From Ignavibacteriota bacterium (GTDB lineage Bacteria; Bacteroidota; Ignavibacteria; UBA10030): DNA of 64,000 nt. Of the stretch, positions 1 through 64,000 are shown one piece after another. The translations under genes were made by a program, and so were the position numbers. The stretch spans positions 1 to 64,000 of the forward strand of contig PMZI01000055.1 of assembly GCA_003170475.1 (NCBI GenBank), in the 5' to 3' direction. Under the pieces are notes generated by a model. That model searched no databases and was not told the origin of the DNA. It saw only the letters and a program-made list of their open reading frames with translations. Numbering within the stretch: position 1 is the stretch's first letter; each line of letters opens with the position of its first letter.

Positions 1-60
1 GCTGGATAGAGCGACAGCCTCCGGAGCTGTAGGCCAGGCGTTCGAATCGCCTCGGGCGCA
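1..60 (+). tRNA. tRNA-Arg (anticodon CCG), 5' end cut by window
   Basis: The window opens inside a tRNA. The D-arm 3' part, the anticodon arm (stem ACAGC/GCTGT, loop CTCCGGA, so anticodon CCG reading CGG for arginine), the T arm (AGGCG-TTCGAAT-CGCCT) and the 3' acceptor strand CGGGCGC with discriminator A are all visible. CCA is not encoded. The missing 5' strand should read GCGCCCG. No terminator is evident before the next gene. Confidence 0.93.
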
Positions 61-105
61 CTTTCTTAACTCTAGACACTACCAAATCAATCGCAGGAAG
101 GATGC

Positions 106-795
106 ATGCTTAAGCCAAAGAAGAAAATCACGAAGAAGGAAATCAAAGAGGACAAGCTGGTGACGACGTACTTTGAGGCCACCACGTGGTATGAGACGAA
201 CAAGAAAATTGTCAATGGGATCCTCGTTGGCGTTGTCGTCCTCGCCATTGTCATCGTCGCCTACATGAACAACGTCACCGCCAACAATGTGAAGGCCAAT
301 ACCGAACTCGGGAAGGTCATTCCGTACTACGATCAGGGCAAATTCGATGTCGCCATCGGAGGCAATCTGCAGGAGAATGTCCGCGGCCTCCAGTCGATCG
401 TGGATGACTATGGCAGCACAAACGCGGGTGAGCTCGCGAAGTTCTATTTGGCGAATGCGTATTTCGCGCAAAATGACTATGAGAAGGCATTGAAGTATTT
501 TCTCAGTGTCAGTGTGAGTGATGATTTGATCACTGCCTCCGCACTTGCCGGAGCCGCTTCATGCTACGAAGCAAAGAGCGATTACGCGAAGGCGGCTTCG
601 ATGTACGAGAAGGCTGCTTTCAAGTCAACCAAAGATGTCAACGCTGCCGAGAATATGTTCCATGCCGCACGGAACTATCTCACATCAGGGAATAAGGAGA
701 AGGCCGCGGAACTGTTCAAGAAGGTGAAAAAGGAATTCCCGACGTCTGTGGTTGCACGGGAAATCGATCGCTGGATTGCCCAGGCAAGCGTCTAA
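106..795 (+). CDS. Membrane-anchored tetratricopeptide-repeat protein
   Basis: The 229-residue protein has a lysine-rich cytoplasmic N-terminus (residues 1-20), a single hydrophobic segment at about 35-54, and an exported helical part with TPR-like helix pairs around 106-137, 146-175 and 183-213 (for example YFAQNDYEKALKYF). The layout resembles the YfgM/BamD-adjacent group of inner-membrane TPR proteins that hold periplasmic partners. That role is inferred from architecture only. AGGAAGG lies about 6 bases before the ATG. The gene sits alone between the tRNA and the phosphatase cluster and is followed by a hairpin. Confidence 0.8.
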   Translation: MLKPKKKITKKEIKEDKLVTTYFEATTWYETNKKIVNGILVGVVVLAIVIVAYMNNVTANNVKANTELGKVIPYYDQGKFDVAIGGNLQENVRGLQSIVDDYGSTNAGELAKFYLANAYFAQNDYEKALKYFLSVSVSDDLITASALAGAASCYEAKSDYAKAASMYEKAAFKSTKDVNAAENMFHAARNYLTSGNKEKAAELFKKVKKEFPTSVVAREIDRWIAQASV

Positions 796-828
796 AACGC
801 GGCTGAAGAGAATTCATTCCAAAGCGAA

Positions 829-863
829 AAGGCGCAGAGAGAACAGTCTATCTCTCGCGCCTT
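829..863 (+). terminator. Hairpin downstream of TPR gene, possible terminator
   Basis: AAGGCGC(A)GAGAGA pairs with TCTCTCGCGCCTT, giving a 13-bp stem with one bulge and an 8-base loop, 34 bases after the TPR stop codon. There is no good T-run after it, so it may be a 3'-end stabiliser and not an intrinsic terminator. Confidence 0.45.
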
Positions 864-982
864 ACCGTTTCCGTGCGAACCCCTCTTCTCTGCAAGAGTC
901 TGCAACTTTTCCCGACATTCGACGAAATACTAGAAGTATTGCGGTCCCTTTCGTTTACGTGGAGTGAAACCCGTCGTCCCCC

Positions 983-3058
983 ATGTCGCGTCTGAAGAAG
1001 ATACTTCTGCTGGTCACAGCGATTGTTCTCTTTCTCGGCATCTATGTTATTGATGTTGTGCGGAATGCTGTCAATCTCGGGGGAAGCGCATGGCTCAACG
1101 TCCGCGAGATCGGGGTCTTTTTCTCGTTCGTCCTTCTCTTCCTTTTCATTCAGCGTGCCCGGGCTTCTCGACCCACTGCCGTACCGAAGAATATCGGGCA
1201 GCTCCTGGCTTACTCCATCTTCGTTCTTGCCTTCGTTGGACTGATCGCCTTTCTCGGGAAGGGGGGATCGGATACCGGCGGCGAACTGTCAGGTTCACCC
1301 GGGGCTGTCGCAACGTTATTCTCATCACTCACTGCCATCGCCCTCGGCATCTTCTCTATCACGACGTTGCTGACGATTCGAGATCTTGTCTTCTATAAGA
1401 GAAAGAAGGGGACAAAGAGGAATTTTGTTGCGTACGCGGTGAGTCTCGTGATTGCAAATACGGCCGCGTTGCCGCTTCTCCCCGGCGAAAGCCAGCTCAT
1501 CGCGTCACTACTCTTCTCCGTCACCGTGGTTCTCATCGTCGTCAATTCATTTAAACAGAACTGGGTAGTCTATCTTTCGCGCAGGGAGAAGCTCTACTCC
1601 ATTGGATATTCGTCTCTGCTGTTCCTGGTCTTTCTTGCAGTGAATGTTCTCATCACGCAGACCGGTCTGGAACATGCGCTCGTGGCCTACCATCCTCCGC
1701 TCCAGAGCTTCATTCAGCTCAATGCGATCTTCGGCGTGATCTATTTCGGAATGGCGTTCGTCAGCACATTATTCCATATGCCCACGGCGGAAGTCTATGA
1801 GCGGAAGCAATCGGAATTGACGTCGCTGCACAATCTCAGCCGGCTTGTGACGCAAGTGTTTGATTTTTCTGATCTCGTAGACAGTGTGACAAGCATGACG
1901 CTGGAAGTGGTGGGAGCGAAGAGCGCCTGGCTGGAGTTGATCAAAGGCCGTAGCGATCAGGGGGATGTGTTGGTGGAAGTCGTCTCTCTCAAGAACATCA
2001 CGCGCCAGCAGATTGAAGCCATCGCCGTCAATAGCGATGTCTCCCTGCGGCAATTTGTCATCGATTCTAAACGGCCATTACTGATCGATGATGTCAACGC
2101 TGACCGCCGGACGAAACATATTAAGAAACTCGATGTGGCCGTCGGATCGCTGATCTGCGTCCCGCTCGCCTCCCATGGAGAACTGATTGGATTCCTGCAT
2201 GCTACGAAAGTCTTCCAATATGGATTTGATCAGGACGACATAGACGTACTCACGACATTCGCCGATCACGTCACCATCGCTATCGAGAACTCCAAACTGA
2301 TCGCCAAATCGCTCGAGCGTGAACGGTTCCAGCAAGAGATCATGGTGGCGCAACAGATGCAAAAGCGTCTGCTTCCGCAGAAGATTCCTTATTATGCTTC
2401 ACTCGATGTCGCGGCGTTATCAGAACCCTCTCTGGAAGTCGGTGGAGACTATTATGATTTTGTAGCTCTTGATACCCATCGGTTCGGAGTCGTGGTTGGC
2501 GATGTGTCCGGCAAAGGCGTCTCGGCGGCATTCTACATGGCAGAGGTCAAAGGTATTTTTCAATCGCTGAGCAGGGTGGCTGCGTCTCCCCGCGACCTTC
2601 TCCTGAGGGCGAATCAGGCACTGGTGGACAGTCTTGAACGAAATGCTTTCATTAGCTTGTTGTACGCAATTTTTGACACGCAGAAATCAACCGTAACGTT
2701 GGCGCGCGCGGGCCACTGCCCGATGATTCATATTTCTGGGAATTCAACGCAGGATGTCCGTCCGACGGGAATGGGTCTCGGACTGACGCACGAAAAGATA
2801 TTCGAAGAATCGACGCAGGAAACAACAATCTCGCTTAAGACAGGAGATGTTTGTATATTCTACACGGACGGCCTCACAGAATCCAGGAATTCGGACGGCG
2901 ATGAGTTCGGGGTTGACCGGTTGGTGAATGTGAGCGTCAATGCCAAACGGAATTCTGCGGAGTCCATCAAAACGTCCATTCTTCAAGAGGTCCGAAACTA
3001 CACGGGCAATTCGACGTATGGAGATGATATGACGCTCGTGGTGGTGAAGATCCTATGA
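983..3058 (+). CDS. Membrane GAF-domain SpoIIE-type PP2C serine phosphatase
   Basis: A 691-residue protein with about seven hydrophobic segments in residues 5-265, a GAF domain at about 285-440, a short coiled linker, and a C-terminal SpoIIE/RsbU phosphatase domain at about 450-690. Phosphatase motifs present are VGGDYYDF, GDVSGKGVSAAF, RAGHCP, YTDGLTE and DDMTLVVV, which include the metal-binding aspartates and glycines. In this family the enzyme dephosphorylates a STAS anti-sigma-factor antagonist, so membrane or GAF-sensed signals feed partner switching. The STAS and kinase genes follow directly, which supports that role. The signal sensed is unknown. Confidence 0.9.
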   Translation: MSRLKKILLLVTAIVLFLGIYVIDVVRNAVNLGGSAWLNVREIGVFFSFVLLFLFIQRARASRPTAVPKNIGQLLAYSIFVLAFVGLIAFLGKGGSDTGGELSGSPGAVATLFSSLTAIALGIFSITTLLTIRDLVFYKRKKGTKRNFVAYAVSLVIANTAALPLLPGESQLIASLLFSVTVVLIVVNSFKQNWVVYLSRREKLYSIGYSSLLFLVFLAVNVLITQTGLEHALVAYHPPLQSFIQLNAIFGVIYFGMAFVSTLFHMPTAEVYERKQSELTSLHNLSRLVTQVFDFSDLVDSVTSMTLEVVGAKSAWLELIKGRSDQGDVLVEVVSLKNITRQQIEAIAVNSDVSLRQFVIDSKRPLLIDDVNADRRTKHIKKLDVAVGSLICVPLASHGELIGFLHATKVFQYGFDQDDIDVLTTFADHVTIAIENSKLIAKSLERERFQQEIMVAQQMQKRLLPQKIPYYASLDVAALSEPSLEVGGDYYDFVALDTHRFGVVVGDVSGKGVSAAFYMAEVKGIFQSLSRVAASPRDLLLRANQALVDSLERNAFISLLYAIFDTQKSTVTLARAGHCPMIHISGNSTQDVRPTGMGLGLTHEKIFEESTQETTISLKTGDVCIFYTDGLTESRNSDGDEFGVDRLVNVSVNAKRNSAESIKTSILQEVRNYTGNSTYGDDMTLVVVKIL

Positions 3059-3160
3059 AGAAACTTCAATGGTGCAGCCGCAAAAGCGGACAGATGTGTT
3101 GTGCAGGAGGACAGGGCAGAGGCTATGCACTTTCATCGACTCAAGAAGGAGTAATCCACC

Positions 3161-3520
3161 ATGGCTGATTTCAAGGTCCATCAACGAGATGGCGAAGGTG
3201 TCAGCGTGATCGACCTGAAAGGGTATCTCGATGCGCACACTGCTCCGGATCTCGAAAACGCCTTTCAGAAATTGCTGAGCGACAGGAAATATAACATCGT
3301 CGTGAACTGTAAGGAACTGACCTACATCAGTAGTGCCGGTCTGGGTGTCTTTATGGCGTTCATCGAAGATGTTCGAAAGAACCAAGGCGACATCAAGTTG
3401 TCCAATATGTCTCCGAAGGTTTACAACGTCTTCGACTTGCTGGGCTTTCCGATTTTGTACGAGATCTTCAAGGATGAGCAGGAAGCAGTCGTCCGTTTTC
3501 GTGCAACATTGAAACCGTAG
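3161..3520 (+). CDS. STAS-domain anti-sigma factor antagonist (SpoIIAA/RsbV-like)
   Basis: The 119-residue protein is a single STAS domain. The phosphorylation loop reads LTYISSAGLGVF, with Ser57/Ser58 in place of the usual DSSGL; the aspartate before the serines is replaced by isoleucine. In known systems the dephosphorylated form captures the RsbW-type kinase and frees a sigma factor or other target. GGAG lies upstream of the ATG, and the gene is flanked by a phosphatase and a kinase of the same pathway, so it is almost certainly the switch protein of this module. The sigma factor or other output is not encoded nearby. Confidence 0.9.
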   Translation: MADFKVHQRDGEGVSVIDLKGYLDAHTAPDLENAFQKLLSDRKYNIVVNCKELTYISSAGLGVFMAFIEDVRKNQGDIKLSNMSPKVYNVFDLLGFPILYEIFKDEQEAVVRFRATLKP

Positions 3521-3562
3521 CGCTTCGGCGATAGTACGCTCACCTACGAAAAGTGTGTACCA

Positions 3563-4009
3563 ATGGCCGCTAAGGCACAGAAACTGAGCAAGACGATCGA
3601 GAGCCGCACGGACAATCTCCTGGAGGTAAGGGAGTTTGTTCTCCGCGCGTCCCGCGAATTTGGCTTCTCCGAGGAGGAGGCCTCAAAGATCGTCCTGGCA
3701 GTTGATGAAGCCTGCACCAACGTCATTAAACATGCGTATCAATTTGCACCGGATCGGAAAATCGAGATTGTCATCCGACCGGTCAAAGACAGTATGCAGA
3801 TTACGGTGATAGACGATGGAACATCCTTCAATCCTTCCATCGCAAAACTTCCAGACCTCAAACAGCACCTCAGCCACTACCGGCGCGGAGGGTTGGGCAT
3901 CTATTTGATGCGAACCCTGATGGACAAGGTCGAATACAAATATGCGCCGGGAAAAAGGAACGAAGTCCGGTTGACCAAGTATCTGACCGCCAGTGAACCG
4001 AGCGCTTAA
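3563..4009 (+). CDS. RsbW-like anti-sigma factor / serine kinase (HATPase_c)
   Basis: A 148-residue GHKL ATP-binding protein. The N box is VDEACTNVIKHAY (about residues 49-61), the G1 box VIDDGTSFNP and the G2 box GGLGIYLMRTLMD. It lacks a histidine dimerisation domain, as expected for the RsbW/SpoIIAB family, which phosphorylates STAS antagonists and sequesters a partner. It lies 42 bases after the STAS gene and overlaps the following phosphatase gene by 17 bases, so production of kinase and second phosphatase is probably coupled. Confidence 0.9.
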   Translation: MAAKAQKLSKTIESRTDNLLEVREFVLRASREFGFSEEEASKIVLAVDEACTNVIKHAYQFAPDRKIEIVIRPVKDSMQITVIDDGTSFNPSIAKLPDLKQHLSHYRRGGLGIYLMRTLMDKVEYKYAPGKRNEVRLTKYLTASEPSA

Positions 4010-5777
4010 AGCCAAACCATCCTCGAAAACCGTACCATCCGCTCAGAAACGACTGCGCACTTCTGTCAAAGGAAGCGCTGACGTTTCCGATGTCGTGCCC
4101 CTGTTCGAATTCAGCAATGTTGTCAACTCCTCCGTCGACCTGAAGTTTATTCTTGGAACAGTTCTCTTGACCGTCATGGGCAAGATGCTCGTTTCCAAAG
4201 GTATGGTGTTGCTGAAGCGCGAGCCCGGAGAGTTTGAAGTGGTCAATGCAAAGGGGGTTGACCCTCTGACCATTGGGAAGAAGATCGAAATCGACAGGCC
4301 TATCCGGAGTGTCGAACACGCCGATCGTGTCCGGGCTACTCAGCCGTGGATGAGTTTCTTCCGCGAACACAGCCAGAAGCTCCTTGTCCCCATCCTTGCT
4401 CAGAAACGCATCATTGGCCTCTTGACTCTCGGAGATCGACTGGGGGGAAAGAAATACACAAAGACTGAGCATCAACTCATCAATTCGCTTGTGAATCTCT
4501 CGGCGGCTGCGATCGAGAAGGCCCTCATGATCAAGCAGCTCCGTGACGTCAACCGGAGCCTCGATCGGAAGTACCAGGAGTTAAATACGCTTTTCGATCT
4601 GAGCAAGGAATTTAATATTATCCTGGATGCGGAGAAAGTCATCCGGTTGCTGACGTTTTCGTTGATGGGTCAGATCGGTGTGAACCGCTATGCCTTCTGT
4701 CTTGAAGACGGAGGGAAACTTCGTTTCGCGGCCTCGAAGCTCGATACGGAAGTTCGATCAACGGAAGTACTTCGCTCGCTTTGTGCACTGAAGGGGGCCG
4801 ACCTGGTTGAGAACCTCGCTAAGCAGAAGAGGTTTTTCATCGTCGCGGAATTTCTGGCGCAGATTGGAATTGTTGCTGTCGTGCCGATGCAAATCCAGAA
4901 CCAGGTGAAGGGAGCCGTCCTTCTCGGAGAGAAGCTCCGTGGAGCGGATTATACGAAGGGTGACCTGGAATTTCTGTACTCACTGGCGAATCTCGCTATT
5001 ATTTCGATCGAAAATGCGAGACTTTTCCGCGAAGCGATTGAGAAGCAAAAAATGGAGGATGAACTCGCGATAGCCCGTGAAATTCAGCAAGGACTTCTGC
5101 CAACAACGCTTCCAAAAATTCCGGGATTTGAGGTCGCAGCTATTAACATCACCTCAAAGCAGGTGGGCGGTGATTATTACGATGTTCTGCCGATCCATTT
5201 TGACGAGTACATTCTTGTGATCGGAGACGTCTCTGGTAAAGGGACGCCTGCAGCTTTGCTCATGGCGAACGTCCAGGCGGCGCTTCGCGCATTTGCGCCG
5301 ATGGGTATGTCGCTCCCCGTTGCTACGGCGCGAATCAATGATTTGACCTGCTCAAATACCGGTCAGGATAAGTTCATTACTTTCTTCTGGGGATCTCTGA
5401 ATAGTGTGACAAAGGAGTTCCGATACGTGAACGCCGGCCACAATCCTCCTTTTCTCTTGAGGGCAGACGGCACGATTGAAAGACTCGAGCTTGGAGGTAT
5501 CATCCTTGGACTCATGAAAACTCTGACACCTTACCAGGAAGGCAGTGTGACCCTTGGTCAGGGAGACGTTGTCTTCATGTTTACGGATGGTGTCAGCGAG
5601 GCAATGGACTCGCAGGAAGTCGATTTCACAGAAGAACGCCTCGAGGAGGTTTTGAAGACCGTTCGGACAAAGACTCCCTCAGAGATCATCCACGCAGTGC
5701 AAGCTGCACTTGAAACGCACACACAAGGCACGCCGCAATCAGACGACATCACGGTCCTCGTCATCAAAGCACTGTGA
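3993..5777 (+). CDS. Cytoplasmic double-GAF SpoIIE-type PP2C phosphatase
   Basis: A 594-residue protein without membrane segments: GAF-like domains at about 30-190 and 205-350, then a SpoIIE phosphatase domain at about 365-594 (AREIQQGLLP, VGGDYYDV, GDVSGKGTPAAL, NAGHNPP, FTDGVSEA, DDITVLVI). The start is a GTG inside the end of the kinase gene; no better ATG keeps the first GAF domain whole. It is the second phosphatase of the same partner-switching module. The membrane phosphatase at 983 would give one input and this soluble sensor another. The ligands of its GAF domains cannot be told from sequence. Confidence 0.88.
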   Translation: MNRALKAKPSSKTVPSAQKRLRTSVKGSADVSDVVPLFEFSNVVNSSVDLKFILGTVLLTVMGKMLVSKGMVLLKREPGEFEVVNAKGVDPLTIGKKIEIDRPIRSVEHADRVRATQPWMSFFREHSQKLLVPILAQKRIIGLLTLGDRLGGKKYTKTEHQLINSLVNLSAAAIEKALMIKQLRDVNRSLDRKYQELNTLFDLSKEFNIILDAEKVIRLLTFSLMGQIGVNRYAFCLEDGGKLRFAASKLDTEVRSTEVLRSLCALKGADLVENLAKQKRFFIVAEFLAQIGIVAVVPMQIQNQVKGAVLLGEKLRGADYTKGDLEFLYSLANLAIISIENARLFREAIEKQKMEDELAIAREIQQGLLPTTLPKIPGFEVAAINITSKQVGGDYYDVLPIHFDEYILVIGDVSGKGTPAALLMANVQAALRAFAPMGMSLPVATARINDLTCSNTGQDKFITFFWGSLNSVTKEFRYVNAGHNPPFLLRADGTIERLELGGIILGLMKTLTPYQEGSVTLGQGDVVFMFTDGVSEAMDSQEVDFTEERLEEVLKTVRTKTPSEIIHAVQAALETHTQGTPQSDDITVLVIKAL

Positions 5778-5835
5778 TGTGTCGCATCGTAGGTTCCTCC
5801 CGGGTTCTCACACAACGGCGCATTCGCTCCCTGCA

Positions 5836-5864
5836 TTGAAATTGGGTCACGTATTTGCTACATT
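5836..5864 (+). promoter_or_regulatory. Sigma70-like promoter upstream of leuS
   Basis: TTGAAA, 17-base spacer, TACATT, ending about 92 bases before the leuS start. The same two hexamers with the same spacing recur at 23873. Confidence 0.55.
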
Positions 5865-5956
5865 CCAGTGGAGTTCAGCTGTATTCAAGAGGTGGGTTTG
5901 GTGAGGGTTGATGTGCTGAATCGAATGGAATCAAGGAGAAAGGATTCATTGATCTA

Positions 5957-8539
5957 ATGAAGTATCAGTTTCTGGATATCGAAAAGAAGTGGCAACAATA
6001 TTGGGAGAGCAATCGCACCTTCCGCACCGACGATGACACCGGGAAGCCGAAACTTTATGTTCTGGATATGTATCCGTATCCATCGGGAGCAGGACTGCAC
6101 GTGGGTCACCCTGAGGGATATACGGCGACGGATATCATCTGCCGTTACAAACGGATGAACGGGTTCAACGTTTTGCATCCTATGGGTTGGGACGCATTTG
6201 GGCTTCCCGCTGAGCGCTACGCGATGCAGACCAACATTCATCCGCGGGTGACGACGGAAGAAAATGTCAATACGTTCCGCCGTCAGATCAAGATGATCGG
6301 GTTGAGTTACGATTGGGATCGGGAAATCAACACCACGGATCCGGGCTACTATAAATGGACACAATGGATATTTCTTAAGATCTATGATTCATGGTTCGAT
6401 CCTCGGTTGAAGAAGGCTCAACCGATTCAGACTCTCGAAGAAGAACTGACATCCCGCGGTTCTGCAGGATTGCCTCTTGAAGAACATTTTACAGCCGAAG
6501 AGTGGAAGAGGAAATCCCCAAAAGAACGGCACGATTTTCTGGCGCAATTCAGGCTCGCATTCGTAGCGGAGATTCCTGTCAATTGGTGCGAGGGATTGGG
6601 AACCGTGTTGGCCAATGAGGAAGTGGCAGAATGGACTGAGAAAGGCTATACCGTCGAGCGGCGACCGATGCGGCAATGGATGATGCGGATAACGGCATAT
6701 GCCGAGCGACTTCTGGAAGATGCAAAGGAACTCGATTGGCCCGTTTCGACCACGGAACAGCAGCGCAACTGGATTGGGCGGTCTGAAGGCGCCGAAATTG
6801 ATTTCCCGTTAAAAGGGCGTGCGGACTCCTTGCGTGTTTTCACGACAAGAGCTGACACATTGTTCGGCGCGACTTACATGGTTCTGGCGCCGGAACATCC
6901 ACTGGTGGAGAGCCTTACCGCTGAACACTTGCGCTCTGCGATTGCTGGCTATAAAGCACAGGCTTCCACAAAATCAGAGCTTGAGCGGGGGATTGAAAAA
7001 GACAAGACGGGAGTTTTCATCGGTGCGTACGCGATCAATCCTGCCACCAAACAAGAAATCCCGCTCTGGATAGCGGATTACGTTTTGATGGGGTATGGCA
7101 CCGGAGCGATCATGGCAGTTCCAGGGCATGACGAACGCGATGCGGAATTTGCGAAGAAGTTTCACCTGCCAATCATTCAGGTTGTTGACGGCGGACCGGG
7201 AGCTGCTGAAATCTTTGTTGATGATGGTGTGAGTGTGAACTCGGCAAATGATGAGATTTCTTTGAATGGATTGAAGACGCCAGAGGCCAACCGCACGATT
7301 ACCAGTTGGCTCGAAAAGAAGAAACTTGGGAAAGCCACCGTTCAATATAAGTTAAGGGACTGGCTCTTCTCGCGGCAGCGCTACTGGGGCGAGCCGATCC
7401 CGATCATCTACCTGGAAGACGGGACGATGAAGGCGCTTCCTGAGACTGACCTCCCACTGCTTCTTCCGGATCTCAAGAAGTTTCAGCCAAGCGGCACGAC
7501 TGAGTCACCACTGGCATTGGCCACGGATTGGATTAATGTGATTGATCCAGAGACTGGCCTAAAAGGTCGGAGGGAAACCAACACTATGCCCCAATGGGCG
7601 GGGTCTTGCTGGTATTATTTGCGGTACATCGATCCGCACAATGACAAAGAATTCTGCTCGAGCTCAAAAGAGCGCTACTGGATGCCTGTCGATCTCTATG
7701 TCGGTGGTTCAGAGCACGCGGTCCTCCATCTCATGTACGCCCGGTTCTGGCACAAGGTTCTTTTCGACTTGGGTCATGTGAGCACAAAGGAACCGTTCAC
7801 GCGATTGCGCCATCAAGGGATTATTCTAGGAGAAGATTCGCGAAAGATGTCAAAATCGCGAGGAAACGTCGTCAACCCTGATGACGTCATTGCAGAGTAT
7901 GGATCGGACTCTATGAGGTTGTTCGAAATGTTTATGGGGCCCATCGAAGAGATGAAGCCGTGGAGCACGAAGGGGGTAGAGGGTGTCTTTCGATTCTTGA
8001 ATCGGGTTTGGCGTCTTTTTGTGAAGGAGGACATAGGTCTAAACCCGGCAATCGTGAATAAACAAGCGACGCCGGATTTCGAACGCCTCTTCCACCAAAC
8101 CGTGAAAAAAGTGGGGGAGGATATTGAGGCGCTTCGGTTCAATACCGCGATATCTCAGCTCATGATCTTCATTAACGAGGCGATGAAGCTTGAAGAACTT
8201 CCACGGAAAGAACTTGAGCAGTTTCTCTTGTTGCTGGCTCCTTTTGCACCACACATCGCTGAGGAGCTCTGGGAGGCCACGGGGCATAAAGGCTCACTGG
8301 CTTTTGAGCCATGGCCATCATTTGACGACGCAAAAACAATTGAAGACAGAGTTGAGATAGTTCTGCAAGTCAATGGAAAAGTGAGAGGTAAGCTCGAAGT
8401 ACCTCAAGGAACGAACGAGCAGGAAATCGAGCGGCTGGCTCGCCTCGATGCGAACATTCTCCGGCACCTCGAAGGCAAGAAGGTCATTCGTACGATCGTT
8501 GTCAAAAACAAGCTTGTTAATATCGTCGTTGGAGGCTGA
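5957..8539 (+). CDS. leuS: Leucyl-tRNA synthetase
   Basis: The 860-residue length is standard for bacterial LeuRS. The class Ia HIGH motif appears as HVGH within [17 protein letters not shown] near residue 40, and the KMSKS loop as [11 protein letters not shown] near residue 630. The CP1 editing region contains the expected [12 protein letters not shown] and [15 protein letters not shown] segments, and the tRNA-binding C-terminus ends in [11 protein letters not shown]. It charges tRNA-Leu in the cytoplasm and proofreads mischarged tRNA. A promoter lies upstream and GGAG about 15 bases before the ATG. The next gene starts 9 bases after the stop. Confidence 0.98.
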
Positions 8540-8547
8540 GGCATCTC

Positions 8548-9315
8548 TTGGCGACTCTTTCTGTCATCATCATTACAAAAAACGAGGAGCATAATATCGT
8601 TGACTGCCTTGAATCTGTGAGGTGGGCGAATGAGCTTGTTGTCGTCGACGGTGGGAGTGATGATAAGACGGTCGAGTTGGCTCGTAAATGCGCTCAGAAG
8701 GTCTATGTCAAGCCTTGGGAGGGATATGCTGCAGCAAAAAACTTTGCCCTCCAGCAATGCGTTTGCGATTGGATCCTCTGGTTGGACGCGGATGAAAGGG
8801 TAACAAAAGAGTTAGGAGCGGAGATACAAGCCCTTCTGAATCAAGAATTTACGACGGTTGTCGGATTTGAAGTCGCAAGAAGAGCTTTCTTCCTTGGCAA
8901 GTGGATCAAGCATTGTGGATGGTATCCTGGATATGTTCTTCGGCTGTTTCGTCGGGGGTCTGCCCACTGGTCAGACAAAAGAGTCCACGAACATTTGGAG
9001 ATTGGGGGAGTCACCGGCAGACTTAGTGCGGATTTGATGCACTATACAGATCCGAACTTGTGGCACTATTTCGATAAATTTAACAGGTATACTACGCTGG
9101 CTGCGGAAGAACTCACAACAAGGGGTGAGCGCTTTCGGTTGAGCCAATTGACGGTGCGACCGATCTGGTTGTTTGTAAAGATGTATTTTCTCAAGTTGGG
9201 GTTTCTGGATGGAGTTCAAGGATTCATTTTATGTGTGCTGTCGAGCTGCTATGTCTTCACAAAATATGCTAAACTCTGGGAATTAACTCATTCAAAGGTA
9301 AGGAGTAAGGCGTGA
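8548..9315 (+). CDS. Glycosyltransferase family 2, WaaE/KdtX-like
   Basis: A 255-residue GT2 enzyme: SVIIITKNEEHNIVDCL at the N-terminus, VVDGGSDD, and the metal-binding LDADERV motif near residue 80. A hydrophobic segment near the C-terminus may sit at the membrane. The fold and length match the WaaE/KdtX group, which adds a sugar to the LPS inner core; the exact sugar is not predictable. The TTG start has GGAGG about 12 bases upstream, overlapping the end of leuS. It overlaps the following DUF1844 gene by one base. Confidence 0.85.
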   Translation: MATLSVIIITKNEEHNIVDCLESVRWANELVVVDGGSDDKTVELARKCAQKVYVKPWEGYAAAKNFALQQCVCDWILWLDADERVTKELGAEIQALLNQEFTTVVGFEVARRAFFLGKWIKHCGWYPGYVLRLFRRGSAHWSDKRVHEHLEIGGVTGRLSADLMHYTDPNLWHYFDKFNRYTTLAAEELTTRGERFRLSQLTVRPIWLFVKMYFLKLGFLDGVQGFILCVLSSCYVFTKYAKLWELTHSKVRSKA

Positions 9316-9638
9316 TGGCAGAAAGCGAAAAAGATACCGCACTTTTCATGGGTTTGGTGTTGATGTTCCATGCTGCAGCGATGCAGCACATGGGAAAAAC
9401 AAAGAACCCGATCTCGGATAAAGTGGAACGTAGCTTGGATCAAGCTCAATTCGTCATTGATACGTTGGATGCCCTGGTGACCAAAACGAAGGGAAACCTG
9501 AGTGATGAGGAAAACCGATTCCTGACAAACGTCGTGAAGGAACTAAAACTGAATTACGTGGAAGAATTAGCGAAGGATCAGAAGCCGGTCGCGGAACCCG
9601 GAGAAGTTCATCCCCAGGAAAGTAAGGAAAGCCAATGA
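9315..9638 (+). CDS. DUF1844 family protein
   Basis: A 107-residue, mostly helical protein matching the DUF1844 pattern (LFMGLVLMFHAAAMQHMGK followed by a charged helical hairpin with ISDKVERSLDQAQFVIDTL). The family has no established function. A GTG lies one codon upstream of the chosen ATG; AAGGAG sits 8-10 bases before this ATG. It is sandwiched by overlaps between the glycosyltransferase and nadK, so it is clearly cotranslated with them. The C-terminal 15 residues are charged and probably disordered. Confidence 0.85.
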   Translation: MAESEKDTALFMGLVLMFHAAAMQHMGKTKNPISDKVERSLDQAQFVIDTLDALVTKTKGNLSDEENRFLTNVVKELKLNYVEELAKDQKPVAEPGEVHPQESKESQ

Positions 9639-10516
9639 CATTCGGGATCGCGGGCAACGTCCGCAAGGGGGATGTCCCCATCGTTGCTCAGAGAGTTATT
9701 GAACGGTTCATTTCCGAGGGAGTTGACTTCGTTGTCGAGAAAACCCTCGCTTCGGTGGTTCGCAAAAAGCTTCGGCTCAAGTCCGTCGGACGAACCGTCT
9801 CTGAGAAAGACTTGCCCGCTCGTTGTGACATGCTCGTCTCTCTCGGAGGAGACGGCACCATTCTCCGCTTGGCCCGTCAGGTGGCGGAGAAGGGGACTCC
9901 TCTTCTCGGTGTCAATCTCGGGAAGCTAGGGTTTCTTGCTGAAGTGTCTGTGGAAGATCTTGATGCATGCCTAACGGAGGTCTTAAAGGGAGATTATTTC
10001 ATCGTAGAAAGGATGATGTTGCAGGCAACAATTCTCAAGAATTCAAGGACTTACATCGCCCTTAATGATATTGTTGTTGATAAATTTGGATCCTCCCGAG
10101 TCCTCAATTTCGAGACGCACGTCAACGCCGAGTACCTCGCTACGTTCACGGCAGACGGGATAATACTCTCCACTCCAACGGGATCAACTGCCTATGCCAT
10201 GGCCAACGGCGGTCCGATTGTTACCCCCCACAACAGGGCGATCACCATCAATCCCATTTGTCCACACTCCCTGACGGCCCGACCGGTCATCGTTCCGGAC
10301 GATTCGGTCATCCGGATCAAAGTGGTATCTTCAGACAACAAAGTACGTTTCACGGCAGATGGACAAGACGAGGTATTGATCCGACCCCCCACAGAAATAC
10401 GTGTCAAACGCTCACCATTCAGCGCCAGGTTGGTTAAACGGCGAAACACCAGCTACTATGACCTTCTCAGGAAGAAACTCAACTGGGGACAGGATCTGAG
10501 AACCGGGAAGAGGTAG
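9635..10516 (+). CDS. nadK: NAD kinase
   Basis: The 293-residue protein carries the family motifs in order: SLGGDGTILRLAR near residue 70, GVNLGKLGFLAEV near 93, and TPTGSTAYAMANGGPIV near 180, followed by the conserved C-terminal half. It phosphorylates NAD to NADP in the cytoplasm. The ATG overlaps the DUF1844 stop by 4 bases (ATGA). It is the last gene of the leuS-nadK run; the next genes are on the opposite strand or RNA. Confidence 0.97.
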   Translation: MTFGIAGNVRKGDVPIVAQRVIERFISEGVDFVVEKTLASVVRKKLRLKSVGRTVSEKDLPARCDMLVSLGGDGTILRLARQVAEKGTPLLGVNLGKLGFLAEVSVEDLDACLTEVLKGDYFIVERMMLQATILKNSRTYIALNDIVVDKFGSSRVLNFETHVNAEYLATFTADGIILSTPTGSTAYAMANGGPIVTPHNRAITINPICPHSLTARPVIVPDDSVIRIKVVSSDNKVRFTADGQDEVLIRPPTEIRVKRSPFSARLVKRRNTSYYDLLRKKLNWGQDLRTGKR

Positions 10517-10605
10517 AAGACGTCGCAATCAGAGGCGGAGGCAAACGATGTGGAGAAGGGTTTTGGGGGACTGTGCCGCCTAGTATAACTACTCTTTCGA
10601 GTGCG

Positions 10606-11013
10606 CTAGTTGTTCTGCGCTCCCTCATCTATCCATTTCTTCATCCCGGCCAGTTGATTTGAGTTAATCGGAGTGGCATTGAATGGCATTTGTGGGGCGA
10701 TGCGGCCGTCGAGTCGTTCGATCAACAGGCTGTTGCTGCTCGCTCCTGAAATGACAAGGCGGGGTTGGTGGTTCATCAGGCTGTTATACGCTGAGCTGGA
10801 GAGATCAAGACCGGCGGATGGATTGCTCCCCGCGTGGCACCCGACGAACGCGCATCGTGACTGAAACAGCGGCTGAACGTGTTGAGAGAAACTGACCTTC
10901 GAAGCAGGGAAGACGACGGGATTACTGTTGGGATCAGTGACCTGATCCTTGCATGAGCTGAGGCCGAATGCAGTTCCCAACATAAAGATTCCTATTTTCA
11001 GAAGGTTGTTCAT
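10606..11013 (-). CDS. Lipoprotein with cytochrome-c-like CX4CH motif
   Basis: A 135-residue protein with a lipoprotein signal (hydrophobic 5-18, lipobox GLSSC, Cys21). The mature part has a c-type-haem-like site C54-AFVG-C59-H60, four residues between the cysteines in place of the usual two, preceded by the typical VQPLFQSRC lead-in. Met109 in APQMPF is a candidate distal ligand. The pattern resembles small cytochrome domains of Planctomycetes, Bacteroidota and relatives (PSCyt1-like), often found as lipoproteins. Whether haem is attached is an inference. It stands alone, between nadK and tRNA-Ala. Confidence 0.75.
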   Translation of the reverse strand: MNNLLKIGIFMLGTAFGLSSCKDQVTDPNSNPVVFPASKVSFSQHVQPLFQSRCAFVGCHAGSNPSAGLDLSSSAYNSLMNHQPRLVISGASSNSLLIERLDGRIAPQMPFNATPINSNQLAGMKKWIDEGAQNN

Positions 11014-11118
11014 TCGCTCTCAAGTCACCGATGTCGGAAAAGTGAACTGCAATTGCCATTTGCAGTATCAAACAATACAAAATACCGAAAACTGTCCGGT
11101 CCAGCAACAAATTTCTCG

Positions 11119-11147
11119 TTGACATTCCAAGCGGCTTTGGCTATATT
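11119..11147 (+). promoter_or_regulatory. Promoter of tRNA-Ala
   Basis: TTGACA, 17-base spacer, TATATT, ending 14 bases before the tRNA 5' end. This is the cleanest promoter in the window and gives a reference for the consensus seen elsewhere. Confidence 0.85.
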
Positions 11148-11161
11148 ATTCGTGTTATTTT

Positions 11162-11235
11162 GGGCCGTTAGCTCAGTTTGGGAGAGCGCCACAATGGCAT
11201 TGTGGAGGTCACCGGTTCGAGCCCGGTACGGTCCA
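11162..11235 (+). tRNA. tRNA-Ala (anticodon GGC)
   Basis: A complete cloverleaf of 74 bases. The acceptor GGGCCGT pairs with ACGGTCC (one G-T pair), the D arm is GCTC...GAGC, the anticodon arm CCACA-ATGGCAT-TGTGG gives anticodon GGC, and the T arm is CCGGTTCGAGCCCGG region-like. Discriminator A; CCA is not encoded. It has its own promoter and is followed by an intrinsic terminator. Confidence 0.95.
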
Positions 11236-11279
11236 CTATCAAATCTCATGGCATTTGGTACAAGCTAAGATACTCACGA

Positions 11280-11308
11280 AGGACAATCCGGCAGGTTGTC
11301 CTTTTTTT
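11280..11308 (+). terminator. Intrinsic terminator after tRNA-Ala
   Basis: AGGACAA and TTGTCCT form a 7-bp stem around a GC-rich 9-base loop, followed directly by a run of seven Ts. The next gene starts 24 bases later. Confidence 0.85.
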
Positions 11309-11331
11309 CTTTGTTCTCAGGGCCTTATTCT

Positions 11332-11676
11332 ATGCTTCCAACGCAGGTCAAGTTATCGGTTGATGAACTCTCAAAGCGAGAGAGCCTTTCCTTGATATGG
11401 CCTGATGGGCATCTGGGGAGAACTTCGCTGAAGAGTTTGCGCGATAATTGCCCGTGTGCTGGATGTCAGGGCGAAACGGTTCTCCTCAAGACATACGCTC
11501 CCATGCCAACGCCCGAGATGCCCGGAAAATACAAGCTCGTCGGGGCGAATCAGGTCGGTTCCTATGCACTGGCCCTCTCCTGGGCAGACGGACATCAGAC
11601 CGGAATCTACACCTGGGAGAGCCTTCGGTCGATGTGCGAGTGCAAGATCTGCACGCCTGACGGCCCGAATCACTGA
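11332..11676 (+). CDS. DUF971 domain protein
   Basis: A 114-residue DUF971 protein: SLIWPDGHLGRTSLKSLRDNCPC at the front, and two cysteine pairs, C-P-C-A-G-C and C-E-C-K-I-C, that could bind a metal or Fe-S cluster. The domain is also found at the N-terminus of gamma-butyrobetaine hydroxylase and near Mrp/ApbC-type genes; its stand-alone function is not known. The ATG at 11332 is preferred over an in-frame TTG at 11296, because that TTG lies in the terminator stem. It is 6 bases from the following glycosylase gene. Confidence 0.85.
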   Translation: MLPTQVKLSVDELSKRESLSLIWPDGHLGRTSLKSLRDNCPCAGCQGETVLLKTYAPMPTPEMPGKYKLVGANQVGSYALALSWADGHQTGIYTWESLRSMCECKICTPDGPNH

Positions 11677-11682
11677 ACGCGA

Positions 11683-12474
11683 ATGTCGAAGTCGGAAATT
11701 CAAGCAAAGAGTCTTCGCAGGGTTTCTGGAATAGCGGATGTGCTCGAAGGCCAATTAGGGCGGCCGCGCCCGCCGCGCAAGAAATCCCCGCCGTTGGATT
11801 CACTCATTGCGACGCTTCTCTCACAGAACACAAATGATCGGAACAGCTACCGGGCTTGGCTGAATCTCAAGGAGCAATTCCCTTCATGGGAGAGAGTTCA
11901 TGAATCGCGGTGGCAGACAGTTGCGAAGGCAATTGAGGTGGGAGGCCTGAAGAACCAGAAGGCGCAGAGAATCAAGCTGATTCTTCGAACGATTCTCCAA
12001 GAACGCGGGTCATTTGCCCTCGACTTTCTCAGAGCGATGTCGGATGAGCAGGCGATGGAGTACCTCCTGGCGATGAAGGGGGTGGGCAGCAAAACAGCAG
12101 CCTGCGTTTTGGTCTTCTCGCTCGGACGCGACGTCTTCCCGGTTGACACGCATATTCATCGGATATGCAACAGGCTGGCGCTGGTCAAGACAAAGTCGGC
12201 GGACGAGACGTTTGAGGCTATGAAACCGCTGCTTCCCTCGGGAAGGGGATACTCGTTTCACGTTAATCTCATTCATTTTGGGCGGCAGACATGCCGGTCG
12301 ATGAATCCGCTCTGCGGCCAGTGCGTCCTGTTCGATGATTGTTCTTATCCACTGAGGCATCGGAATCAAGCAAAAACCCCTGCCATCATGCGCCGAAAAA
12401 GAGAGACGGATTTTCTGATCACCGAAAAGATCGCGACTGGTAATTCCAAACGCCGAAATCACTCAGATCGATAG
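11683..12474 (+). CDS. Endonuclease III-like DNA glycosylase (HhH-GPD, Fe-S)
   Basis: A 263-residue base-excision-repair glycosylase. The helix-hairpin-helix AMKGVGSKTAACVL holds the catalytic lysine, and VDTHIHRICNRL holds the catalytic aspartate. A complete CX6CX2CX5C Fe-S cluster motif ends near residue 225 (CRSMNPLCGQCVLFDDC). It differs from the second, more typical EndoIII at 57777, which suggests a different substrate range. The last 30 residues are basic and variable. It precedes the LPS export and assembly genes, with which it shares direction and short spacing but no obvious function. Confidence 0.9.
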   Translation: MSKSEIQAKSLRRVSGIADVLEGQLGRPRPPRKKSPPLDSLIATLLSQNTNDRNSYRAWLNLKEQFPSWERVHESRWQTVAKAIEVGGLKNQKAQRIKLILRTILQERGSFALDFLRAMSDEQAMEYLLAMKGVGSKTAACVLVFSLGRDVFPVDTHIHRICNRLALVKTKSADETFEAMKPLLPSGRGYSFHVNLIHFGRQTCRSMNPLCGQCVLFDDCSYPLRHRNQAKTPAIMRRKRETDFLITEKIATGNSKRRNHSDR

Positions 12475-12490
12475 ACGCGAGAATCGCAGC

Positions 12491-14332
12491 ATGAATGTTC
12501 TCAGCCGCTACCTGAAATATTTCCTAAAGTACAAATGGCGCATTTCCGCCGGCCTCTTCTCCGTGGCAATGTGGAGTTTGTCCGATGCGCTATCAGCCTT
12601 CCTGATTGCTCAGCTCTTCGTAGCACTGCAGAAGATTGGTGATGCGGTCAGCGCGGGTCAGGCACTTGCACTCAAGATCCCCATCGAGGTTCTCAATTAC
12701 ACCGTCAAGGAAATTACTATCACGGGTAAGGAAGAGGCGCTTCAACTGATTCTGACCTTCGCGGGCGCGATGCTCGGCATCATCGTAGTCAAAGTCTGCT
12801 TTGTGTACATTCGCGAATATGTGATGAGCTCCGCCCAACAAAAAATTCTGACGCGGTTTCGCATAGAGCTCTTCGATACGGTTCTGCTTCTCCCCGTGCG
12901 GTACTTCGATCAGCAAAAAACCGGGACGGTGATGTCCCGCATCACGAACGACGTGAATAATATGGAGCAGTCGCTCTATCTCACCGTCGAAATAGCGCAG
13001 AACATGTTGTACTCGTTGATCTACGGTGGCTTCCTGTTCTATACGAACTGGCAATTGGCGGTGTTCACCATTGTCATCTTTGCGCTCTCGGGACTGATCT
13101 CACGGAAGTTTGGTGATCGGATTCGCATTTATAGCAGAGACTTGACCAACACGCTCGCTGAAATCTCAGCGTTCCTGCAAGAGAAGATCTCGTCAATTCG
13201 GATCGTGAAATCCTTCACCCGCGAGCCGTATGAACGTGAGTCGTTCCGAAAGAAGGTTGACGCGAACTATCGGCATTCGATGAGAATTGTCAGAACGATG
13301 GCCGTTCTGAGTCCAACCAATGAATTCTTCAACACGTTTGTCGCATCCCTGCTTGTAGTGTTCACCGGGTACTTGTTCCTTCAGGGGTCAGTCAGCATGA
13401 AGTCTGTCATCACTTTTCTCCTGCTGGTGAATTTCCTGGCTAAACCGGTGAAGGCGTTGGGGGAAAACTTTGCCCGGATTCAGAAGACTCTTGTCTCCGC
13501 TGGCTTGATTTTCGAAATGCTTGATCTCGAGAAAGAGAAACTGCAGGATAAGCCGGGGTCGTACATTATCCAGTCAGGAACTGTGGAGTTGAAGGACGTC
13601 TCTTTCTCGTACAATACTGAGATCGCTGCGCTGTCACATGTCAGTTTCAGTGTCAGATCAGGGGAAAAAGTGGCGTTGGTCGGCCCCAGCGGGAGCGGGA
13701 AGACAACGCTTATCAATCTGATACCGCGTTTCTATGAACTCACGTCGGGATCGATAGAGATTGACGGCCACGATATCCGTCAGATAAATCTCACGGATCT
13801 TCGGTCACAGATCAGCATCGTCCCTCAGGAAGTGGTTCTCTTTTCAGGAACGATCGAGGAGAACATCCGCTACGGGAAACTTGACGCGACGGAGAAGCAA
13901 ATTATTGAAGCCGCGACGATGGCAAATGCACATTCGTTTATATCTCAGCTGGAGCGCGGGTACGCCACAGAAATCGGCGAGCGGGGAGTTCAGTTGTCCG
14001 GAGGGCAGCGTCAACGGTTGGCGATCGCTCGGGCAATATTGCGCAACCCCAGGATCCTGCTGCTGGACGAGGCCACCTCAGCGCTGGACAGTGAGTCGGA
14101 ACTCATGGTGCAGGAGGCGCTCGACCGGTTGATGGAAGGGCGCACGTCGTTCATCGTCGCTCATAGGCTTTCGACGATCTATCGCTGTGACAAGATTTTC
14201 GTCCTTGAACACGGGAGTATTGTTGAACAGGGAACACACGAGCAACTTCTGCGCAATGACGCGGGACTCTACAAACGTCTGTATTCGCTGCAGTTCAATG
14301 ACGAGGGAAATGAGGACAAAGGGTCGGTCTAG
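12491..14332 (+). CDS. MsbA-like ABC exporter, fused membrane and ATPase domains
   Basis: The 613-residue half-transporter has a six-helix ABC membrane domain (about 15-335) and an ATPase domain with Walker A GPSGSGKTT, Q loop VPQEVVLFSG, signature LSGGQRQR and Walker B ILLLDEATSALD. As a homodimer such exporters flip lipid A-core or other lipids from the inner to the outer leaflet. The two GT9 genes and the O-antigen ligase behind it support an LPS role, although drug or other lipid export is possible. The next gene begins at the base after the stop codon. Confidence 0.92.
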   Translation: MNVLSRYLKYFLKYKWRISAGLFSVAMWSLSDALSAFLIAQLFVALQKIGDAVSAGQALALKIPIEVLNYTVKEITITGKEEALQLILTFAGAMLGIIVVKVCFVYIREYVMSSAQQKILTRFRIELFDTVLLLPVRYFDQQKTGTVMSRITNDVNNMEQSLYLTVEIAQNMLYSLIYGGFLFYTNWQLAVFTIVIFALSGLISRKFGDRIRIYSRDLTNTLAEISAFLQEKISSIRIVKSFTREPYERESFRKKVDANYRHSMRIVRTMAVLSPTNEFFNTFVASLLVVFTGYLFLQGSVSMKSVITFLLLVNFLAKPVKALGENFARIQKTLVSAGLIFEMLDLEKEKLQDKPGSYIIQSGTVELKDVSFSYNTEIAALSHVSFSVRSGEKVALVGPSGSGKTTLINLIPRFYELTSGSIEIDGHDIRQINLTDLRSQISIVPQEVVLFSGTIEENIRYGKLDATEKQIIEAATMANAHSFISQLERGYATEIGERGVQLSGGQRQRLAIARAILRNPRILLLDEATSALDSESELMVQEALDRLMEGRTSFIVAHRLSTIYRCDKIFVLEHGSIVEQGTHEQLLRNDAGLYKRLYSLQFNDEGNEDKGSV

Positions 14333-15454
14333 ATGGAGTTCTTGAAACCTGTCGAAATCGGATTCCGTCGTTTCCTGGTCCGTCTCCTGGGCCTTCTGGT
14401 GCATCGCTCGCGTCCTTTGCCAGCCGGCATCGATTTCTCCACGCGAAAGTACCTCTTTGTGCGACAGGATCGCATCGGCGATGTCCTCGTTTCCACGCCG
14501 CTCATTCATGCAATGAAGGAGCGGTACCCCAACGCATCCATCGACTTCCTTCTCAGCTCAAACAATCATTTCGTTCTGGCGAATGAACCTCTGGTCCGGA
14601 AACGGTGGGTCTATAAAAAGACTGCGGCAAGCGCCGTTGACATCCTGAGGAAGATCCGGCGGGAGCACTACGATTTTGTTATCGATCTGATGGACAATCC
14701 GTCTGCAACGTCTACGGTGCTCTGTGCACTTGCAGGAGGAAGATGGAATGTCGGGTTGTCGAAAGAGAATGCTTACACCTATGACATCAGCGTTCCACTG
14801 CTCTCCCGAAGAGACACCCACATCATCGATCGACTTGCGATGCTCTTGACTGTCTTTGGAATCGGTCGCGACGATCTGACTCTCAAAGTGTGTTACAACG
14901 TATCATCGGCAAGCAAAGAGTTCGCTGATGGATTGCTGACAGAGCATAAGCTTCTCGGGCGTACGCTGGTGGGGATCAACATTTCTCCGGGTGAGGGAAC
15001 GCGGTTCTGGGGTGTTGAGAACTATCAAGCTCTCATCCGATGGTTGCACAAAGAGCACGGTGGTTTTCCCATCATGGTATTGTACCAGCCCTCGGACGTA
15101 TCAGTCGCAGAAATCATTGCGCAGCCATTTCCTGAAATCGTTCTCTCCCCGGAAACGAAGACCTTTGACCAATTCGCAGCACTCGTTCAAGTGCTGGGGA
15201 TTCTCATCACGCCGGATACATCGGCTGTTCATCTCGCGGCAGCCTTTTCAATTCCGTCAGTTGTCATGTACGTCCAGTCGAACAAAGAACTTCGGATCTG
15301 GGAACCGTACGGATCACCGAGCGAGACAATAGTAACGGATGTCGATGATCTGCGCCGGATTCCGCAAACTGCCGTGTTTCAAGCAGTTGAGAGGTTGATG
15401 AGTCTCGAATTGCCTTCGGCAAACGCTCAGCACGTAGCCCCGCCCACAGCATGA
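14333..15454 (+). CDS. Glycosyltransferase family 9 (heptosyltransferase-like)
   Basis: A 373-residue GT9 (GT-B fold) protein. The N-terminal domain contains FVRQDRIGDVLVSTPLIHAM, the signature of ADP-heptose:LPS heptosyltransferases, and the C-terminal domain contains SPGEGTRFW and TPDTSAVHLAAAF, which bind the nucleotide sugar. It should add heptose or a related sugar to the LPS core on the cytoplasmic face. The ATG directly abuts the ABC exporter stop, and the stop overlaps the next GT9 gene by 4 bases. Confidence 0.9.
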   Translation: MEFLKPVEIGFRRFLVRLLGLLVHRSRPLPAGIDFSTRKYLFVRQDRIGDVLVSTPLIHAMKERYPNASIDFLLSSNNHFVLANEPLVRKRWVYKKTAASAVDILRKIRREHYDFVIDLMDNPSATSTVLCALAGGRWNVGLSKENAYTYDISVPLLSRRDTHIIDRLAMLLTVFGIGRDDLTLKVCYNVSSASKEFADGLLTEHKLLGRTLVGINISPGEGTRFWGVENYQALIRWLHKEHGGFPIMVLYQPSDVSVAEIIAQPFPEIVLSPETKTFDQFAALVQVLGILITPDTSAVHLAAAFSIPSVVMYVQSNKELRIWEPYGSPSETIVTDVDDLRRIPQTAVFQAVERLMSLELPSANAQHVAPPTA

Positions 15455-16611
15455 AGAAATTCCTCGAACTCCTTGCGCGCACGTTTCGCAACTCTGTCGC
15501 CTATCCGCTGTTGCGTCTGATATTCCGCAACGCTCCCTCCGACGCGCCGATCGATCTCAATCACGTGAACCGAATATTGATCTTTCGATACGATCGGATC
15601 GGAGATATGATCGTTACCACCCCGATCCTGCGAATCCTCAAACGACGGAATCCCAACATCCGGATTGACGTTCTCGCAAGCAGATCGAACGCGGAAATCG
15701 TGCAGCTCAACCCCTCCGTGGACAATCTCCGGATACTGGAGACAAACTGGTTTGGATTGATTCGTCAGGTCGGTAATTTACGAAAACAACGATACGACGT
15801 GGTGCTCAATTTCATTTTCAATCGGACGACAGGACCTGGAATTCTGGCGAACCTCATCGCCCCGCATGGTTACAAGGTGGGGCAGGGGCCGGACCGATAT
15901 GCTTCTTATTTCAATCGCCTCATAAAGGTGAGACGATTTGAGCAGCATATGCTCGAATCCTATGTCTCAATGATTGAGCAGACGTTTGGGATTTCAATCG
16001 ATCGCCATGAACTTACGTTTGAAATCGGCGTGGCGGCTGATTCACGGCGGACGGTCGATGAATGGTTGGAAAAGCAATTGCTCCGTCGGAGTTCTCAATC
16101 GAAATCTCCTCGTTTTCCCTATATCGTCTTCAATCCGTCGGGAAAGGATGTAGACAGATCGCTCGGGATACATCAGATAGAGGCTTTGGTGAAGAGCCTC
16201 GTCGGAGCATCGCGCTTCCGCCTGGTGGTCCTTGCTTCACCGGGAAATGTGGTTATGAACGAAGCTCTTCGTGGCAAGGCGGAGATTCACAAGTTCTCGC
16301 TCTATGAGACACGAAGCTCCAGGCCATTGGGTGAATTGGCATCGCTCATCGAGGGGGCCGTTCTGGTGATCAGTCCTGACACATCGATCGTTCATTTCGC
16401 TTCGGCGATGCAGACGCCCGTTCTGGCGATCTACGCTCCGATGAATGCTTCCCAGGAGTGGTTGCCGCACGGAGTTACCTACGATGTTGTCATGGCCAGG
16501 GAAAATCAACGGGTCTCTGAAATCGAGCCGCAAGTACTCATCGAGGGAGCCGTGCGGTTTGTTGCTAGAGTTCTCGACGAGGATGTGGCCATATTTCCGG
16601 AGTCGAAATGA
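15451..16611 (+). CDS. Glycosyltransferase family 9 (heptosyltransferase-like), second copy
   Basis: The 386-residue protein is a divergent paralogue of its neighbour: ILIFRYDRIGDMIVTTPILR at the N-terminus and SPDTSIVHFASAM in the C-terminal nucleotide-sugar site. Two adjacent GT9 genes would add two consecutive core residues, as WaaC and WaaF do in enteric bacteria; which is which cannot be decided here. It overlaps both neighbours by 4 bases (ATGA), so translation is coupled. Confidence 0.9.
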   Translation: MKKFLELLARTFRNSVAYPLLRLIFRNAPSDAPIDLNHVNRILIFRYDRIGDMIVTTPILRILKRRNPNIRIDVLASRSNAEIVQLNPSVDNLRILETNWFGLIRQVGNLRKQRYDVVLNFIFNRTTGPGILANLIAPHGYKVGQGPDRYASYFNRLIKVRRFEQHMLESYVSMIEQTFGISIDRHELTFEIGVAADSRRTVDEWLEKQLLRRSSQSKSPRFPYIVFNPSGKDVDRSLGIHQIEALVKSLVGASRFRLVVLASPGNVVMNEALRGKAEIHKFSLYETRSSRPLGELASLIEGAVLVISPDTSIVHFASAMQTPVLAIYAPMNASQEWLPHGVTYDVVMARENQRVSEIEPQVLIEGAVRFVARVLDEDVAIFPESK

Positions 16612-17837
16612 AGAGAGAATCAGTATTCAAGGCAACGACGAGATTCGGGATTCTCCTGTTTGCGCTGAGCATTCCCATCTCCCATGTTCCTGCGCAGTTT
16701 GGAATCGGAATTGCCTTTGTCGGTTGGCTCGGGGAGGGGCTGATCAACAAAAAGTGGAGAGTTTGCTGGCATCCCGTATTTATTCCGCTAATTGTCTATT
16801 TGATTTGGAATATTCTTTCTGCAGCGCTTTCGGAGCGGCCGGGGCATAGTTTAGGAGCAATCCTCGACAACGAGTGGCCCTTGTTTATCATGCTTATGCT
16901 GTTCTGGACGGTAAACGATGAAGCATTCCTGAGAAAGGTCCTTATGGTGTTTCTCTCATCGGTGTGCGTCGCAGTTGTTTACGCTGTCTGGCAGGTTGTG
17001 GGGGGAGTGGAACTCTATCGCCACATGCCCCTTGATCCAATGGGATCCGGGCTTTATCGCGCCGTCGGGTTCTACAGCTTCTACCTGACGTTTGCCGCGC
17101 TCGCCATGGCGGCCTTCTTCTTCTCAACGAGTTTCTCGTTCGAATTTAGAAAGTGGTATTTCGTTGTGCTTTCCGTGCTGAGTTTCCTCGCCGTCGTAGG
17201 ATCATTTGCCCGAAGCATGTGGCTTGCTTTTGCACTTGCGATCCCGATCTTCGCATTTATGCGCCGCCGAAAGCTCGGGGCGATTCTGAGTTCGGTGCTC
17301 CTTATTGTTGTCATCGGAGGAATGCTCTTTGTGCCGACTCTTCGATATCGCGCAGGATCGATCCTCGACGCAGGGCAAAATGAGACCAGACTCAACTTGT
17401 GGAAAACAGCCGTGAAGATTTCAGAATCCAATCCCATCATTGGAATTGGAGAGGACAATTGGGATTTGATGTTCGAACGGTATCGGGTTGCCGGGTACTA
17501 CGATACGACTGTTCATCCTCACAATGACTACCTCACTGTGCTCGTATCGTCCGGAATTCCGGGTTTGTTGGCGTTTCTATCGATTTGGACGGTCTTGTTG
17601 GTGACGGGATTCAAATCCATCGTAAAGATGCAAAACAGGACACTTCGAGCTGTGGGATGGGGTGGAGCTTTTTCGCTCGTGGGATTGCTCGTCGGAGCCA
17701 TGTTTCAGAACTACTATGGGACATTCATCAACTGTCTGGAATGGTGGTTTGTTGCAGGACTGCTGATGACCGCTGTAAAACTAAGCGCGCCTGGCTCAGA
17801 AGAGAGGGTGTCTGTGTTGGAGCGAAGTCAAACCTGA
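16608..17837 (+). CDS. O-antigen ligase / polymerase family membrane protein
   Basis: A 409-residue polytopic protein with about ten hydrophobic segments and the Wzy_C/WaaL-type periplasmic loop, including ETRLNLWKTAVKI and a conserved HPHNDYL motif at about residue 303 followed by a GIPGLLAF helix. These features belong to ligases that join undecaprenyl-linked glycan to lipid A-core, or to Wzy polymerases. The position after the exporter and two core transferases favours a ligase. It is the last gene of the operon and ends 10 bases from the convergent thioredoxin gene. Confidence 0.88.
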   Translation: MKRESVFKATTRFGILLFALSIPISHVPAQFGIGIAFVGWLGEGLINKKWRVCWHPVFIPLIVYLIWNILSAALSERPGHSLGAILDNEWPLFIMLMLFWTVNDEAFLRKVLMVFLSSVCVAVVYAVWQVVGGVELYRHMPLDPMGSGLYRAVGFYSFYLTFAALAMAAFFFSTSFSFEFRKWYFVVLSVLSFLAVVGSFARSMWLAFALAIPIFAFMRRRKLGAILSSVLLIVVIGGMLFVPTLRYRAGSILDAGQNETRLNLWKTAVKISESNPIIGIGEDNWDLMFERYRVAGYYDTTVHPHNDYLTVLVSSGIPGLLAFLSIWTVLLVTGFKSIVKMQNRTLRAVGWGGAFSLVGLLVGAMFQNYYGTFINCLEWWFVAGLLMTAVKLSAPGSEERVSVLERSQT

Positions 17838-17847
17838 ACCGAAGCAG

Positions 17848-18390
17848 TCAGTTCGTTGATCCTGCATCGGAAGATGATTTGAATTTCTCAAAAGTCGTGG
17901 TCTTATAGTGATCCTCACCGATGAACCGCAACACCGTCGCGAATTCCTTCGCTTCCATGTAACCAGCGATCTTTGTGATAGGTCCGGCTCCTGATTCTAG
18001 GAATACCGTCGTTGGATATCCCGTAACACCCATTGCACGGGCAAGACTCGCTTCGTCAAGCTGGTCGGTTCCGACCGTCACGTTGTTCTGCGATTCTGCA
18101 TTGAGCTTTACGGCAATGAAATTGCCTGCAACGATGGCCTTGATGTGTTCATCACTGTAAACGTCGGAGTCCATTTTCTTGCACCAGCCGCACCAGTTCG
18201 TGTACACGTCGATGAGCAATTTCTTATTTTGAGTTCGCGCAAGTGCGACGCCGTCGTTGTACGAGTGCCACTGGATCCTATCGGCCGAAGTCTCGGAGCC
18301 TTCGTGTCCTTTTTTCGAAGTGAAGAACACCGCTAACCCAACGCCTACGAGCGCGATAACGACCAGCACGGAAGTCACTCGTGAGTTCAT
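17848..18390 (-). CDS. Exported thioredoxin-like protein (WCGWCK)
   Basis: A 180-residue protein with an N-terminal signal or anchor segment (VLVVIALVGVGLAVFF), then a thioredoxin fold with the active site WCGWCKK and the cis-proline segment GYPTTVFL. The fold resembles thioredoxin_7/DsbD-gamma proteins, so it probably reduces disulfides in the periplasm. Its partner is unknown. The ATG at 18390 is chosen over an in-frame ATG 23 codons upstream because AAGGGG precedes it and the signal sequence starts there. It follows namZ on the same strand after a 114-base gap. Confidence 0.85.
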   Translation of the reverse strand: MNSRVTSVLVVIALVGVGLAVFFTSKKGHEGSETSADRIQWHSYNDGVALARTQNKKLLIDVYTNWCGWCKKMDSDVYSDEHIKAIVAGNFIAVKLNAESQNNVTVGTDQLDEASLARAMGVTGYPTTVFLESGAGPITKIAGYMEAKEFATVLRFIGEDHYKTTTFEKFKSSSDAGSTN

Positions 18391-18504
18391 CTTTTCCCCT
18401 TCTCGCAGTTTGCCATTCCATGTCGATTGAACAGATTCGATTCCATATCCGTTCCACACCTTTAGGATGCAGGCATTTCAGAAACGATTCGAAGGACCTC
18501 GTGG

Positions 18505-19701
18505 TTAGCGATAGCAGAGGTATTTACTTCTGATCTTCTTGAATTGTTGCAGCCCGTCATCCCACCTCGCTGTCAGTTGCTCGACAGTCGAGTGATCTTT
18601 CTTCAGTGCTTCTCGGACTTCTCGTGAGCCAACGAGTTCATCAAATCGCCGTGTCTTGATCTGAAAGTGGCGAGGATAGAGGTCTCGGAGGCTGAAAAGA
18701 ACATGCATGCCGGTCGCGACCGGGCGGAATTGTCGTCGGTCGACCACATTTAGCGAGATGCCGTGGCAGAGTTCGCTCTCGTACTTCGAATCTGTTGTGA
18801 CGGTCCTTGTTGATCTCGGTGTAAATGAGACTGCCCCAAAAACGACACCGGGGCATTGTCGGGAGTTCAGTTCGTTCAGAAGGATCCTCGACTGGATCCA
18901 GGGTGCACCGATGTACTCAAATGGATGTTCGGTCCCGCGACCTTCCGAAACATTCGTGCCTTCGATTAAACATGTACCGGGATACACGAGAGCCGTATGG
19001 AGGCTCCTGATGCTGGGAGAGGGTCTGATCCATGGCAGATCTGTTTCATCAGAGTACAGCTTTCGCCGCCAACCTTTCATCTTGATGATGTGCAACGGGG
19101 GATGGACCTTTCCTCGAAGCCAGCCCTCTCCTGCCATCATAGATGCAATTTCACCTATGGTCAGTCCATGAACGATTGGAAGCGGAAGCCATCCGACAAA
19201 TGATTTCAATGATTCTTCAAGGATGGGGCCCTCGGTAAGCACGCCTGCAATTGGGTTCGGTCTGTCGAGCACGACGTAAGGAATTTCCCTCTCCCCGGCA
19301 GCCTCCATGGTCAATGCAAGCGTAGTGATGTACGTGTAAAACCTCGCACCGACATCCTGGATATCGAAGAGAAGAATGTCGATTCCCTTGAGCATTCGCG
19401 ATGTGGGCTTTGTCGTCCTTCCGAAAAGCGAAAATGTCGGTACGCCCGTCCTCGGATCCAATTCGTCCTTGATCTCCTTGCGATCCGGTGCCTGCCCTCG
19501 GATTCCATGCTCGGGTCCAAAGAGCGCCACGACATGCACATCCTTCGCGGAGACGAGCGCATCCACCAGGTGCGTTCTATCGTGGAGAAGGGCGGAGTGA
19601 TTCGTGACAACGCCGACTCGCTTTCCACGGATCAGGTCGAATTGAGAGCGGAGGAGAACCTCCGATCCAAGTTGAACGGTGGCCGGAGATTTGCGGGTCA
19701 T
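18505..19701 (-). CDS. DUF1343 / NamZ-type exo-beta-N-acetylmuramidase
   Basis: The 398-residue protein has the full DUF1343 pattern: GKRVGVVTNHSAL, LFGPEHGIRGQA, DILLFDIQDVGARFYTYI, VVLDRPNPIAG, EGRGTEHPFEYIGAPW. NamZ of Bacillus subtilis, the founding member, removes terminal MurNAc from peptidoglycan fragments. No signal peptide is visible at the chosen start, whereas its neighbours are exported, so either the protein acts in the cytoplasm or the start is misplaced. It overlaps the upstream glycosidase gene by 4 bases, which suggests shared work on cell-wall or amino-sugar glycans. Confidence 0.88.
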   Translation of the reverse strand: MTRKSPATVQLGSEVLLRSQFDLIRGKRVGVVTNHSALLHDRTHLVDALVSAKDVHVVALFGPEHGIRGQAPDRKEIKDELDPRTGVPTFSLFGRTTKPTSRMLKGIDILLFDIQDVGARFYTYITTLALTMEAAGEREIPYVVLDRPNPIAGVLTEGPILEESLKSFVGWLPLPIVHGLTIGEIASMMAGEGWLRGKVHPPLHIIKMKGWRRKLYSDETDLPWIRPSPSIRSLHTALVYPGTCLIEGTNVSEGRGTEHPFEYIGAPWIQSRILLNELNSRQCPGVVFGAVSFTPRSTRTVTTDSKYESELCHGISLNVVDRRQFRPVATGMHVLFSLRDLYPRHFQIKTRRFDELVGSREVREALKKDHSTVEQLTARWDDGLQQFKKIRSKYLCYR

Positions 19702-22046
19702 TTTCTGACAGCCTCGATGATGTACGCCTCTTTCGGCGGGATCTCGAGTGCCACGAGTCCTGTGGCGTCGATGCTCGTCACCAGCCTTCGACCGTTTTCT
19801 GCGATCAAATAGATTCGGTCTCCCGAAGTGAACCCATAGAGTGAGGCGTCAAACCGAAAAGGGACCGTCGTGGTTGAAATGTTTGCGACAGCGATGCCGA
19901 CGTTATTGTCCTTCGCCTTCCAGGCACCCAGGATGAGAGGTGAGCTTGTCGATTGCCAGACGTTCTCGGCCTTGTCATGTCCGGAGTCATCGATGCCATC
20001 ATCGCTGGATGGTTTCTTGACGGTTTCAACCGGGCGGGCTTTTCGTCCGGCATAGATGGACAGCCGAATGATGGGATACTGAAGAGGTGAAGCGGTTACG
20101 GATGGAGGCCGTACGTACGTTCCATAGAGCAAGTACTTGGTGGCTTGCTCTCTGATGCGCACAAGTTTAAGTGCGAACGCGATTTCATCGGTCCGTTCTT
20201 TTCGCTGGACCGGCAAATAGTTCGCGATCGTCGGTTGGCTCCCCCAGGCAAACGTTCGGGCCTGTTCGATGAAGAAAAGTGTAGAGTATTTCTGGTCCAG
20301 GAGCTTTAGCGGTTCTTTCGGCGCAAATTCTTTTGGCCAGAGTTCGTCATACGGTGGTATTGTGAGAGATGAATAGTTACCGTAGGTCACTCCAAAAGCA
20401 TGGTAGACCGCTTGGAAGAAGGGAATGCACTCCCAACCGTCGTTGGGCCTGGCATAACGCTCTTTGCTGACCTGGAGCGTAAGCATCAAGTCGAGGTAGG
20501 GAAGCCAGGCTTCGCCGGCACCTTCTCCCGCGAGAAGGGAGTTCCTCACCGGTCTCGTTCTTTGTCGTATATCGTTGGAGAGAAGGCGGAACCCATTCAT
20601 CCAGAATGTCCCTCCACCAAGAGGGTGTCCATGTGTTGGATCGTAGCAAAGGAGGCTGCTGCAGGCCTGGTCCATATAGATTCCATCTACGCCGAGGTCA
20701 CGGACGGCTTCCTCCGCGATTCCGGCATACGTATTGCGCCAGAAGGGAGCAGCCATGCACATCGATGCGCACGCCTGTTGCGTGTACGTGTTGTAGATCT
20801 CAGGCTTGACTTTTCCATCGAGGCCCTTCACTGCATACTGTTCGGCTCCTTTTTCGAACCAGCTCTTCGTTGTCATGCCCCAGAGCCTCTGGTTCATGTA
20901 GACGATCGCGTGGATATCATTCTTGTGGGCGGAAGAGAGTGCAGATTTGAAGTTGTCTGCGCCTTCTCTCGGAGGGAGGTACTCCGGAAAACCTGCGTCG
21001 TACGAACATCCATGCCACCAATGCCAGAATACACTCACGGGAAGTCTGAGTTCCTTTTGAAGGTCAACCGCCGGCACAAGAACGGCATCAGATTTGCCGC
21101 GGTTCCAGACCCAAAGGGAAGTTTTGAGCAGCCAATCGGGTACAAGCCCAAGGTTCAGCCGACTCCGAAGAGCCCATGGCTGGTGGGTTCCCCATGATCG
21201 ATATTGTTCAGCAGCTGTTATCCAGTCTCCGCTGAAGGTTCCGATGACTGCGTGGTATTTCGGACTAAACTCCTTGAGCGGTTCGGATTCATTCTCAGGA
21301 TAGTGGATCATTTCGTAATTCACTCGTCCGGTCGAATCTCCCCAGAACGCGAACGCTTTTCGATATGCCGCGGTGTCATCGCAGGAGAGGTAGAGCCCGG
21401 GTCCGTTTTCGCGATAGTAAGCAAGACATTGAAGTGACATCGTGCCGGGATAAGGCCATTCGAGTCTTCGGTTGGGATTCTCCGATCCCGCAATGAGTTT
21501 TCGCGGGACGGACGTAATCTCACCCATCCACTGCGGAACGGCAAGCCTTTCGTCTGGTTGCTTCGTAATATTGTGAATTCTTGGAAACCGGACTTTCTCG
21601 AGATGCATCTGACCTGGTTTCGTGACAGCGATGCTCCAATAGCTCATTGCTTCGTGTTCGTTCAGTGTGACAGTGACTTCCACACGGAGAGGATCGGGAA
21701 AAGAGAGACCAAAATCTTCCCAGATCAATTTCAGACCCACCGGAGAACTCGTAGTTCGCTCCACATGGAATTTCTTCGCCATTGTCGGTGTCACGGAGCG
21801 AGGCTCAGCTCCCGGAAGCATTTCAAGTTGCCAGAGAGATTTCTGACCGCGAAAGTCAGTGAGAATATTTGTTCCGTTGATGCTGTCTACCAAGGCGAGA
21901 AGCTCACCGGTGTTTGCCTCTACATCCAACCTGATGTACTTGCTCGCGAGTGAAACAGTTTGTTGTGCGTGAACGAAGGCGATGCTCATTATGACCCAAC
22001 CAATGATCGCCAGATGCCGAATAAGCCCTACAATCTTTGTATTCAT
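19698..22046 (-). CDS. Exported glycoside-hydrolase-like protein (DUF6259-type)
   Basis: A 782-residue protein with a signal peptide (cut after about residue 27, FVHA-QQ). A beta-rich domain at 30-270 precedes a TIM-barrel-like region at about 300-600 with LPVSVFWHWWHG, HAIVYMNQRLWG and VDGIYMDQACSS; Asp459 is a candidate catalytic residue by analogy to GH-D-type barrels. A C-terminal beta domain follows. The arrangement resembles DUF6259 proteins, predicted alpha-glycosidases. The substrate is unknown; the NamZ and phosphodiester glycosidase neighbours suggest cell-wall or surface-glycan breakdown. A 250-residue open frame antisense to it is a shadow. Confidence 0.72.
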   Translation of the reverse strand: MNTKIVGLIRHLAIIGWVIMSIAFVHAQQTVSLASKYIRLDVEANTGELLALVDSINGTNILTDFRGQKSLWQLEMLPGAEPRSVTPTMAKKFHVERTTSSPVGLKLIWEDFGLSFPDPLRVEVTVTLNEHEAMSYWSIAVTKPGQMHLEKVRFPRIHNITKQPDERLAVPQWMGEITSVPRKLIAGSENPNRRLEWPYPGTMSLQCLAYYRENGPGLYLSCDDTAAYRKAFAFWGDSTGRVNYEMIHYPENESEPLKEFSPKYHAVIGTFSGDWITAAEQYRSWGTHQPWALRSRLNLGLVPDWLLKTSLWVWNRGKSDAVLVPAVDLQKELRLPVSVFWHWWHGCSYDAGFPEYLPPREGADNFKSALSSAHKNDIHAIVYMNQRLWGMTTKSWFEKGAEQYAVKGLDGKVKPEIYNTYTQQACASMCMAAPFWRNTYAGIAEEAVRDLGVDGIYMDQACSSLLCYDPTHGHPLGGGTFWMNGFRLLSNDIRQRTRPVRNSLLAGEGAGEAWLPYLDLMLTLQVSKERYARPNDGWECIPFFQAVYHAFGVTYGNYSSLTIPPYDELWPKEFAPKEPLKLLDQKYSTLFFIEQARTFAWGSQPTIANYLPVQRKERTDEIAFALKLVRIREQATKYLLYGTYVRPPSVTASPLQYPIIRLSIYAGRKARPVETVKKPSSDDGIDDSGHDKAENVWQSTSSPLILGAWKAKDNNVGIAVANISTTTVPFRFDASLYGFTSGDRIYLIAENGRRLVTSIDATGLVALEIPPKEAYIIEAVRK

Positions 22047-22101
22047 ATGACAATCTCCGTTTTGAGTCGTTGATCGAAAGCCAACGAGAACAAAGTCGAA
22101 A

Positions 22102-23328
22102 CTATTGTTGTCGTGGTGCAGAGAGGAGAAGGCAATTGCCGACCGGACGTTCCCCTGTCGCGTCCGACGGCGTGTTCATGATCTTGCCATCGAGAACAAA
22201 TGTTGTCGACCCGCCGCCATCGAGATTTAACCCCTGATAGACTCCCTGGAATATCATCAGATCAGCGAACTCGGTAAGCGTCATGCCCGCACTCGACTGC
22301 TGTCGGCCATCGACAGCAATGAAATAGACCGTTGTGCTATCGATGGAGAAGCCGACGCCGCTGCGAGGATTCCGCTTGGCGGAAAATGTGGGGAACGTGC
22401 CTTCAAGAGCATCGACGGATGCGCCGATGTTGTTCCCATCCAATACAATTCTTGGCCAGCCTCCCACAAGCGTTTTCAGAGTCCCGCGATTGGGATTGGT
22501 GCCGATCCAGATTCTTACTGTATCACCGATATTCGCCAATGAAATCATGTTAGGTTTTGCGAGGTCATATCCTGACAGCACGAACATTCCAGCTCCGATG
22601 GTCGATCCGCCAGATGTCGCTTTGGCGGCGACAATGGCAAGCGATGTGTCCTGATTCTTTTTGATCTCGTGAAGTGAGAGTTCCTGAATGTCCATTTTCA
22701 ACGTATCTGTGGGGGATGACGAACCATAATAGTGATTGAAGAGAACGATGCTATTTGATTTCGGCAAATCATTGACGCCGTGCAGATCGGAGGCATTATT
22801 ATGATTCCAGAAGACCTTCCCCACAAACTCAAATCGGTCGAGGAGAGGCTTGCGACCTATCGAAAGAGCGAACTGAGAGTGGATGTTGTCGAACGTGTCA
22901 AAAGGAGACCCGGTCATTTTCGTTCCTTTTGCATATTCTGCATCGATCACATTGTTGTTTTCATTCTCTCCCGTCGTCAGGTCGAAGAAATCTGCATTTA
23001 TCGCTGCGATCATTGTTCGATCACTCGTCTCGTGACGTCTTGCGATCGAGCTGGTTGCCTCGCGGCCAAAGAGCCTGTCAAGAGCTCTTGCTGCGAGGAT
23101 ATCAAGTTCCGCGTGCCTGAGATCAATTTCGAGGACATGGGCTCGCCAGGGTCCTCGTTTGTCGACAATGAATGAGTATGTGACACCCGGTCGTACAGTT
23201 CGACTGGACACGACCTCGAATTTTTCTGTCGTTGCGAACCGTGGAGCCGGGGCTTGGAATGATCCTGCGATTCCCGTCCAGACGAAAACAAGGAGGACGA
23301 TCAGGGCAACTCGGATAGTCTGCGTCAT
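22102..23328 (-). CDS. Exported phosphodiester glycosidase (NAGPA domain)
   Basis: The 408-residue protein has a signal peptide (VALIVLLVFVWTGIAG) and a C-terminal NAGPA/DUF2233 domain with the hallmark GLNLDGGGSTTFVLDG and a following GERPVGNCLLL. Family members cleave sugar-1-phosphodiesters, as in the mammalian uncovering enzyme or bacterial wall-polymer degradation. The ATG at 23328 is chosen over one 12 codons upstream since it opens directly into the signal peptide. It heads the minus-strand run phosphodiester glycosidase, glycosidase, NamZ, thioredoxin, with a 55-base gap to the next gene. Confidence 0.85.
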   Translation of the reverse strand: MTQTIRVALIVLLVFVWTGIAGSFQAPAPRFATTEKFEVVSSRTVRPGVTYSFIVDKRGPWRAHVLEIDLRHAELDILAARALDRLFGREATSSIARRHETSDRTMIAAINADFFDLTTGENENNNVIDAEYAKGTKMTGSPFDTFDNIHSQFALSIGRKPLLDRFEFVGKVFWNHNNASDLHGVNDLPKSNSIVLFNHYYGSSSPTDTLKMDIQELSLHEIKKNQDTSLAIVAAKATSGGSTIGAGMFVLSGYDLAKPNMISLANIGDTVRIWIGTNPNRGTLKTLVGGWPRIVLDGNNIGASVDALEGTFPTFSAKRNPRSGVGFSIDSTTVYFIAVDGRQQSSAGMTLTEFADLMIFQGVYQGLNLDGGGSTTFVLDGKIMNTPSDATGERPVGNCLLLSAPRQQ

Positions 23329-23374
23329 GTCAACCTTCAAATAATTGATAAATCCTTGACCCAAAGAAAGCGGG

Positions 23375-23414
23375 GAAAAAACAAGCAGGCATTCGGTGAC
23401 CTGAATGCCTGCTT
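23375..23414 (-). terminator. Intrinsic terminator behind the TonB-receptor stub
   Basis: A perfect 12-bp stem (AAGCAGGCATTC with its complement) around an 8-base loop. Read on the minus strand it is followed by G and six Ts. It lies 37 bases after the stub's stop codon and insulates the phosphodiester glycosidase gene downstream. Confidence 0.85.
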
Positions 23415-23451
23415 GAGACTTTAAATCATCCGCGTGATGCTTGCGGATCAG

Positions 23452-23586
23452 CTAGTAGGTCACTCTCAAGCCAGCCTGTATTTGTCGCGGTGCGTACGTT
23501 CCGTTCGCGAGGCCGAAGTTGATGAGCTTATTTCCTATATATGTGTAAGACATGAGTACATCGAATTGAGACGGCTGGTAGGAATT
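23452..23586 (-). pseudogene. 3' stub of a TonB-dependent-receptor-like gene
   Basis: Minus-strand translation just before the stop at 23452 gives a segment that includes QFDVLMSYTYIGNKLINFGL and ends RQIQAGLRVTY. Alternating residues, the RQIQ-G-R turn and the terminal aromatic residue are typical of the last strands of TonB-dependent receptors. Only about 43 codons remain, and an in-frame TAG at 23602-23604 stops the frame upstream. A perfect promoter sits immediately upstream and a strong terminator downstream, so an internal deletion probably joined promoter and 3' end. The roughly 210-base transcript could also act as a small RNA or encode a 33-residue peptide from the ATG in VLMSY. Confidence 0.6.
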
Positions 23587-23592
23587 CAAGCT

Positions 23593-23621
23593 AATATAGA
23601 CCTATGCGATGCTCCTGTCAA
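23593..23621 (-). promoter_or_regulatory. Consensus promoter in front of the receptor stub
   Basis: On the minus strand: TTGACA, 17-base spacer, TATATT, identical in both hexamers and spacing to the tRNA-Ala promoter. Transcription should start near 23586 and end at the terminator at 23375. Confidence 0.75.
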
Positions 23622-23872
23622 GGGTTTTCGAGTATGACATCAGCGTTTTATGAATAAAACAGATCAAGAGTGACGGGAGGCGGCGTGCGCCCTTCGCAAA
23701 ATGCGGAATGTGGTCTTGCATGTCTTATCGTGAAGAGGAGACATATGACATCGCTAGGTCCCAACGATGGTTTGGATTGGATCGCAGGGAAGAGATGCTC
23801 AACAATCACTCGTAAACTCAAAACTCCAACGCTTGACCTTGATATCATCTTACAGGGTTTCTCTCCTTGGCC
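23622..23872 (+). other. Intergenic stretch with no recognised gene
   Basis: Between the receptor stub promoter and the promoter at 23873 I see no convincing gene. A 68-codon open frame on the plus strand (23670-23876) runs into the promoter and has no domain pattern. The minus strand has no continuation of the receptor. Confidence 0.5.
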
Positions 23873-23901
23873 TTGAAATCAACGGTTGAATGAGCTACAT
23901 T
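23873..23901 (+). promoter_or_regulatory. Promoter of the Tat-exported protein gene
   Basis: TTGAAA, 17-base spacer, TACATT, ending 49 bases before the ATG; identical hexamers and spacing to the leuS promoter. Confidence 0.6.
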
Positions 23902-23950
23902 AGCAAATACAATCTTCCCATTTTTTTGCAATCCCTCTTTTAGGAAAACA

Positions 23951-25204
23951 ATGGACCGACGGAAGTTTCTAGCCTCAATGACAATCGCTCCGGTGGCCGC
24001 GATGGCAGCAAGCCGCACTCAGTTGTTGAGCACCCTCGCAGGTCTGCCCGGGTACTCCGCATCAATGTGGACGTACTTGTGGGACATCGTCGACGAAGGA
24101 TATGAACAGGTCTTCAAAAATCTCACTGGAAATGGACTAACCAGCATCAGTCTCGCCACAGCCTATCATGCCGGCAAATTCCTCGAGCCTCACAACCCTA
24201 AGCGGAAAGTCGTATTTCTGGAAGATGGTACAGTTTACTTCAATCCCAATCAGAGGCTCTATGGAAGGCTCCATCCCAGGATCAACTCCCTGGTTTCCGC
24301 GGGACACGGTCTGGAGAGGGTACAAAAGTTCGCCGACAGGTGGGGAATGAAGACGAGGGCATGGGTAGTATGCTGTCACAACACTCCGATGGGGACGCAT
24401 TTCCCGGATATCACGAGTGAAGACGCATTTGGTGACAGGCTCTATCACAATTTGTGCCCCAGCAATCCGGATGTTAGAAAGTACCTACGGGCTTTGATTG
24501 CAGACATTGCTTCTCATCGCGTGGAGACGATTGAACTTGAAGCTCTTCAATTCCAGGGGTACGCTCATGGCTTCCATCATGAACGTGAGGGCATCGAACT
24601 CACACCAGCCGTAAAAATGCTTCTCGGATTCTGTTTCTGTCCAGCATGTCTTGCGAGCGCGAAATCGGCTCAAGTTGATCTCGTTTCTCTGCGCCAATTC
24701 ACCAAGACGAAGCTCGAAAGTTATTTTGCAGATCCGACACGGGGGGGAGCAGTACTCTCCAGCATCGATTCATTGCCGTCAGATCTCGTCGCGCCGTTTC
24801 TCGAGTGGAGAAAATCTGTCGTTTTGTCGCTTCTTGCTGACCTCGTGAGCGTTGCAGGTCACACGAAAGTGCGACAACTCGTCAACGTGGATCCGCTTTC
24901 TAGAAGAATGGTGAGCGTGGATGTGGCGGGCTCAGCAAGAACGATGGGTGGCGTGCTTGCCCTGGGGTATGTGAGGGATGGCGTGTCACTCAGAGAACCA
25001 TTGAAAGCGCTTCAGTCTCTGGTAGGAGATGCGGAGATCACTCTGGGGTTGCAGCTCGGTTTACCCGAAAGCGGGGGAAAGAAGGAGTTTCTTGACAAGA
25101 TGTCTGTTGCGAAAGAAATCGGAATCCAGAGCTTTAACTTCTACAATTATGGATTTGTCCCTCTCGAGAATCTGAAATGGATCAGGGAGGCGGTCGCCTC
25201 ATGA
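23951..25204 (+). CDS. Tat-exported protein, probable TIM-barrel, unknown function
   Basis: The 417-residue protein begins with a twin-arginine signal (MDRRKFLASM, then an alanine-rich stretch). The rest shows alternating strand/helix blocks and a FCFCPACLASA segment like the cysteine motif of some glycosidase-type barrels (Cys positions near 232-237), plus VETIELEALQFQGY, which could hold acidic catalytic residues. I do not recognise a named family. The fold resembles putative exported glycoside hydrolases or sugar isomerase-like barrels. AGGAAAA precedes the ATG. Its last 23 bases overlap the end of the convergent glycosyltransferase gene. Confidence 0.75.
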   Translation: MDRRKFLASMTIAPVAAMAASRTQLLSTLAGLPGYSASMWTYLWDIVDEGYEQVFKNLTGNGLTSISLATAYHAGKFLEPHNPKRKVVFLEDGTVYFNPNQRLYGRLHPRINSLVSAGHGLERVQKFADRWGMKTRAWVVCCHNTPMGTHFPDITSEDAFGDRLYHNLCPSNPDVRKYLRALIADIASHRVETIELEALQFQGYAHGFHHEREGIELTPAVKMLLGFCFCPACLASAKSAQVDLVSLRQFTKTKLESYFADPTRGGAVLSSIDSLPSDLVAPFLEWRKSVVLSLLADLVSVAGHTKVRQLVNVDPLSRRMVSVDVAGSARTMGGVLALGYVRDGVSLREPLKALQSLVGDAEITLGLQLGLPESGGKKEFLDKMSVAKEIGIQSFNFYNYGFVPLENLKWIREAVAS

Positions 25205-26918
25205 GCTGAGCCAGCCCAGAAAGAGGAGTTCTCTGGAAAACAGCGTAGCGCCGACTTTCGAACACCAGAGAAAAGTCTGAAGGAATAAGCTCCGCAGCCG
25301 TCACCCATTCGTAGCGAATGAACTTGTCTTTCTCGACGATCACAAGGGCGTCGCTCGGAAGATCTCTTGCTTGTTGTGAAAGCCATCCCCTCAGTTGAGA
25401 TCGCTCGGTTGGTGGCTTCAGTCGTCGCACTTCAACATCGTCCCGCCAGCCAATATCTGCGCCGTCCAAATAGAATGTGAGCTGTGGATTCCGGTCAAAT
25501 CCCGCGACCAAGAGGAGTGCCGGCTGGCGCTCCGCAATAAAATCAGCCAGATCGCGTGCCCCATCCTTGTACTCAAACTGATCTACAGCAGCGATTGAGT
25601 AGAAACACGTTACGAATGCAGGAACGAGGATGATGGATGGCATAAAAAGGTTGAGCCGGACATAATCTTCTTTTCTGTACAGAGCATACGAGATGAAGAC
25701 GACGCAACAGAGGATGACCAGAAACGGCAGATACGCTATGATCTCGGAGCCCGCTGGAACACGTACGTGAAAAAGGTCCACCGCAAAGGCCTTTGTGAGG
25801 TCTCGCCAACTCTGGTTCGAAGACCATAAGAACGCGATGCCCGTGATAGCAAGACTGATTGCAGTGATCATTTTCGAAACAAGCCCATTTCCCACTGCGA
25901 CAAGAGAGTATGCGGCAAGAAGTGAAGCCGGCACAAGCATCGGGAGGAGATAGACCGCAAGCTTTGTTCTCATCAACGTGAACACGACAAAAAATACAGC
26001 AAACCAGATTGCCAGAAGGATCCAGGCATGGTCGCGATTCTTGAAGACCCGATGGAAGCCGAGGATGAACCAAATAACCCCGAGTGGGAAGAGGACGAAG
26101 AATTGATTTACATAATAGAACACCTCAAGCGGTTTGACGTTTCCTTCGACGCCGGCAACAGAGCGCTCAATGACTGCAGAGGCATCGAGCAGGAAAAGTG
26201 GATTGCCGGAGCCTCGCGCGATCGTCATGTAAACGTACCATGGGGCGCACACGAGGAGTGCCATGCTGAGAGAAACAAAAATGGGTTTCCAGAGCGGCTC
26301 CTTGTCTTCGTGTGTTGCGGCTTTCCAGAAAAAGTAGGCGAGGAGAATTCCACATCCGACGAAGAGCTTGGTCATCAGTGCTGCACCGATCGCCAGACCT
26401 CCCACGAGAGCAAAGGATAGTTTGCCGCGGGATTCATATCTGAGGAGATACAGCACGGAAAGGGAGAGAAAGAACACCAGCGTGGTATCGAACTGTCCCT
26501 GTCTCGCGTAGAACGAAACAAAAGGATTCAGGCCGAACAGCATTGCTGCGATAAACCCCACCTTCGAGCTATGAATCTCCTTGCCGATCTTGTAGATCAC
26601 CATCAGAGTGAGTCCGCCGAACACTGCCGAAAAGAATCTCGCGGCAAATTCAGTGACGCCGAAAACCAGAAAAGAAACGCTCGTGAGCCACACATAGAGC
26701 GGGGGATGAAGTGACGAGTACAATCCCCCGATGGAGAAAGAAGTCTGGTCGAATATCCCTCCGAATTGTAGAATTCCCACAGATCGGACAGCGTAGAGAG
26801 CCTCGTCCCATGCCTGCAGATCAAGAAATCCAAGATTCAGGAAGCGTGACAATGCAACGCCAAAAAGCGCGAGTGCATAAACGCGTTTAATTTGTCTGGG
26901 CGAAGAGAAATCAAGCAT
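25182..26918 (-). CDS. Glycosyltransferase family 39-like membrane protein
   Basis: A 578-residue polytopic protein with about ten membrane segments. The first periplasmic loop carries LQAWDEALYA (the catalytic Asp/Glu pair of GT39/ArnT proteins), followed by LHPPLYVWL, then a helix-rich membrane region and a soluble C-terminal domain of about 130 residues. Such enzymes move a sugar from a polyprenyl-phosphate donor to lipid or protein in the periplasm. It is the last gene of an eight-gene operon and overlaps the upstream GT39-like gene by 8 bases. Confidence 0.85.
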   Translation of the reverse strand: MLDFSSPRQIKRVYALALFGVALSRFLNLGFLDLQAWDEALYAVRSVGILQFGGIFDQTSFSIGGLYSSLHPPLYVWLTSVSFLVFGVTEFAARFFSAVFGGLTLMVIYKIGKEIHSSKVGFIAAMLFGLNPFVSFYARQGQFDTTLVFFLSLSVLYLLRYESRGKLSFALVGGLAIGAALMTKLFVGCGILLAYFFWKAATHEDKEPLWKPIFVSLSMALLVCAPWYVYMTIARGSGNPLFLLDASAVIERSVAGVEGNVKPLEVFYYVNQFFVLFPLGVIWFILGFHRVFKNRDHAWILLAIWFAVFFVVFTLMRTKLAVYLLPMLVPASLLAAYSLVAVGNGLVSKMITAISLAITGIAFLWSSNQSWRDLTKAFAVDLFHVRVPAGSEIIAYLPFLVILCCVVFISYALYRKEDYVRLNLFMPSIILVPAFVTCFYSIAAVDQFEYKDGARDLADFIAERQPALLLVAGFDRNPQLTFYLDGADIGWRDDVEVRRLKPPTERSQLRGWLSQQARDLPSDALVIVEKDKFIRYEWVTAAELIPSDFSLVFESRRYAVFQRTPLSGLAQLMRRPPP

Positions 26919-28224
26919 GGAAGATCACGTATGCTTCAATGAGCCACAACGAGCTGAACAAGGTGAGTGCGCCATATGCGACAACCTTTCTGAATCGTGA
27001 CAGGGATCTATATCCGCTTCGCGGATCAAGAAAGAACTGAGCCGCGTAGAGTGCGATCAGAGGCATCAAGGGAAAATGAAACCTTCCACCTCCAAAAAAC
27101 ACTGCGTGGATAAGTATCCAACTGAGCAGCGCTGCGAGGAACAGCCACCAAAGAGCATCCCTCTCAGTCGAAAGGAATCCAAAAATCGCGCCAATCACCA
27201 GAATGAAATACGAGAGATTTGCCAATAGAATCCAAAGCAGAGGAAGAGAAGCATATTTTGCCCCGTAACTTGTGGTTGCGTCTTCTGGAGCATCGTGGAA
27301 GGTAAGAACGAGGAGGGCCCCCTCGCTTTCAAAAAGCCGTGCTGTTTTCTTCGCAGCGTTCAGAACTGAGGTCCCTGGATTGCTTACGATATATCTCGCA
27401 GCATAGCGAAGCGCCTTGTGGTCCACGTCAAACTCGTTCTTGGAATCATGGAAGAGAAGAGGATCGAAGGCGTATTTGTATGCTCCAGTGCTAGCAGCAT
27501 TGTTCCCGATCATAAGGTTGATACCGCCATTTGATGTGAGCGCGAACTCGCCGAAAACCAGATAGTTTCGAATGAGCCAAGGGGTGAGTACCAGCGCAAA
27601 TGCTATCACAATCGGAGTGAACTTTCTGAATGGGACTTTGATCTGTGGCGCCAGAAAAGCGAGTATGAAGACAAAGACGGCAACAGTTGGCTTAATCAGA
27701 GTGAGAGCCCCCAGCAATGCTCCGAGCGCCATGAGCCACCAATTGCTGCGAGCATCAGTCCTGGTCAGCATCCAGATGATAAGCACGAAGAGGAAAGTGA
27801 AGAGTGTCTCTGAGAGCAACAGACCTGAATAGAAAACGGCCGGAGCAAATAACAACCATAGTGTTGCCCCAAACACCCGCAATCGTTCAGGGCGACCAGT
27901 CAGTAGCAAGTAGATGAGAAAAGCGATGGCTGTGTCTATCAACGCTTGAAGCATTTCCACCGAAGTGATGCTACGACCGAAGAGGGCGTAAGTCAAACCC
28001 ACGAAAACAGGGTAACCGATTGGGCGGTAGGCTGTTGGAGTCGTGTCGTATGAGTAACTTGCCCTGGAGGCGAGATGGAAGGCAAGCTGATCGTATTCCT
28101 TTTCGTCAGAAAACAAGGGGCGTTCATGGAGCGAAATAAACACAATCCGGAGAACCAGTCCGAACATCAGGACGAGGCACAGTGATTTGGGACGCTTCCT
28201 GAAACTAGATGATATGATACTCAC
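26911..28224 (-). CDS. GT39/ArnT-like polyprenol-dependent glycosyltransferase
   Basis: The 437-residue polytopic protein has the loop-1 acidic motif FSDEKEYDQLAFHL and a RPIGYPVFVGL segment typical of GT39/PMT_2-type enzymes, with about ten membrane helices. Substrate is unknown. It overlaps the GT4 gene upstream by 20 bases and the second GT39 gene downstream by 8 bases. Two such enzymes in tandem suggest two consecutive periplasmic sugar transfers, perhaps onto the operon's outer-membrane products or a lipid-linked glycan. Confidence 0.85.
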   Translation of the reverse strand: MSIISSSFRKRPKSLCLVLMFGLVLRIVFISLHERPLFSDEKEYDQLAFHLASRASYSYDTTPTAYRPIGYPVFVGLTYALFGRSITSVEMLQALIDTAIAFLIYLLLTGRPERLRVFGATLWLLFAPAVFYSGLLLSETLFTFLFVLIIWMLTRTDARSNWWLMALGALLGALTLIKPTVAVFVFILAFLAPQIKVPFRKFTPIVIAFALVLTPWLIRNYLVFGEFALTSNGGINLMIGNNAASTGAYKYAFDPLLFHDSKNEFDVDHKALRYAARYIVSNPGTSVLNAAKKTARLFESEGALLVLTFHDAPEDATTSYGAKYASLPLLWILLANLSYFILVIGAIFGFLSTERDALWWLFLAALLSWILIHAVFFGGGRFHFPLMPLIALYAAQFFLDPRSGYRSLSRFRKVVAYGALTLFSSLWLIEAYVIFHA

Positions 28225-29287
28225 GGTACAGGTCCATCAGCCGTTGGTGAACTGCGGGGTACGAATGATGCTTCATCACCCATCGCCTTCCACGCTCCTT
28301 CAACTCTTTCCGAATTTCCGCATGGTCGATGAGATTGAGAACGGATTCAAACAGCGTTTCCCGTGTAGCGAGGACGAAGGGGTTTTCCGGAAGCCACGCA
28401 AGATAGTCAGGGGTCATTTCAGTAATCGTCGGAATTCCCATCGCCAGCGTCTCGAGAGAATTGCGCCCGTACCCTGTGCCGCCAAGATTTCCGACCTGCT
28501 CGATTGCAAGGTCACAGGTTTGCTTAATCCGAAGGGCTTCCTCATGCGATTTGTCTTCCACGAGAACAAATTCAATGTCGCGTACTTTTCGAACCGCCTC
28601 CATAACGGGAAGAATGAACGTCGTCCCCTTCATCGCCCGGTTGGTTGGAGAATGGATGATTCTCAGACGCTTGTTTTCCTCCGTTCTTACCGGCACCGAA
28701 GAGGCATTGAACGGAATATAGATGTAGTGAATGTTGGGATGGCGGAGGAGGTGGTCGCTCTCGTTCGTGAGGTTGAGGTCGCTCAACGCATCCATGGTTG
28801 GGTCGATTCCACGAACACGCAGGTCACTTCCCATATAGTGGCAAATGATCTTCTTCCCCTCGCTCTTCCATTGCTTCGCTAATCGACAATCCCTGAAGAA
28901 ATCCAGACCACCGTCGTAGTGAATGATGTCGAATTCATCGAGTCGGTGCTCTTCAATTGCGCGACGCACTATCGGTTCACGCCTGTTGTCGTCGAGCGCA
29001 AAATATGCGCGTTCGAAGGCATTCTTCGGACGATGAATCGGTAGATAGGTTTCTGATGAGGCCGACTCGTCGGTGTCAGATGAGCATTGTCGCAGTTTTG
29101 ATTTCCGCCACCACTGTGCAAGCGGATTTCGGGGAAGGGGAATGTGAAGGCAGATGTCTTCCGGGAAAGCGAAGTCGCTTTGATGCAACGTCACAAGCCT
29201 GGATTCAGCGCCTGACCTGCGTTGCATATCCATCATGCTGAAAGGCACGCCGGCTACATTAAGGGGAGCGACGTGAAGGATCTTCAT
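28205..29287 (-). CDS. Glycosyltransferase family 4-like protein
   Basis: A 360-residue GT-B protein. The N-terminal part starts MKILHVAPLNVAGVPFSMMD and the C-terminal donor domain contains RIIHSPTNRAMKGT, then EQVGNLGGTGYGRNSLETLA and AMGIPTI, with the helix-start glutamate of the GT4 E-x7-E region partly recognisable. It should act in the cytoplasm on a lipid-linked or nucleotide-sugar acceptor. The start lies 3 bases after the FemAB-like gene and its end overlaps the GT39 gene, so it belongs to the operon. Confidence 0.82.
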   Translation of the reverse strand: MKILHVAPLNVAGVPFSMMDMQRRSGAESRLVTLHQSDFAFPEDICLHIPLPRNPLAQWWRKSKLRQCSSDTDESASSETYLPIHRPKNAFERAYFALDDNRREPIVRRAIEEHRLDEFDIIHYDGGLDFFRDCRLAKQWKSEGKKIICHYMGSDLRVRGIDPTMDALSDLNLTNESDHLLRHPNIHYIYIPFNASSVPVRTEENKRLRIIHSPTNRAMKGTTFILPVMEAVRKVRDIEFVLVEDKSHEEALRIKQTCDLAIEQVGNLGGTGYGRNSLETLAMGIPTITEMTPDYLAWLPENPFVLATRETLFESVLNLIDHAEIRKELKERGRRWVMKHHSYPAVHQRLMDLYREYHII

Positions 29288-29290
29288 GCG

Positions 29291-30256
29291 TCAGATAAAG
29301 CGCTTGTAGAATGTGCTCCGAAGCAAGCCATGAGCGTTGAATTTCTCTTTAAAGCGGATAAGATTCATCGAGGGCGTCATCGGGTTTTCCGCCTTCGTGT
29401 CTTGCGATACTCCAATGTCGACCCAGGAAAAGCCACGTTCCGTGGCCCACTTTAGGACTTCGTACATCACAATGTGTATCGGGTTGTATTGCTCGTATTC
29501 GTAAAGCAGCATGTTGTAGAAGCAGAGTGCCACCTGGTCGTTACAGGCGAACATAAGAGAACCTGCAATGGGCTTGGCTCCTTTGTAAACGAGAAAGAGT
29601 GCGAGGTTTTCTGGAAGTAGTTTCTTCAAGAGGAGGATTTCTTCCAGCGTGTGTGTCGGTTTCACGCCGTGCCGGGACTTATTCTGGATGAGAATCGGAT
29701 AGAACGCTTCATAGTCTTCGTTCATTTCGACCCGAAGCGCTTTTTCCCGCAAGTACTTGTGAACATATCGACGGGCTGTGCTCTGGAAATGTGAAACGAA
29801 GTCTTCGGTGTTCAGTTGAATAGCATGCGAAATGTAGTGCTTGTCGTACGAAAAACCACGATACGCCAGTGCATAGTCTAGGTGTTGAGTGATGACCTTC
29901 TGGTACATGAAGGGTGGAGGAGTCAGCACAGCTCGTTCGAACGCATGCTCTCGGCAGTAATCAGAAAACACGTCGACGAGCTCGAGGGACTTCGCAAAAC
30001 TAAGATCGTTTGTGACAATGGATCCGTACGATGCCCCGATAGGGGACTCGAATGTTGACCCCATCACGGCACCGGGAAGTACTGCCACGATCTCTTTGTT
30101 TTCAATAAACAAGAGATGATGCCAGTTGAACCGCCCTTTGGGATGATAGTCGAAGAACTTCTGTAAATGGAACATTGTACCGTTATTTGAAGCCAGGACG
30201 AAGTTGTCCCAGCGTTCTTTCCATGCTTCAGCATAAGAGATAACTTGAATTGACAT
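29291..30256 (-). CDS. FemAB-like GNAT acyltransferase
   Basis: The 321-residue protein has the double-GNAT FemAB layout: NGTMFHLQKFFDYHP near the N-terminus, STARRYVHKYLREKALRVE in the middle, and KPIAGSLMFACNDQVALCFYNM plus a C-terminal SWVDIGVSQDT. FemABX enzymes add amino acids to peptidoglycan precursors from aminoacyl-tRNA; the FemAB-like group in exopolysaccharide clusters (PEP-CTERM-type loci) has an uncertain substrate. Surrounded by glycosyltransferases, it probably modifies a glycan or glycolipid. It is separated by 5 and 3 bases from its neighbours. Confidence 0.8.
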   Translation of the reverse strand: MSIQVISYAEAWKERWDNFVLASNNGTMFHLQKFFDYHPKGRFNWHHLLFIENKEIVAVLPGAVMGSTFESPIGASYGSIVTNDLSFAKSLELVDVFSDYCREHAFERAVLTPPPFMYQKVITQHLDYALAYRGFSYDKHYISHAIQLNTEDFVSHFQSTARRYVHKYLREKALRVEMNEDYEAFYPILIQNKSRHGVKPTHTLEEILLLKKLLPENLALFLVYKGAKPIAGSLMFACNDQVALCFYNMLLYEYEQYNPIHIVMYEVLKWATERGFSWVDIGVSQDTKAENPMTPSMNLIRFKEKFNAHGLLRSTFYKRFI

Positions 30257-30261
30257 AGGGA

Positions 30262-31158
30262 TTAGAATTGGAATCCGAGTGAAAAGAGATGGCTATCGCC
30301 TAGTCCAAGCGAAAACGGGACATATGCGTAGTCGAGTTGAATAAAATCAAGGTGAATCCCCATGCCAGCGGACAGGGCGCGGGATTCATATCCGGTTTGA
30401 TATCCGCAACGAAGAGACACCTTTTGGCTATACACCGCCTCAAGACTTCCCTGCAAATGACTTTCATGATCTCGAAGGTTGTTGGCCCACGCTCCTGAAA
30501 AGGAGAAATCAAACTCATCCTGTTGGAGGGCGTATGACGCACCGACGCGCGAAAAAGTGGGTAAGTCAGAACTCTCGTTTTGAAATTGCTGCAGTCTTCC
30601 GAGGTTTGTCACGGCGAAGCCGACGCTCAAGCCCAGAAGAGGAGTGCTGTAGGTGAGGCCGGCATCGAATCCGAAACCTGCCGCCTCATCAACATACAAC
30701 TTTTCGTACAGGTATTTGGTGGATGCACCGATCACCACATCACGCGTCACAGCCTGAGCATAGCCCATTTGGAACGAGGCAAACCTTGCATTGAATGTGC
30801 CCAGCGACGGACCTGGAACATCTCTGATCTCAATTCCGGGGACGCTGTTGATCGATCCTCCAAGTCCCAGAGCGCCGGCGGCGACAGGGATCCTGACGGC
30901 GAGAATCTCCGTCTGAATCGTTTGAATCCACTGAGAGTGAGTGAGTGTCACTGAGAGGGGAGCGACTGAGAATAGATTTGCGGGATTGACCAACCAGGAG
31001 GAGAATTGTCCGGGATCTGAAACGGTGCTTTCACCCAAGGCTGCTGATCGCGCACTGAGCGGTATCTTCAATTGTGATGAACCCACAGAAGTGCCCTGTG
31101 CTCTTGCCGGAGAAGAGACGAACAACAAGATTGCTGCGAAAAATGCTTTCCGAATCAT
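30262..31158 (-). CDS. PorV/PorQ-family outer-membrane protein
   Basis: A 298-residue beta-barrel protein with a signal peptide (cut near PARA-QG) and the family opening LKIPLSARSAALGES plus SSWLVNPANL. It ends in FSLGFQF with a terminal aromatic residue, as outer-membrane barrels do. PorQ/PorV proteins work with the type IX secretion system in Bacteroidota, and related proteins occur widely in the group. No other T9SS gene lies here, so secretion-partner status is inference. It overlaps the second barrel gene by 4 bases. Confidence 0.82.
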   Translation of the reverse strand: MIRKAFFAAILLFVSSPARAQGTSVGSSQLKIPLSARSAALGESTVSDPGQFSSWLVNPANLFSVAPLSVTLTHSQWIQTIQTEILAVRIPVAAGALGLGGSINSVPGIEIRDVPGPSLGTFNARFASFQMGYAQAVTRDVVIGASTKYLYEKLYVDEAAGFGFDAGLTYSTPLLGLSVGFAVTNLGRLQQFQNESSDLPTFSRVGASYALQQDEFDFSFSGAWANNLRDHESHLQGSLEAVYSQKVSLRCGYQTGYESRALSAGMGIHLDFIQLDYAYVPFSLGLGDSHLFSLGFQF

Positions 31159-32138
31159 TCGAAGCCCACGGTTAGCGATAACATATGGATACCGCCAGCC
31201 GAGTATGGCTCAAAGATGTATCCATAGGTAAGGACCGGTTTCCATGACGCGACAGGCGATTGTAGAGAGAATCCGAGGCTCGGTTTCGCGCTAATGCTTC
31301 CATCAAAGGCAACCTGATCGATTCCACCACGAATTGTTAGATTTTCGTGCAATGGGATTTCCAAACCACCACGTGAAAGCCAGGTTGAACCTATCCATTC
31401 GATTTCCCCCGACCATCTACTCTTGAAAAAGGTCGGCGCATAGCAGACTGCCAGCCTACGCCGGAGAGGGAAGTGCTCAATCGTCGTATTGCCATCTTGG
31501 CCGTAAAGCGAAGAAGTATCCCACTTGTACTTCGAATTGATATCTCCCACGATGAGGCCAAACGCCCATTCTTCGTTGACGGCATACAGCATTCCGAGGT
31601 CAAATCCAACTGTCGTGCTTTTTACTCCCTGGAATAGGGAATAGTACAGAATTTTTGCTGAAACTCCTATTGCGAGATCGGGCCGAATCTTCGTACCGAA
31701 GGAAAAAAGAAATTCGTTTTCAGACGTTGAATATGTTTCTGTTTGGACTCCGTCGGAATTTCGTCCTTCGAGTTTGGAGACTCCGGCATTGATAATGGCC
31801 AAAGAAAATCCCCCCGCCGGTTTCATGCTCTGTGTGTAGCTGAGGAAATTCAGGTTTCGATCCATGGGCAAAAAACCTGTCGATACATATGCCGTTCGCT
31901 GCGCCTGAAAAGCAACGATGGCGGGATTGTAGTAGCTGAGTCCTTCGCCGTTAACGAGAGCGCCGATGCTGTTTCCCATCGTCATACCTTGTGCACCAAA
32001 GCCCATCCTCATGGCTGAACCGGCGAGTCCGCCCAGAGTATAATTGTTTTGAGCGTAGACCCTCGTTGGGATGAGATGCGAAACGGTGATGAGAACAAAA
32101 GCGAGAGCACCTGTATATATGGTTAGTCGTCTTCTCAT
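31155..32138 (-). CDS. PorV-like outer-membrane protein
   Basis: A 327-residue protein with a signal peptide (TGALAFVLITVSHLI, cut near VYA-QN) and the PorV-like lead RMGFGAQGMTMGNSIGA followed by GLSYYNPAIVA. The C-terminus ends LSLTVGFE. It is a diverged paralogue of the barrel encoded next to it. The ATG at 32138 is preferred over one 8 codons upstream because it gives the standard ATGA overlap with the propeller gene and opens the signal peptide. Possibly a barrel that binds or shuttles the propeller protein. Confidence 0.8.
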   Translation of the reverse strand: MRRRLTIYTGALAFVLITVSHLIPTRVYAQNNYTLGGLAGSAMRMGFGAQGMTMGNSIGALVNGEGLSYYNPAIVAFQAQRTAYVSTGFLPMDRNLNFLSYTQSMKPAGGFSLAIINAGVSKLEGRNSDGVQTETYSTSENEFLFSFGTKIRPDLAIGVSAKILYYSLFQGVKSTTVGFDLGMLYAVNEEWAFGLIVGDINSKYKWDTSSLYGQDGNTTIEHFPLRRRLAVCYAPTFFKSRWSGEIEWIGSTWLSRGGLEIPLHENLTIRGGIDQVAFDGSISAKPSLGFSLQSPVASWKPVLTYGYIFEPYSAGGIHMLSLTVGFE

Positions 32139-33703
32139 TGTAATACAAAGATCTTGCCCCATTGTGGGTCTGTATCCTCGAGTTCTACCCTGTAGAAGTA
32201 GACGCCGTTTGAAACGCGCCGTCCGAGATCGTCGCGCCCGTCCCAGATTTCATCATGCTCAACTGATCCGGTTCTCGTAGCTCCTCGCAATAATGTTTTC
32301 ACGGGTGCCATCGCAAAATCGAAGATCCGAATTGTCACAGGCATTGTCTTTCCCGAGGTGGAATAGTGAATGCGCACGACTTCTGAAGCAGGCGAAAACG
32401 GGAGCGGGAAGGAATACGTTTTGCTGGTGGCCTGAACGGGGACATATGTCCTGAAAACCTCCCAGGTGGAACCGAACTGCTGCGCAGGTGAATCAATCGT
32501 ATAAGCGAGTCCATCGTCTCCTCCGACCCAGACTGTGTCGCCATTGGCTGCAGTGGCGGTCGTCCGCGATGACGCAAATCGCTGGAGGTTCGCATGATCA
32601 ATGACGCTTCCACTGCGAGTCCACGATTGCCCATAGTCGGCAGATCGATACAACCCTCCATCAGCCGCAACATAGACAATCGAGTCGCGCACCGCGATGT
32701 TGTGGGCAAATTCTCCAAGGAGACCCGTGCCCCATGTCTCACCGCCGTCGGTGGAAAAACTCACTCCCCTTTTTTCGTCAGGGTCGACGGCATTGCTAGT
32801 AGCCGCCCAAATCACTTGTTTTGACTTCCAGCGCTGTTCCGTGATGCCGACCACGAAATTTCCTGAGATCGGTCTCAGTTGGTTCTGATGATTGAACTTA
32901 CGCCAACTGACTCCACCGTCGGTTGATTTGTTGATGCCATTTGCCGTGCCAACATACAAGGTCGAATCGTCAGTTGCGCAGATTGAGAAAACTGCATAGT
33001 TAAGACTTGCGTGGAGAGTGTCCTTATTATAGAGAGTATCATCCTTGAAGTACTTCTCCACACCGGACATGGAGAAGTGGAGAGAGTCCGTCGGAGATAT
33101 TCGATTGAGATTGTCCGGAGGCAGGACGATTCGCTGCCAAGCTCTTCCTTGATTTGTCGATTTGCGGAGCATCCCGGCCCAACTTGCGGTCCAGATCGCG
33201 TTCTGCGTTAATGCTATATCCCAAGTGACGTTTTGCTGAAGCACGGTACTAGCAAGCGCGGGAATCTTGTTTCGACCGTAGATGATTGTGTCGACTTTTC
33301 CCGTGTCGACTGGTTGCGGTAGGAATGTCCACGTTGAACCGCGGTCTGTGGAGTAGTGCAGACCGCCCCCTGTGGGAACAGATTGATTGTCGCTCTGAGT
33401 TGAGTATTCCGATGCAACCCAGATAGTATTCCCGCGAATTGCCACAGCAGAAACACTCTTCCCGTCAAATGTCTCGGCCATCGTAAACAGCTTCCAACTT
33501 CGCCCAGCATCTGTCGTATAGCTTAACCCTGTTCCTGAACCCACCCAGATTGTATCTCCCCGTGGAATGATCTTGGCGATCGAGTTACTCTGAGGAAGAG
33601 AATTCAGTTGAGCGCCTGTGGACGAATAGGAACTCGCAACCTGACCTTGGGCGGGTAGCCAAACAGCAAATGACATGAGCGATATGAGCGCAGTCGATCT
33701 CAT
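32135..33703 (-). CDS. Exported beta-propeller protein with FlgD-like C-terminal domain
   Basis: The 522-residue protein has a signal peptide and several propeller blades with BNR/Asp-box-like motifs (TTDAGRSW, STDRGSTW, STNQGRAW, STDGGVSW, STDGGETW, SADYGQSW). A FlgD-type Ig-like domain occupies the last 85 residues (IRIFDFAMAPVKTLL, EIWDGRDDLGRRVSNGVYFYR). Such C-terminal domains occur on exported proteins in this group and are sometimes T9SS cargo signals. It is probably a surface or secreted protein; its ligand is unknown. ATGA overlaps with both neighbours. Confidence 0.85.
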   Translation of the reverse strand: MRSTALISLMSFAVWLPAQGQVASSYSSTGAQLNSLPQSNSIAKIIPRGDTIWVGSGTGLSYTTDAGRSWKLFTMAETFDGKSVSAVAIRGNTIWVASEYSTQSDNQSVPTGGGLHYSTDRGSTWTFLPQPVDTGKVDTIIYGRNKIPALASTVLQQNVTWDIALTQNAIWTASWAGMLRKSTNQGRAWQRIVLPPDNLNRISPTDSLHFSMSGVEKYFKDDTLYNKDTLHASLNYAVFSICATDDSTLYVGTANGINKSTDGGVSWRKFNHQNQLRPISGNFVVGITEQRWKSKQVIWAATSNAVDPDEKRGVSFSTDGGETWGTGLLGEFAHNIAVRDSIVYVAADGGLYRSADYGQSWTRSGSVIDHANLQRFASSRTTATAANGDTVWVGGDDGLAYTIDSPAQQFGSTWEVFRTYVPVQATSKTYSFPLPFSPASEVVRIHYSTSGKTMPVTIRIFDFAMAPVKTLLRGATRTGSVEHDEIWDGRDDLGRRVSNGVYFYRVELEDTDPQWGKIFVLQ

Positions 33704-34623
33704 GGGATCACCGTAAGGCGAAGGATGATAACATTGCTTGGCTCATTTGATCGATCAAAAGCCTGGAATTCAAATCTGTATGTCCCAAGTTGAGTATTCG
33801 ATGGGAGGGAGATAAGGAGGCTATAGACCCCATCTCCCGCGTCTTGATCCCCATGAGCCGTCAAACCATCGTCATACATCAGGAATGGATTGCCCCCAGA
33901 GGCTGAACTGTCTGGTTTGTACGAGTTGAAAACAACTCTAGCAACATCCTTAAGTCCATCCGGGTCGCTTGCTCGGACCGTGAGAAGCAATGCTTGTGAC
34001 TGATTGCCGAGCTTGACCGTGGTGGGTGCAGAAAGATCTGAGATGATGGGAGGGTGATTTCCGCGGTATACGCGAAGTGGCATAATGATGGCATTGCTGC
34101 GGTAGCCATCCTGCGATTCCGCAATCACTTGTACAGCATAGGAGCCGACCTGCACACGTCTGATTTGAAATGATGCCTTGCCTGAAAAGAAGCCATCTCC
34201 TTTTGTGAAATCAGGGGATTGACCGTTGTCCAGTAGAGCGCCGCTCGAAACGACGTTGAGGCTGTCAGAACTTACGATGGAGTAATTGACCGAGATCGGA
34301 AGTTGGTAGCCGGCTTGGACCCGTGCCACCACCGTCGTGGTGATTGGCAGCAGATCGTCTGGTTGGCGACTTGACGCGACATTTATAGAATCACTGTTGA
34401 TTTCTGACGGTGAAAGGGTGACCTGTGGTAAGAAAGGAGCAGCTCCGGTAGAATCCACAATCTCATTGTTCTTCTTCTCGCAGCTCCCAACAATCAAAGC
34501 GGCCACAATGAAGAGCGCTTGACGGATCGCATGTGCAAAGTAATGACATGAGAAAACGCTACGCGTGTTCTTGACGAATCGTGAACTTGAGAAGAATAAA
34601 GGGAGAAGATGAAGCTGACTCAA
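33700..34623 (-). CDS. Lipoprotein with Ig-like repeats
   Basis: A 307-residue protein. A lipobox ALIVGSC at Cys48 follows a hydrophobic stretch, and the mature part looks like two beta-sandwich domains, with VVARVQAGYQLPISVNYSIV and VRASDPDGLKDVARVVF resembling cadherin/PKD-type signatures and a DDGLTAHGDQDAGDGVYS turn. The given ATG leaves 34 residues before the lipoprotein signal, so translation may really start further in. It is the first gene of the operon, about 90 bases after its promoter, and overlaps the propeller gene by 4 bases. Confidence 0.75.
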   Translation of the reverse strand: MSQLHLLPLFFSSSRFVKNTRSVFSCHYFAHAIRQALFIVAALIVGSCEKKNNEIVDSTGAAPFLPQVTLSPSEINSDSINVASSRQPDDLLPITTTVVARVQAGYQLPISVNYSIVSSDSLNVVSSGALLDNGQSPDFTKGDGFFSGKASFQIRRVQVGSYAVQVIAESQDGYRSNAIIMPLRVYRGNHPPIISDLSAPTTVKLGNQSQALLLTVRASDPDGLKDVARVVFNSYKPDSSASGGNPFLMYDDGLTAHGDQDAGDGVYSLLISLPSNTQLGTYRFEFQAFDRSNEPSNVIILRLTVIP

Positions 34624-34717
34624 AGATTGCTTTCCTTAATTGTGCGTCGACTTCGTAGCAATCGTGCTGTGTCAGCTATCCTTGAGGAATGGTATGAATA
34701 GACTCGATTGTGGTTTA

Positions 34718-34746
34718 AAGATAATCACAGCAGCGAAAAAAGTCAA
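34718..34746 (-). promoter_or_regulatory. Promoter of the eight-gene surface operon
   Basis: On the minus strand: TTGACT, 17-base spacer, TATCTT, the same two hexamers and spacing as the promoter at 46083. It should drive the tightly packed genes from 34623 down to 25182. Confidence 0.7.
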
Positions 34747-34764
34747 GTGCAATTTCTAAAATTT

Positions 34765-35814
34765 CTAAATAGACACCGTAAAAGGAGAGAATGAAAAGCA
34801 GAGAATAAAGACCGCCAGCGCAATCCAACCGACGACGATGCGCTTTTGATCTAGGGGAGTTTCATCGGCGACAGATGGATGGTAGAGTTTCACCACGTAA
34901 AACGATATCAGAGCCCACAGGAACCATCCGCTCCAACTGTATTGGGCGAACGGTATAACCTGTTTGAGGGGTTGTGCAACGAAAAAAGTCGAGATACCTC
35001 GCATGAGACTGTCGAGGATAGAAGGCAATCCGAGGATCAGCAGGAACACGAAGAAGAATTTGGCAACGAAGCGGTGTTTGTCACCAAGTATTGTGTAAGC
35101 AATGTGTCCTCCATCGAATTGTCCGATCGGGATAAGATTCATGGCGGTGACAAAAAGCCCAAACCACCCTACGCAGAGCAGGGGATAATGATAGATCTCG
35201 GACATCGGGGGAACAAACTGCCTTGTCGGATCCGTAAAAAGTGACGAGAGTGTGCTGTAGAGAATAGTATTGCCAAATTCTAGGGGGAGTCCCTGTGCCT
35301 CATTGGTCGAGTTGGTCAAAAAGTCATAATGAGGGTGAAGAGCCAAGATGTATTCACGCCCTGGAAGCGTAAGGAAGCCTAGGACGAGGACTATGATGCA
35401 CGCGACAAAGCCTGCCAGCGGGCCAGCAACTCCAATGTCGAACATGGCCTTTCGAGTTGGGACTGCTGTCTTTGTTCGGATTAGTGCGCCAAGTGTTCCA
35501 AAGTTAAGGAAAAATGGAGTCGGGGGAAAAGGCAGGAAATATGGCAACGTGACTTCAACTCGATGATATCTAGCGGCGAAGTAATGACCAAACTCATGTG
35601 AACCGAGAACAAATAAGATGGCCACAGAATAGGGGAGACCGTGGCTGAAGTTGGTCAACTCGAATGCATTTTTGCCAACCCATTCGACTCCTGCGACGGT
35701 CGTTGTAAAGAAGGTCGACAGGAAAAGCAGAAGGTTTAAGGCAACGCGGGGATCGCGTGCAGGGGCACTAGGAACTCGCGCCTGCTGATCACCTTGAGGG
35801 AGATGCTGAGTCAT
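34765..35814 (-). CDS. Site-2 protease family membrane metallopeptidase (M50)
   Basis: A 349-residue polytopic protein with the zinc-binding HEFGHYFAARYH in an early membrane segment and the second M50 motif NLIPIGQFDGGH near residue 235. About six or seven membrane helices are present and there is no PDZ domain, unlike RseP. M50 proteases cut substrates within the membrane and in some bacteria mature secreted signal peptides or clear signal-peptide remnants (Eep in Enterococcus). The adjacent upstream gene on the same strand encodes a short exported repeat peptide, which is a conceivable but unproven substrate. Confidence 0.9.
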   Translation of the reverse strand: MTQHLPQGDQQARVPSAPARDPRVALNLLLFLSTFFTTTVAGVEWVGKNAFELTNFSHGLPYSVAILFVLGSHEFGHYFAARYHRVEVTLPYFLPFPPTPFFLNFGTLGALIRTKTAVPTRKAMFDIGVAGPLAGFVACIIVLVLGFLTLPGREYILALHPHYDFLTNSTNEAQGLPLEFGNTILYSTLSSLFTDPTRQFVPPMSEIYHYPLLCVGWFGLFVTAMNLIPIGQFDGGHIAYTILGDKHRFVAKFFFVFLLILGLPSILDSLMRGISTFFVAQPLKQVIPFAQYSWSGWFLWALISFYVVKLYHPSVADETPLDQKRIVVGWIALAVFILCFSFSPFTVSI

Positions 35815-35858
35815 TCAATCCGAGATTTTTTTCCAATACTCAAGACCACTTCGGACTG

Positions 35859-35887
35859 AATATACGAAAGGAGGTAAGCAAAACCAA
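35859..35887 (-). promoter_or_regulatory. Possible promoter of the M50 protease gene
   Basis: On the minus strand: TTGGTT, 17-base spacer, TATATT, 45 bases before the ATG. The -10 is perfect for this genome's consensus; the -35 matches at four of six positions. Confidence 0.5.
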
Positions 35888-35893
35888 TAGACT

Positions 35894-35939
35894 ACTCCGA
35901 TAGCATTCGAGAGTGGGGAGCTCAGAATGCTATCGGAGT
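35894..35939 (-). terminator. Perfect 15-bp inverted repeat downstream of peptide gene
   Basis: ACTCCGATAGCATTC and its exact complement flank a 16-base loop. It lies 24 bases after the peptide stop codon and just upstream of the M50 promoter. No long T-run follows on either strand, so it could be a terminator, an RNA-stability hairpin or a protein-binding palindrome. Confidence 0.55.
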
Positions 35940-35963
35940 TGAGGGAGAAAACAGCCTAATGGC

Positions 35964-36164
35964 TCACAGAATTGGCGGCTGTGCAGGTTTGTTAGTGGTG
36001 CCACTTCTATGAACTGTCTCTGACTTGAGGATTGGCGGCTGCGCGGGTTTGTTAGTAGTCCCACTTCTTGATGCACCGTACGATATCGCAAAGTTCGTTC
36101 CGAACGTGATGATTAGCGCAATTATGATAGCGCGGAACCGCTTCGCGTTGCGAGATTTAGTCAT
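35964..36164 (-). CDS. Small exported peptide with two identical 14-residue units
   Basis: The 66-residue product has a basic start (K3, R5, K8, R9, R11), a hydrophobic core (about 12-22) and a probable signal-peptidase site after ISYGA. The 35-residue mature part contains RSGTTNKPAQPPIL twice (residues 33-46 and 53-66), joined by KSETVH, the second copy ending at the C-terminus. The two DNA copies differ at six codons and all six changes are silent, so the amino-acid unit appears conserved by selection. A strong GGAGGT precedes the ATG by about 6 bases. I do not recognise the peptide. It may be a secreted signal or a small structural peptide; neighbours are an M50 protease and a divergent membrane/AAA+ unit. 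Confidence 0.72.
   Translation of the reverse strand: MTKSRNAKRFRAIIIALIITFGTNFAISYGASRSGTTNKPAQPPILKSETVHRSGTTNKPAQPPIL
35967..36068 (-). repeat. Two coding direct repeats, 42 bases each, 60-base period
   Basis: Units at 36027-36068 and 35967-36008 encode the same 14 residues. Differences are GGG/GGC, ACT/ACC, CCC/CCT, GCG/GCA, ATC/ATT and CTC/CTG, all third positions. The 18-base spacer encodes KSETVH. Confidence 0.9.
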
Positions 36165-36237
36165 GATGACCTCCGAGTGAAGGTAAGAGTGATATAAGTC
36201 ACGAGAATTTGCAGTTTGGGCTAAAACGTTTCCGTAA

Positions 36238-36265
36238 ATTTTGGCTAATTAATGGCAAATGTCAA
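36238..36265 (-). promoter_or_regulatory. Possible promoter of the repeat-peptide gene
   Basis: On the minus strand: TTGACA, 16-base spacer, CAAAAT, about 73 bases before the ATG. The -35 is perfect and the -10 matches at four of six positions. Confidence 0.45.
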
Positions 36266-36405
36266 GAAGAAAGTTCGCCAATACTGCGGAATAGTCCTTC
36301 ATCCAAGGAGCAGTCTCTAGTCATTCTTCAATAAGTCATTCATAATAAACAATTTATGGTGTTCGTGATGCAACACACTGCGAAGACAACTTTTCGAGTT
36401 TTTTC

Positions 36406-36434
36406 TTGACAACGATGCTATCCAGTATTATATT
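36406..36434 (+). promoter_or_regulatory. Promoter of the divergent membrane-protein/AAA+ unit
   Basis: TTGACA, 17-base spacer, TATATT, 26 bases before the ATG of the membrane protein; the same hexamers as at tRNA-Ala. The 296 bases between the divergent starts are AT-rich and hold this promoter and the one at 36238. Confidence 0.8.
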
Positions 36435-36460
36435 CGTCACAGATAACGAAGGAAAAAATC

Positions 36461-37609
36461 ATGGATATCTTCAAGAAAGTAGCTCTTGTTTGGATTGGAG
36501 TTGCGACGCTTGGTTCTGCCTGTCTGCTGTGGCTACCAAACTCCAGCCCGAGCGCATTTTCTGTGGTGTCTGATGGTTTGCTGTTCTTGATTGCCTTGGT
36601 GTGCCTCGCACTCTATTTCAAGGATCCAATCGCAGCGAACAAACCCATCTTCATAAATTTCTCAGCGTTCTTTTTCCTTTCGATTATTTCTTTTGCCTAC
36701 AAGTTCGCTGGATTTACCTTTTTCGCGGATAATCAGTGGATGAGGTTCTACCTCTTTCAATATCACCTGTTGGCGTACTTCTTTCTCTTGGCCTTCGCCG
36801 TTGTATATGTCGTGATTGATTCCCTGTTTGAAGATTTCAGAACCCACAAAAAGTACATCATTACTCTCCTGATCGCAGGTGGGACATTCGCATATTACTA
36901 CTACCCATACTTTCAGAATCCAGACTTCCTGAAATCGAGTGATGAGATTGTCGATTGCAGGGCGATAAGCAATTCAATGAAGCAACTCGCAACAAAAGGC
37001 GTAACAAATCCCACTCTGAAGGAACTGGCTGCTTTCACAGATCTAGGGGTTTGGAGAGACGGAAAACAAATTGGCTCTCTCTATGATGATCAGAAAATAT
37101 ACAGAGTGAGTGAATTGCTCCCCTATCTGGATGGGGCCAATATCTATGTCCTTTTGTACAAACCATTGTACTTGAGTAACATCTACATGAACGTCTTGTG
37201 CGTCATCTTTGTATTCCTTTTCTTTGGTTACCAGTACAAGAACGACCCGCCACAAGGCGCATATATCGAAAAAATCATTTTCCTTTTCCTGCCGTATTGC
37301 TCGCTTGAAATTCTGCACCATTACGCTTACATTAAGTCTGTCGAATACAGTACGTTTGAGGATGTGCAGCAGATCGGTATCTACCTAACGCTTGTGAATA
37401 TGGGACTGCTGTTGGTGTTCTTTAGTTTACGGTTACGGTTCATCACGAGCGTCAAAGGCGAATTTTATGAGCGAGAACTGGTTTCTGACGCTGAACATAT
37501 TAGTCGTTGGCGCGACGCTTTTGATAATCTTGTTGTACGCCATTTTCTTAACCCGAAAGCGATTCATGGAAGGCTTTTTGCACCGCGTTCGCCAAGAGGT
37601 GACGCCTAG
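36461..37609 (+). CDS. Polytopic membrane protein, unknown, possible sensor
   Basis: A 382-residue protein with about eight hydrophobic segments (near 5-25, 32-52, 64-86, 97-119, 133-150, 238-256, 269-285, 303-326), a polar loop at 151-237 and a charged C-terminal tail of about 55 residues. I recognise no enzyme motif. The layout, several helices with one sizeable external loop and a cytoplasmic tail, would suit a receptor or transporter-like sensor. The gene is visibly AT-richer than its surroundings. AAGGAAAAAA precedes the ATG. Its last 143 bases are overlapped in another frame by a second small membrane gene. Confidence 0.75.
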   Translation: MDIFKKVALVWIGVATLGSACLLWLPNSSPSAFSVVSDGLLFLIALVCLALYFKDPIAANKPIFINFSAFFFLSIISFAYKFAGFTFFADNQWMRFYLFQYHLLAYFFLLAFAVVYVVIDSLFEDFRTHKKYIITLLIAGGTFAYYYYPYFQNPDFLKSSDEIVDCRAISNSMKQLATKGVTNPTLKELAAFTDLGVWRDGKQIGSLYDDQKIYRVSELLPYLDGANIYVLLYKPLYLSNIYMNVLCVIFVFLFFGYQYKNDPPQGAYIEKIIFLFLPYCSLEILHHYAYIKSVEYSTFEDVQQIGIYLTLVNMGLLLVFFSLRLRFITSVKGEFYERELVSDAEHISRWRDAFDNLVVRHFLNPKAIHGRLFAPRSPRGDA

Positions 37610-37646
37610 CTTTTTTCAAAGAGTCATTCTTAAACTTTTTGGATGA
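37467..37646 (+). CDS. 59-residue single-span membrane peptide overlapping the upstream gene
   Basis: An ATG with AAAGGCG 7-8 bases upstream opens a frame of 59 codons that lies mostly inside the end of the preceding gene in another frame. The product has one hydrophobic span (about residues 6-28, containing ILVVGATLLIILLYAIF), then TRKRF and an amphipathic basic tail (EGFLHRVRQEVTPSFFQR). Such a topology is unlikely by chance, and it ends 24 bases before the AAA+ gene. Alternatively it is an accidental frame, or the upstream gene is frameshifted into it. I favour a real overlapping gene. Confidence 0.5.
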   Translation: MSENWFLTLNILVVGATLLIILLYAIFLTRKRFMEGFLHRVRQEVTPSFFQRVILKLFG

Positions 37647-37670
37647 ACTCGTATTCGACAGGTTTGAACA

Positions 37671-38648
37671 ATGGAAGAAACAATCATCGGTAGAAGCAAG
37701 TCGATCGACCAGCTGAGGAAGCAGATCGCGAGGGTTGCGAGAACGCCAAAAGACATCCTGGTCATCGGAGAGTCCGGCGTAGGGAAGGGAATCGTTGCCA
37801 AGAGAGTGCACTCGGAACAATTCGGTGACACGAATGGCCAACATCCATTCCTCTCGGTAAACGCCTCTGTGATTGATGATCGCGAACTGGAAGCAGTGCT
37901 CTTTGGTTTTGAGAAGGGCGTTCCGGGAATGCCGCCGACCACAAAGCGCGGCTTGTTTGAGCTTGCCGAGAACGGCTCAGTACTGATTGAAGAAATCGAA
38001 GATGCGAGTTTCCGCAACCAGATGAAGATCCTGGATTTCATTCGCTATCGGGTGGCAAAACGAATGGGGGGTGATGAAGGAAGAGCGGTGAGCACACGAG
38101 TCATCCTCACGCTGAAGCGGCCTCCCGAAGCATTGCTCTCATCCCACAAGCTCTATGAAGACCTAGCGGTGAAGCTGAATGAGTTTGAATCAATAGCGGT
38201 AATGCCCCTCCGCGAGCGTCCGGACGATATTCCCGTGCTGGTGAAGCATTTTGTGAACGAAATCAGCAAGGACTTGGGAATCAAGGATGTGGCTATCGAT
38301 ATTAATGCGATCGATATTTTGGTCCGACACCCGTGGAAAGAAAATATTCGGGAACTGAAAGCAGTCATAGACAAGTCCATCCTCTTCTCAGAAGGTGGAA
38401 GATTCGTTCTTCCGACAGAATTGACCGACGAGAAGACGGAAGTTGTGAAGATGATCAACAATGTCATTAGCGGTCAGGAGTTTGTGCTGGACAACTCCCT
38501 CGACGTAATTGAAAAAGGGATCATTGAAAGGGCTTTGGATCGCTTCGGGTTCAACCAATCCCGAGCCGCATCATTCTTGGGAATGACGGAGCAGACCCTT
38601 CGCTATAAACTGAAACGGTTGGCAATCCCAAGCGCAAGGCATAGATAA
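37671..38648 (+). CDS. AAA+ sigma54-activator-like protein without GAFTGA, Fis-type HTH
   Basis: The 325-residue protein begins directly with the AAA+ domain: Walker A GESGVGKG (33-40), a Walker-B-like VLIEEIED (104-111), RERPDDIPVL and the C-terminal RHPWKENIRELKAVI typical of sigma54 activators. A Fis-type helix-turn-helix (RALDRFGFNQSRAASFLGMT) follows near 275-315. The GAFTGA loop that contacts sigma54 is replaced by GVPGMP (83-88). No receiver domain is present. It therefore probably binds DNA but may not remodel sigma54 in the usual way. Input may come from the membrane proteins encoded just upstream. Confidence 0.85.
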   Translation: MEETIIGRSKSIDQLRKQIARVARTPKDILVIGESGVGKGIVAKRVHSEQFGDTNGQHPFLSVNASVIDDRELEAVLFGFEKGVPGMPPTTKRGLFELAENGSVLIEEIEDASFRNQMKILDFIRYRVAKRMGGDEGRAVSTRVILTLKRPPEALLSSHKLYEDLAVKLNEFESIAVMPLRERPDDIPVLVKHFVNEISKDLGIKDVAIDINAIDILVRHPWKENIRELKAVIDKSILFSEGGRFVLPTELTDEKTEVVKMINNVISGQEFVLDNSLDVIEKGIIERALDRFGFNQSRAASFLGMTEQTLRYKLKRLAIPSARHR

Positions 38649-38677
38649 TCACTGCCTTCACTAGAGCACGAACAGAA

Positions 38678-38709
38678 ACGCCCTCCTCAAGAGGGCGTTT
38701 TCTTTTTCT
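38678..38709 (+). terminator. Intrinsic terminator between convergent genes
   Basis: AACGCCCTC and GAGGGCGTT form a 9-bp stem with a 5-base loop, followed by TTTTCTTTTTC. It ends the AAA+ unit and sits 19 bases from the end of the convergent PHP gene, so it may serve both strands. Confidence 0.8.
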
Positions 38710-38727
38710 AGAAAAAGGGGAAGAGGA

Positions 38728-40371
38728 CTAGATCAGAGAACCGATCCAGATGGGGTTTGTGAAACAAAAGTGTGCCTTTCCATCGTAGCTTCCCGATCCA
38801 GATGTCGTGACCTCAATTCGCACATAACCCTTTGCCAGCCGCTCCAAGGATAGTTCCTCGTGAATATCGAAGCCTTGATTTCCCTCAAATCGAAAAGCGG
38901 TTTCCTCCGTTTGGCTTCCTGTCCTTCCGACAATGACCCTCACCGCATCAACTTCACCGAACTCTTTGCTCGACGAAACATCAAAACTCAGACGGAGCGC
39001 GTCTGAATGGATCGTATCGCCGATCGCACTCAGTCGGCCGTCAGGGCTTACCGCTGACATCTGAACGGCAGGACCGTCTGTCATGATCGCCCGACCGCGA
39101 GCCAGTGACAAGAGAATTGACTTCTCGGAAAGCGGACCCTTGACGAAGATTCCAGTCCTCCATTTTCCGAAGAGCTGATGTTCTGTTTCATGGATGGTTA
39201 AAAAAGGGATACCAATCTGCCTGTAGCGATTGAAATTGCCGTGAGCGTCATTCCCTGCTATTGCACAGAGCTTCTTTCCGCTCAAGAGCAATCGGACCCA
39301 CATACGGTAGCTGCGCTCAAAGCCGACATCAATCTTTCCATTCAATATCTGTAATCCGGCCAACCCTTCGTTCTGCAAATCACCTAATGCCCAGACCCCT
39401 CGTCCAAGTAGTAGTCGTTGAAGGAATGGGACAGGCTCCTGTGCGTGTGCAGCGAAACCGATCGCATCTGTCGATTTCTTCTCGAGAACCTCGCTGATGC
39501 TATGTTCGGATTTCGTCCGTAGCCATCGTTCAGCGCCATCTCCCGACCCCGGAATGAACTCCTCTTGACCGAAAACAAGGAAGTGCACATTCCGTCCCAC
39601 GCTGTTCCGGCATGTAACTTCTTCTCCACGAACTATGACAAAATCTTCCGACTTATTGTTAAGTTGATCAACCTCCTTCTGGAAAGAATTCCATTTGGGG
39701 TGAAATGGATCGTTTGTCAGATAAGAATCAATTCGGTCATCAAGGTCGTATGAGTGATCTGAGACGCAGAAGAACGACAGACCCATCGCTGTTCCGAGTT
39801 CTCTACCAGCGCTGAGAGGGCTGCCAAATTCGACTTGATCGTCAGTATAAGAGGAGTGCGTGTGAGGATCACCAAGATGGAGACCTGGAAAACGGGGAAG
39901 CGGATGATTGGAAAGAAATACTCTCAGCGGGCGACGTGAAGACGTAGTGTGATTGTCGTTATGGTATGTTGATGTCGCTCCGTTCTCTCTTAGCGTAAAT
40001 GCTACGTCGACATCCACCCATCCGGAAAACTGTCTGAGGTCTATTTGAAAGACCTGTGAGAACAGCTTTGCGTCGAGTGCAAGTGCCTGGCTGATGAGTT
40101 CGATCTTCCTGATGGTCTTACCGTGCTGGCGAATATCAACTGTAATCTGGTCAAGGACGCAAGGATAGGTGTGAGCATCTTTCGCCAGAATCAGAAGAGG
40201 AAGGAGGTTCCCTGGCTCAATTCGGTGTGGAATATCAGCGATGATTTCAGGTTCATTCTTCTTCAGGAGACTGAAGAAGTAGCGAAAACGGTAGTGCGTC
40301 TCCGCATACAGGAAAAAGGGAACCAGCCAAAAAACTTGCGATGGTCCACTCAATACTTCCGTCCTTTCCAT
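38728..40371 (-). CDS. PHP-domain metallohydrolase (CehA/McbA-like)
   Basis: A 547-residue protein with a hydrophobic patch near the N-terminus, a beta-rich region, and a PHP domain from about residue 170: GDPHTHSSYTDDQ, CVSDHSYDLD, VRGEEVTCRN, VGRNVHFLVFG and IAGNDAHGNF carry the metal-binding histidines and acidic residues. A C-terminal beta domain (about 440-547) follows. CehA/McbA relatives hydrolyse esters or phosphoesters. As the last gene of a glycan operon, it may remove a phospho- or acyl group from the product. It overlaps the upstream glycosyltransferase gene by 22 bases. Confidence 0.82.
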   Translation of the reverse strand: MERTEVLSGPSQVFWLVPFFLYAETHYRFRYFFSLLKKNEPEIIADIPHRIEPGNLLPLLILAKDAHTYPCVLDQITVDIRQHGKTIRKIELISQALALDAKLFSQVFQIDLRQFSGWVDVDVAFTLRENGATSTYHNDNHTTSSRRPLRVFLSNHPLPRFPGLHLGDPHTHSSYTDDQVEFGSPLSAGRELGTAMGLSFFCVSDHSYDLDDRIDSYLTNDPFHPKWNSFQKEVDQLNNKSEDFVIVRGEEVTCRNSVGRNVHFLVFGQEEFIPGSGDGAERWLRTKSEHSISEVLEKKSTDAIGFAAHAQEPVPFLQRLLLGRGVWALGDLQNEGLAGLQILNGKIDVGFERSYRMWVRLLLSGKKLCAIAGNDAHGNFNRYRQIGIPFLTIHETEHQLFGKWRTGIFVKGPLSEKSILLSLARGRAIMTDGPAVQMSAVSPDGRLSAIGDTIHSDALRLSFDVSSSKEFGEVDAVRVIVGRTGSQTEETAFRFEGNQGFDIHEELSLERLAKGYVRIEVTTSGSGSYDGKAHFCFTNPIWIGSLI

Positions 40372-41444
40372 ACTACTCTTCCGCCGAGGAACACCACGAA
40401 CGGAATTGAGAGTACGTAAAGGAAGAAATAAACCTGAAATGCCGCGAAGTATTTGAGCACGTCCGTTCGGCCAAGTTTCGTAAGAACCGTTCGCAAGAAG
40501 GAATAATCGCCAACCATCTTGAGCAGGATGGCCCCCAACGCGGCAAGGGGACTGCCGACCAATAGCGAAAGCAGGATCATCGCATCAAGCCCGAATCCAA
40601 TCGCCATAATAGAAAAACCACTCAGGCGCATGTCTAATCCGCCTTTGCCCCAGCGATGTTTTTGACGAATGAGTTCTTTCCAGGACGAACATGGTCGACT
40701 GACGACAAGTACATTAGGATCAATCGGACAGAGATAATCCCATTTCTTTGTCTTGACAATGCACTGGAAAAGCATGAAATCTTCTGTCACGCTGAACGGA
40801 ATTTTCCTGTATCCCCCCACGTTTTCGTACGCGGCTTTCCGAAAGGAAAGGTTGTTTCCAATTGTGCTGAGAGGGTTGCGAAGGGTAACCGTTGAGGACG
40901 CCAGTCCGAGGAGGAAAGCCCAATCGAGCGACTGCATCCCTTCGAACCAGTTGTCTGCCTTCTGCAGGGTCATCCCGCCGACGATGCCGACAGACCTCGA
41001 ATAGCGTTTCGCCGTCCATTCCACCCACGTCTTGGGAACGGAACAATCTGCGTCAGTGATGAGAATGATCTCGCCATGAGCTCTTTCGATTCCCTGATCC
41101 AGTGCATTGCTCTTTCCCTTGAGAGCGGCATCTTCTCTTGCGTTCGCATAGGAAAAACGTTGGAAACGTCGGGCAAATTCCTGACAGATGACTTCCGTCC
41201 CATCCGTCGAATGGTCATTGATGACTATGACTTCAAAAAGCGATGGATCATATGTTTGGTCGAGGACCGATTCAAGGCATTCCGAGAGATTGTGCTCCTC
41301 GTTACGAGCAGCGATGAGAACAGAAACAAATGCGTGTGATGTATTTTCCTGATGATCGCGTGGCTTTCTTGCGGCAAGCGTGAACACCACGACTTGAATC
41401 AGATAAAGGAGGAGAAACGCTATCAAAAAGTAATCCAGGTTCAT
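40350..41444 (-). CDS. Membrane glycosyltransferase family 2 (third of three)
   Basis: A 364-residue GT2 enzyme: one N-terminal membrane helix, SVLIAARNEEHNLSECLESV, VINDHSTDGT, ITDADCSVP, TEDFMLF and the RQKHRWGKGG (Q-x-x-R-W) motif, then two or three C-terminal membrane helices. This is the layout of processive or membrane-bound GT2 proteins related to cellulose and hyaluronan synthases or to Bacteroidota glycolipid transferases. Substrate unknown. It overlaps the deacetylase gene by 4 bases and the PHP gene by 22 bases. Confidence 0.87.
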   Translation of the reverse strand: MNLDYFLIAFLLLYLIQVVVFTLAARKPRDHQENTSHAFVSVLIAARNEEHNLSECLESVLDQTYDPSLFEVIVINDHSTDGTEVICQEFARRFQRFSYANAREDAALKGKSNALDQGIERAHGEIILITDADCSVPKTWVEWTAKRYSRSVGIVGGMTLQKADNWFEGMQSLDWAFLLGLASSTVTLRNPLSTIGNNLSFRKAAYENVGGYRKIPFSVTEDFMLFQCIVKTKKWDYLCPIDPNVLVVSRPCSSWKELIRQKHRWGKGGLDMRLSGFSIMAIGFGLDAMILLSLLVGSPLAALGAILLKMVGDYSFLRTVLTKLGRTDVLKYFAAFQVYFFLYVLSIPFVVFLGGRVVWKGRKY

Positions 41445-42064
41445 AGAATGATCGAAGTGATCTCTATCGTACGGTGTTCCAGGTCATCCAAAATGGGATT
41501 GAGATATTCTGGGAGAACTGGTGATGTGGACTCGTTGTCGTGGAACAAAACAATAGAACCGGGTTTTATTTGTCGACACACTCGGCGGACAATGGTCGGA
41601 ATGTGAGAAATCGCGTAGTCTTTAGCGTCGACATCCCACATCGCAAGTTTCAATCCATGAGAGGCGGCGGCTTTGATGGTACGAAAATCAAATCTACCAA
41701 AAGGAGGTCGAAACAGTTGAGGTGTTTGTCCCACGGTCCGTCGTACAATCTTGTTCGTTTGTTCAATCTGATGTGATTGCCATTGAAAAGGCTTCAGCAT
41801 CAGGCTGACATGAGCTAAGGCATGGTTTCCAATGAAGTGTCCTTGATTGACTATTTCCTGTGCCACATCCGGATATCGCTCGACGTTTTCACCAAGCAGA
41901 AAAAAGGTGGCTTTGAGATCTCTGGTCTTCAAAATGTCGAGCACTTTTGGCGTCGCTTCGGGGTGTGGTCCGTCATCAAAGGTCAAATGAACTGACGGGC
42001 CATTCGTGTGCCATAAAATCGACGGAATAAGGGAAGCCGCAACACTTCTGTAGAAGAAACTCAT
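41441..42064 (-). CDS. Polysaccharide deacetylase (NodB homology domain)
   Basis: The 207-residue protein is a complete carbohydrate esterase family 4 domain: LTFDDGPHPEATP (motif 1, catalytic base and metal aspartate), GNHALAHVSL (motif 2, metal histidines), FRPPFGRFD (motif 3), MWDVDAKDY (motif 4) and IVLFHDN (motif 5). No clear signal peptide is visible, although a short hydrophobic start is present. It should remove N-acetyl groups from an amino-sugar glycan or lipid made by the neighbouring transferases. ATGA-type overlaps with both neighbours. Confidence 0.9.
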   Translation of the reverse strand: MSFFYRSVAASLIPSILWHTNGPSVHLTFDDGPHPEATPKVLDILKTRDLKATFFLLGENVERYPDVAQEIVNQGHFIGNHALAHVSLMLKPFQWQSHQIEQTNKIVRRTVGQTPQLFRPPFGRFDFRTIKAAASHGLKLAMWDVDAKDYAISHIPTIVRRVCRQIKPGSIVLFHDNESTSPVLPEYLNPILDDLEHRTIEITSIIL

Positions 42065-43179
42065 CGGTCAAGGTTCCGATCTTTCCAGCGAAGAGAACTG
42101 AATTGGCCAATCAATCCCGCGACTGCAATATAAGGAACATGAAAAAGCTCTGCAATCAGAAACTGCCCGAGAGGAAGGGGTTGACGAAAGAGTCGCGCTC
42201 CCCGGGAGAGAACAAAGAACTCCGAGACACCTTTGGCCAGGAGTATCGCGATGACCGGCAACCACAGCGTGGGTTCGACCAATGCGACTATCCAAGCACC
42301 AAGAAGCACGAAGAAGAATCCATACACCAGCAGCAAACGCCGAAGAATTGACGCGTCTTCGTAGCGACCTTTCTTCGCTGCCCATCGAGTCCTTTGCCGC
42401 CAAAATGCGGACAGATTCGAGGGCGTCTTGGTAGAGACAATAGCTGACGCGTCGGGATTAAAGGCAACTGTTCCTGCGTCGCGGAGAACCATCCTCTGCA
42501 TCAACGTTTCGTCGTCGCAGGAGGAGACGCTATCACCATATCCATTCACCTGGAGAAATGCGGATTTGCGATACGCTATGCTAGCACCGCTGCAAATGAT
42601 CGGCTCGCCCGAACCGATCAAACCGGCCGCGGAAGTGGTGAGGCTGAGATATTCGATAGCCTGCAGTTGGGAGAGCAAAGATCGAGATGGGATCTCGAGA
42701 ACCGGTCCGGCCACAAAACCCACGCTGGGATCGAAGCAGCCGACCATAGATTCAAGCCAACTTCTGGGGACGATACAGTCCGCGTCCGTCGTGAGTATGA
42801 GTTCGCCTTTTGATTGCGAGACGGCGTGCGCCAGAGCAGCAGATTTGCCCGATTGATCCTTCAGCGAGGCCACTGTGATTCTTGGATCGGAAATCGATGC
42901 CGCAAACTGCGTAGCGAGCTGAACGGTATTGTCTTGAGAATGGTCATCGACGACAATCACCTCAAACTTCTGAGAATCATAGCTCTGTTCCTTCAGAGCC
43001 CGAAGAACGCCTTCGATGTTTGTCTCCTCATTCCGAACGGCGATGACGACACTGGAAAAGGGGGAAGTCTGGGAATTGGGATGAGTCAGCAAGGAAAGAC
43101 CTCTCCGGATGTCCCAAAGGAACGCCAAATAGTACAGGAGAAAAGCCACAAGTATGCATGTGATAGCGAGGTCAAGCAT
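42061..43179 (-). CDS. Membrane glycosyltransferase family 2 (second of three)
   Basis: A 372-residue GT2 paralogue: N-terminal helix, SSVVIAVRNEETNIEGVLRAL, VVDDHSQDNT, LTTDADCIVP, SSCDDETLMQRM and FWRQRTRWAAKKG (Q-x-x-R-W), then three C-terminal membrane helices. It shares architecture with the genes at 40350 and 44113. Substrate unknown. It overlaps the UPF0104 gene by 8 bases and the deacetylase gene by 4 bases. Confidence 0.87.
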   Translation of the reverse strand: MLDLAITCILVAFLLYYLAFLWDIRRGLSLLTHPNSQTSPFSSVVIAVRNEETNIEGVLRALKEQSYDSQKFEVIVVDDHSQDNTVQLATQFAASISDPRITVASLKDQSGKSAALAHAVSQSKGELILTTDADCIVPRSWLESMVGCFDPSVGFVAGPVLEIPSRSLLSQLQAIEYLSLTTSAAGLIGSGEPIICSGASIAYRKSAFLQVNGYGDSVSSCDDETLMQRMVLRDAGTVAFNPDASAIVSTKTPSNLSAFWRQRTRWAAKKGRYEDASILRRLLLVYGFFFVLLGAWIVALVEPTLWLPVIAILLAKGVSEFFVLSRGARLFRQPLPLGQFLIAELFHVPYIAVAGLIGQFSSLRWKDRNLDR

Positions 43180-44137
43180 TGGATCGTGGCCTCGGTATGA
43201 AGATCAGCCCAATCAGTGAGGGAAGAAGAATATTGATCACGAACAGAAGCAACGATGCATTCAGTGCTGTCGTGTTTGCTATCCCTCGTACAGCGTAAAA
43301 GTACACCGAACCTGCCTCCCGGATTCCAAGATCACCGAGCGATATCGGCAGGAGTGACTTCAGGAACATCATGGCAGCGAAGCCGAGAAACGCATCTCCG
43401 GGATGAACGAGCGAAAAAGCATTGAGGAGGAGATACATCTGAAGGTAAACGATGCCGTAGAATCCTGTCGACAGGGCAAAGGAAGCTAACAGATCGCGTA
43501 GCGTGAAGATGCTCACCGCAGAAAGGAAGTCTTGGATCGCGGGGCGTTCGAGCAATCCAAACTTGAAACGCGATACGACACGACGCAAGGTATTGAGCCT
43601 GAAGAAGACCAAGAGAAACAGGAGGGTAGCCACCACGCTGATGATCGTTCCGACCATCGCTCCACATGGAAACAGAATCACCAGGCTGATGACACCCGCG
43701 ATTCCCATAATGCAGAGCATTTGCACTTTGTCAACGAGCGTCAAGCCGATGATGGTCCCGGCTGAAATTGCACTATGATGGAGGGCTCGACCGCCGAATT
43801 CCCCTATTTGACCCGGGGTGATGGAGCCAAGGGTAATGCCGAAGAGCAGCGACGCGGCTGTCTCCAGGTTCGTCGCAGCGGGATCGACGAGCCGGACAAA
43901 ATATCTCCACTTCAGAACCTGGAATCCGATGTTAAAGATCATGAGCACGGTCGCTCCAGCAATGTACTCAGGCCTTGCTAGAAGAAGGGCATGTGTCACG
44001 TCGCTGAGGCTCACGAACTGAAAAAGGACCACGAGAAGAATAAGGGCGAAGAGACCCTGAAGCAAGAGTTTGACCATGCGTTTGCTTCGCTGCGTGTGAT
44101 CGGCCGTCTCTTTCATGGTTTCAGTTCCGGCTTCCAT
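43172..44137 (-). CDS. UPF0104 / lysylphosphatidylglycerol synthase-like membrane protein
   Basis: A 321-residue polytopic protein with about eight membrane helices and the family segments FGITLGSITPGQIGEFGGRAL and LKSLLPISLGDLGIREAGSVYF. These are the flippase-type half of MprF and the AglD/UPF0104 proteins, without the catalytic lysyl-transfer domain. In glycan loci such proteins are thought to flip or bind a lipid-linked intermediate. The N-terminal 25 residues overlap the preceding glycosyltransferase gene and may be partly untranslated if a later start is used. Confidence 0.85.
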   Translation of the reverse strand: MEAGTETMKETADHTQRSKRMVKLLLQGLFALILLVVLFQFVSLSDVTHALLLARPEYIAGATVLMIFNIGFQVLKWRYFVRLVDPAATNLETAASLLFGITLGSITPGQIGEFGGRALHHSAISAGTIIGLTLVDKVQMLCIMGIAGVISLVILFPCGAMVGTIISVVATLLFLLVFFRLNTLRRVVSRFKFGLLERPAIQDFLSAVSIFTLRDLLASFALSTGFYGIVYLQMYLLLNAFSLVHPGDAFLGFAAMMFLKSLLPISLGDLGIREAGSVYFYAVRGIANTTALNASLLLFVINILLPSLIGLIFIPRPRSNA

Positions 44138-45264
44138 TCGATTTTCTTGATAAATCCAAGTGGACCGATGAGGCTGTTATAAAGGACGACGAGCATCTCC
44201 ATGAAAAGAAGGAGAGGGGCAAACCGTGTTTCATTGAACAGAGGCGCGGCAATGGAAAACAACAAGAAATCCAAAATGCACTTGAAGACATATGGCCCAA
44301 GAGTTCCGGGAGAGGGGCCAAAGACCACGGCGCCAAGAAGAGAAAGCACAATGACAAGATTAGCGCAATGGAAAAGAAAGAAGAACAATTTCATGGGGAA
44401 AGAGAAGTATTTCCCGGCAGAGAAATGGCGGGTCCGTTGCCTCACGAACGCACCGAAGGTTGGAGGAGGATACGTGGGCACGAAGCTGCCGGGCGATGTG
44501 ACATATCGTATTTGCCAAGACGTATTTCGTCGGACCATCTGCAGAAACAAGTCGTCGTCGCCGCTCACCGAATGCTTGATGTTCTCAAATCCACCGACTT
44601 CTTCATACACCGCTCGTCGATATGCGAGCGAACGCCCGGTGCACAACCATCCTCGATTCAAGCCAATGGAGCCCGCTGACCATATCGCGCCTTTGAATTC
44701 TTCATACTGAATAAAGTTGCGTAGGAGGTTAGCCATGAAAGAGGGTCTTGCCGTCGCCGAAAGTGGCTCCAAGCGGTAGGGAGAATATCCGGCAACCAGG
44801 CCAACGTTTCTTTCGAATCCCCGAACGAGCAATGAGATCCAAGAAGAAGGGGGCAGACAATCAGCGTCTGTGAACATGAGAATCTCCCCCTTGCTTGCGG
44901 CAATTCCCTGCGCCAGGGCGTGTTTCTTCGAGGGCATGTCCCGGCTTAAAAGAGTTATGTCAAGCTTTCGGAGACGAGGATGCTGCTTCTGAAATTGTTC
45001 AACAATTGCAGAAGTTCTGTCAGATGAGCGGTCGTTGATGACGATGATCTCGTATTGCGGATAGTCCTGACGAACAAGGCACTCAAGCAGGCCCGCTATG
45101 TGGGCTTCCTCGTTTCGGGCAGCCACAATCACGGATACAAATGGCGTTCCCTCAAAGCCAGACCGGCGGAGTCGACGAATGCCTACGATCAATGCCAGAA
45201 TGACTAGTGCGTAGTACCCAACCAGGAACCCAAGGAGTATGTTGAAGAGATCATCGAGAACCAT
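44113..45264 (-). CDS. Membrane glycosyltransferase family 2 (first of three)
   Basis: The 383-residue GT2 paralogue begins with a membrane helix, then VSVIVAARNEEAHIAGLLECL, VINDRSSDRT, FTDADCLPPSSW, SGDDDLFLQM and RQRTRHFSAGK, where the usual W of Q-x-x-R-W is H. Three membrane helices follow. It is the first gene of a six-gene overlapping operon. The altered acceptor-site motif may mean a different acceptor from the two paralogues. Its start lies about 120 bases from the divergent udk gene; I found no good promoter for it. Confidence 0.87.
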   Translation of the reverse strand: MVLDDLFNILLGFLVGYYALVILALIVGIRRLRRSGFEGTPFVSVIVAARNEEAHIAGLLECLVRQDYPQYEIIVINDRSSDRTSAIVEQFQKQHPRLRKLDITLLSRDMPSKKHALAQGIAASKGEILMFTDADCLPPSSWISLLVRGFERNVGLVAGYSPYRLEPLSATARPSFMANLLRNFIQYEEFKGAIWSAGSIGLNRGWLCTGRSLAYRRAVYEEVGGFENIKHSVSGDDDLFLQMVRRNTSWQIRYVTSPGSFVPTYPPPTFGAFVRQRTRHFSAGKYFSFPMKLFFFLFHCANLVIVLSLLGAVVFGPSPGTLGPYVFKCILDFLLFSIAAPLFNETRFAPLLLFMEMLVVLYNSLIGPLGFIKKIEWKPELKP

Positions 45265-45313
45265 TGAGCAAGATGATCGTGAATTAAGCCCTCTTTATCA
45301 ATAGCCCAAAACG

Positions 45314-45342
45314 TTGATAGTTCCTGATTTATCGCATATATT
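45314..45342 (+). promoter_or_regulatory. Promoter of udk
   Basis: TTGATA, 17-base spacer, TATATT, 44 bases before the udk ATG. Confidence 0.7.
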
Positions 45343-45386
45343 CTCTGCACTAAGAAGTACTTCCCCCAGTATCTTCCATAGGATCC

Positions 45387-46025
45387 ATGATGCAGCCACT
45401 CATTATTGGTATCGCCGGCGGAACAGGATCGGGCAAAACGACCGTCACGAACAAGATCCTCGAGTTGCTGGACAAAGAGAGAGTTCTCGTCATTCAGCAT
45501 GATTCGTACTATCGTGACCTCTCGACCCATCACGGTCTGGCGCCAGACAAGATCAATTTCGATCATCCTGATTCCCTTGAGACTGATTTCCTGGTCCGAC
45601 ATCTTAAAGATCTGAAAGAGGGCAAGGGGATCGATCAACCGATCTACAATTTTACGACACATTTGCGGTTGAAGGAGACACGCCGGTTTGAACCGCGGGA
45701 GATCATCATCGTTGATGGAATTCTGATCTTCGTTGACAAGCCGTTGCGGGATATGATGGATATCAAGATATTTCTTGACACAGATGCAGACGAACGACTG
45801 ATTCGCCGGATTCGAAGAGATATTCTCGAACGCGGACGCTCCGTCGACTCGGTCATGAGCCAGTATATGAACACTGTCAAACCGATGCATCTGGAATTTG
45901 TGGAGCCAAGCAAGCATTGGGCTGATGTGATTATTCCTCGGGGAGCGGAGAATCTGGTCGCCCTTGACATGCTGGTCACGAAGATCAAATCAATGTACAG
46001 AATGAAGGGTGGGGCGATGAGTTGA
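45387..46025 (+). CDS. udk: Uridine kinase
   Basis: A 212-residue P-loop kinase with IGIAGGTGSGKTTV (Walker A), HDSYYRDLS, NFDHPDSLETDFL, YNFTTHLRL and FLDTDADERLIRRIRRD, all diagnostic of uridine/cytidine kinase. It phosphorylates uridine and cytidine in pyrimidine salvage. Two ATGs stand in tandem at 45387 and 45390; AGGA lies 4-7 bases upstream, so the second may be used. It is a single-gene unit with its own promoter. A 237-codon antisense frame over it is a shadow. Confidence 0.95.
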   Translation: MMQPLIIGIAGGTGSGKTTVTNKILELLDKERVLVIQHDSYYRDLSTHHGLAPDKINFDHPDSLETDFLVRHLKDLKEGKGIDQPIYNFTTHLRLKETRRFEPREIIIVDGILIFVDKPLRDMMDIKIFLDTDADERLIRRIRRDILERGRSVDSVMSQYMNTVKPMHLEFVEPSKHWADVIIPRGAENLVALDMLVTKIKSMYRMKGGAMS

Positions 46026-46082
46026 TCTGATAGTTTCGTCAATGTCGGTAACTCTTGCTTGCATCAGGCAAACTCGAATTCC

Positions 46083-46111
46083 TTGACTATACTTTGAAAA
46101 AGATGTATCTT
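46083..46111 (+). promoter_or_regulatory. Promoter of the M16 peptidase gene
   Basis: TTGACT, 17-base spacer, TATCTT, about 110 bases before the ATG; identical hexamers and spacing to the minus-strand promoter at 34718. Confidence 0.65.
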
Positions 46112-46221
46112 GACCGCATATTGTCCAATGTTTTCAGGGTTTTTGTTATCGTTCTGAGTCCCTGCGACTTCCCGATGAGTGCTTTCTATTGAAGAGGTAG
46201 TATCTGAAGAGACCTGCTGAA

Positions 46222-47559
46222 ATGCCTTCCGTTTCACCTAGCGCGGCAAAGCGAATTGATTCTACCTATAAGAAGACTGTCCTTGAGAATGGACTGCGTG
46301 TCGTCTCTGAAGAGTTGAATCACGTTCGATCTGTGTCTATCGGGATTTGGGTCGATACAGGCTCAAGAGATGAAGGAGTGAAGACGAACGGCATCTCCCA
46401 TTTCATAGAGCACATGGTCTTCAAGGGGACAACGAATCGATCGGTGAAGGATATCGCTCGGAGCATCGAGTCGGTCGGGGGATATTTGAATGCGTTTACC
46501 GGGAAAGAGCACACCTGCTACTATGCAAGGGTGTTGGATGAACACACCGAGTTGGCGGTTGATGTTCTCTCGGATCTTGTGCTGAATGCAACATTGCCGG
46601 CAAAGGACCTTGAAAAAGAGAAGGGTGTGGTCATTGAGGAACTGAAGAATTCTGAGGATGACCCTGATGATATTATACACGACTATTTCGACACGGCTCT
46701 GTTCGGCTCTCACCCGTTAGGCTATCCGGTTATCGGGACCGAACCAAACTTGCGATCATTTTGCCGGGACGATCTTCTGAAATATATGCGGAAGCACTAT
46801 GCCCCGAACAGGATGGTTCTGGCCGCTGCCGGAAATGTCTCCCATGACAAACTCGTAGCACTGGCGGAGAGACACTTTGGCTCAACTCGAAAAAGACCTC
46901 ATGCAGCTGGAGTTGAACGCAAGAAGCCTCTGCAGTATCATCCCGAGAAGAAAGACTTTAAGAAACCCATCCAGCAAGCGCACATTTGCATCGGGAATCA
47001 GGCCGGAAGCATCAAGAGCAAACACCGCTATCCCACACTGGTTCTGAACACGTTGCTCGGGGATGGCATGAGTTCACGGCTGTTCCAGAACATCCGAGAG
47101 AAGTATGGCTTTGCGTACTCAGTGTATAGTTATGCGACATTGATGAGCGATGCGGGGGTGTTCAGCGCGTATATCGGAACCGATAAGCAGCACATCGAGA
47201 CCTCCACTGATTTGATTCTGAAAGAGTTCGAGAAGCTTCGCTCGAAGGCTGTAGGAAAGGCCGAACTGAATCGTACCAAGGCTCAACTCAAAGGGAGCAT
47301 GATGCTGAGCCTTGAAAGCATACCGAATCGAATGATGCGATTGGGAACCTCTGAGTTATATTTTCACGATGTCACTCCTATTGACGGAATCATCAGGCAG
47401 ATAGACGGAGTACAACAAGACGATATTCTGGCGATAGCCAACGAGTTATTGAGGGAGGATCGGCTGTCGAAGGTTGTGATTCACCCTGATGCAAAGACTC
47501 ACACGCCGACGAATTCAGAATCAGAAATCGCTCCTGCGAATACCGGACGAGTAGCATAA
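46222..47559 (+). CDS. M16 family zinc peptidase (processing-peptidase-like)
   Basis: A 445-residue insulinase/M16 protein with the inverted zinc motif HFIEHMVFKGT near residue 57, the downstream metal glutamate region EKEKGVVIEELKNSEDDP, and the C-terminal half with RYPTLVLNTLLGDGMSSRLFQNIREKYGFAYSVYS substrate-binding features split over two blocks. It is a single-chain bacterial relative of mitochondrial processing peptidase beta. No signal peptide is visible, so it is probably cytoplasmic and degrades short peptides. It has its own promoter and is followed 44 bases later by an aminotransferase. Confidence 0.93.
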   Translation: MPSVSPSAAKRIDSTYKKTVLENGLRVVSEELNHVRSVSIGIWVDTGSRDEGVKTNGISHFIEHMVFKGTTNRSVKDIARSIESVGGYLNAFTGKEHTCYYARVLDEHTELAVDVLSDLVLNATLPAKDLEKEKGVVIEELKNSEDDPDDIIHDYFDTALFGSHPLGYPVIGTEPNLRSFCRDDLLKYMRKHYAPNRMVLAAAGNVSHDKLVALAERHFGSTRKRPHAAGVERKKPLQYHPEKKDFKKPIQQAHICIGNQAGSIKSKHRYPTLVLNTLLGDGMSSRLFQNIREKYGFAYSVYSYATLMSDAGVFSAYIGTDKQHIETSTDLILKEFEKLRSKAVGKAELNRTKAQLKGSMMLSLESIPNRMMRLGTSELYFHDVTPIDGIIRQIDGVQQDDILAIANELLREDRLSKVVIHPDAKTHTPTNSESEIAPANTGRVA

Positions 47560-47603
47560 ATGCATCCGCGTATTCCAGCGAATGTGTTTTGACAGGAAAG
47601 AAT

Positions 47604-48848
47604 ATGACGACATTGACTCAAGAAACAACTGATACAGCGAATAAGATCATGACGGCCCCCCAAATCTCTGCTCGGGCGAAATCGACCCAGGATTCCCCAA
47701 TTCGCAAGCTCTCAGCAACAGCAGAAGCGAGGAAACAGAAAGGAATCAAGGTCTATCACCTCAACATCGGGCAGCCGGACCTTCCAACTCCTCCAATCGT
47801 TTTTGAAACGATTCGCGACCTCAAGATGTCGACTTTAGCGTACGCTCCTTCGAATGGGTTGCCTCAGGCACTGCAAGCCTGGAAGATCTACTATGATGGA
47901 TTTGGTCTGTCCTTGGATGAGAAGGAAATCATCGTGACAGCCGGCGGCTCCGAAGCCATCGTCTTCGCGATGTGCGCCATTTGCGATTACGGCGACGATG
48001 TGATTGTCTTTGAACCCTTCTATACGAACTACAATGGCTTTGCGAGCATCGCGAATGTGAAACTGAACCCCATCTCCTTGCATATCGAGAATGGATTCCA
48101 CCTGCCGTCTTCGGAAGAGATTGAGAAACACATCACATCGAGGACGCGAGGGATACTTATCTGTAATCCTTCGAACCCGACGGGTACTATCTACTCGCGC
48201 GAAGAGTTGCAGCGGCTTGTGGATATCGCGAAGCGGCGAAATCTCTTCTTGCTATCGGATGAAGTGTATCGCGAATTCGCATACGATACTCCCGTAAGCA
48301 GCGTGCTGGACTTCCCGGAAATTGCGGACCGATCCATTCTCCTCGACAGCACCTCGAAGCGCTTCAATGTTTGCGGAGCACGTATCGGTGCATTGGCAAG
48401 TCATAACAAGGATATCGTTCAATCAGCGTTTCGTTTCGGCATGGCGCGATTGTCTGTGGCTTCCATTGAGCAACTTGCGTTGGTGCCAATGCTGAAATCA
48501 GCGAAGATGTATACCCAACCCTTCGTCGAAGAATTCCGTCGTCGGCGGGATATTGTGTATGACGGTTTGAAAACTATTCCCGGCATGACGTTCTACAAAC
48601 CGGAAGGAGCCTTCTACATCGTTATCGGTCTGCCGGTGAAGGATGCAGAGCACTTCTCAAAGTGGCTTATCGAGGAGTTTGAGTATGAAGGTCAGACAGT
48701 CCTTCTCGCTCCCGCACCCGGCTTCTACGCAACACGGGGAGCAGGCGTGAACGAGGCGCGACTGGCGTTCATGTTGAACGGAGACGATCTTCGAAGGGCG
48801 CTCATTGCTTTGCGTGTAGCGTTTGAGGTGTACAGAAAACGGTTTTGA
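47604..48848 (+). CDS. PLP-dependent aminotransferase, class I (aspartate aminotransferase-like)
   Basis: The 414-residue protein has the class I fold-type I pattern: NIGQPDLPTPP, VTAGGSEAIVFAM, CNPSNPTGTIYSREEL, LSDEVYREF and the PLP-binding lysine in STSKRFNVCGARIG (near residue 250). It is closest to aspartate/alanine/aromatic aminotransferases of the AspC-type group; exact substrate uncertain. The ATG at 47604 is chosen since CAGGAAAG precedes it; an in-frame TTG 5 codons upstream lacks a site. The NuoG gene follows after 31 bases. Confidence 0.9.
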   Translation: MTTLTQETTDTANKIMTAPQISARAKSTQDSPIRKLSATAEARKQKGIKVYHLNIGQPDLPTPPIVFETIRDLKMSTLAYAPSNGLPQALQAWKIYYDGFGLSLDEKEIIVTAGGSEAIVFAMCAICDYGDDVIVFEPFYTNYNGFASIANVKLNPISLHIENGFHLPSSEEIEKHITSRTRGILICNPSNPTGTIYSREELQRLVDIAKRRNLFLLSDEVYREFAYDTPVSSVLDFPEIADRSILLDSTSKRFNVCGARIGALASHNKDIVQSAFRFGMARLSVASIEQLALVPMLKSAKMYTQPFVEEFRRRRDIVYDGLKTIPGMTFYKPEGAFYIVIGLPVKDAEHFSKWLIEEFEYEGQTVLLAPAPGFYATRGAGVNEARLAFMLNGDDLRRALIALRVAFEVYRKRF

Positions 48849-48879
48849 TTGAGTACGAGACAGTGTGATCGAAACATCT

Positions 48880-50568
48880 ATGGCGAAGATTACAATCAAC
48901 GGCAAAATATTCGACGTCGATCCTGAGTTGACGGTTATCCAGGCCGCGGCGCAGAATGGAATTGAGATTCCGCATTTCTGCTGGCATCCCAAACTCACGG
49001 TCTCCGGGAACTGTCGTATGTGCTTGGTAGAGATCGAAAAGATGCCGAAGCTTGCGATCGCTTGCTCGACTCGGGTTGCCGATGGAATGATTGTGAAGAC
49101 AGAGAGCGACCGCGTCATCAAAGCTCGCCAGGCTGTAATGGAGTTTCTCTTGATCAACCATCCCCTTGATTGCCCCATTTGTGACGAGGCGGGGGAATGC
49201 AAACTCCAAGATTATTCATACAAATACAGCGTCGGATATAGTCGATTTGATGAGAACAAGGTCCATAAACCCAAACGAGTTCGATTGGGACCGAATGTGA
49301 TGCTTGATGTAGAGCGGTGCATTATGTGTTCACGGTGCATCCGCTTTTCTGATGAGATCGCCAAGCAACCTGTTCTCACATTCACACAACGCGGTACACA
49401 TGTTGTGTTGACGACGTTCCCGGACACTCAACTCGACAATAAATATTCGATGAATGTCATCGAATTGTGCCCTGTTGGTGCCTTGACAAGCACGGATTTT
49501 CGGTTCGCATCACGTGTGTGGGAGATGTCATCGACCGACAGTATCTGTGTGGGTTGTTCGAGGGGATGCAACACGCATGTTTGGGTCCGGAAAAATGAGA
49601 TATTGCGGCTCACGCCGCGGTTTAATGAGGCGGTCAACTCGTATTGGATGTGCGATTCAGGTCGTTTGAATACTTTCAGGACTGTCAATAGCCAGGAGCG
49701 CCTCCATAGCCCAATGATACGAAAGGATGGGGTTCTTGTCGATGTCGGTTGGGATGAGGCAATCGCTCGAGCTGTATCAGATTTGAAATCGTTTAAGAAG
49801 TCGGAAATCGCTGGAATAGCCTCAGCGTTTGCGACGAATGAGGACAACTACGTTTTCCAGAAAGTCATGAAGGAAGTCATCGGGACGAAGAATGTCGATT
49901 ATGTTCAACATGTTGAAGATGATGCAGGGGACGAACTTTTAATCCGAGCTGACAAGACGCCGAACAGCCTGGGCACTCGCCAAGTCGGGGTCCGACCTGC
50001 TGAGGGAGGCCTGGACATCACTGGCATCTTGAAAGGAATCGAAGAAGGGTCCATCAGAGCCCTCTATGTCCTTGAGGATGATATTGCCGAAGACCCGAGA
50101 TTTGCGGCGGCGCTGCCGAATCTGCAATTGCTGATTGTTCATGCCTCAGTCAACAGTAAGACCGCACGGTTTGCAGATATCGTGCTATCCTGTTCAACCT
50201 TTGCCGAGAAGAATGGCACGATGACGAACTTTGCGGGGCGCGTTCAGCGGCTCCGGCCAGCTGTTGCTACACTCGAGCAAGATCGAGCAAAGGATGGCTT
50301 TGCGATGAGCCGGTGGGACAAGTTTGCGTCTCAGAATGATCGATGGGGTAGGTCGGTGAAGAAAGATGCACGGCCAACCTGGCGCGTGCTAACTGCGATC
50401 GCCAACGCGCTGGGCGCAAAACTGAAATGCACGACAGCGGAAGAGGTTTTCAAAGAGATTGCCGAGAAACTGCCGCCCTTTAAGGGAATGAACTACATCA
50501 ATTTGGGCTCTCAAGGCGCCAACGCAAACGCAGCGGAATCCGTCTCCAAGCAAAAAGTGACTGCCTAG
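48880..50568 (+). CDS. nuoG: NADH-quinone oxidoreductase subunit G (short form)
   Basis: A 562-residue NuoG-type protein. The N-terminal [2Fe-2S] ferredoxin domain (HFCWHPKL..GNCRMCLVEI), the His-Cys3 4Fe-4S motif (HPLDCPICDEAGEC), a second cluster motif (CIMCSRCIRF...CPVGAL) and the C-x2-C-x3-C of the molybdopterin-like domain (SICVGCSRGC) are all intact. The remaining region is shorter than in Escherichia coli (about 900 residues). It is an electron-transfer subunit of complex I in the cytoplasmic arm. ATG at 48880 is preferred; an in-frame GTG lies 5 codons upstream. nuoH starts 4 bases after the stop. Confidence 0.92.
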   Translation: MAKITINGKIFDVDPELTVIQAAAQNGIEIPHFCWHPKLTVSGNCRMCLVEIEKMPKLAIACSTRVADGMIVKTESDRVIKARQAVMEFLLINHPLDCPICDEAGECKLQDYSYKYSVGYSRFDENKVHKPKRVRLGPNVMLDVERCIMCSRCIRFSDEIAKQPVLTFTQRGTHVVLTTFPDTQLDNKYSMNVIELCPVGALTSTDFRFASRVWEMSSTDSICVGCSRGCNTHVWVRKNEILRLTPRFNEAVNSYWMCDSGRLNTFRTVNSQERLHSPMIRKDGVLVDVGWDEAIARAVSDLKSFKKSEIAGIASAFATNEDNYVFQKVMKEVIGTKNVDYVQHVEDDAGDELLIRADKTPNSLGTRQVGVRPAEGGLDITGILKGIEEGSIRALYVLEDDIAEDPRFAAALPNLQLLIVHASVNSKTARFADIVLSCSTFAEKNGTMTNFAGRVQRLRPAVATLEQDRAKDGFAMSRWDKFASQNDRWGRSVKKDARPTWRVLTAIANALGAKLKCTTAEEVFKEIAEKLPPFKGMNYINLGSQGANANAAESVSKQKVTA

Positions 50569-50572
50569 ACAC

Positions 50573-51613
50573 ATGGGATCTCTTCTCCTTATATCGGTCA
50601 TCAAGTTTGTTGCGTACGTTTCGATCGTCCTGGTGACAGTCATCATGCTTGTCTACGCTGAACGACGTGTGAGCGCATTCATACAAAATCGCCTGGGGCC
50701 CAATAGAGTCGGACCGTGGGGACTCTTTCAGGCTCTGGTGGATGTTGTGAAACTCCTCTTGAAAGAGGACATCGTTCCGAAGAACGCATACAAGCCCGTG
50801 CACGATCTTGCTCCAATTATTTCCATAGCTGTTGCGTTGAGCACATTTGCGGTCATTCCCTTTGGGAATACCATCGAGCTTTTCGGGACTCAGGTCAAGC
50901 TCATGATTGCAGATGTGAATGTTGGTATCCTTTACCTCCTCTCGATAACATCTCTTGGTGTCTATGGTGTGACGCTCGCCGGGTGGTCGTCGAACAACAA
51001 GTATTCTCTGCTTGGAGGATTGCGGTCGTCAGCTCAACTGATCAGCTACGAACTTTCCATGGGTCTTTCCATCATCGGAGTTCTCATGGTGTGCGGGACG
51101 CTCCGGCTCGACCAAATTGTCCTTCATCAAACGACTTATCTCTGGGGCTGGTTGCCGGCATGGAATATTTTCCTTCAGCCCGTGGCCTTTTTTACTTTCT
51201 TCATTGCTGCTTTCGCAGAGACGAACAGATTACCGTTTGACCTTCCCGAGGCAGAACCCGAGCTTGTAGGTGGGTATCACACGGAATACACGGGACTGAA
51301 ATTCGGCTTGTTTTTCCTTGCCGAATACGCAAACATGTTCACGGCCGGTGCAGTCATTACGACGTTGTTTCTCGGCGGTTGGCATCTTCCGTACGCAGAG
51401 TACCTCGGACTTTCTCCGACCATGTTGAGCATCTTGCAGGTTCTCACGTTTTGCGTGAAGCTCGTCCTCGTCGAACTTTTCTTCATTGTTGTCCGTTGGA
51501 CGATTCCGAGATTCAGGTACGATCAGTTGATGAATATCGGCTGGAAAGTGATGTTGCCGCTGACACTTGCGAACGTGCTCGTGACAGGGGCTGTCATGCT
51601 GCTGATTCAATGA
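50573..51613 (+). CDS. nuoH: NADH-quinone oxidoreductase subunit H
   Basis: The 346-residue membrane subunit has eight or so helices and the conserved RLGPNRVGPWGLFQALVD region near residue 45, the TNRLPFDLPEAEPELVGGYH loop near 220 and FVLVELFFIVVRWTIPRFRYDQLM-type C-terminal region (read in two blocks). NuoH forms the quinone-binding site at the interface with the peripheral arm. It is 3 bases or a short overlap from nuoI depending on the start of the latter. No other membrane nuo genes (J-N) follow here. Confidence 0.96.
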   Translation: MGSLLLISVIKFVAYVSIVLVTVIMLVYAERRVSAFIQNRLGPNRVGPWGLFQALVDVVKLLLKEDIVPKNAYKPVHDLAPIISIAVALSTFAVIPFGNTIELFGTQVKLMIADVNVGILYLLSITSLGVYGVTLAGWSSNNKYSLLGGLRSSAQLISYELSMGLSIIGVLMVCGTLRLDQIVLHQTTYLWGWLPAWNIFLQPVAFFTFFIAAFAETNRLPFDLPEAEPELVGGYHTEYTGLKFGLFFLAEYANMFTAGAVITTLFLGGWHLPYAEYLGLSPTMLSILQVLTFCVKLVLVELFFIVVRWTIPRFRYDQLMNIGWKVMLPLTLANVLVTGAVMLLIQ

Positions 51614-51637
51614 AAGGTGAGGGGAGAAGCGAGTTTC

Positions 51638-52138
51638 ATGGGTTCGACTGGTAAGATCATCCGGAAGAAAGATCTGAGCATCTGGCAAAAGAGCTACATC
51701 CCTGAAATCGTCAAAGGATTGAGGCAGACGATTGCCGAGATGTTCAAGCCAAAATTCACGATCCAGTATCCCGAGGAACGGTTCAAACCGCAACCGTCAT
51801 TTAGAGGGCGCCCCGTCCTTGTTCAGGAAAATGAGGTGGAGCGTTGCGTGGCATGCGGCCTGTGCTCCAGGGTTTGTCCGGCACTGGCCATTGAGGTGCA
51901 AGCCTCAGAAACTCCACTTGAGAAGGAGCGTTACCCAATCAAGTTTGAGATCAACATGGTTCGTTGCATTTTCTGCGGTTTCTGCGAAGAGGTCTGTCCG
52001 GAAGAGGCCATTGTCATGAGCAATGAATATGAATTGGTTTTCTCGAGTCAGGAAGAAGCGGTTTTTGGCAAGGACAAACTTCTCAAGACCACTGAAGAGT
52101 TGAAAGACAGGTTGGAGTTTTTGCGTCAGAACAGATAA
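51638..52138 (+). CDS. nuoI: NADH-quinone oxidoreductase subunit I
   Basis: A 166-residue ferredoxin-type subunit with two 4Fe-4S motifs, CVACGLCSRVCPALAI and CIFCGFCEEVCPEEAI, in the second half, carrying clusters N6a/N6b of complex I. The N-terminal YIPEIVKGLRQTIAEMF region matches the family. The ATG at 51638 is preferred over a GTG at 51617; AGGGGAG precedes it by about 12 bases. It ends the nuoGHI block; nuoJ-N must lie elsewhere. Confidence 0.95.
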   Translation: MGSTGKIIRKKDLSIWQKSYIPEIVKGLRQTIAEMFKPKFTIQYPEERFKPQPSFRGRPVLVQENEVERCVACGLCSRVCPALAIEVQASETPLEKERYPIKFEINMVRCIFCGFCEEVCPEEAIVMSNEYELVFSSQEEAVFGKDKLLKTTEELKDRLEFLRQNR

Positions 52139-52308
52139 CGATCGAAGAAAGCCTGCTAGAAATACCTCAAATTACTGACTGTAAACCTCTTAAATTAAGT
52201 CGCTTCCGGTCATTTACCGCGAATTTGATTCAAGATCTGCTTTCCTAAAATCTGCTCTCTTGCTCCTCGTCCTCTTGTAGTGCCTCTTTACATAAGGGGG
52301 TCCCCCAC

Positions 52309-53850
52309 ATGTTCTCCAAAGTTCTCAGCAGCGCAACGATCGGTGTGAATGCGCACATAGTCCAGGTGGAAACCCATATTGAGCGAACAATTCCACGGTT
52401 TTTCATTGTGGGATTGCCTGACAATGCAGTCAAGGAGAGTTCTGAGAGGGTGTTTGCTGCCATCAAGAATTCGGGCTACAGGTTTCCCAATCACAGGATC
52501 ACGACGAGCCTGGCACCTGCAGATTTCAAAAAGGAAGGGTCAGCCTATGATCTCAGTATTGCTCTTGGAATCCTCGCCGCATCTGAACAGTTGGTTTCCA
52601 ATGACCTCGGCGAGTACGTGGTCTTAGGCGAACTGGCATTGGATGGTACCGTTCGGCCGATACATGGAGCATTGGTAGTGTCCGTCGCAGTCAGAGCAAA
52701 GGGGATTAAGGGGTTGCTTGTCCCTGTTTCAAACGCAAAGGAAGCAGCAATGGTTGACGAAGTAAGCGTTTATCCTATAAAGAACTTGAGAGCTGCAGTT
52801 AAATTCTTTGAAGAGAAAGAGAAGACACTAGCTCGATATAAAGTAAACTCGAGAGATGAATTTGCGAAGGTACAAGCCCATGTCTCAGATTTCGATGAAG
52901 TCAAAGGGCAGGAGAGTGTCAAGCGATCGCTGGAGGTGGCCGCGGCCGGTGGACACAACATCATCATGATTGGTCCGCCAGGTTCGGGCAAGACGATGCT
53001 TGCGAAGCGAATTCCGTCCATTCTCCCTCCACTCACGCTGGAAGAAGCTCTGGAGACGACGAAAGTGTATTCGGTTGCGGGGCTGCTGCCGAGAAACGCT
53101 GGACTGGTATCGAATCGTCCCTTTAGGTCGCCTCATCATACCATTTCCGATTCTGCCCTGGTTGGAGGGGGAAGCACGCCTCGCCCTGGGGAAATATCGC
53201 TCGCCCACCACGGTGTTCTCTTCCTGGATGAACTTCCGGAATTTGCACGCAATGTATTAGAAGTCTTGCGTCAACCGCTTGAAGACCAGAAGGTTACTGT
53301 GAGTCGTTCAAAGCTGTCTGTCGAATTTCCGGCAAGCTTCATGCTTGTTTGCGCCATGAACCCATGCCCATGCGGTAACTATGGGAATCCGATTCAGGAA
53401 TGCACATGTTCGACCATTCAGATTCAGAAATATGCCGGAAAGATCTCAGGCCCGTTGCTTGACCGCATTGACATCCACGTCGAAGTCCCGGCTGTCAAAT
53501 ACTCGGAACTTGCATCCAAGCGCACCGGAGAGTCATCACTCAGTATCAGAAATCGAGTGGTCATCGCTCGTGGACTGCAGGATCGTCGCTTCACGGGGAG
53601 GAATGGAGTATACTGCAATTCGGATATGGGGCCTGCCGAGTTAAGAGAGTTTTGCGTGCTTGACGCGGGAGGGGCAGAACTCCTGAGAAGCGCGATGGGA
53701 AAACTCGGACTTTCAGCGAGGGCCTATGATCGAATACTGAAAGTCGGTCGAACCATAGCAGATCTAGCGGGTAGCGAAACAATCAGGCCCGAGCATCTGG
53801 CAGAGGCGATACAATATCGAAGTCTGGATCGAAGCTATCATGCAGGATGA
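52309..53850 (+). CDS. comM: YifB/ComM-type Mg-chelatase-like AAA+ ATPase
   Basis: A 513-residue protein: a Lon-like N-terminal domain (FFIVGLPDNAVKESSERV near 30), then an AAA+ domain with GPPGSGKTMLAKRIPSILPP (near 225), FLDELPEF (Walker B) and the family zinc-finger-like segment CAMNPCPCGNYGNPIQECTC. ComM is a branch-migration helicase that integrates foreign DNA during natural transformation. No transformation genes are adjacent. A 170-base gap without a clear promoter separates it from nuoI. Confidence 0.95.
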   Translation: MFSKVLSSATIGVNAHIVQVETHIERTIPRFFIVGLPDNAVKESSERVFAAIKNSGYRFPNHRITTSLAPADFKKEGSAYDLSIALGILAASEQLVSNDLGEYVVLGELALDGTVRPIHGALVVSVAVRAKGIKGLLVPVSNAKEAAMVDEVSVYPIKNLRAAVKFFEEKEKTLARYKVNSRDEFAKVQAHVSDFDEVKGQESVKRSLEVAAAGGHNIIMIGPPGSGKTMLAKRIPSILPPLTLEEALETTKVYSVAGLLPRNAGLVSNRPFRSPHHTISDSALVGGGSTPRPGEISLAHHGVLFLDELPEFARNVLEVLRQPLEDQKVTVSRSKLSVEFPASFMLVCAMNPCPCGNYGNPIQECTCSTIQIQKYAGKISGPLLDRIDIHVEVPAVKYSELASKRTGESSLSIRNRVVIARGLQDRRFTGRNGVYCNSDMGPAELREFCVLDAGGAELLRSAMGKLGLSARAYDRILKVGRTIADLAGSETIRPEHLAEAIQYRSLDRSYHAG

Positions 53851-53885
53851 ACTCCCGGTCAGGAACTTTCAGCCGGACCTCCGGT

Positions 53886-53914
53886 TTGTATGTGCACGAC
53901 GCTTTTCGTATATT
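53886..53914 (+). promoter_or_regulatory. Possible promoter of the isocitrate dehydrogenase unit
   Basis: TTGTAT, 17-base spacer, TATATT, about 55 bases before the start codon. The -35 matches at four positions, the -10 equals the genome's consensus. Confidence 0.5.
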
Positions 53915-53968
53915 TGACACTGAATTTCATCATTCATCAGCGAAGCACTTGCAAGAAGGAACTTGACA

Positions 53969-54985
53969 TTGTACAACGTAACTCTCATTCCAGGCGATGG
54001 CATTGGACCAAGCATCTCTGAATCCACTCAAAGGATCATCGCGTCGACCGGAATCCAGATTTCTTGGGATGTCCAGGAGGCGGGTATTAATGCGATCGAA
54101 AAGTACAAGGACCCTCTGCCTCAGCAAGTCATCGATTCAATTTCACGAAACAAGATCGCCCTCAAGGGACCCCTCACAACCCCGGTCGGGACCGGATTCC
54201 GAAGCATCAACGTTGCTCTTCGAAAAGAATTCGACCTCTTCATCAATTTACGACCTGCGAAGTCCTTTATCGGTGTAAAGGCTACATTTAAGGACGTTGA
54301 CCTCATTATGTTTCGAGAGAACACAGAGGAATTCTATGCCGGCATCGAGCACTACATCGATGCCAAAAAAAGCGCGGCTGAGACGATCGGAGTGGTGACA
54401 AGGGCGGGTTGCGAGCGCATCGTGCGAGCTGCCTTTGAGTACTCCCGCAAGCACGGGCGCAAGCAAGTAACCATCGTTCACAAGGCCAACATACTGAAAT
54501 ACACAGGAGGGCTTTTCCTGGAAGTGGGAAGGAAAGTGGCCCAAGAATTCCCCGAGATCCAGTGTAATGACAAGATCATAGACAACATGGCCATGCAACT
54601 GGTTCTCAATCCTCACCAATTCGATGTCATCGTAACAACGAACCTGTTCGGAGACATTTTGTCTGACCTCTGTTCAGGATTGGTGGGCGGCCTCGGATTG
54701 GCTCCAGGAGCAAATATTGGATATGACGCGGCGTTGTTTGAAGCAGTTCACGGAAGCGCTCCTGACATCGCTGGACAGAATCTGGCGAATCCATGTGCCA
54801 TGGCGTTAGCGGGGGCTATGATGCTGGATTATTTGGGCGAGATTGAAGCGAGCAACAAAATCCAACGCGCCATCGCCGACGTCATCATGGAAGGTGTATA
54901 TGTCACCCGGGACCTCAACCCAGAGAAGCACGTTGGAACAATTGAGATGACGGACGCCATAGTCAAAACAATTGAGAAAATGTAG
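53969..54985 (+). CDS. NAD-dependent isocitrate dehydrogenase-like (isocitrate/isopropylmalate family)
   Basis: The 338-residue protein has the family motifs [63 protein letters not shown] and [13 protein letters not shown]. The [11 protein letters not shown] block and lack of the isopropylmalate-type RELTGGIYFG favour isocitrate (or homoisocitrate) dehydrogenase of the NAD type. No leucine genes are nearby, which fits a role in the TCA cycle. Start is a TTG; the TTG at 53969 has AAGGA 8 bases upstream, better spaced than that at 53963. dusB begins 23 bases downstream. Confidence 0.88.
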
Positions 54986-55008
54986 GTCTGTTTGGTCCGA
55001 CTAAAAAA

Positions 55009-56010
55009 ATGCAAATAGGCTTGATAAAAATCGATAAGCCCATCGCCCTTGCTCCCATGGAGGACGTTACGGGAGTAGCGTTCCGGCTTGTGTGCAAACG
55101 GATGGGTGCGGATATCGTCTATACGGAGTTCGTCAATTCCGAGGGTCTGATACGCGAAAACGTGCGGACCATCAAGAAAATGGCTTTCGAAGAGGAAGAG
55201 CGTCCTTTCGGCATTCAAATCTATGGCAGTATCGAGGGTTCGATGGAACGCGCTGCCGCCATGGCGGAAAGCTTTCAACCTGATCTCATCGACATCAATT
55301 GTGGTTGCTGGGTGAAGGACATCGCAATGCGGGGAGCGGGTGCAGGTTTGCTTCGGGATCTGCCGCGGATGGAAGGGATTGTCTCGCGCGTTGTGAAAAG
55401 TGTTGTCACTCCGGTGACTGTCAAGACCCGACTAGGTTGGGATAGTGAGAGCATTAAGATTGTCGATGTCGCTAAGATGGTGGAGAACGTCGGTGCAAAG
55501 GCGTTGACTATTCATTGCCGGACACGGGCACAGGGTCACAAAGGCGAGCCTGATTTTTCATGGATACCTCAGGTGAAGCAGGCGGTCGGCATTCCGATTT
55601 TTGTGAACGGAGGATTGGACACACCGGAGAAGATCAAGCGTGCCTTCGATGAGACGGGATGCGATGGAGTCATGATTGGTCAAGCCGCAATCAATAATCC
55701 GTGGATTTTCAGACAGGCAAGATACTACATGCAGCATAACGAACTGCTGGCTGCTCCCGATCTCGATGAGCGCGTGCGAGTCCTCTTCGAACATCTGCGA
55801 CTCTCCGTTCTGCAAAAAGGAGAGCAAAGAGCCGTTTTAGAATTTCGAAAGCACTACACAGGATATCTCCGGGATCTTCCAAATGTGGCAAAGATCCGGA
55901 GTGAGCTCATGCACTTCACCGAAATGTCCCCGATCATGGATCACATCCAGCACTACGTCGCTTGGTTGACATCGACCGAACCGATCACCACTGCAGAGAA
56001 TCCCCAATAA
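55009..56010 (+). CDS. dusB: tRNA-dihydrouridine synthase (DusB-type)
   Basis: A 333-residue FMN-dependent TIM-barrel enzyme: LAPMEDVTGVAFRLVCKRMG at the start, RPFGIQIYG, VTVKTRLGWD, LTIHCRTRAQGHKGEPDF, VNGGLDTPEKIKRAFDETG and MIGQAAINNPWIF. The catalytic cysteine loop reads INCGCWVKDIAMRGAGAGLL; the usual Pro after the catalytic Cys is Trp. It reduces uridines in the D-loop of tRNA. Two bases separate it from polX, so they are cotranscribed. Confidence 0.92.
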   Translation: MQIGLIKIDKPIALAPMEDVTGVAFRLVCKRMGADIVYTEFVNSEGLIRENVRTIKKMAFEEEERPFGIQIYGSIEGSMERAAAMAESFQPDLIDINCGCWVKDIAMRGAGAGLLRDLPRMEGIVSRVVKSVVTPVTVKTRLGWDSESIKIVDVAKMVENVGAKALTIHCRTRAQGHKGEPDFSWIPQVKQAVGIPIFVNGGLDTPEKIKRAFDETGCDGVMIGQAAINNPWIFRQARYYMQHNELLAAPDLDERVRVLFEHLRLSVLQKGEQRAVLEFRKHYTGYLRDLPNVAKIRSELMHFTEMSPIMDHIQHYVAWLTSTEPITTAENPQ

Positions 56011-56012
56011 GA

Positions 56013-57764
56013 ATGGACAAAAAGCAAATCGCCGCTGTGCTCGATGAGATGGGCACGTTGTTTGAATTGAGGGGAGAGAATCCCTTCAAGTGCCGCGCCT
56101 TTCATAATGGTGCCCGTGTGGTGGAGACGCTGACAACTGATATCACGGCTCTTGTTGCTTCAGGCGAATTGCGATCGGTCAAGGGGATAGGGGAAGGATT
56201 GGCGAAGGTGATTACCGAGCTGGTCCAAGACGGAAAGTCCACTGAGCACGATAAGGTGAGATCATCGTTACCCGAAGGCTTGCTTCAGATGTTGCGGATT
56301 TCCGGTTTGGGTCCAAAGAAAGTGAAACTTCTGCACGACAAGCTGAAGATTAAATCGATTACAGAGTTGAAGAAAGCATGCGAAAACCACACATTAGCAG
56401 AGCTTGATGGGTTCGGCGAAAAAACGGAAGAGAATGTGCTCAAGGGCATCGAGCTCCTCTCCAGAGTGAGTGACAAACACTTGTATCATCTTTCGAAGCA
56501 AGCCGCTGACAAGATCCTCGAGGTCATTTCGTCGCTGAAGGAGGTCAGGCGTTGTGAAGTTGCCGGCAGCCTGCGGAGAAAAAAAGAGATTATCGGGGAT
56601 ATCGACATTGTTGCGAGTGCCTCGAAAAAGGACTCGGAGAAGGTCTTCGATGCTTTCGTACGTCATCCTGACGTGGAGAGCGTCATCGGTAGAGGAGGTA
56701 CGAAATCAAGCGTGCTTCTTCGTTCAGGGATCAACTGTGACTTGAGGATTGTGCAAGACAAAGAATATCCTTTTGCCCTGAATTACTTTACCGGGAGCAA
56801 AGAACACAATGTTGAAATGAGATCCCGAGCCCGGGAATTCGGATTGAGCCTCAACGAGTATGCCTTTTCCCTCATCGAGGATAGTTCTGTGAGGAAAGCG
56901 AAGGCGGTCCCGATCTGCCGTACCGAAGATGAGATTTATAAGGCGTTGAAATTGAAGTTCATTCCGCCGGAGCTTCGGGAGAACATGGGTGAAATTGAGG
57001 CCGCTGAGCAGGACCGACTGCCCGTCTTGATTACGGAGAAGGACATCCGCGGGACGTTTCATTGTCATACGACGTACAGCGATGGTCTGAGCACTTTGGA
57101 GGAAATGGCGCACGCGGCTCGGGCTCTCGGTTGGGAATATTTGGGAATTGCAGATCACAGCAAGGCCGCGGCGTATGCGGGAGGGCTTTCTGAGGCCAAA
57201 GTGAAGCAGCAGTTGAAAGCGATTGATTCCCTCAATGACAAGAATGAGAAATTCCGGATCTTCAAAGGAACTGAGGTGGACATCCTCAGCGACGGTTCTC
57301 TCGACTACTCAGACAGAGTGCTCGCCTCCTTTGACTATGTCGTGGCGGCAATCCACAGCAAGTTCAAGATGACAGAAGCCGAAGCGACGAAGAGAATGAT
57401 CAAGGCGCTGAAGAACAAGCACGTCACTTTCCTGGCGCACCCGACCGGCAGGCTTCTGTTGAGTCGCGACGGCTATCCAATCAACATGATGGAAGTGATC
57501 GATGCCGCTTCTGACTATGGGAAGGGGATTGAGATTAACTCGCATCCGTTCCGACTTGATCTTGATTGGCGGCTTGTGAAATATGCCAAAACGAAAAAGG
57601 TCACGATCTTTATCAATCCCGATGCCCACCACACCGACGGTCTCAAGGATGTCGCCTACGGTGTGGGGATCGCGCAGAAAGGTTGGCTGGAGGTTGGTGA
57701 TGTCGTCAATGCATGGAGTCTCCTGAAAGTCGAAAGATTTCTGACATCACACTCTGCTCAATAA
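56013..57764 (+). CDS. polX: PolX: family X DNA polymerase / PHP 3'-5' exonuclease
   Basis: A 583-residue protein in the usual order: helix-hairpin-helix 8-kDa domain, a second HhH (ISGLGPKKVKLLH), the family X palm with GDIDIVASASKK (catalytic aspartates near residue 190), thumb, then a PHP domain starting near 350 (FHCHTTYSDGLSTLEEMA, IADHSK, NPDAHH) with metal-binding histidines. It fills short gaps in base-excision repair and has nuclease activity. The ATG at 56013 is used because an upstream in-frame start would lie inside dusB. nth follows after 12 bases, pairing repair functions. Confidence 0.94.
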   Translation: MDKKQIAAVLDEMGTLFELRGENPFKCRAFHNGARVVETLTTDITALVASGELRSVKGIGEGLAKVITELVQDGKSTEHDKVRSSLPEGLLQMLRISGLGPKKVKLLHDKLKIKSITELKKACENHTLAELDGFGEKTEENVLKGIELLSRVSDKHLYHLSKQAADKILEVISSLKEVRRCEVAGSLRRKKEIIGDIDIVASASKKDSEKVFDAFVRHPDVESVIGRGGTKSSVLLRSGINCDLRIVQDKEYPFALNYFTGSKEHNVEMRSRAREFGLSLNEYAFSLIEDSSVRKAKAVPICRTEDEIYKALKLKFIPPELRENMGEIEAAEQDRLPVLITEKDIRGTFHCHTTYSDGLSTLEEMAHAARALGWEYLGIADHSKAAAYAGGLSEAKVKQQLKAIDSLNDKNEKFRIFKGTEVDILSDGSLDYSDRVLASFDYVVAAIHSKFKMTEAEATKRMIKALKNKHVTFLAHPTGRLLLSRDGYPINMMEVIDAASDYGKGIEINSHPFRLDLDWRLVKYAKTKKVTIFINPDAHHTDGLKDVAYGVGIAQKGWLEVGDVVNAWSLLKVERFLTSHSAQ

Positions 57765-57776
57765 TGAGGTAACGTC

Positions 57777-58448
57777 ATGGCGGACAGAGAAACCAAACAG
57801 CAGGCGCGCTCGCGCACCAGGAAAATCTTGACACTTCTGCACAAGAAATATCCCGAGCCAAAGGTCGCTCTCGATTTCTCCAATCCACTTCAATTGCTCA
57901 TTGCGACAATCCTGTCGGCGCAGTGCACCGATGTGAGGGTGAACATCGTGACGCCTGGTTTGTTCAAGAAATATCGGAGTGCCCTAGACTTTGCCAACGC
58001 CAATCCGGCAGAGCTCGAACAGGATATACGGTCAACGGGATTCTATCGGAACAAAACAAAGAGCATCATCTCTTGCTGCAAATCACTCGTGGAGAAACAT
58101 AGTGGAAAAGTCCCGAAGACAATGGAAGAGCTTGTGCAGCTTGGCGGAGTGGGTCGTAAGACGGCGAACTGCGTCCTTGGCGGAGCCTATGGCATCAACG
58201 CCGGAGTAGTTGTGGATACTCATGTGCGGCGTCTCTCGCAACGGCTGGGGCTTGCCACGTCGGATGATCCCGAAAAAATAGAACTTGAGCTGATGGATCT
58301 TCTTCCGCAGGATGATTGGTATCTGTTCGGCAATCTGCTCGTGTGGCATGGCCGCAAGATATGCGATGCACGAAAACCGGACTGTCTAAACTGCTCGATT
58401 CAGAAACTTTGTCCGTCCGCTGGGGAGTTCATGAAACTGAAGAAGTAA
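57777..58448 (+). CDS. nth: Endonuclease III
   Basis: The 223-residue enzyme has QCTDVRVNIVTP, the HhH LGGVGRKTANCVLG with the catalytic lysine, VVDTHVRRLSQRLG with the catalytic aspartate, and the CX6CX2CX5C cluster (CDARKPDCLNCSIQKLC). It is a bifunctional glycosylase/AP lyase acting on oxidised pyrimidines. It is the typical Nth of this genome; the protein at 11683 is a divergent second copy. GAGGTAA precedes the ATG by 5 bases. Confidence 0.95.
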   Translation: MADRETKQQARSRTRKILTLLHKKYPEPKVALDFSNPLQLLIATILSAQCTDVRVNIVTPGLFKKYRSALDFANANPAELEQDIRSTGFYRNKTKSIISCCKSLVEKHSGKVPKTMEELVQLGGVGRKTANCVLGGAYGINAGVVVDTHVRRLSQRLGLATSDDPEKIELELMDLLPQDDWYLFGNLLVWHGRKICDARKPDCLNCSIQKLCPSAGEFMKLKK

Positions 58449-58481
58449 TCTCTGTGAACTCACCAAGTCTTGCGTTTTCGT

Positions 58482-58510
58482 TGTTTTTTGGACACCTTCA
58501 TCATACTCTG
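58482..58510 (+). promoter_or_regulatory. Weak promoter candidate before the HD-domain gene
   Basis: TTGTTT, 17-base spacer, TACTCT, 22 bases before the ATG. Each hexamer matches at four of six positions. Confidence 0.35.
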
Positions 58511-58532
58511 ATCACCATTCGAGGCTACAACG

Positions 58533-59084
58533 ATGAACTATCAAGACGCTCTTGATCTCATGCACGAATACACCAAGAATGAAGCGTTGCGGAAACACAT
58601 GTATTCTGTGGAAGCCGCCATGAGGGCTTATGCAAAGAAGCTGGGCGAGGAGGAGGAAAAATGGGCCATCGTGGGCATCCTTCATGATTTCGACTATGAG
58701 ATGTATCCGACGATTCCAGATCATCCCATGAAGGGATCGGAGATCCTGAAAGAAAAAGGATATCCCGATGATGTCCGTCGCGCGATTCTCGGGCACGCTT
58801 CATATGCGGCAGTCCCGCGCGATACCAAGATGGCACAAGTGCTCTATGCCTGCGATGAGCTCTGTGGCTTCATCACCGCATGCTCCGTCGTCAGACCAAA
58901 CAAGATTGCGGATCTGGAAGTATCCTCGGTGAAAAAGAAACTGAAGGATAAAGCGTTCGCCCGGAATGTGAGCAGGGAAGACATTCAACAAGGAACACAG
59001 GAACTCGGCATACCGGTGGAGGAGCACATCCAGTTTGTGATCAATGCCATGAAGGCTGACGCAGTTCGGCTGGGATTGGTTTGA
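58533..59084 (+). CDS. HD-domain phosphohydrolase-like protein
   Basis: A 183-residue protein with the HD/HDIG pattern: RKHMYSVEAAMRAYAKKLG (first His), GILHDFDYEMYP (HD pair) and the later acidic YACDELCG. The metal-binding residues of an HD phosphohydrolase are therefore present. Substrate unknown; family members act on nucleotides or related phosphoesters. It lies 84 bases after nth and may belong to that unit or use the weak promoter at 58482. Confidence 0.88.
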   Translation: MNYQDALDLMHEYTKNEALRKHMYSVEAAMRAYAKKLGEEEEKWAIVGILHDFDYEMYPTIPDHPMKGSEILKEKGYPDDVRRAILGHASYAAVPRDTKMAQVLYACDELCGFITACSVVRPNKIADLEVSSVKKKLKDKAFARNVSREDIQQGTQELGIPVEEHIQFVINAMKADAVRLGLV

Positions 59085-59115
59085 TCAGAACTCATTCGCA
59101 TGACAAGGGGGGATC

Positions 59116-59439
59116 TTGCAGAGCGTAGCTGAAATGTCAGTGTCACAGTTGAAGGCTCGTTTGGAGAAGGGAGGAGACGTATTCCTTCTGGATGTGAGGG
59201 AACCGTTCGAATACGAAATCGCCAATTTGAAGGGCGCGCTGATTCCGCTTGGAGAATTGCCCGCGCGATTCGACGAACTTGACAAGAATAGAGAAATCGT
59301 CGTCTACTGCCACCATGGAAATCGAAGCAGGTACGCGGCGCAGTTCCTTCAGCAACAGGGATTCCGATCGGTCACAAACCTTGCGGGTGGGATCGAAGCG
59401 TGGGCCAGCGAAATTGATGCGAAGATGCCGCACTATTGA
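59116..59439 (+). CDS. Single-domain rhodanese-like sulfurtransferase
   Basis: The 107-residue protein is one rhodanese domain: FLLDVREPFEYEIANLKGAL, IPLGELPARFDEL, and the active-site loop VVYCHHGNRSRYAAQFL with the catalytic cysteine; it ends NLAGGIEAWA. It probably carries persulfide sulfur (GlpE-like) in the cytoplasm. The TTG start has a strong GGGGGG-type site 4-9 bases upstream. It ends at a hairpin shared with the convergent tyrosine phenol-lyase gene. Confidence 0.9.
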   Translation: MQSVAEMSVSQLKARLEKGGDVFLLDVREPFEYEIANLKGALIPLGELPARFDELDKNREIVVYCHHGNRSRYAAQFLQQQGFRSVTNLAGGIEAWASEIDAKMPHY

Positions 59440-59444
59440 AACGA

Positions 59445-59468
59445 AAAGGGCGAGTCACCTCGCCCTTT
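59445..59468 (+). terminator. Bidirectional terminator hairpin
   Basis: AAAGGGCGAG and CTCGCCCTTT form a perfect 10-bp stem with a 4-base loop between two convergent genes. The T-run is short on the plus strand (TTTCG) and better on the minus strand (TTTTCGTTTC). Confidence 0.7.
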
Positions 59469-59474
59469 CGATTG

Positions 59475-60881
<1,407 letters not shown>

Positions 60882-60913
60882 TCAACGATTGTGGATCAAA
60901 ACATATTTCGATA

Positions 60914-60942
60914 ATAGTAACCCAAAAATGGTCGAGATTCAA
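60914..60942 (-). promoter_or_regulatory. Promoter of the tyrosine phenol-lyase gene
   Basis: On the minus strand: TTGAAT, 17-base spacer, TACTAT, about 45 bases before the ATG. Confidence 0.55.
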
Positions 60943-61010
60943 GATGACTCATCTCGATCCACGAGGCATTGCCTTGCTTTTCTTCGCTTGTTCCTCTATC
61001 TTGCCAAGCA

Positions 61011-62468
61011 ATGATATCGAACTCCACTCTCGCAAGATTGCGATCAGTCGTCGGTGCAGCCAATCTTCTTGATTCGGCGGAAGACCGTATCTCGTATTCC
61101 TACGACGGAACCCCGATTCTCAAACAGCTTCCAGATGCCATCATCATTCCGAGAAGCGTTGATCACGTCGCACAGATCCTCAAAATCGCTAACGAGGAAC
61201 GATTTGCTGTAGTTCCGCGAGGCTCTGGTTCCGGTTTGAGCGGCGGTTCCATCCCCGTGGAAAACTCAGTAGTTTTGTTGACGAACCACTGGGATCGGAT
61301 TCTGGAAATCGATCAGAGCAATCTGACCGTGTGGGTTGAGCCCGGTGTCATCACTGCGAAGCTTCATGCAGCCGTTGAAGGTCTCGGGTTGTTCTATCCT
61401 CCTGACCCTGGAAGTGCAGCCATTTGCACGATAGGAGGGAACGTCGCCGAAAATGCCGGAGGCCTGAGAGGTCTCAAGTATGGAGTGACGAAGAACTACG
61501 TCCTTGGCATGGAAGTCGTGCTCCCCAGCGGGGAAGTCATCGTCACGGGAGGAAAATCTGTTAAGGACGTTGCAGGATACAGTCTGAAGGATTTTCTCAT
61601 TGGATCGGAAGGAACGCTTGGTGTCATTACGCGGGTGCTGCTCCGCCTGATCCCCAAGCCTCAGTCCTCAAGAACAATGTTGGCGTTCTACTCCAGCCTG
61701 AGTAACTCCGCTGAAACCGTTTCGGATATCATTGCCTCGAAGATTACTCCGGCCGCTCTGGAATTTCTCGACAACACAACCATTCGAAGCGTCGAAGAAT
61801 ATGCACACCTTGGCCTCCCCACGACGATTGAATCGTTGTTGTTGATTGAAGTCGACGGCCGACTCGCTGAAGTTGAGGAAGATGCAGCCAAGATCGTTGC
61901 CATCTGCAAACGGCACGGTGCCCTCGAAATCAAGGTCGCCGGCGATGAACAGGAAGCGGTCAAGCTTCGCACCGCCCGCAAGGCGGCATTTTCCGCTCTT
62001 GCTCGGGTCCGGCCCACGACTATCCTTGAAGATGCCACAGTTCCTCGCAGCGAAGTTGCACCAATGCTGGAAAGCATCAACCGGATCGCGCGCGCTCTTG
62101 ATCTTACGTTTGGGAACTTTGGCCATGCCGGTGATGGCAACCTTCATCCGACGTGCTTGACGGACGAACGCGATAAACAAGAGATTGACAAAGCGGAAAA
62201 AGCATTCGGCCAGATATTTGATGAGGCAGTGCGATTTGGAGGGACGATCACCGGCGAGCATGGAGTTGGTTTGGCGAAAATGAAGTTCCTCGAAAAGGCG
62301 CTCGGTGAACCTGCAATCGACATGATGCGCAAAATCAAAGAAGCAGTCGATCCGAACGGTGTCCTCAATCCGGGAAAAATCTTCTCTCTGCATCCGCGAT
62401 GCGAAGGTCCACTCCCGACGAACAGAGACCAGATCAAGAAATTCGCCGATTCCGGGGCCTTCACCTAG
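61011..62468 (+). CDS. FAD-linked oxidase, GlcD/D-lactate dehydrogenase-like
   Basis: A 485-residue VAO/PCMH-type flavoenzyme: VPRGSGSGLSGGS binds the FAD pyrophosphate, followed by PPDPGSAAICTIGGNVAENAG and GYSLKDFLIGSEGTLGVIT, then the FAD-oxidase C-terminal domain with GNFGHAGDGNLHP and GTITGEHGVGLAKMKFL. It is the GlcD subunit type acting on glycolate, D-lactate or similar 2-hydroxy acids; no glcE or glcF follows. The ATG at 61011 is preferred over one 14 codons upstream which gives a non-family N-terminus. The methyltransferase gene starts 4 bases after the stop. Confidence 0.9.
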   Translation: MISNSTLARLRSVVGAANLLDSAEDRISYSYDGTPILKQLPDAIIIPRSVDHVAQILKIANEERFAVVPRGSGSGLSGGSIPVENSVVLLTNHWDRILEIDQSNLTVWVEPGVITAKLHAAVEGLGLFYPPDPGSAAICTIGGNVAENAGGLRGLKYGVTKNYVLGMEVVLPSGEVIVTGGKSVKDVAGYSLKDFLIGSEGTLGVITRVLLRLIPKPQSSRTMLAFYSSLSNSAETVSDIIASKITPAALEFLDNTTIRSVEEYAHLGLPTTIESLLLIEVDGRLAEVEEDAAKIVAICKRHGALEIKVAGDEQEAVKLRTARKAAFSALARVRPTTILEDATVPRSEVAPMLESINRIARALDLTFGNFGHAGDGNLHPTCLTDERDKQEIDKAEKAFGQIFDEAVRFGGTITGEHGVGLAKMKFLEKALGEPAIDMMRKIKEAVDPNGVLNPGKIFSLHPRCEGPLPTNRDQIKKFADSGAFT

Positions 62469-62471
62469 GCC

Positions 62472-63734
62472 GTGCATACTCCTGCCAGAACATACTCCCC
62501 TCGTCATCCATTTTCCAAGATCGTGTTCGATCGTCTCTTTGACGGGAGGATCGATCGCGCATCGCTGATCATAGACACCCTCACGCTTGCCAAGCTGCGA
62601 ATCACGCGCTTCACCGGAGAATACTGGACTTCCAAACAGCGCCAGGCGTCATCACTCCACGAAGTTTCTTACCGCGCATGCTTCAAACCTCAACTTCCCC
62701 GATTTTTCATCGAGACGCTCACACATCCGGGAGATACTCTCTACGATCCCTTCATGGGGAGAGGCACGACCATCGTGGAAGGAGCGCTCTTCGGACGCAA
62801 GGTGATCGGGAACGATATCAATCCCCTGAGTAAGATTCTCACGGAGCCTCGCCTGTGTCCTCCTTCCATGGAAGAAGTTGAAAGAAGGCTCGCGCAGATC
62901 AAGCTCGGGAAAAGGCGGGACCGTTCAACCGATCTAGCCATGTTTTATCATCCCAACACCGAATCGGAAATTCTGGCTCTTCGGGGTTATCTCGCGCGAC
63001 GATTGGCATCGAGGAAAGAAGACTACATCGATCGTTGGATTCGAATGGTGGCAACGAACAGGCTGACCGGGCATTCGAAGGGATTCTTCTCTGTCTACAC
63101 GCTTCCTCCGAATCAAGCGACGTCGCGAGAAAATCAGAAGAAGATCAATAAAGCGCGTCGACAGAAGCCAGAATACCGAAACGTGAAAGAACTCATACTC
63201 CGCAAAACGAAATCTCTTTTACGCAATGTCTCTGATGATCAGATTGAGCGGGTGTCAACAGCGGGGGAGAGCGCCCGTTTGTTCACGGGAGGGGCGTGGC
63301 ACACCAAGCGAATCACGGACAACGCTGTCGATCTCGTCGTCACGTCGCCTCCTTTCCTGGACACGGTGAACTATGCTCAGGACAATTGGCTACGATGTTG
63401 GTTCAATCACATCGATCACAAGGAAGTTCAAACGAAGTTGACGGTAGTCCGTTCGGTCGAAGAATGGGTCTCTGTGATGGAACGGGTTTTTCAGGAACTT
63501 CACAGGATTGTGCGGCCGGAGGGCGCTGTAGCGTTCGAAGTTGGTGAGGTCCGCAAGCGAAACTTGAGGCTTGATGAAATTGTTGTTCCCATAGGCCTCA
63601 GGACCGGGTTTCGCTGCGCGGGGATATTGATTAACCAGCAGCAGTTTACGAAAACCTCTCATATCTGGGGGGTTGGGAACAATCGAGCTGGGACCAATAC
63701 CAACAGAATCGTCGTCTTTCAAAAACCTCACTAA
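62472..63734 (+). CDS. DNA (amino-)methyltransferase-like protein, orphan
   Basis: The 420-residue protein has an AdoMet-binding motif I, YDPFMGRGTTIVEGALFGRK (near residue 92), and a catalytic motif IV, VVTSPPFLDTVNYAQDNW (near 290), as in N4-cytosine/N6-adenine methyltransferases. The order I then IV with a long insert between suits a circularly permuted group. No restriction endonuclease or specificity gene lies next to it. An RNA-methylating or other AdoMet role cannot be excluded. The GTG start lies just after the oxidase stop, so the two are cotranscribed despite unrelated roles. Confidence 0.8.
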   Translation: MHTPARTYSPRHPFSKIVFDRLFDGRIDRASLIIDTLTLAKLRITRFTGEYWTSKQRQASSLHEVSYRACFKPQLPRFFIETLTHPGDTLYDPFMGRGTTIVEGALFGRKVIGNDINPLSKILTEPRLCPPSMEEVERRLAQIKLGKRRDRSTDLAMFYHPNTESEILALRGYLARRLASRKEDYIDRWIRMVATNRLTGHSKGFFSVYTLPPNQATSRENQKKINKARRQKPEYRNVKELILRKTKSLLRNVSDDQIERVSTAGESARLFTGGAWHTKRITDNAVDLVVTSPPFLDTVNYAQDNWLRCWFNHIDHKEVQTKLTVVRSVEEWVSVMERVFQELHRIVRPEGAVAFEVGEVRKRNLRLDEIVVPIGLRTGFRCAGILINQQQFTKTSHIWGVGNNRAGTNTNRIVVFQKPH

Positions 63735-63757
63735 TCAATCCATCGGAGGAAATATTT

Positions 63758-64000
63758 ATGAAGAAGCTCTTTGCCTTTGCTCTGTTTCTGCCATTAACGC
63801 TCCTAGCGCAGGCGGGTAAGTCATGCTGTGCGCCGACGTCGACTGCGGAGTTTGCCATGCTCGCGAGTGATGAGAAATTTCGTTCGGCCCATCTTGAACC
63901 GATTCCTTTCAGTTTCGTCCCGGAGAATGGGAAGGAGATCAGCTTCACAACAGCCGATGGTGTCGACGGAAAGGGATATGAAGTCAAGGCTGCCAAGGAA
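63758..64000 (+). CDS. Secreted protein, 3' end beyond window (perhaps dienelactone hydrolase family)
   Basis: The first 81 residues are present. A signal peptide (MKKLFAFALFLPLTLLAQA) is followed by SCCAPTS and a polar region with EISFTTADGVDGKGYEV. A strong GGAGGA lies 7 bases before the ATG. The pattern after the signal resembles the lead of exported dienelactone-hydrolase-like proteins of this bacterial group, recalled from memory, and the catalytic part is not in the window. It begins 23 bases after the methyltransferase gene. Confidence 0.6.
   Translation, partial: MKKLFAFALFLPLTLLAQAGKSCCAPTSTAEFAMLASDEKFRSAHLEPIPFSFVPENGKEISFTTADGVDGKGYEVKAAKE

Follow-up and report, generated by a model that had tools for sequence, protein, structure and literature searches.

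The question raised by this locus is whether a small exported peptide with repeated units, a polytopic membrane protein and a DNA-binding AAA+ protein, encoded side by side in an Ignavibacteriota genome, constitute a signalling system, and which of the neighbouring genes take part in it. The locus lies in the window, i.e., the whole stretch of 64,000 nucleotides that was analysed. In the preliminary description, an M50 protease was thought to release the peptide, the membrane protein with its long loop to sense it and the AAA+ protein to respond. This proposal is partly supported, as precursor, membrane protein and AAA+ protein turned out to be one conserved system, whereas the parts assigned to the M50 protease and the long loop did not stand. 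Based on sequences and predicted models, the locus is best described as a putative peptide-pheromone-receptor-regulator system, a reading to which a probability of about three in four is given. To our knowledge, documentation of peptide signalling via dedicated membrane receptors is sparse for bacteria other than Gram-positive ones.

A conserved set of three genes

All open reading frames described earlier were found at the positions claimed (Table 1), and the gene architecture is real, the same layout returning in orthologs.

Table 1. Features of the locus, numbered from the first letter of the window.
Feature	Positions	Strand	Remarks
M50 site-2-protease-like protein	34765-35814	-	Pfam Peptidase_M50 E 2.7e-22; syntenic neighbour
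Exported precursor, 66 aa	35964-36164	-	Two identical units RSGTTNKPAQPPIL after a signal peptide
Unit copy 1 RSGTTNKPAQPPIL	36027-36068	-	
Unit copy 2 RSGTTNKPAQPPIL	35967-36008	-	C-terminus at stop codon
382-aa 8-TM membrane protein, predicted peptide receptor	36461-37609	+	
59-aa membrane peptide ORF, overprinted on 3' end of membrane-protein gene	37467-37646	+	
AAA+ regulator, 325 aa	37671-38648	+	Sigma54_activat, AAA_lid_14, Fis-type HTH_8
Promoter-like site of membrane protein-AAA+ unit	36406-36434	+	TTGACA-17-TATATT, 11/12
Promoter-like site of precursor gene	36265-36238	-	TTGACA-16-CAAAAT, 10/12
Palindrome GTGATATAAGTCAC	36189-36202	none	GTGA-N6-TCAC
Terminator-like hairpin closing membrane protein-AAA+ unit	38675-38701	+	11 pairs

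When the linkage was checked in relatives, precursor, membrane protein and AAA+ protein stayed together: among 37 ortholog loci examined, the precursor gene is divergent from the membrane-protein gene in all 36 with upstream DNA, and the AAA+ gene follows the membrane-protein gene downstream on the same strand in 37/37. Likewise, precursor and membrane protein occur jointly in 44 of the 391 genomes of the class, the precursor alone in one of the 391, where it is cut by a contig end, and the membrane protein without the precursor in five of them. Of the latter, four run into contig ends at the locus (G001, G063, G071 and G100), and G023 holds paralogs only, with an AAA+ ortholog that begins at the contig start. 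Several contigs break off within the 5' part of the membrane-protein gene. Precursor, membrane protein and AAA+ protein are one conserved set. In G056, where the contig extends about 1.5 kb upstream of the AAA+ gene, this gene is present but no membrane protein was detected. Among paralogous pairs of membrane protein and AAA+ protein, divergent exported proline-rich peptides were recognized by eye in 4/4 clade-2 loci with upstream DNA; no peptide was found at six clade-3 loci, one of them in the window's own genome, which means that the pair can do something else as well.

The repeated unit and the predicted receptor

The exported peptide of 66 residues was present as described, with RSGTTNKPAQPPIL at both positions and the linker KSETVH joining the two units. 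The DNA of the two copies is 88% identical and all differences within the units are synonymous (pS 0.554, pN 0), and the repeat is therefore more than chance. That the repeated unit is the conserved product is supported by the ortholog precursors, in which synonymous sites diverge while the protein is held. A species-specific unit recurs in 2-9 copies in 35 of 36 ortholog precursors, with a length of 12-14 residues and often the motif S-G-x4-P-D-x-P-[RK]-P, and SGTTNKPAQPPIL is likely the active core of the window unit. The calculated [M+2H]2+ values are 662.367 for SGTTNKPAQPPIL, 740.418 for RSGTTNKPAQPPIL and 640.327 for the G041 unit SGVMNIPDPPRP. Unit copies pooled within the genes of 39 precursors gave pS 0.497 and pN 0.037, whereby the picking of units for likeness lowers pN and leaves pS unaffected. 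The linkers in these 39 precursors are mostly empty, a single K/R/E/Q or short varied stretches, and a regular KR/RR/KK spacer (KEX1/2, STE13 sites) was not found in them. Moreover, a detector combining a signal peptide, called here as in the other precursor comparisons by a hydrophobicity rule, with a repeated unit returned 40 matches in 5032 ORFs, 38 of which are these precursors.

For the membrane protein opposite the precursor, no Pfam family, including the GPCR ones, was detected in 30 members, no related PDB sequence at E<=1, and no relative in viruses of IMG/VR. Domain searches, with Pfam across the 30 members, likewise revealed no histidine kinase domain; kinship of the N-terminus with the histidine kinase PrsK was considered and dropped (NCBIfam E 0.13, not significant). 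In the predicted models, TM2-8 form a GPCR-like 7TM bundle, N-out/C-in and in the GPCR arrangement. Models of two distant members, built on alignments with 8 rows in common, match GPCR 7TM bundles with Z 14.2 (rmsd 3.9, 224 aligned) and Z 14.3 (rmsd 4.1, 222 aligned), values to be read along with the tool's warning that the arrangement of a helical bundle may by itself give about 13. Among the matches listed in the structural comparison, 50/50 are GPCRs, both comparisons covering chains preselected by Foldseek; a significant Foldseek match to a GPCR was absent, the best E being 0.11 (first model). Residues 153-233 make up a domain predicted to be periplasmic, and conservation is seen in the predicted-cytoplasmic loop GYQYKNDPPQGAYIEK as well as in the C-tail.

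With AAA+ and M50 distances corrected for, peptide distance still correlates with that of TM1-5 (r 0.309, p 0.0005), the r being modest and the permutation test comprising 32 related loci. TM6-8, loop and tail show no peptide tracking after correction for relatedness; in the uncorrected comparison, the peptide correlates with these three and with AAA+ and M50 as well. The long periplasmic loop, earlier suggested as the specificity element, had to be abandoned in this role, for unlike TM1-5 it does not co-vary with the peptide beyond relatedness (partial r 0.055, p 0.28). The top segments, residues 76-100 and 16-40, are both located at predicted periplasmic loops, with values from 25 segments that are uncorrected for multiple testing. 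Pairs of loci whose units are the same or almost so (L069/L074 and L080/L081, the latter with one V/I difference) are 95-96% identical in TM1-5, compared with 72% in L084/L085, a pair of similar distance to L080/L081 and with a changed unit; M50 identity amounts to 82% in L084/L085 vs 83% in L080/L081. Across the 44 closest pairs, the Spearman coefficients of peptide distance vs identity are -0.61 for the N-half of the membrane protein, -0.57 for M50 and -0.52 for AAA+, i.e., peptide distance follows M50 or AAA+ identity nearly as well as that of the N-half in these pairs.

Additionally, a phage-like contig binned with G041 encodes the exact unit of that genome, SGVMNIPDPPRP, directly after a signal peptide and with synonymous codons differing from those of the G041 precursor. 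A comparison of the phage-type gene with 59 genomes around G041 returned the gene itself and ordinary precursors, and nothing else. IMG/VR yielded neither an exact match to the G041 unit nor phage copies of the window precursor and the L066 precursor, and 80 phage loci with the shared endolysin contained no unit copies. Relatives were likewise lacking for the 149-aa protein of the contig in IMG/VR and for its 675-aa protein in INPHARED and IMG/VR.

The regulator, the proposed mechanism and competing readings

In phage shock regulation, PspA acts in trans to control PspF, an AAA+ regulator with few domains. PspF is described as an AAA+ protein with a Fis HTH, without a receiver domain and in need of a partner protein for control (PMC3791423). 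The AAA+ protein of the locus features the same layout of AAA+, lid and Fis HTH without receiver, and the window protein carries the domains of enhancer-binding proteins (PF00158 E 7.3e-33, PF02954 E 3.1e-14). Unlike PspF, it lacks both the GAFTGA sigma54-contact loop and the arginine-finger motif, each absent from 57/57 AAA+ proteins (47 orthologs, 10 paralogs), and E replaces the D of Walker B, a canonical DE being found in 0/47 orthologs and 2/10 paralogs. Sigma54 dependence was rejected on these motifs (GAFTGA 0/57); rpoN occurs in 90/100 relatives and its presence is therefore uninformative in this respect. The proposed partner also differs from PspA, as it would be an 8-TM membrane protein.

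In the mechanism proposed here, the precursor, whose signal peptide and 1-9 species-specific units are read from the sequence, would be exported by the Sec-type route. Cleavage by signal peptidase would expose the N-terminus of the first copy, the C-terminus of the last one would often be set by the stop codon, and some periplasmic peptidase may cut the K/R or short linkers in between. The peptide might then bind the membrane protein on its periplasmic side, in the area of the TM1/2 and TM3/4 loops and upper TM1-5, upon which the 7TM bundle would alter the exposure of the conserved cytoplasmic loop and C-tail. These would hold or release the AAA+ protein on the PspA/PspF pattern, and the Fis-HTH protein without sigma54 loop may alter transcription at ordinary promoters, with targets perhaps including the shared divergent promoter region.

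A peptide staying in the cell is unlikely, i.e., one that reports on secretion, protease activity or envelope state from the periplasm to the membrane protein of the same cell and is thus no pheromone. The topology would agree with sensing from the periplasm and the PspF-like layout of the regulator with envelope stress, and a recurring exporter gene was not seen among the labelled syntenic genes (loci compared with 12 window proteins). Nevertheless, fast-changing species-specific units which track the membrane protein, up to 9 copies per precursor and the exact unit on the phage-like contig suit signalling between cells better. Less probable still, the units could be proline-rich antimicrobial peptides, with membrane protein and AAA+ protein providing immunity and control. 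Only 0-2 basic residues occur in 35/39 units and immunity would depend on a 7TM protein tied to a DNA-binding regulator in 37/37 loci, although the peptides are small, exported and proline-rich and toxin-immunity pairs would co-vary as well.

The earlier version, in which the M50 protease releases the unit and belongs to the system, is considered highly improbable. Its gene is found close by on the precursor strand in 31/37 loci and in 39/45 genomes with the membrane protein (Fisher p 0.02); however, it is present in 75/100 relatives, including 36/55 genomes without a detected membrane protein, and because of this wider distribution it is not counted as core. Moreover, it sits on another contig in G052 and G038, belongs, together with PorV-like, VPS10-like and Ig genes, to a larger syntenic block, and is separated from the precursor gene by a 15-bp inverted repeat. 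Enterococcal pheromones are processed by the M50 protease Eep and, similarly, an M50 gene is close to an exported peptide gene here; unlike in that case, the M50 is more widely distributed and the conserved product is the exported part, not the signal peptide. The enzyme could clear signal-peptide remnants as a housekeeping function. A multi-core, enzyme-modified RiPP precursor would fit the presence of several cores, which precursors of some cyanobactins and graspetides also contain. This reading can practically be dismissed, since a Sec-type signal peptide takes the place of a leader and none of the neighbouring genes that were labelled, a part of them all, encodes a modification enzyme.

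The logic behind the preferred pheromone-receptor-regulator reading, a secreted peptide with receptor and regulator, is already known, yet none of the three components was placed in a known peptide-signalling family. Ste2-type receptors are 7TM proteins with N-out/C-in topology. For Leotiomycetes, PMC10569646 describes alpha-factor precursors with a signal peptide followed by 2-18 repeats of a 9-14-residue pheromone. The precursors of the locus share the signal peptide and the several identical short copies of the alpha-factor type, and their partner is a predicted 7TM receptor. In contrast to alpha-factor/Ste2, the system is bacterial, without KEX2/STE13 spacers, and no sequence relation was found; the membrane protein has an extra N-terminal TM, its gene is coupled to that of a DNA-binding AAA+ protein and no G protein is known. 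In the Agr/ComD and RRNPP quorum-sensing systems of Gram-positive bacteria, an exported precursor is encoded beside the receptor gene and the peptide is species-specific; the locus resembles them in both respects, its receptor being a predicted one. This adjoining layout is reported for RRNPP in PMC10075063. Unlike Agr/ComD, the membrane protein has no histidine kinase domain and, unlike all of these, the precursors hold several identical copies. No description of such a system was found in the literature searched (open-licence papers other than preprints).

If correct, the reading would amount to a form of peptide signalling that is new for bacteria and resembles the yeast mating pheromone and its receptor. 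The receptor family would be one without Pfam entry and the regulator a sigma54-type AAA+ protein without sigma54 contact loop. As the peptides can be read straight from the genome, species-specific signals might become decodable across a poorly known lineage, and the system would allow bacterial tests of ligand-receptor co-evolution. One could also ask whether 7TM receptors arranged like GPCRs have an independent origin here. The more far-reaching proposal that Ignavibacteria evolved an alpha-factor-type system independently of fungi, with a co-diversifying 7TM receptor, a repurposed AAA+ output and a phage-borne host unit, could turn out either way.

The overprinted frame and the intergenic region

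The 59-residue peptide noted before is real, as synonymous change is suppressed (pS 0.20 vs 0.80) in the 143 nt that its frame shares with the 3' end of the membrane-protein gene, an overlap that the preliminary description did not mention. Nevertheless, it is confined to families f1 and f5 (14/14 loci, 0/23 elsewhere) and is therefore not a core part. Own promoters on both sides and a terminator behind the AAA+ gene had also been claimed. Matching sites are present. The scan returned 7 promoter-like sites vs 4.8 expected and 6 terminator-like sites vs 4.5 expected, so that such sites alone prove little; however, CTTGACA is enriched in the homologous intergenic region of relatives (25/36, the best shuffled 7-mer reaching 12-15 in 10 shuffles). 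The palindrome GTGA-N6-TCAC, which we take to resemble CRP/FNR sites, recurs in 16/36 homologous intergenic regions. As an operator of the AAA+ protein it was rejected, being absent from the 500 nt upstream in 8/8 clade-2/3 loci tested; with its presence in 3/3 f9 loci, this distribution makes a CRP/FNR-type factor as likely as the AAA+ protein.

Gene order and distribution of the gene set

The gene set of the preliminary description, i.e., precursor, M50 protease, membrane protein, 59-residue open reading frame and AAA+ regulator, was borne out as described in the window, which represents bases 1-64000 of contig C16 in a genome of 4.08 Mb and 85 contigs (G000). Among 100 related genomes, 45 matched the membrane protein. 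Neighbourhoods of up to 20 kb around it were extracted at 40 places, comprising 37 orthologous loci (L052-L088, with complete or almost complete matches, a single locus per genome and G000 among them) and three paralogous ones (L089-L091). The other eight matching genomes contain contig-end fragments or paralogs only, and further 20 and 12 stretches were taken for remaining matches and contig ends. In 37/37 ortholog loci, the AAA+ gene lies downstream of the membrane-protein gene and shares its strand, and all 36 with enough upstream DNA feature a divergent exported precursor, which carries at least two units in 35 of them; L072, with only 291 upstream bases, was left out of this count, whose members include L077, on the basis of its sequence since its ORF call is overlong, and the single-unit L057, on visual inspection. 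Two precursor genes each occur in L059 and L083.

Positions of the features discussed
Feature	Genome and contig	Positions	Strand
PorV-like, VPS10/BNR and Ig-like block	G000, C16	31155-34623	
M50 protease	G000, C16	34765-35814	-
Precursor	G000, C16	35964-36164	-
Membrane protein	G000, C16	36461-37609	+
59-residue gene	G000, C16	37467-37646	+
AAA+ regulator	G000, C16	37671-38648	+
Second membrane-protein/AAA+ pair (L089)	G000, C76	119986-122110	
Single-unit gene on phage-like contig (L158)	G041, C35	4399-4518	-

A class-wide survey of 391 genomes (thresholds E 0.001 for the precursor profile, 1e-5 for the membrane protein) revealed the precursor in 45 and the membrane protein in 49 genomes, with both in 44 (Fisher 2e-51, which overstates independence as the genomes are related). 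The one genome with a precursor alone, G016, is truncated by the start of a contig. Four of the five membrane-protein-only genomes (G001, G063, G071, G100) are cut at contig ends, and the fifth, G023, holds clade-3 paralogs only, with an AAA+ ortholog beginning at a contig start. AAA+ orthologs of at least 430 bits were found in 46/100 relatives, 43 of which also possess the membrane protein; of the other three, G045 and G051 are affected by contig ends, and G056 is a real exception as far as its 1.5 kb of upstream sequence can tell. In G075 and G084, the membrane-protein match is a clade-2 paralog and no AAA+ protein reaches 430 bits.

The M50 gene lies near the precursor and on its strand in 31/37 ortholog loci, including the contig-end fragments L061 and L086; of the remaining six, four (L062, L072, L073, L083) run into a contig end, and in two (L066, L082) M50 is unlinked. 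It was detected in 75/100 relatives; a membrane protein was also detected in 39 of these but not in the other 36, six further genomes have a membrane protein without M50, and 19 lack both (Fisher p 0.02, with assembly completeness as a confounder). The proposed dedicated role of M50 could thus not be maintained, and its distribution rather indicates a neighbour with a wider role. The PorV-like, VPS10/BNR and Ig-like block adjoining M50 in the window recurs in many of the 37 ortholog loci.

The 59-residue frame is present in 14/14 loci of families f1 and f5 and in 0/23 others. Where present, synonymous divergence (pS) of the membrane-protein gene is 0.20 in the overlap vs 0.80 upstream (42 pairs, 13 loci); where absent, it is 0.84 in both (190 more divergent pairs, 20 loci). 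Judged from this sequence constraint, the frame is a real overlapping gene for a small membrane protein at the 3' end of the membrane-protein gene, but its restriction to f1 and f5 excludes it from the core of the system.

Named records of membrane-protein relatives (35 loci) are all titled as MAGs or uncultured bacteria, labelled as Ignavibacteria/-iae/-iales, Bacteroidetes/Bacteroidota/Bacteroidia, Chlorobi/Chlorobiaceae, one 'uncultured bacterium' and one Candidatus Nomurabacteria (L104). The latter contig features a four-unit precursor, membrane protein and AAA+ gene, and its label is probably due to misbinning. A second membrane-protein/AAA+ pair in G000 (33% and 36% identical) shows no visible peptide gene; similar pairs occur in G002, G003 and G005, the last of these divided between contigs, and G010 and G023 have membrane proteins in tandem. 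By eye, contigs break inside the membrane-protein gene in G001:C154, G063:C75, G067:C57, G074:C63, G100:C110, G110:C457, G119:C158 and G128:C243 and C368, perhaps due to strong strain differences within one population.

Precursor and peptide unit

A detector requiring a hydrophobic stretch after a positive residue and a unit of at least nine residues that occurs twice or more gave 40 matches among 5032 ORFs of 61 loci. Of these, 38 are divergent precursors adjoining the membrane protein, and the others are an alternative frame over a precursor (L075) and an Ig-like protein (L087). Without these two and with L077, the set comprises 39 precursors with two (8), three (14), four (13) or five, six, seven and nine units (one each). 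Examples are STVPLLPDSPRP (L066) and KSGVMNIPDPPRP (L069) with four copies each, KTSGVPVGKPDSPRP (L065) with three and RSGGPIAPSDIPRPT (L061) with nine copies joined by unlike linkers. As delimited, 28/39 units end in P[RK]P.

Between copies within a gene, 49.7% of synonymous vs 3.7% of non-synonymous sites differ, indicating old copies held identical in protein; choosing similar units lowers the non-synonymous value, but cannot produce the high synonymous one. In L078, L080 and L081, a single K separates the copies, the stop codon directly follows the last copy and the first would start, by eye, at the expected signal peptidase cut (..IS[FY]A). These boundaries point to a 12-residue product such as SGMPIIPDSPKP. 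Precursors of family f9 carry a single unit, SGN[ST]M[LF]PD[SA]P[DH]PRD (L127, L137, L138), with a similar one in L153. All four clade-2 paralogs with upstream DNA (L131, L133, L134, L139) face divergent genes for exported peptides; judged by eye, these have proline-rich stretches close to the end.

The logic of the system is that of peptide pheromones, and the precursor shares its design with that of fungal alpha-factor (PMC10569646).

Membrane protein, putative specificity and regulator

No fitting Pfam family was found for 30 membrane-protein members (best scattered E 0.0023), and no PDB sequence matched the profile. AlphaFold models of the window protein (pLDDT 83.9) and the distant clade-2 member L133 (pLDDT 85.2) agree in eight TM helices, with eight alignment rows in common, so that they are not fully independent. 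The conserved basic loops TM2/3, TM4/5 and TM6/7 and C-tail suggest, by the positive-inside rule, cytoplasmic termini and a periplasmic TM5-TM6 domain. Residues 24-334 of the window model can be superposed on the 7TM domains of GPCRs (Z up to 14.2, with mGlu2, rmsd 3.9 over 224 residues), as can the L133 model (14.3, 5-HT2A, 4.1 over 222), with the caveat that helical bundles may reach ~13 by arrangement alone. For each model, the best 50 structural matches listed are all GPCRs; the realignment covered Foldseek's matches only, with a best E of 0.11 for the window model. We claim a GPCR-like arrangement of the predicted fold, not homology.

Across 32 loci, TM1-5 and the loop each have a mean pairwise identity of 0.34; the value is 0.53 for M50, 0.55 for TM6-8 and tail and 0.66 for AAA+. 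L069 and L074, having the same unit, share 0.95 identity in TM1-5, and L080 and L081, with units differing by one V/I, 0.96 (M50 0.83); L084 and L085, with a changed unit, share 0.72 (M50 0.82, AAA+ 0.97). Uncorrected, every segment, AAA+ and M50 correlate with the peptide (r 0.454 for TM1-5, 0.174 loop, 0.243 TM6-8, 0.227 tail, 0.394 AAA+, 0.159 M50). In partial Mantel tests with AAA+ and M50 distances as covariates, TM1-5 yielded r 0.309 (p 0.0005, the lowest value attainable with 2000 permutations), while loop (0.055, p 0.28), TM6-8 (0.066, p 0.25) and tail (0.089, p 0.20) gave no significant signal; the test can be too liberal for related sequences, and these three segments provide a control within the protein itself. 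The periplasmic loop is accordingly disfavoured as specificity element. Among the 44 closest pairs, M50 and AAA+ track the peptide nearly as well as the N-half (Spearman -0.57, -0.52 and -0.61; TM6-8 -0.31). In a scan of 25 windows of 25 residues with nominal p per window, residues 76-100 (partial r 0.313, p 0.001) and 16-40 (0.245, p 0.001), surrounding both predicted periplasmic loops of TM1-4, ranked highest. Windows 1-25, 31-55, 61-85 and 91-115 were also raised (nominal p 0.004-0.011), the cytoplasmic window 46-70 had r -0.001, and beyond residue 115 no window had p <0.05.

The AAA+ protein has the layout of PspF. Neither a GAFTGA-like loop nor an arginine-finger motif occurs in any of 57 family members (47 orthologs, 10 paralogs). 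Walker A is kept in 47/47 orthologs and the Walker B D is replaced by E in 47/47, followed by E, D or N; DE is found there in 2/10 paralogs. Most simply, the protein would act at non-sigma54 promoters under control of the membrane protein. By the tests made, both proteins were placeable in no known peptide-signalling family, and no published description of the system was found in the open-licence literature, which is weak evidence of absence.

The dyad GTGA-N6-TCAC, which resembles CRP/FNR sites, occurs in 16/36 precursor/membrane-protein intergenic regions (at most 8 for any 4-mer dyad among 20 shuffles) and has 31 occurrences in the 670 kb of loci as a whole, these regions included. It is present in 3/3 f9 loci and 0/8 clade-2/3 loci.

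A phage-like contig with the unit

A 6.6-kb contig (L158), assigned to G041 by binning and the common unit, carries a second gene. This gene encodes MKRLLVLLAIVFAVNFLIDCALA-SGVMNIPDPPRP-GAVK, with one exact copy of the unit of G041's own four-copy precursor, and uses another signal peptide and other synonymous codons. A scan of ten proteins of the contig yielded an endolysin-like protein (PHROG E 1.8e-8) and another similar to head-closure and virion structural proteins (best E 2.1e-7); matches of the rest are weak or absent. Database searches gave no relatives for two other proteins, and the contig is likely, though not certainly, a phage. No second phage-like contig with the unit was found. 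The unit pattern occurred five times in G041, twice in G046 and not in G054, the three genomes searched, and the endolysin has 104 relatives in IMG/VR.
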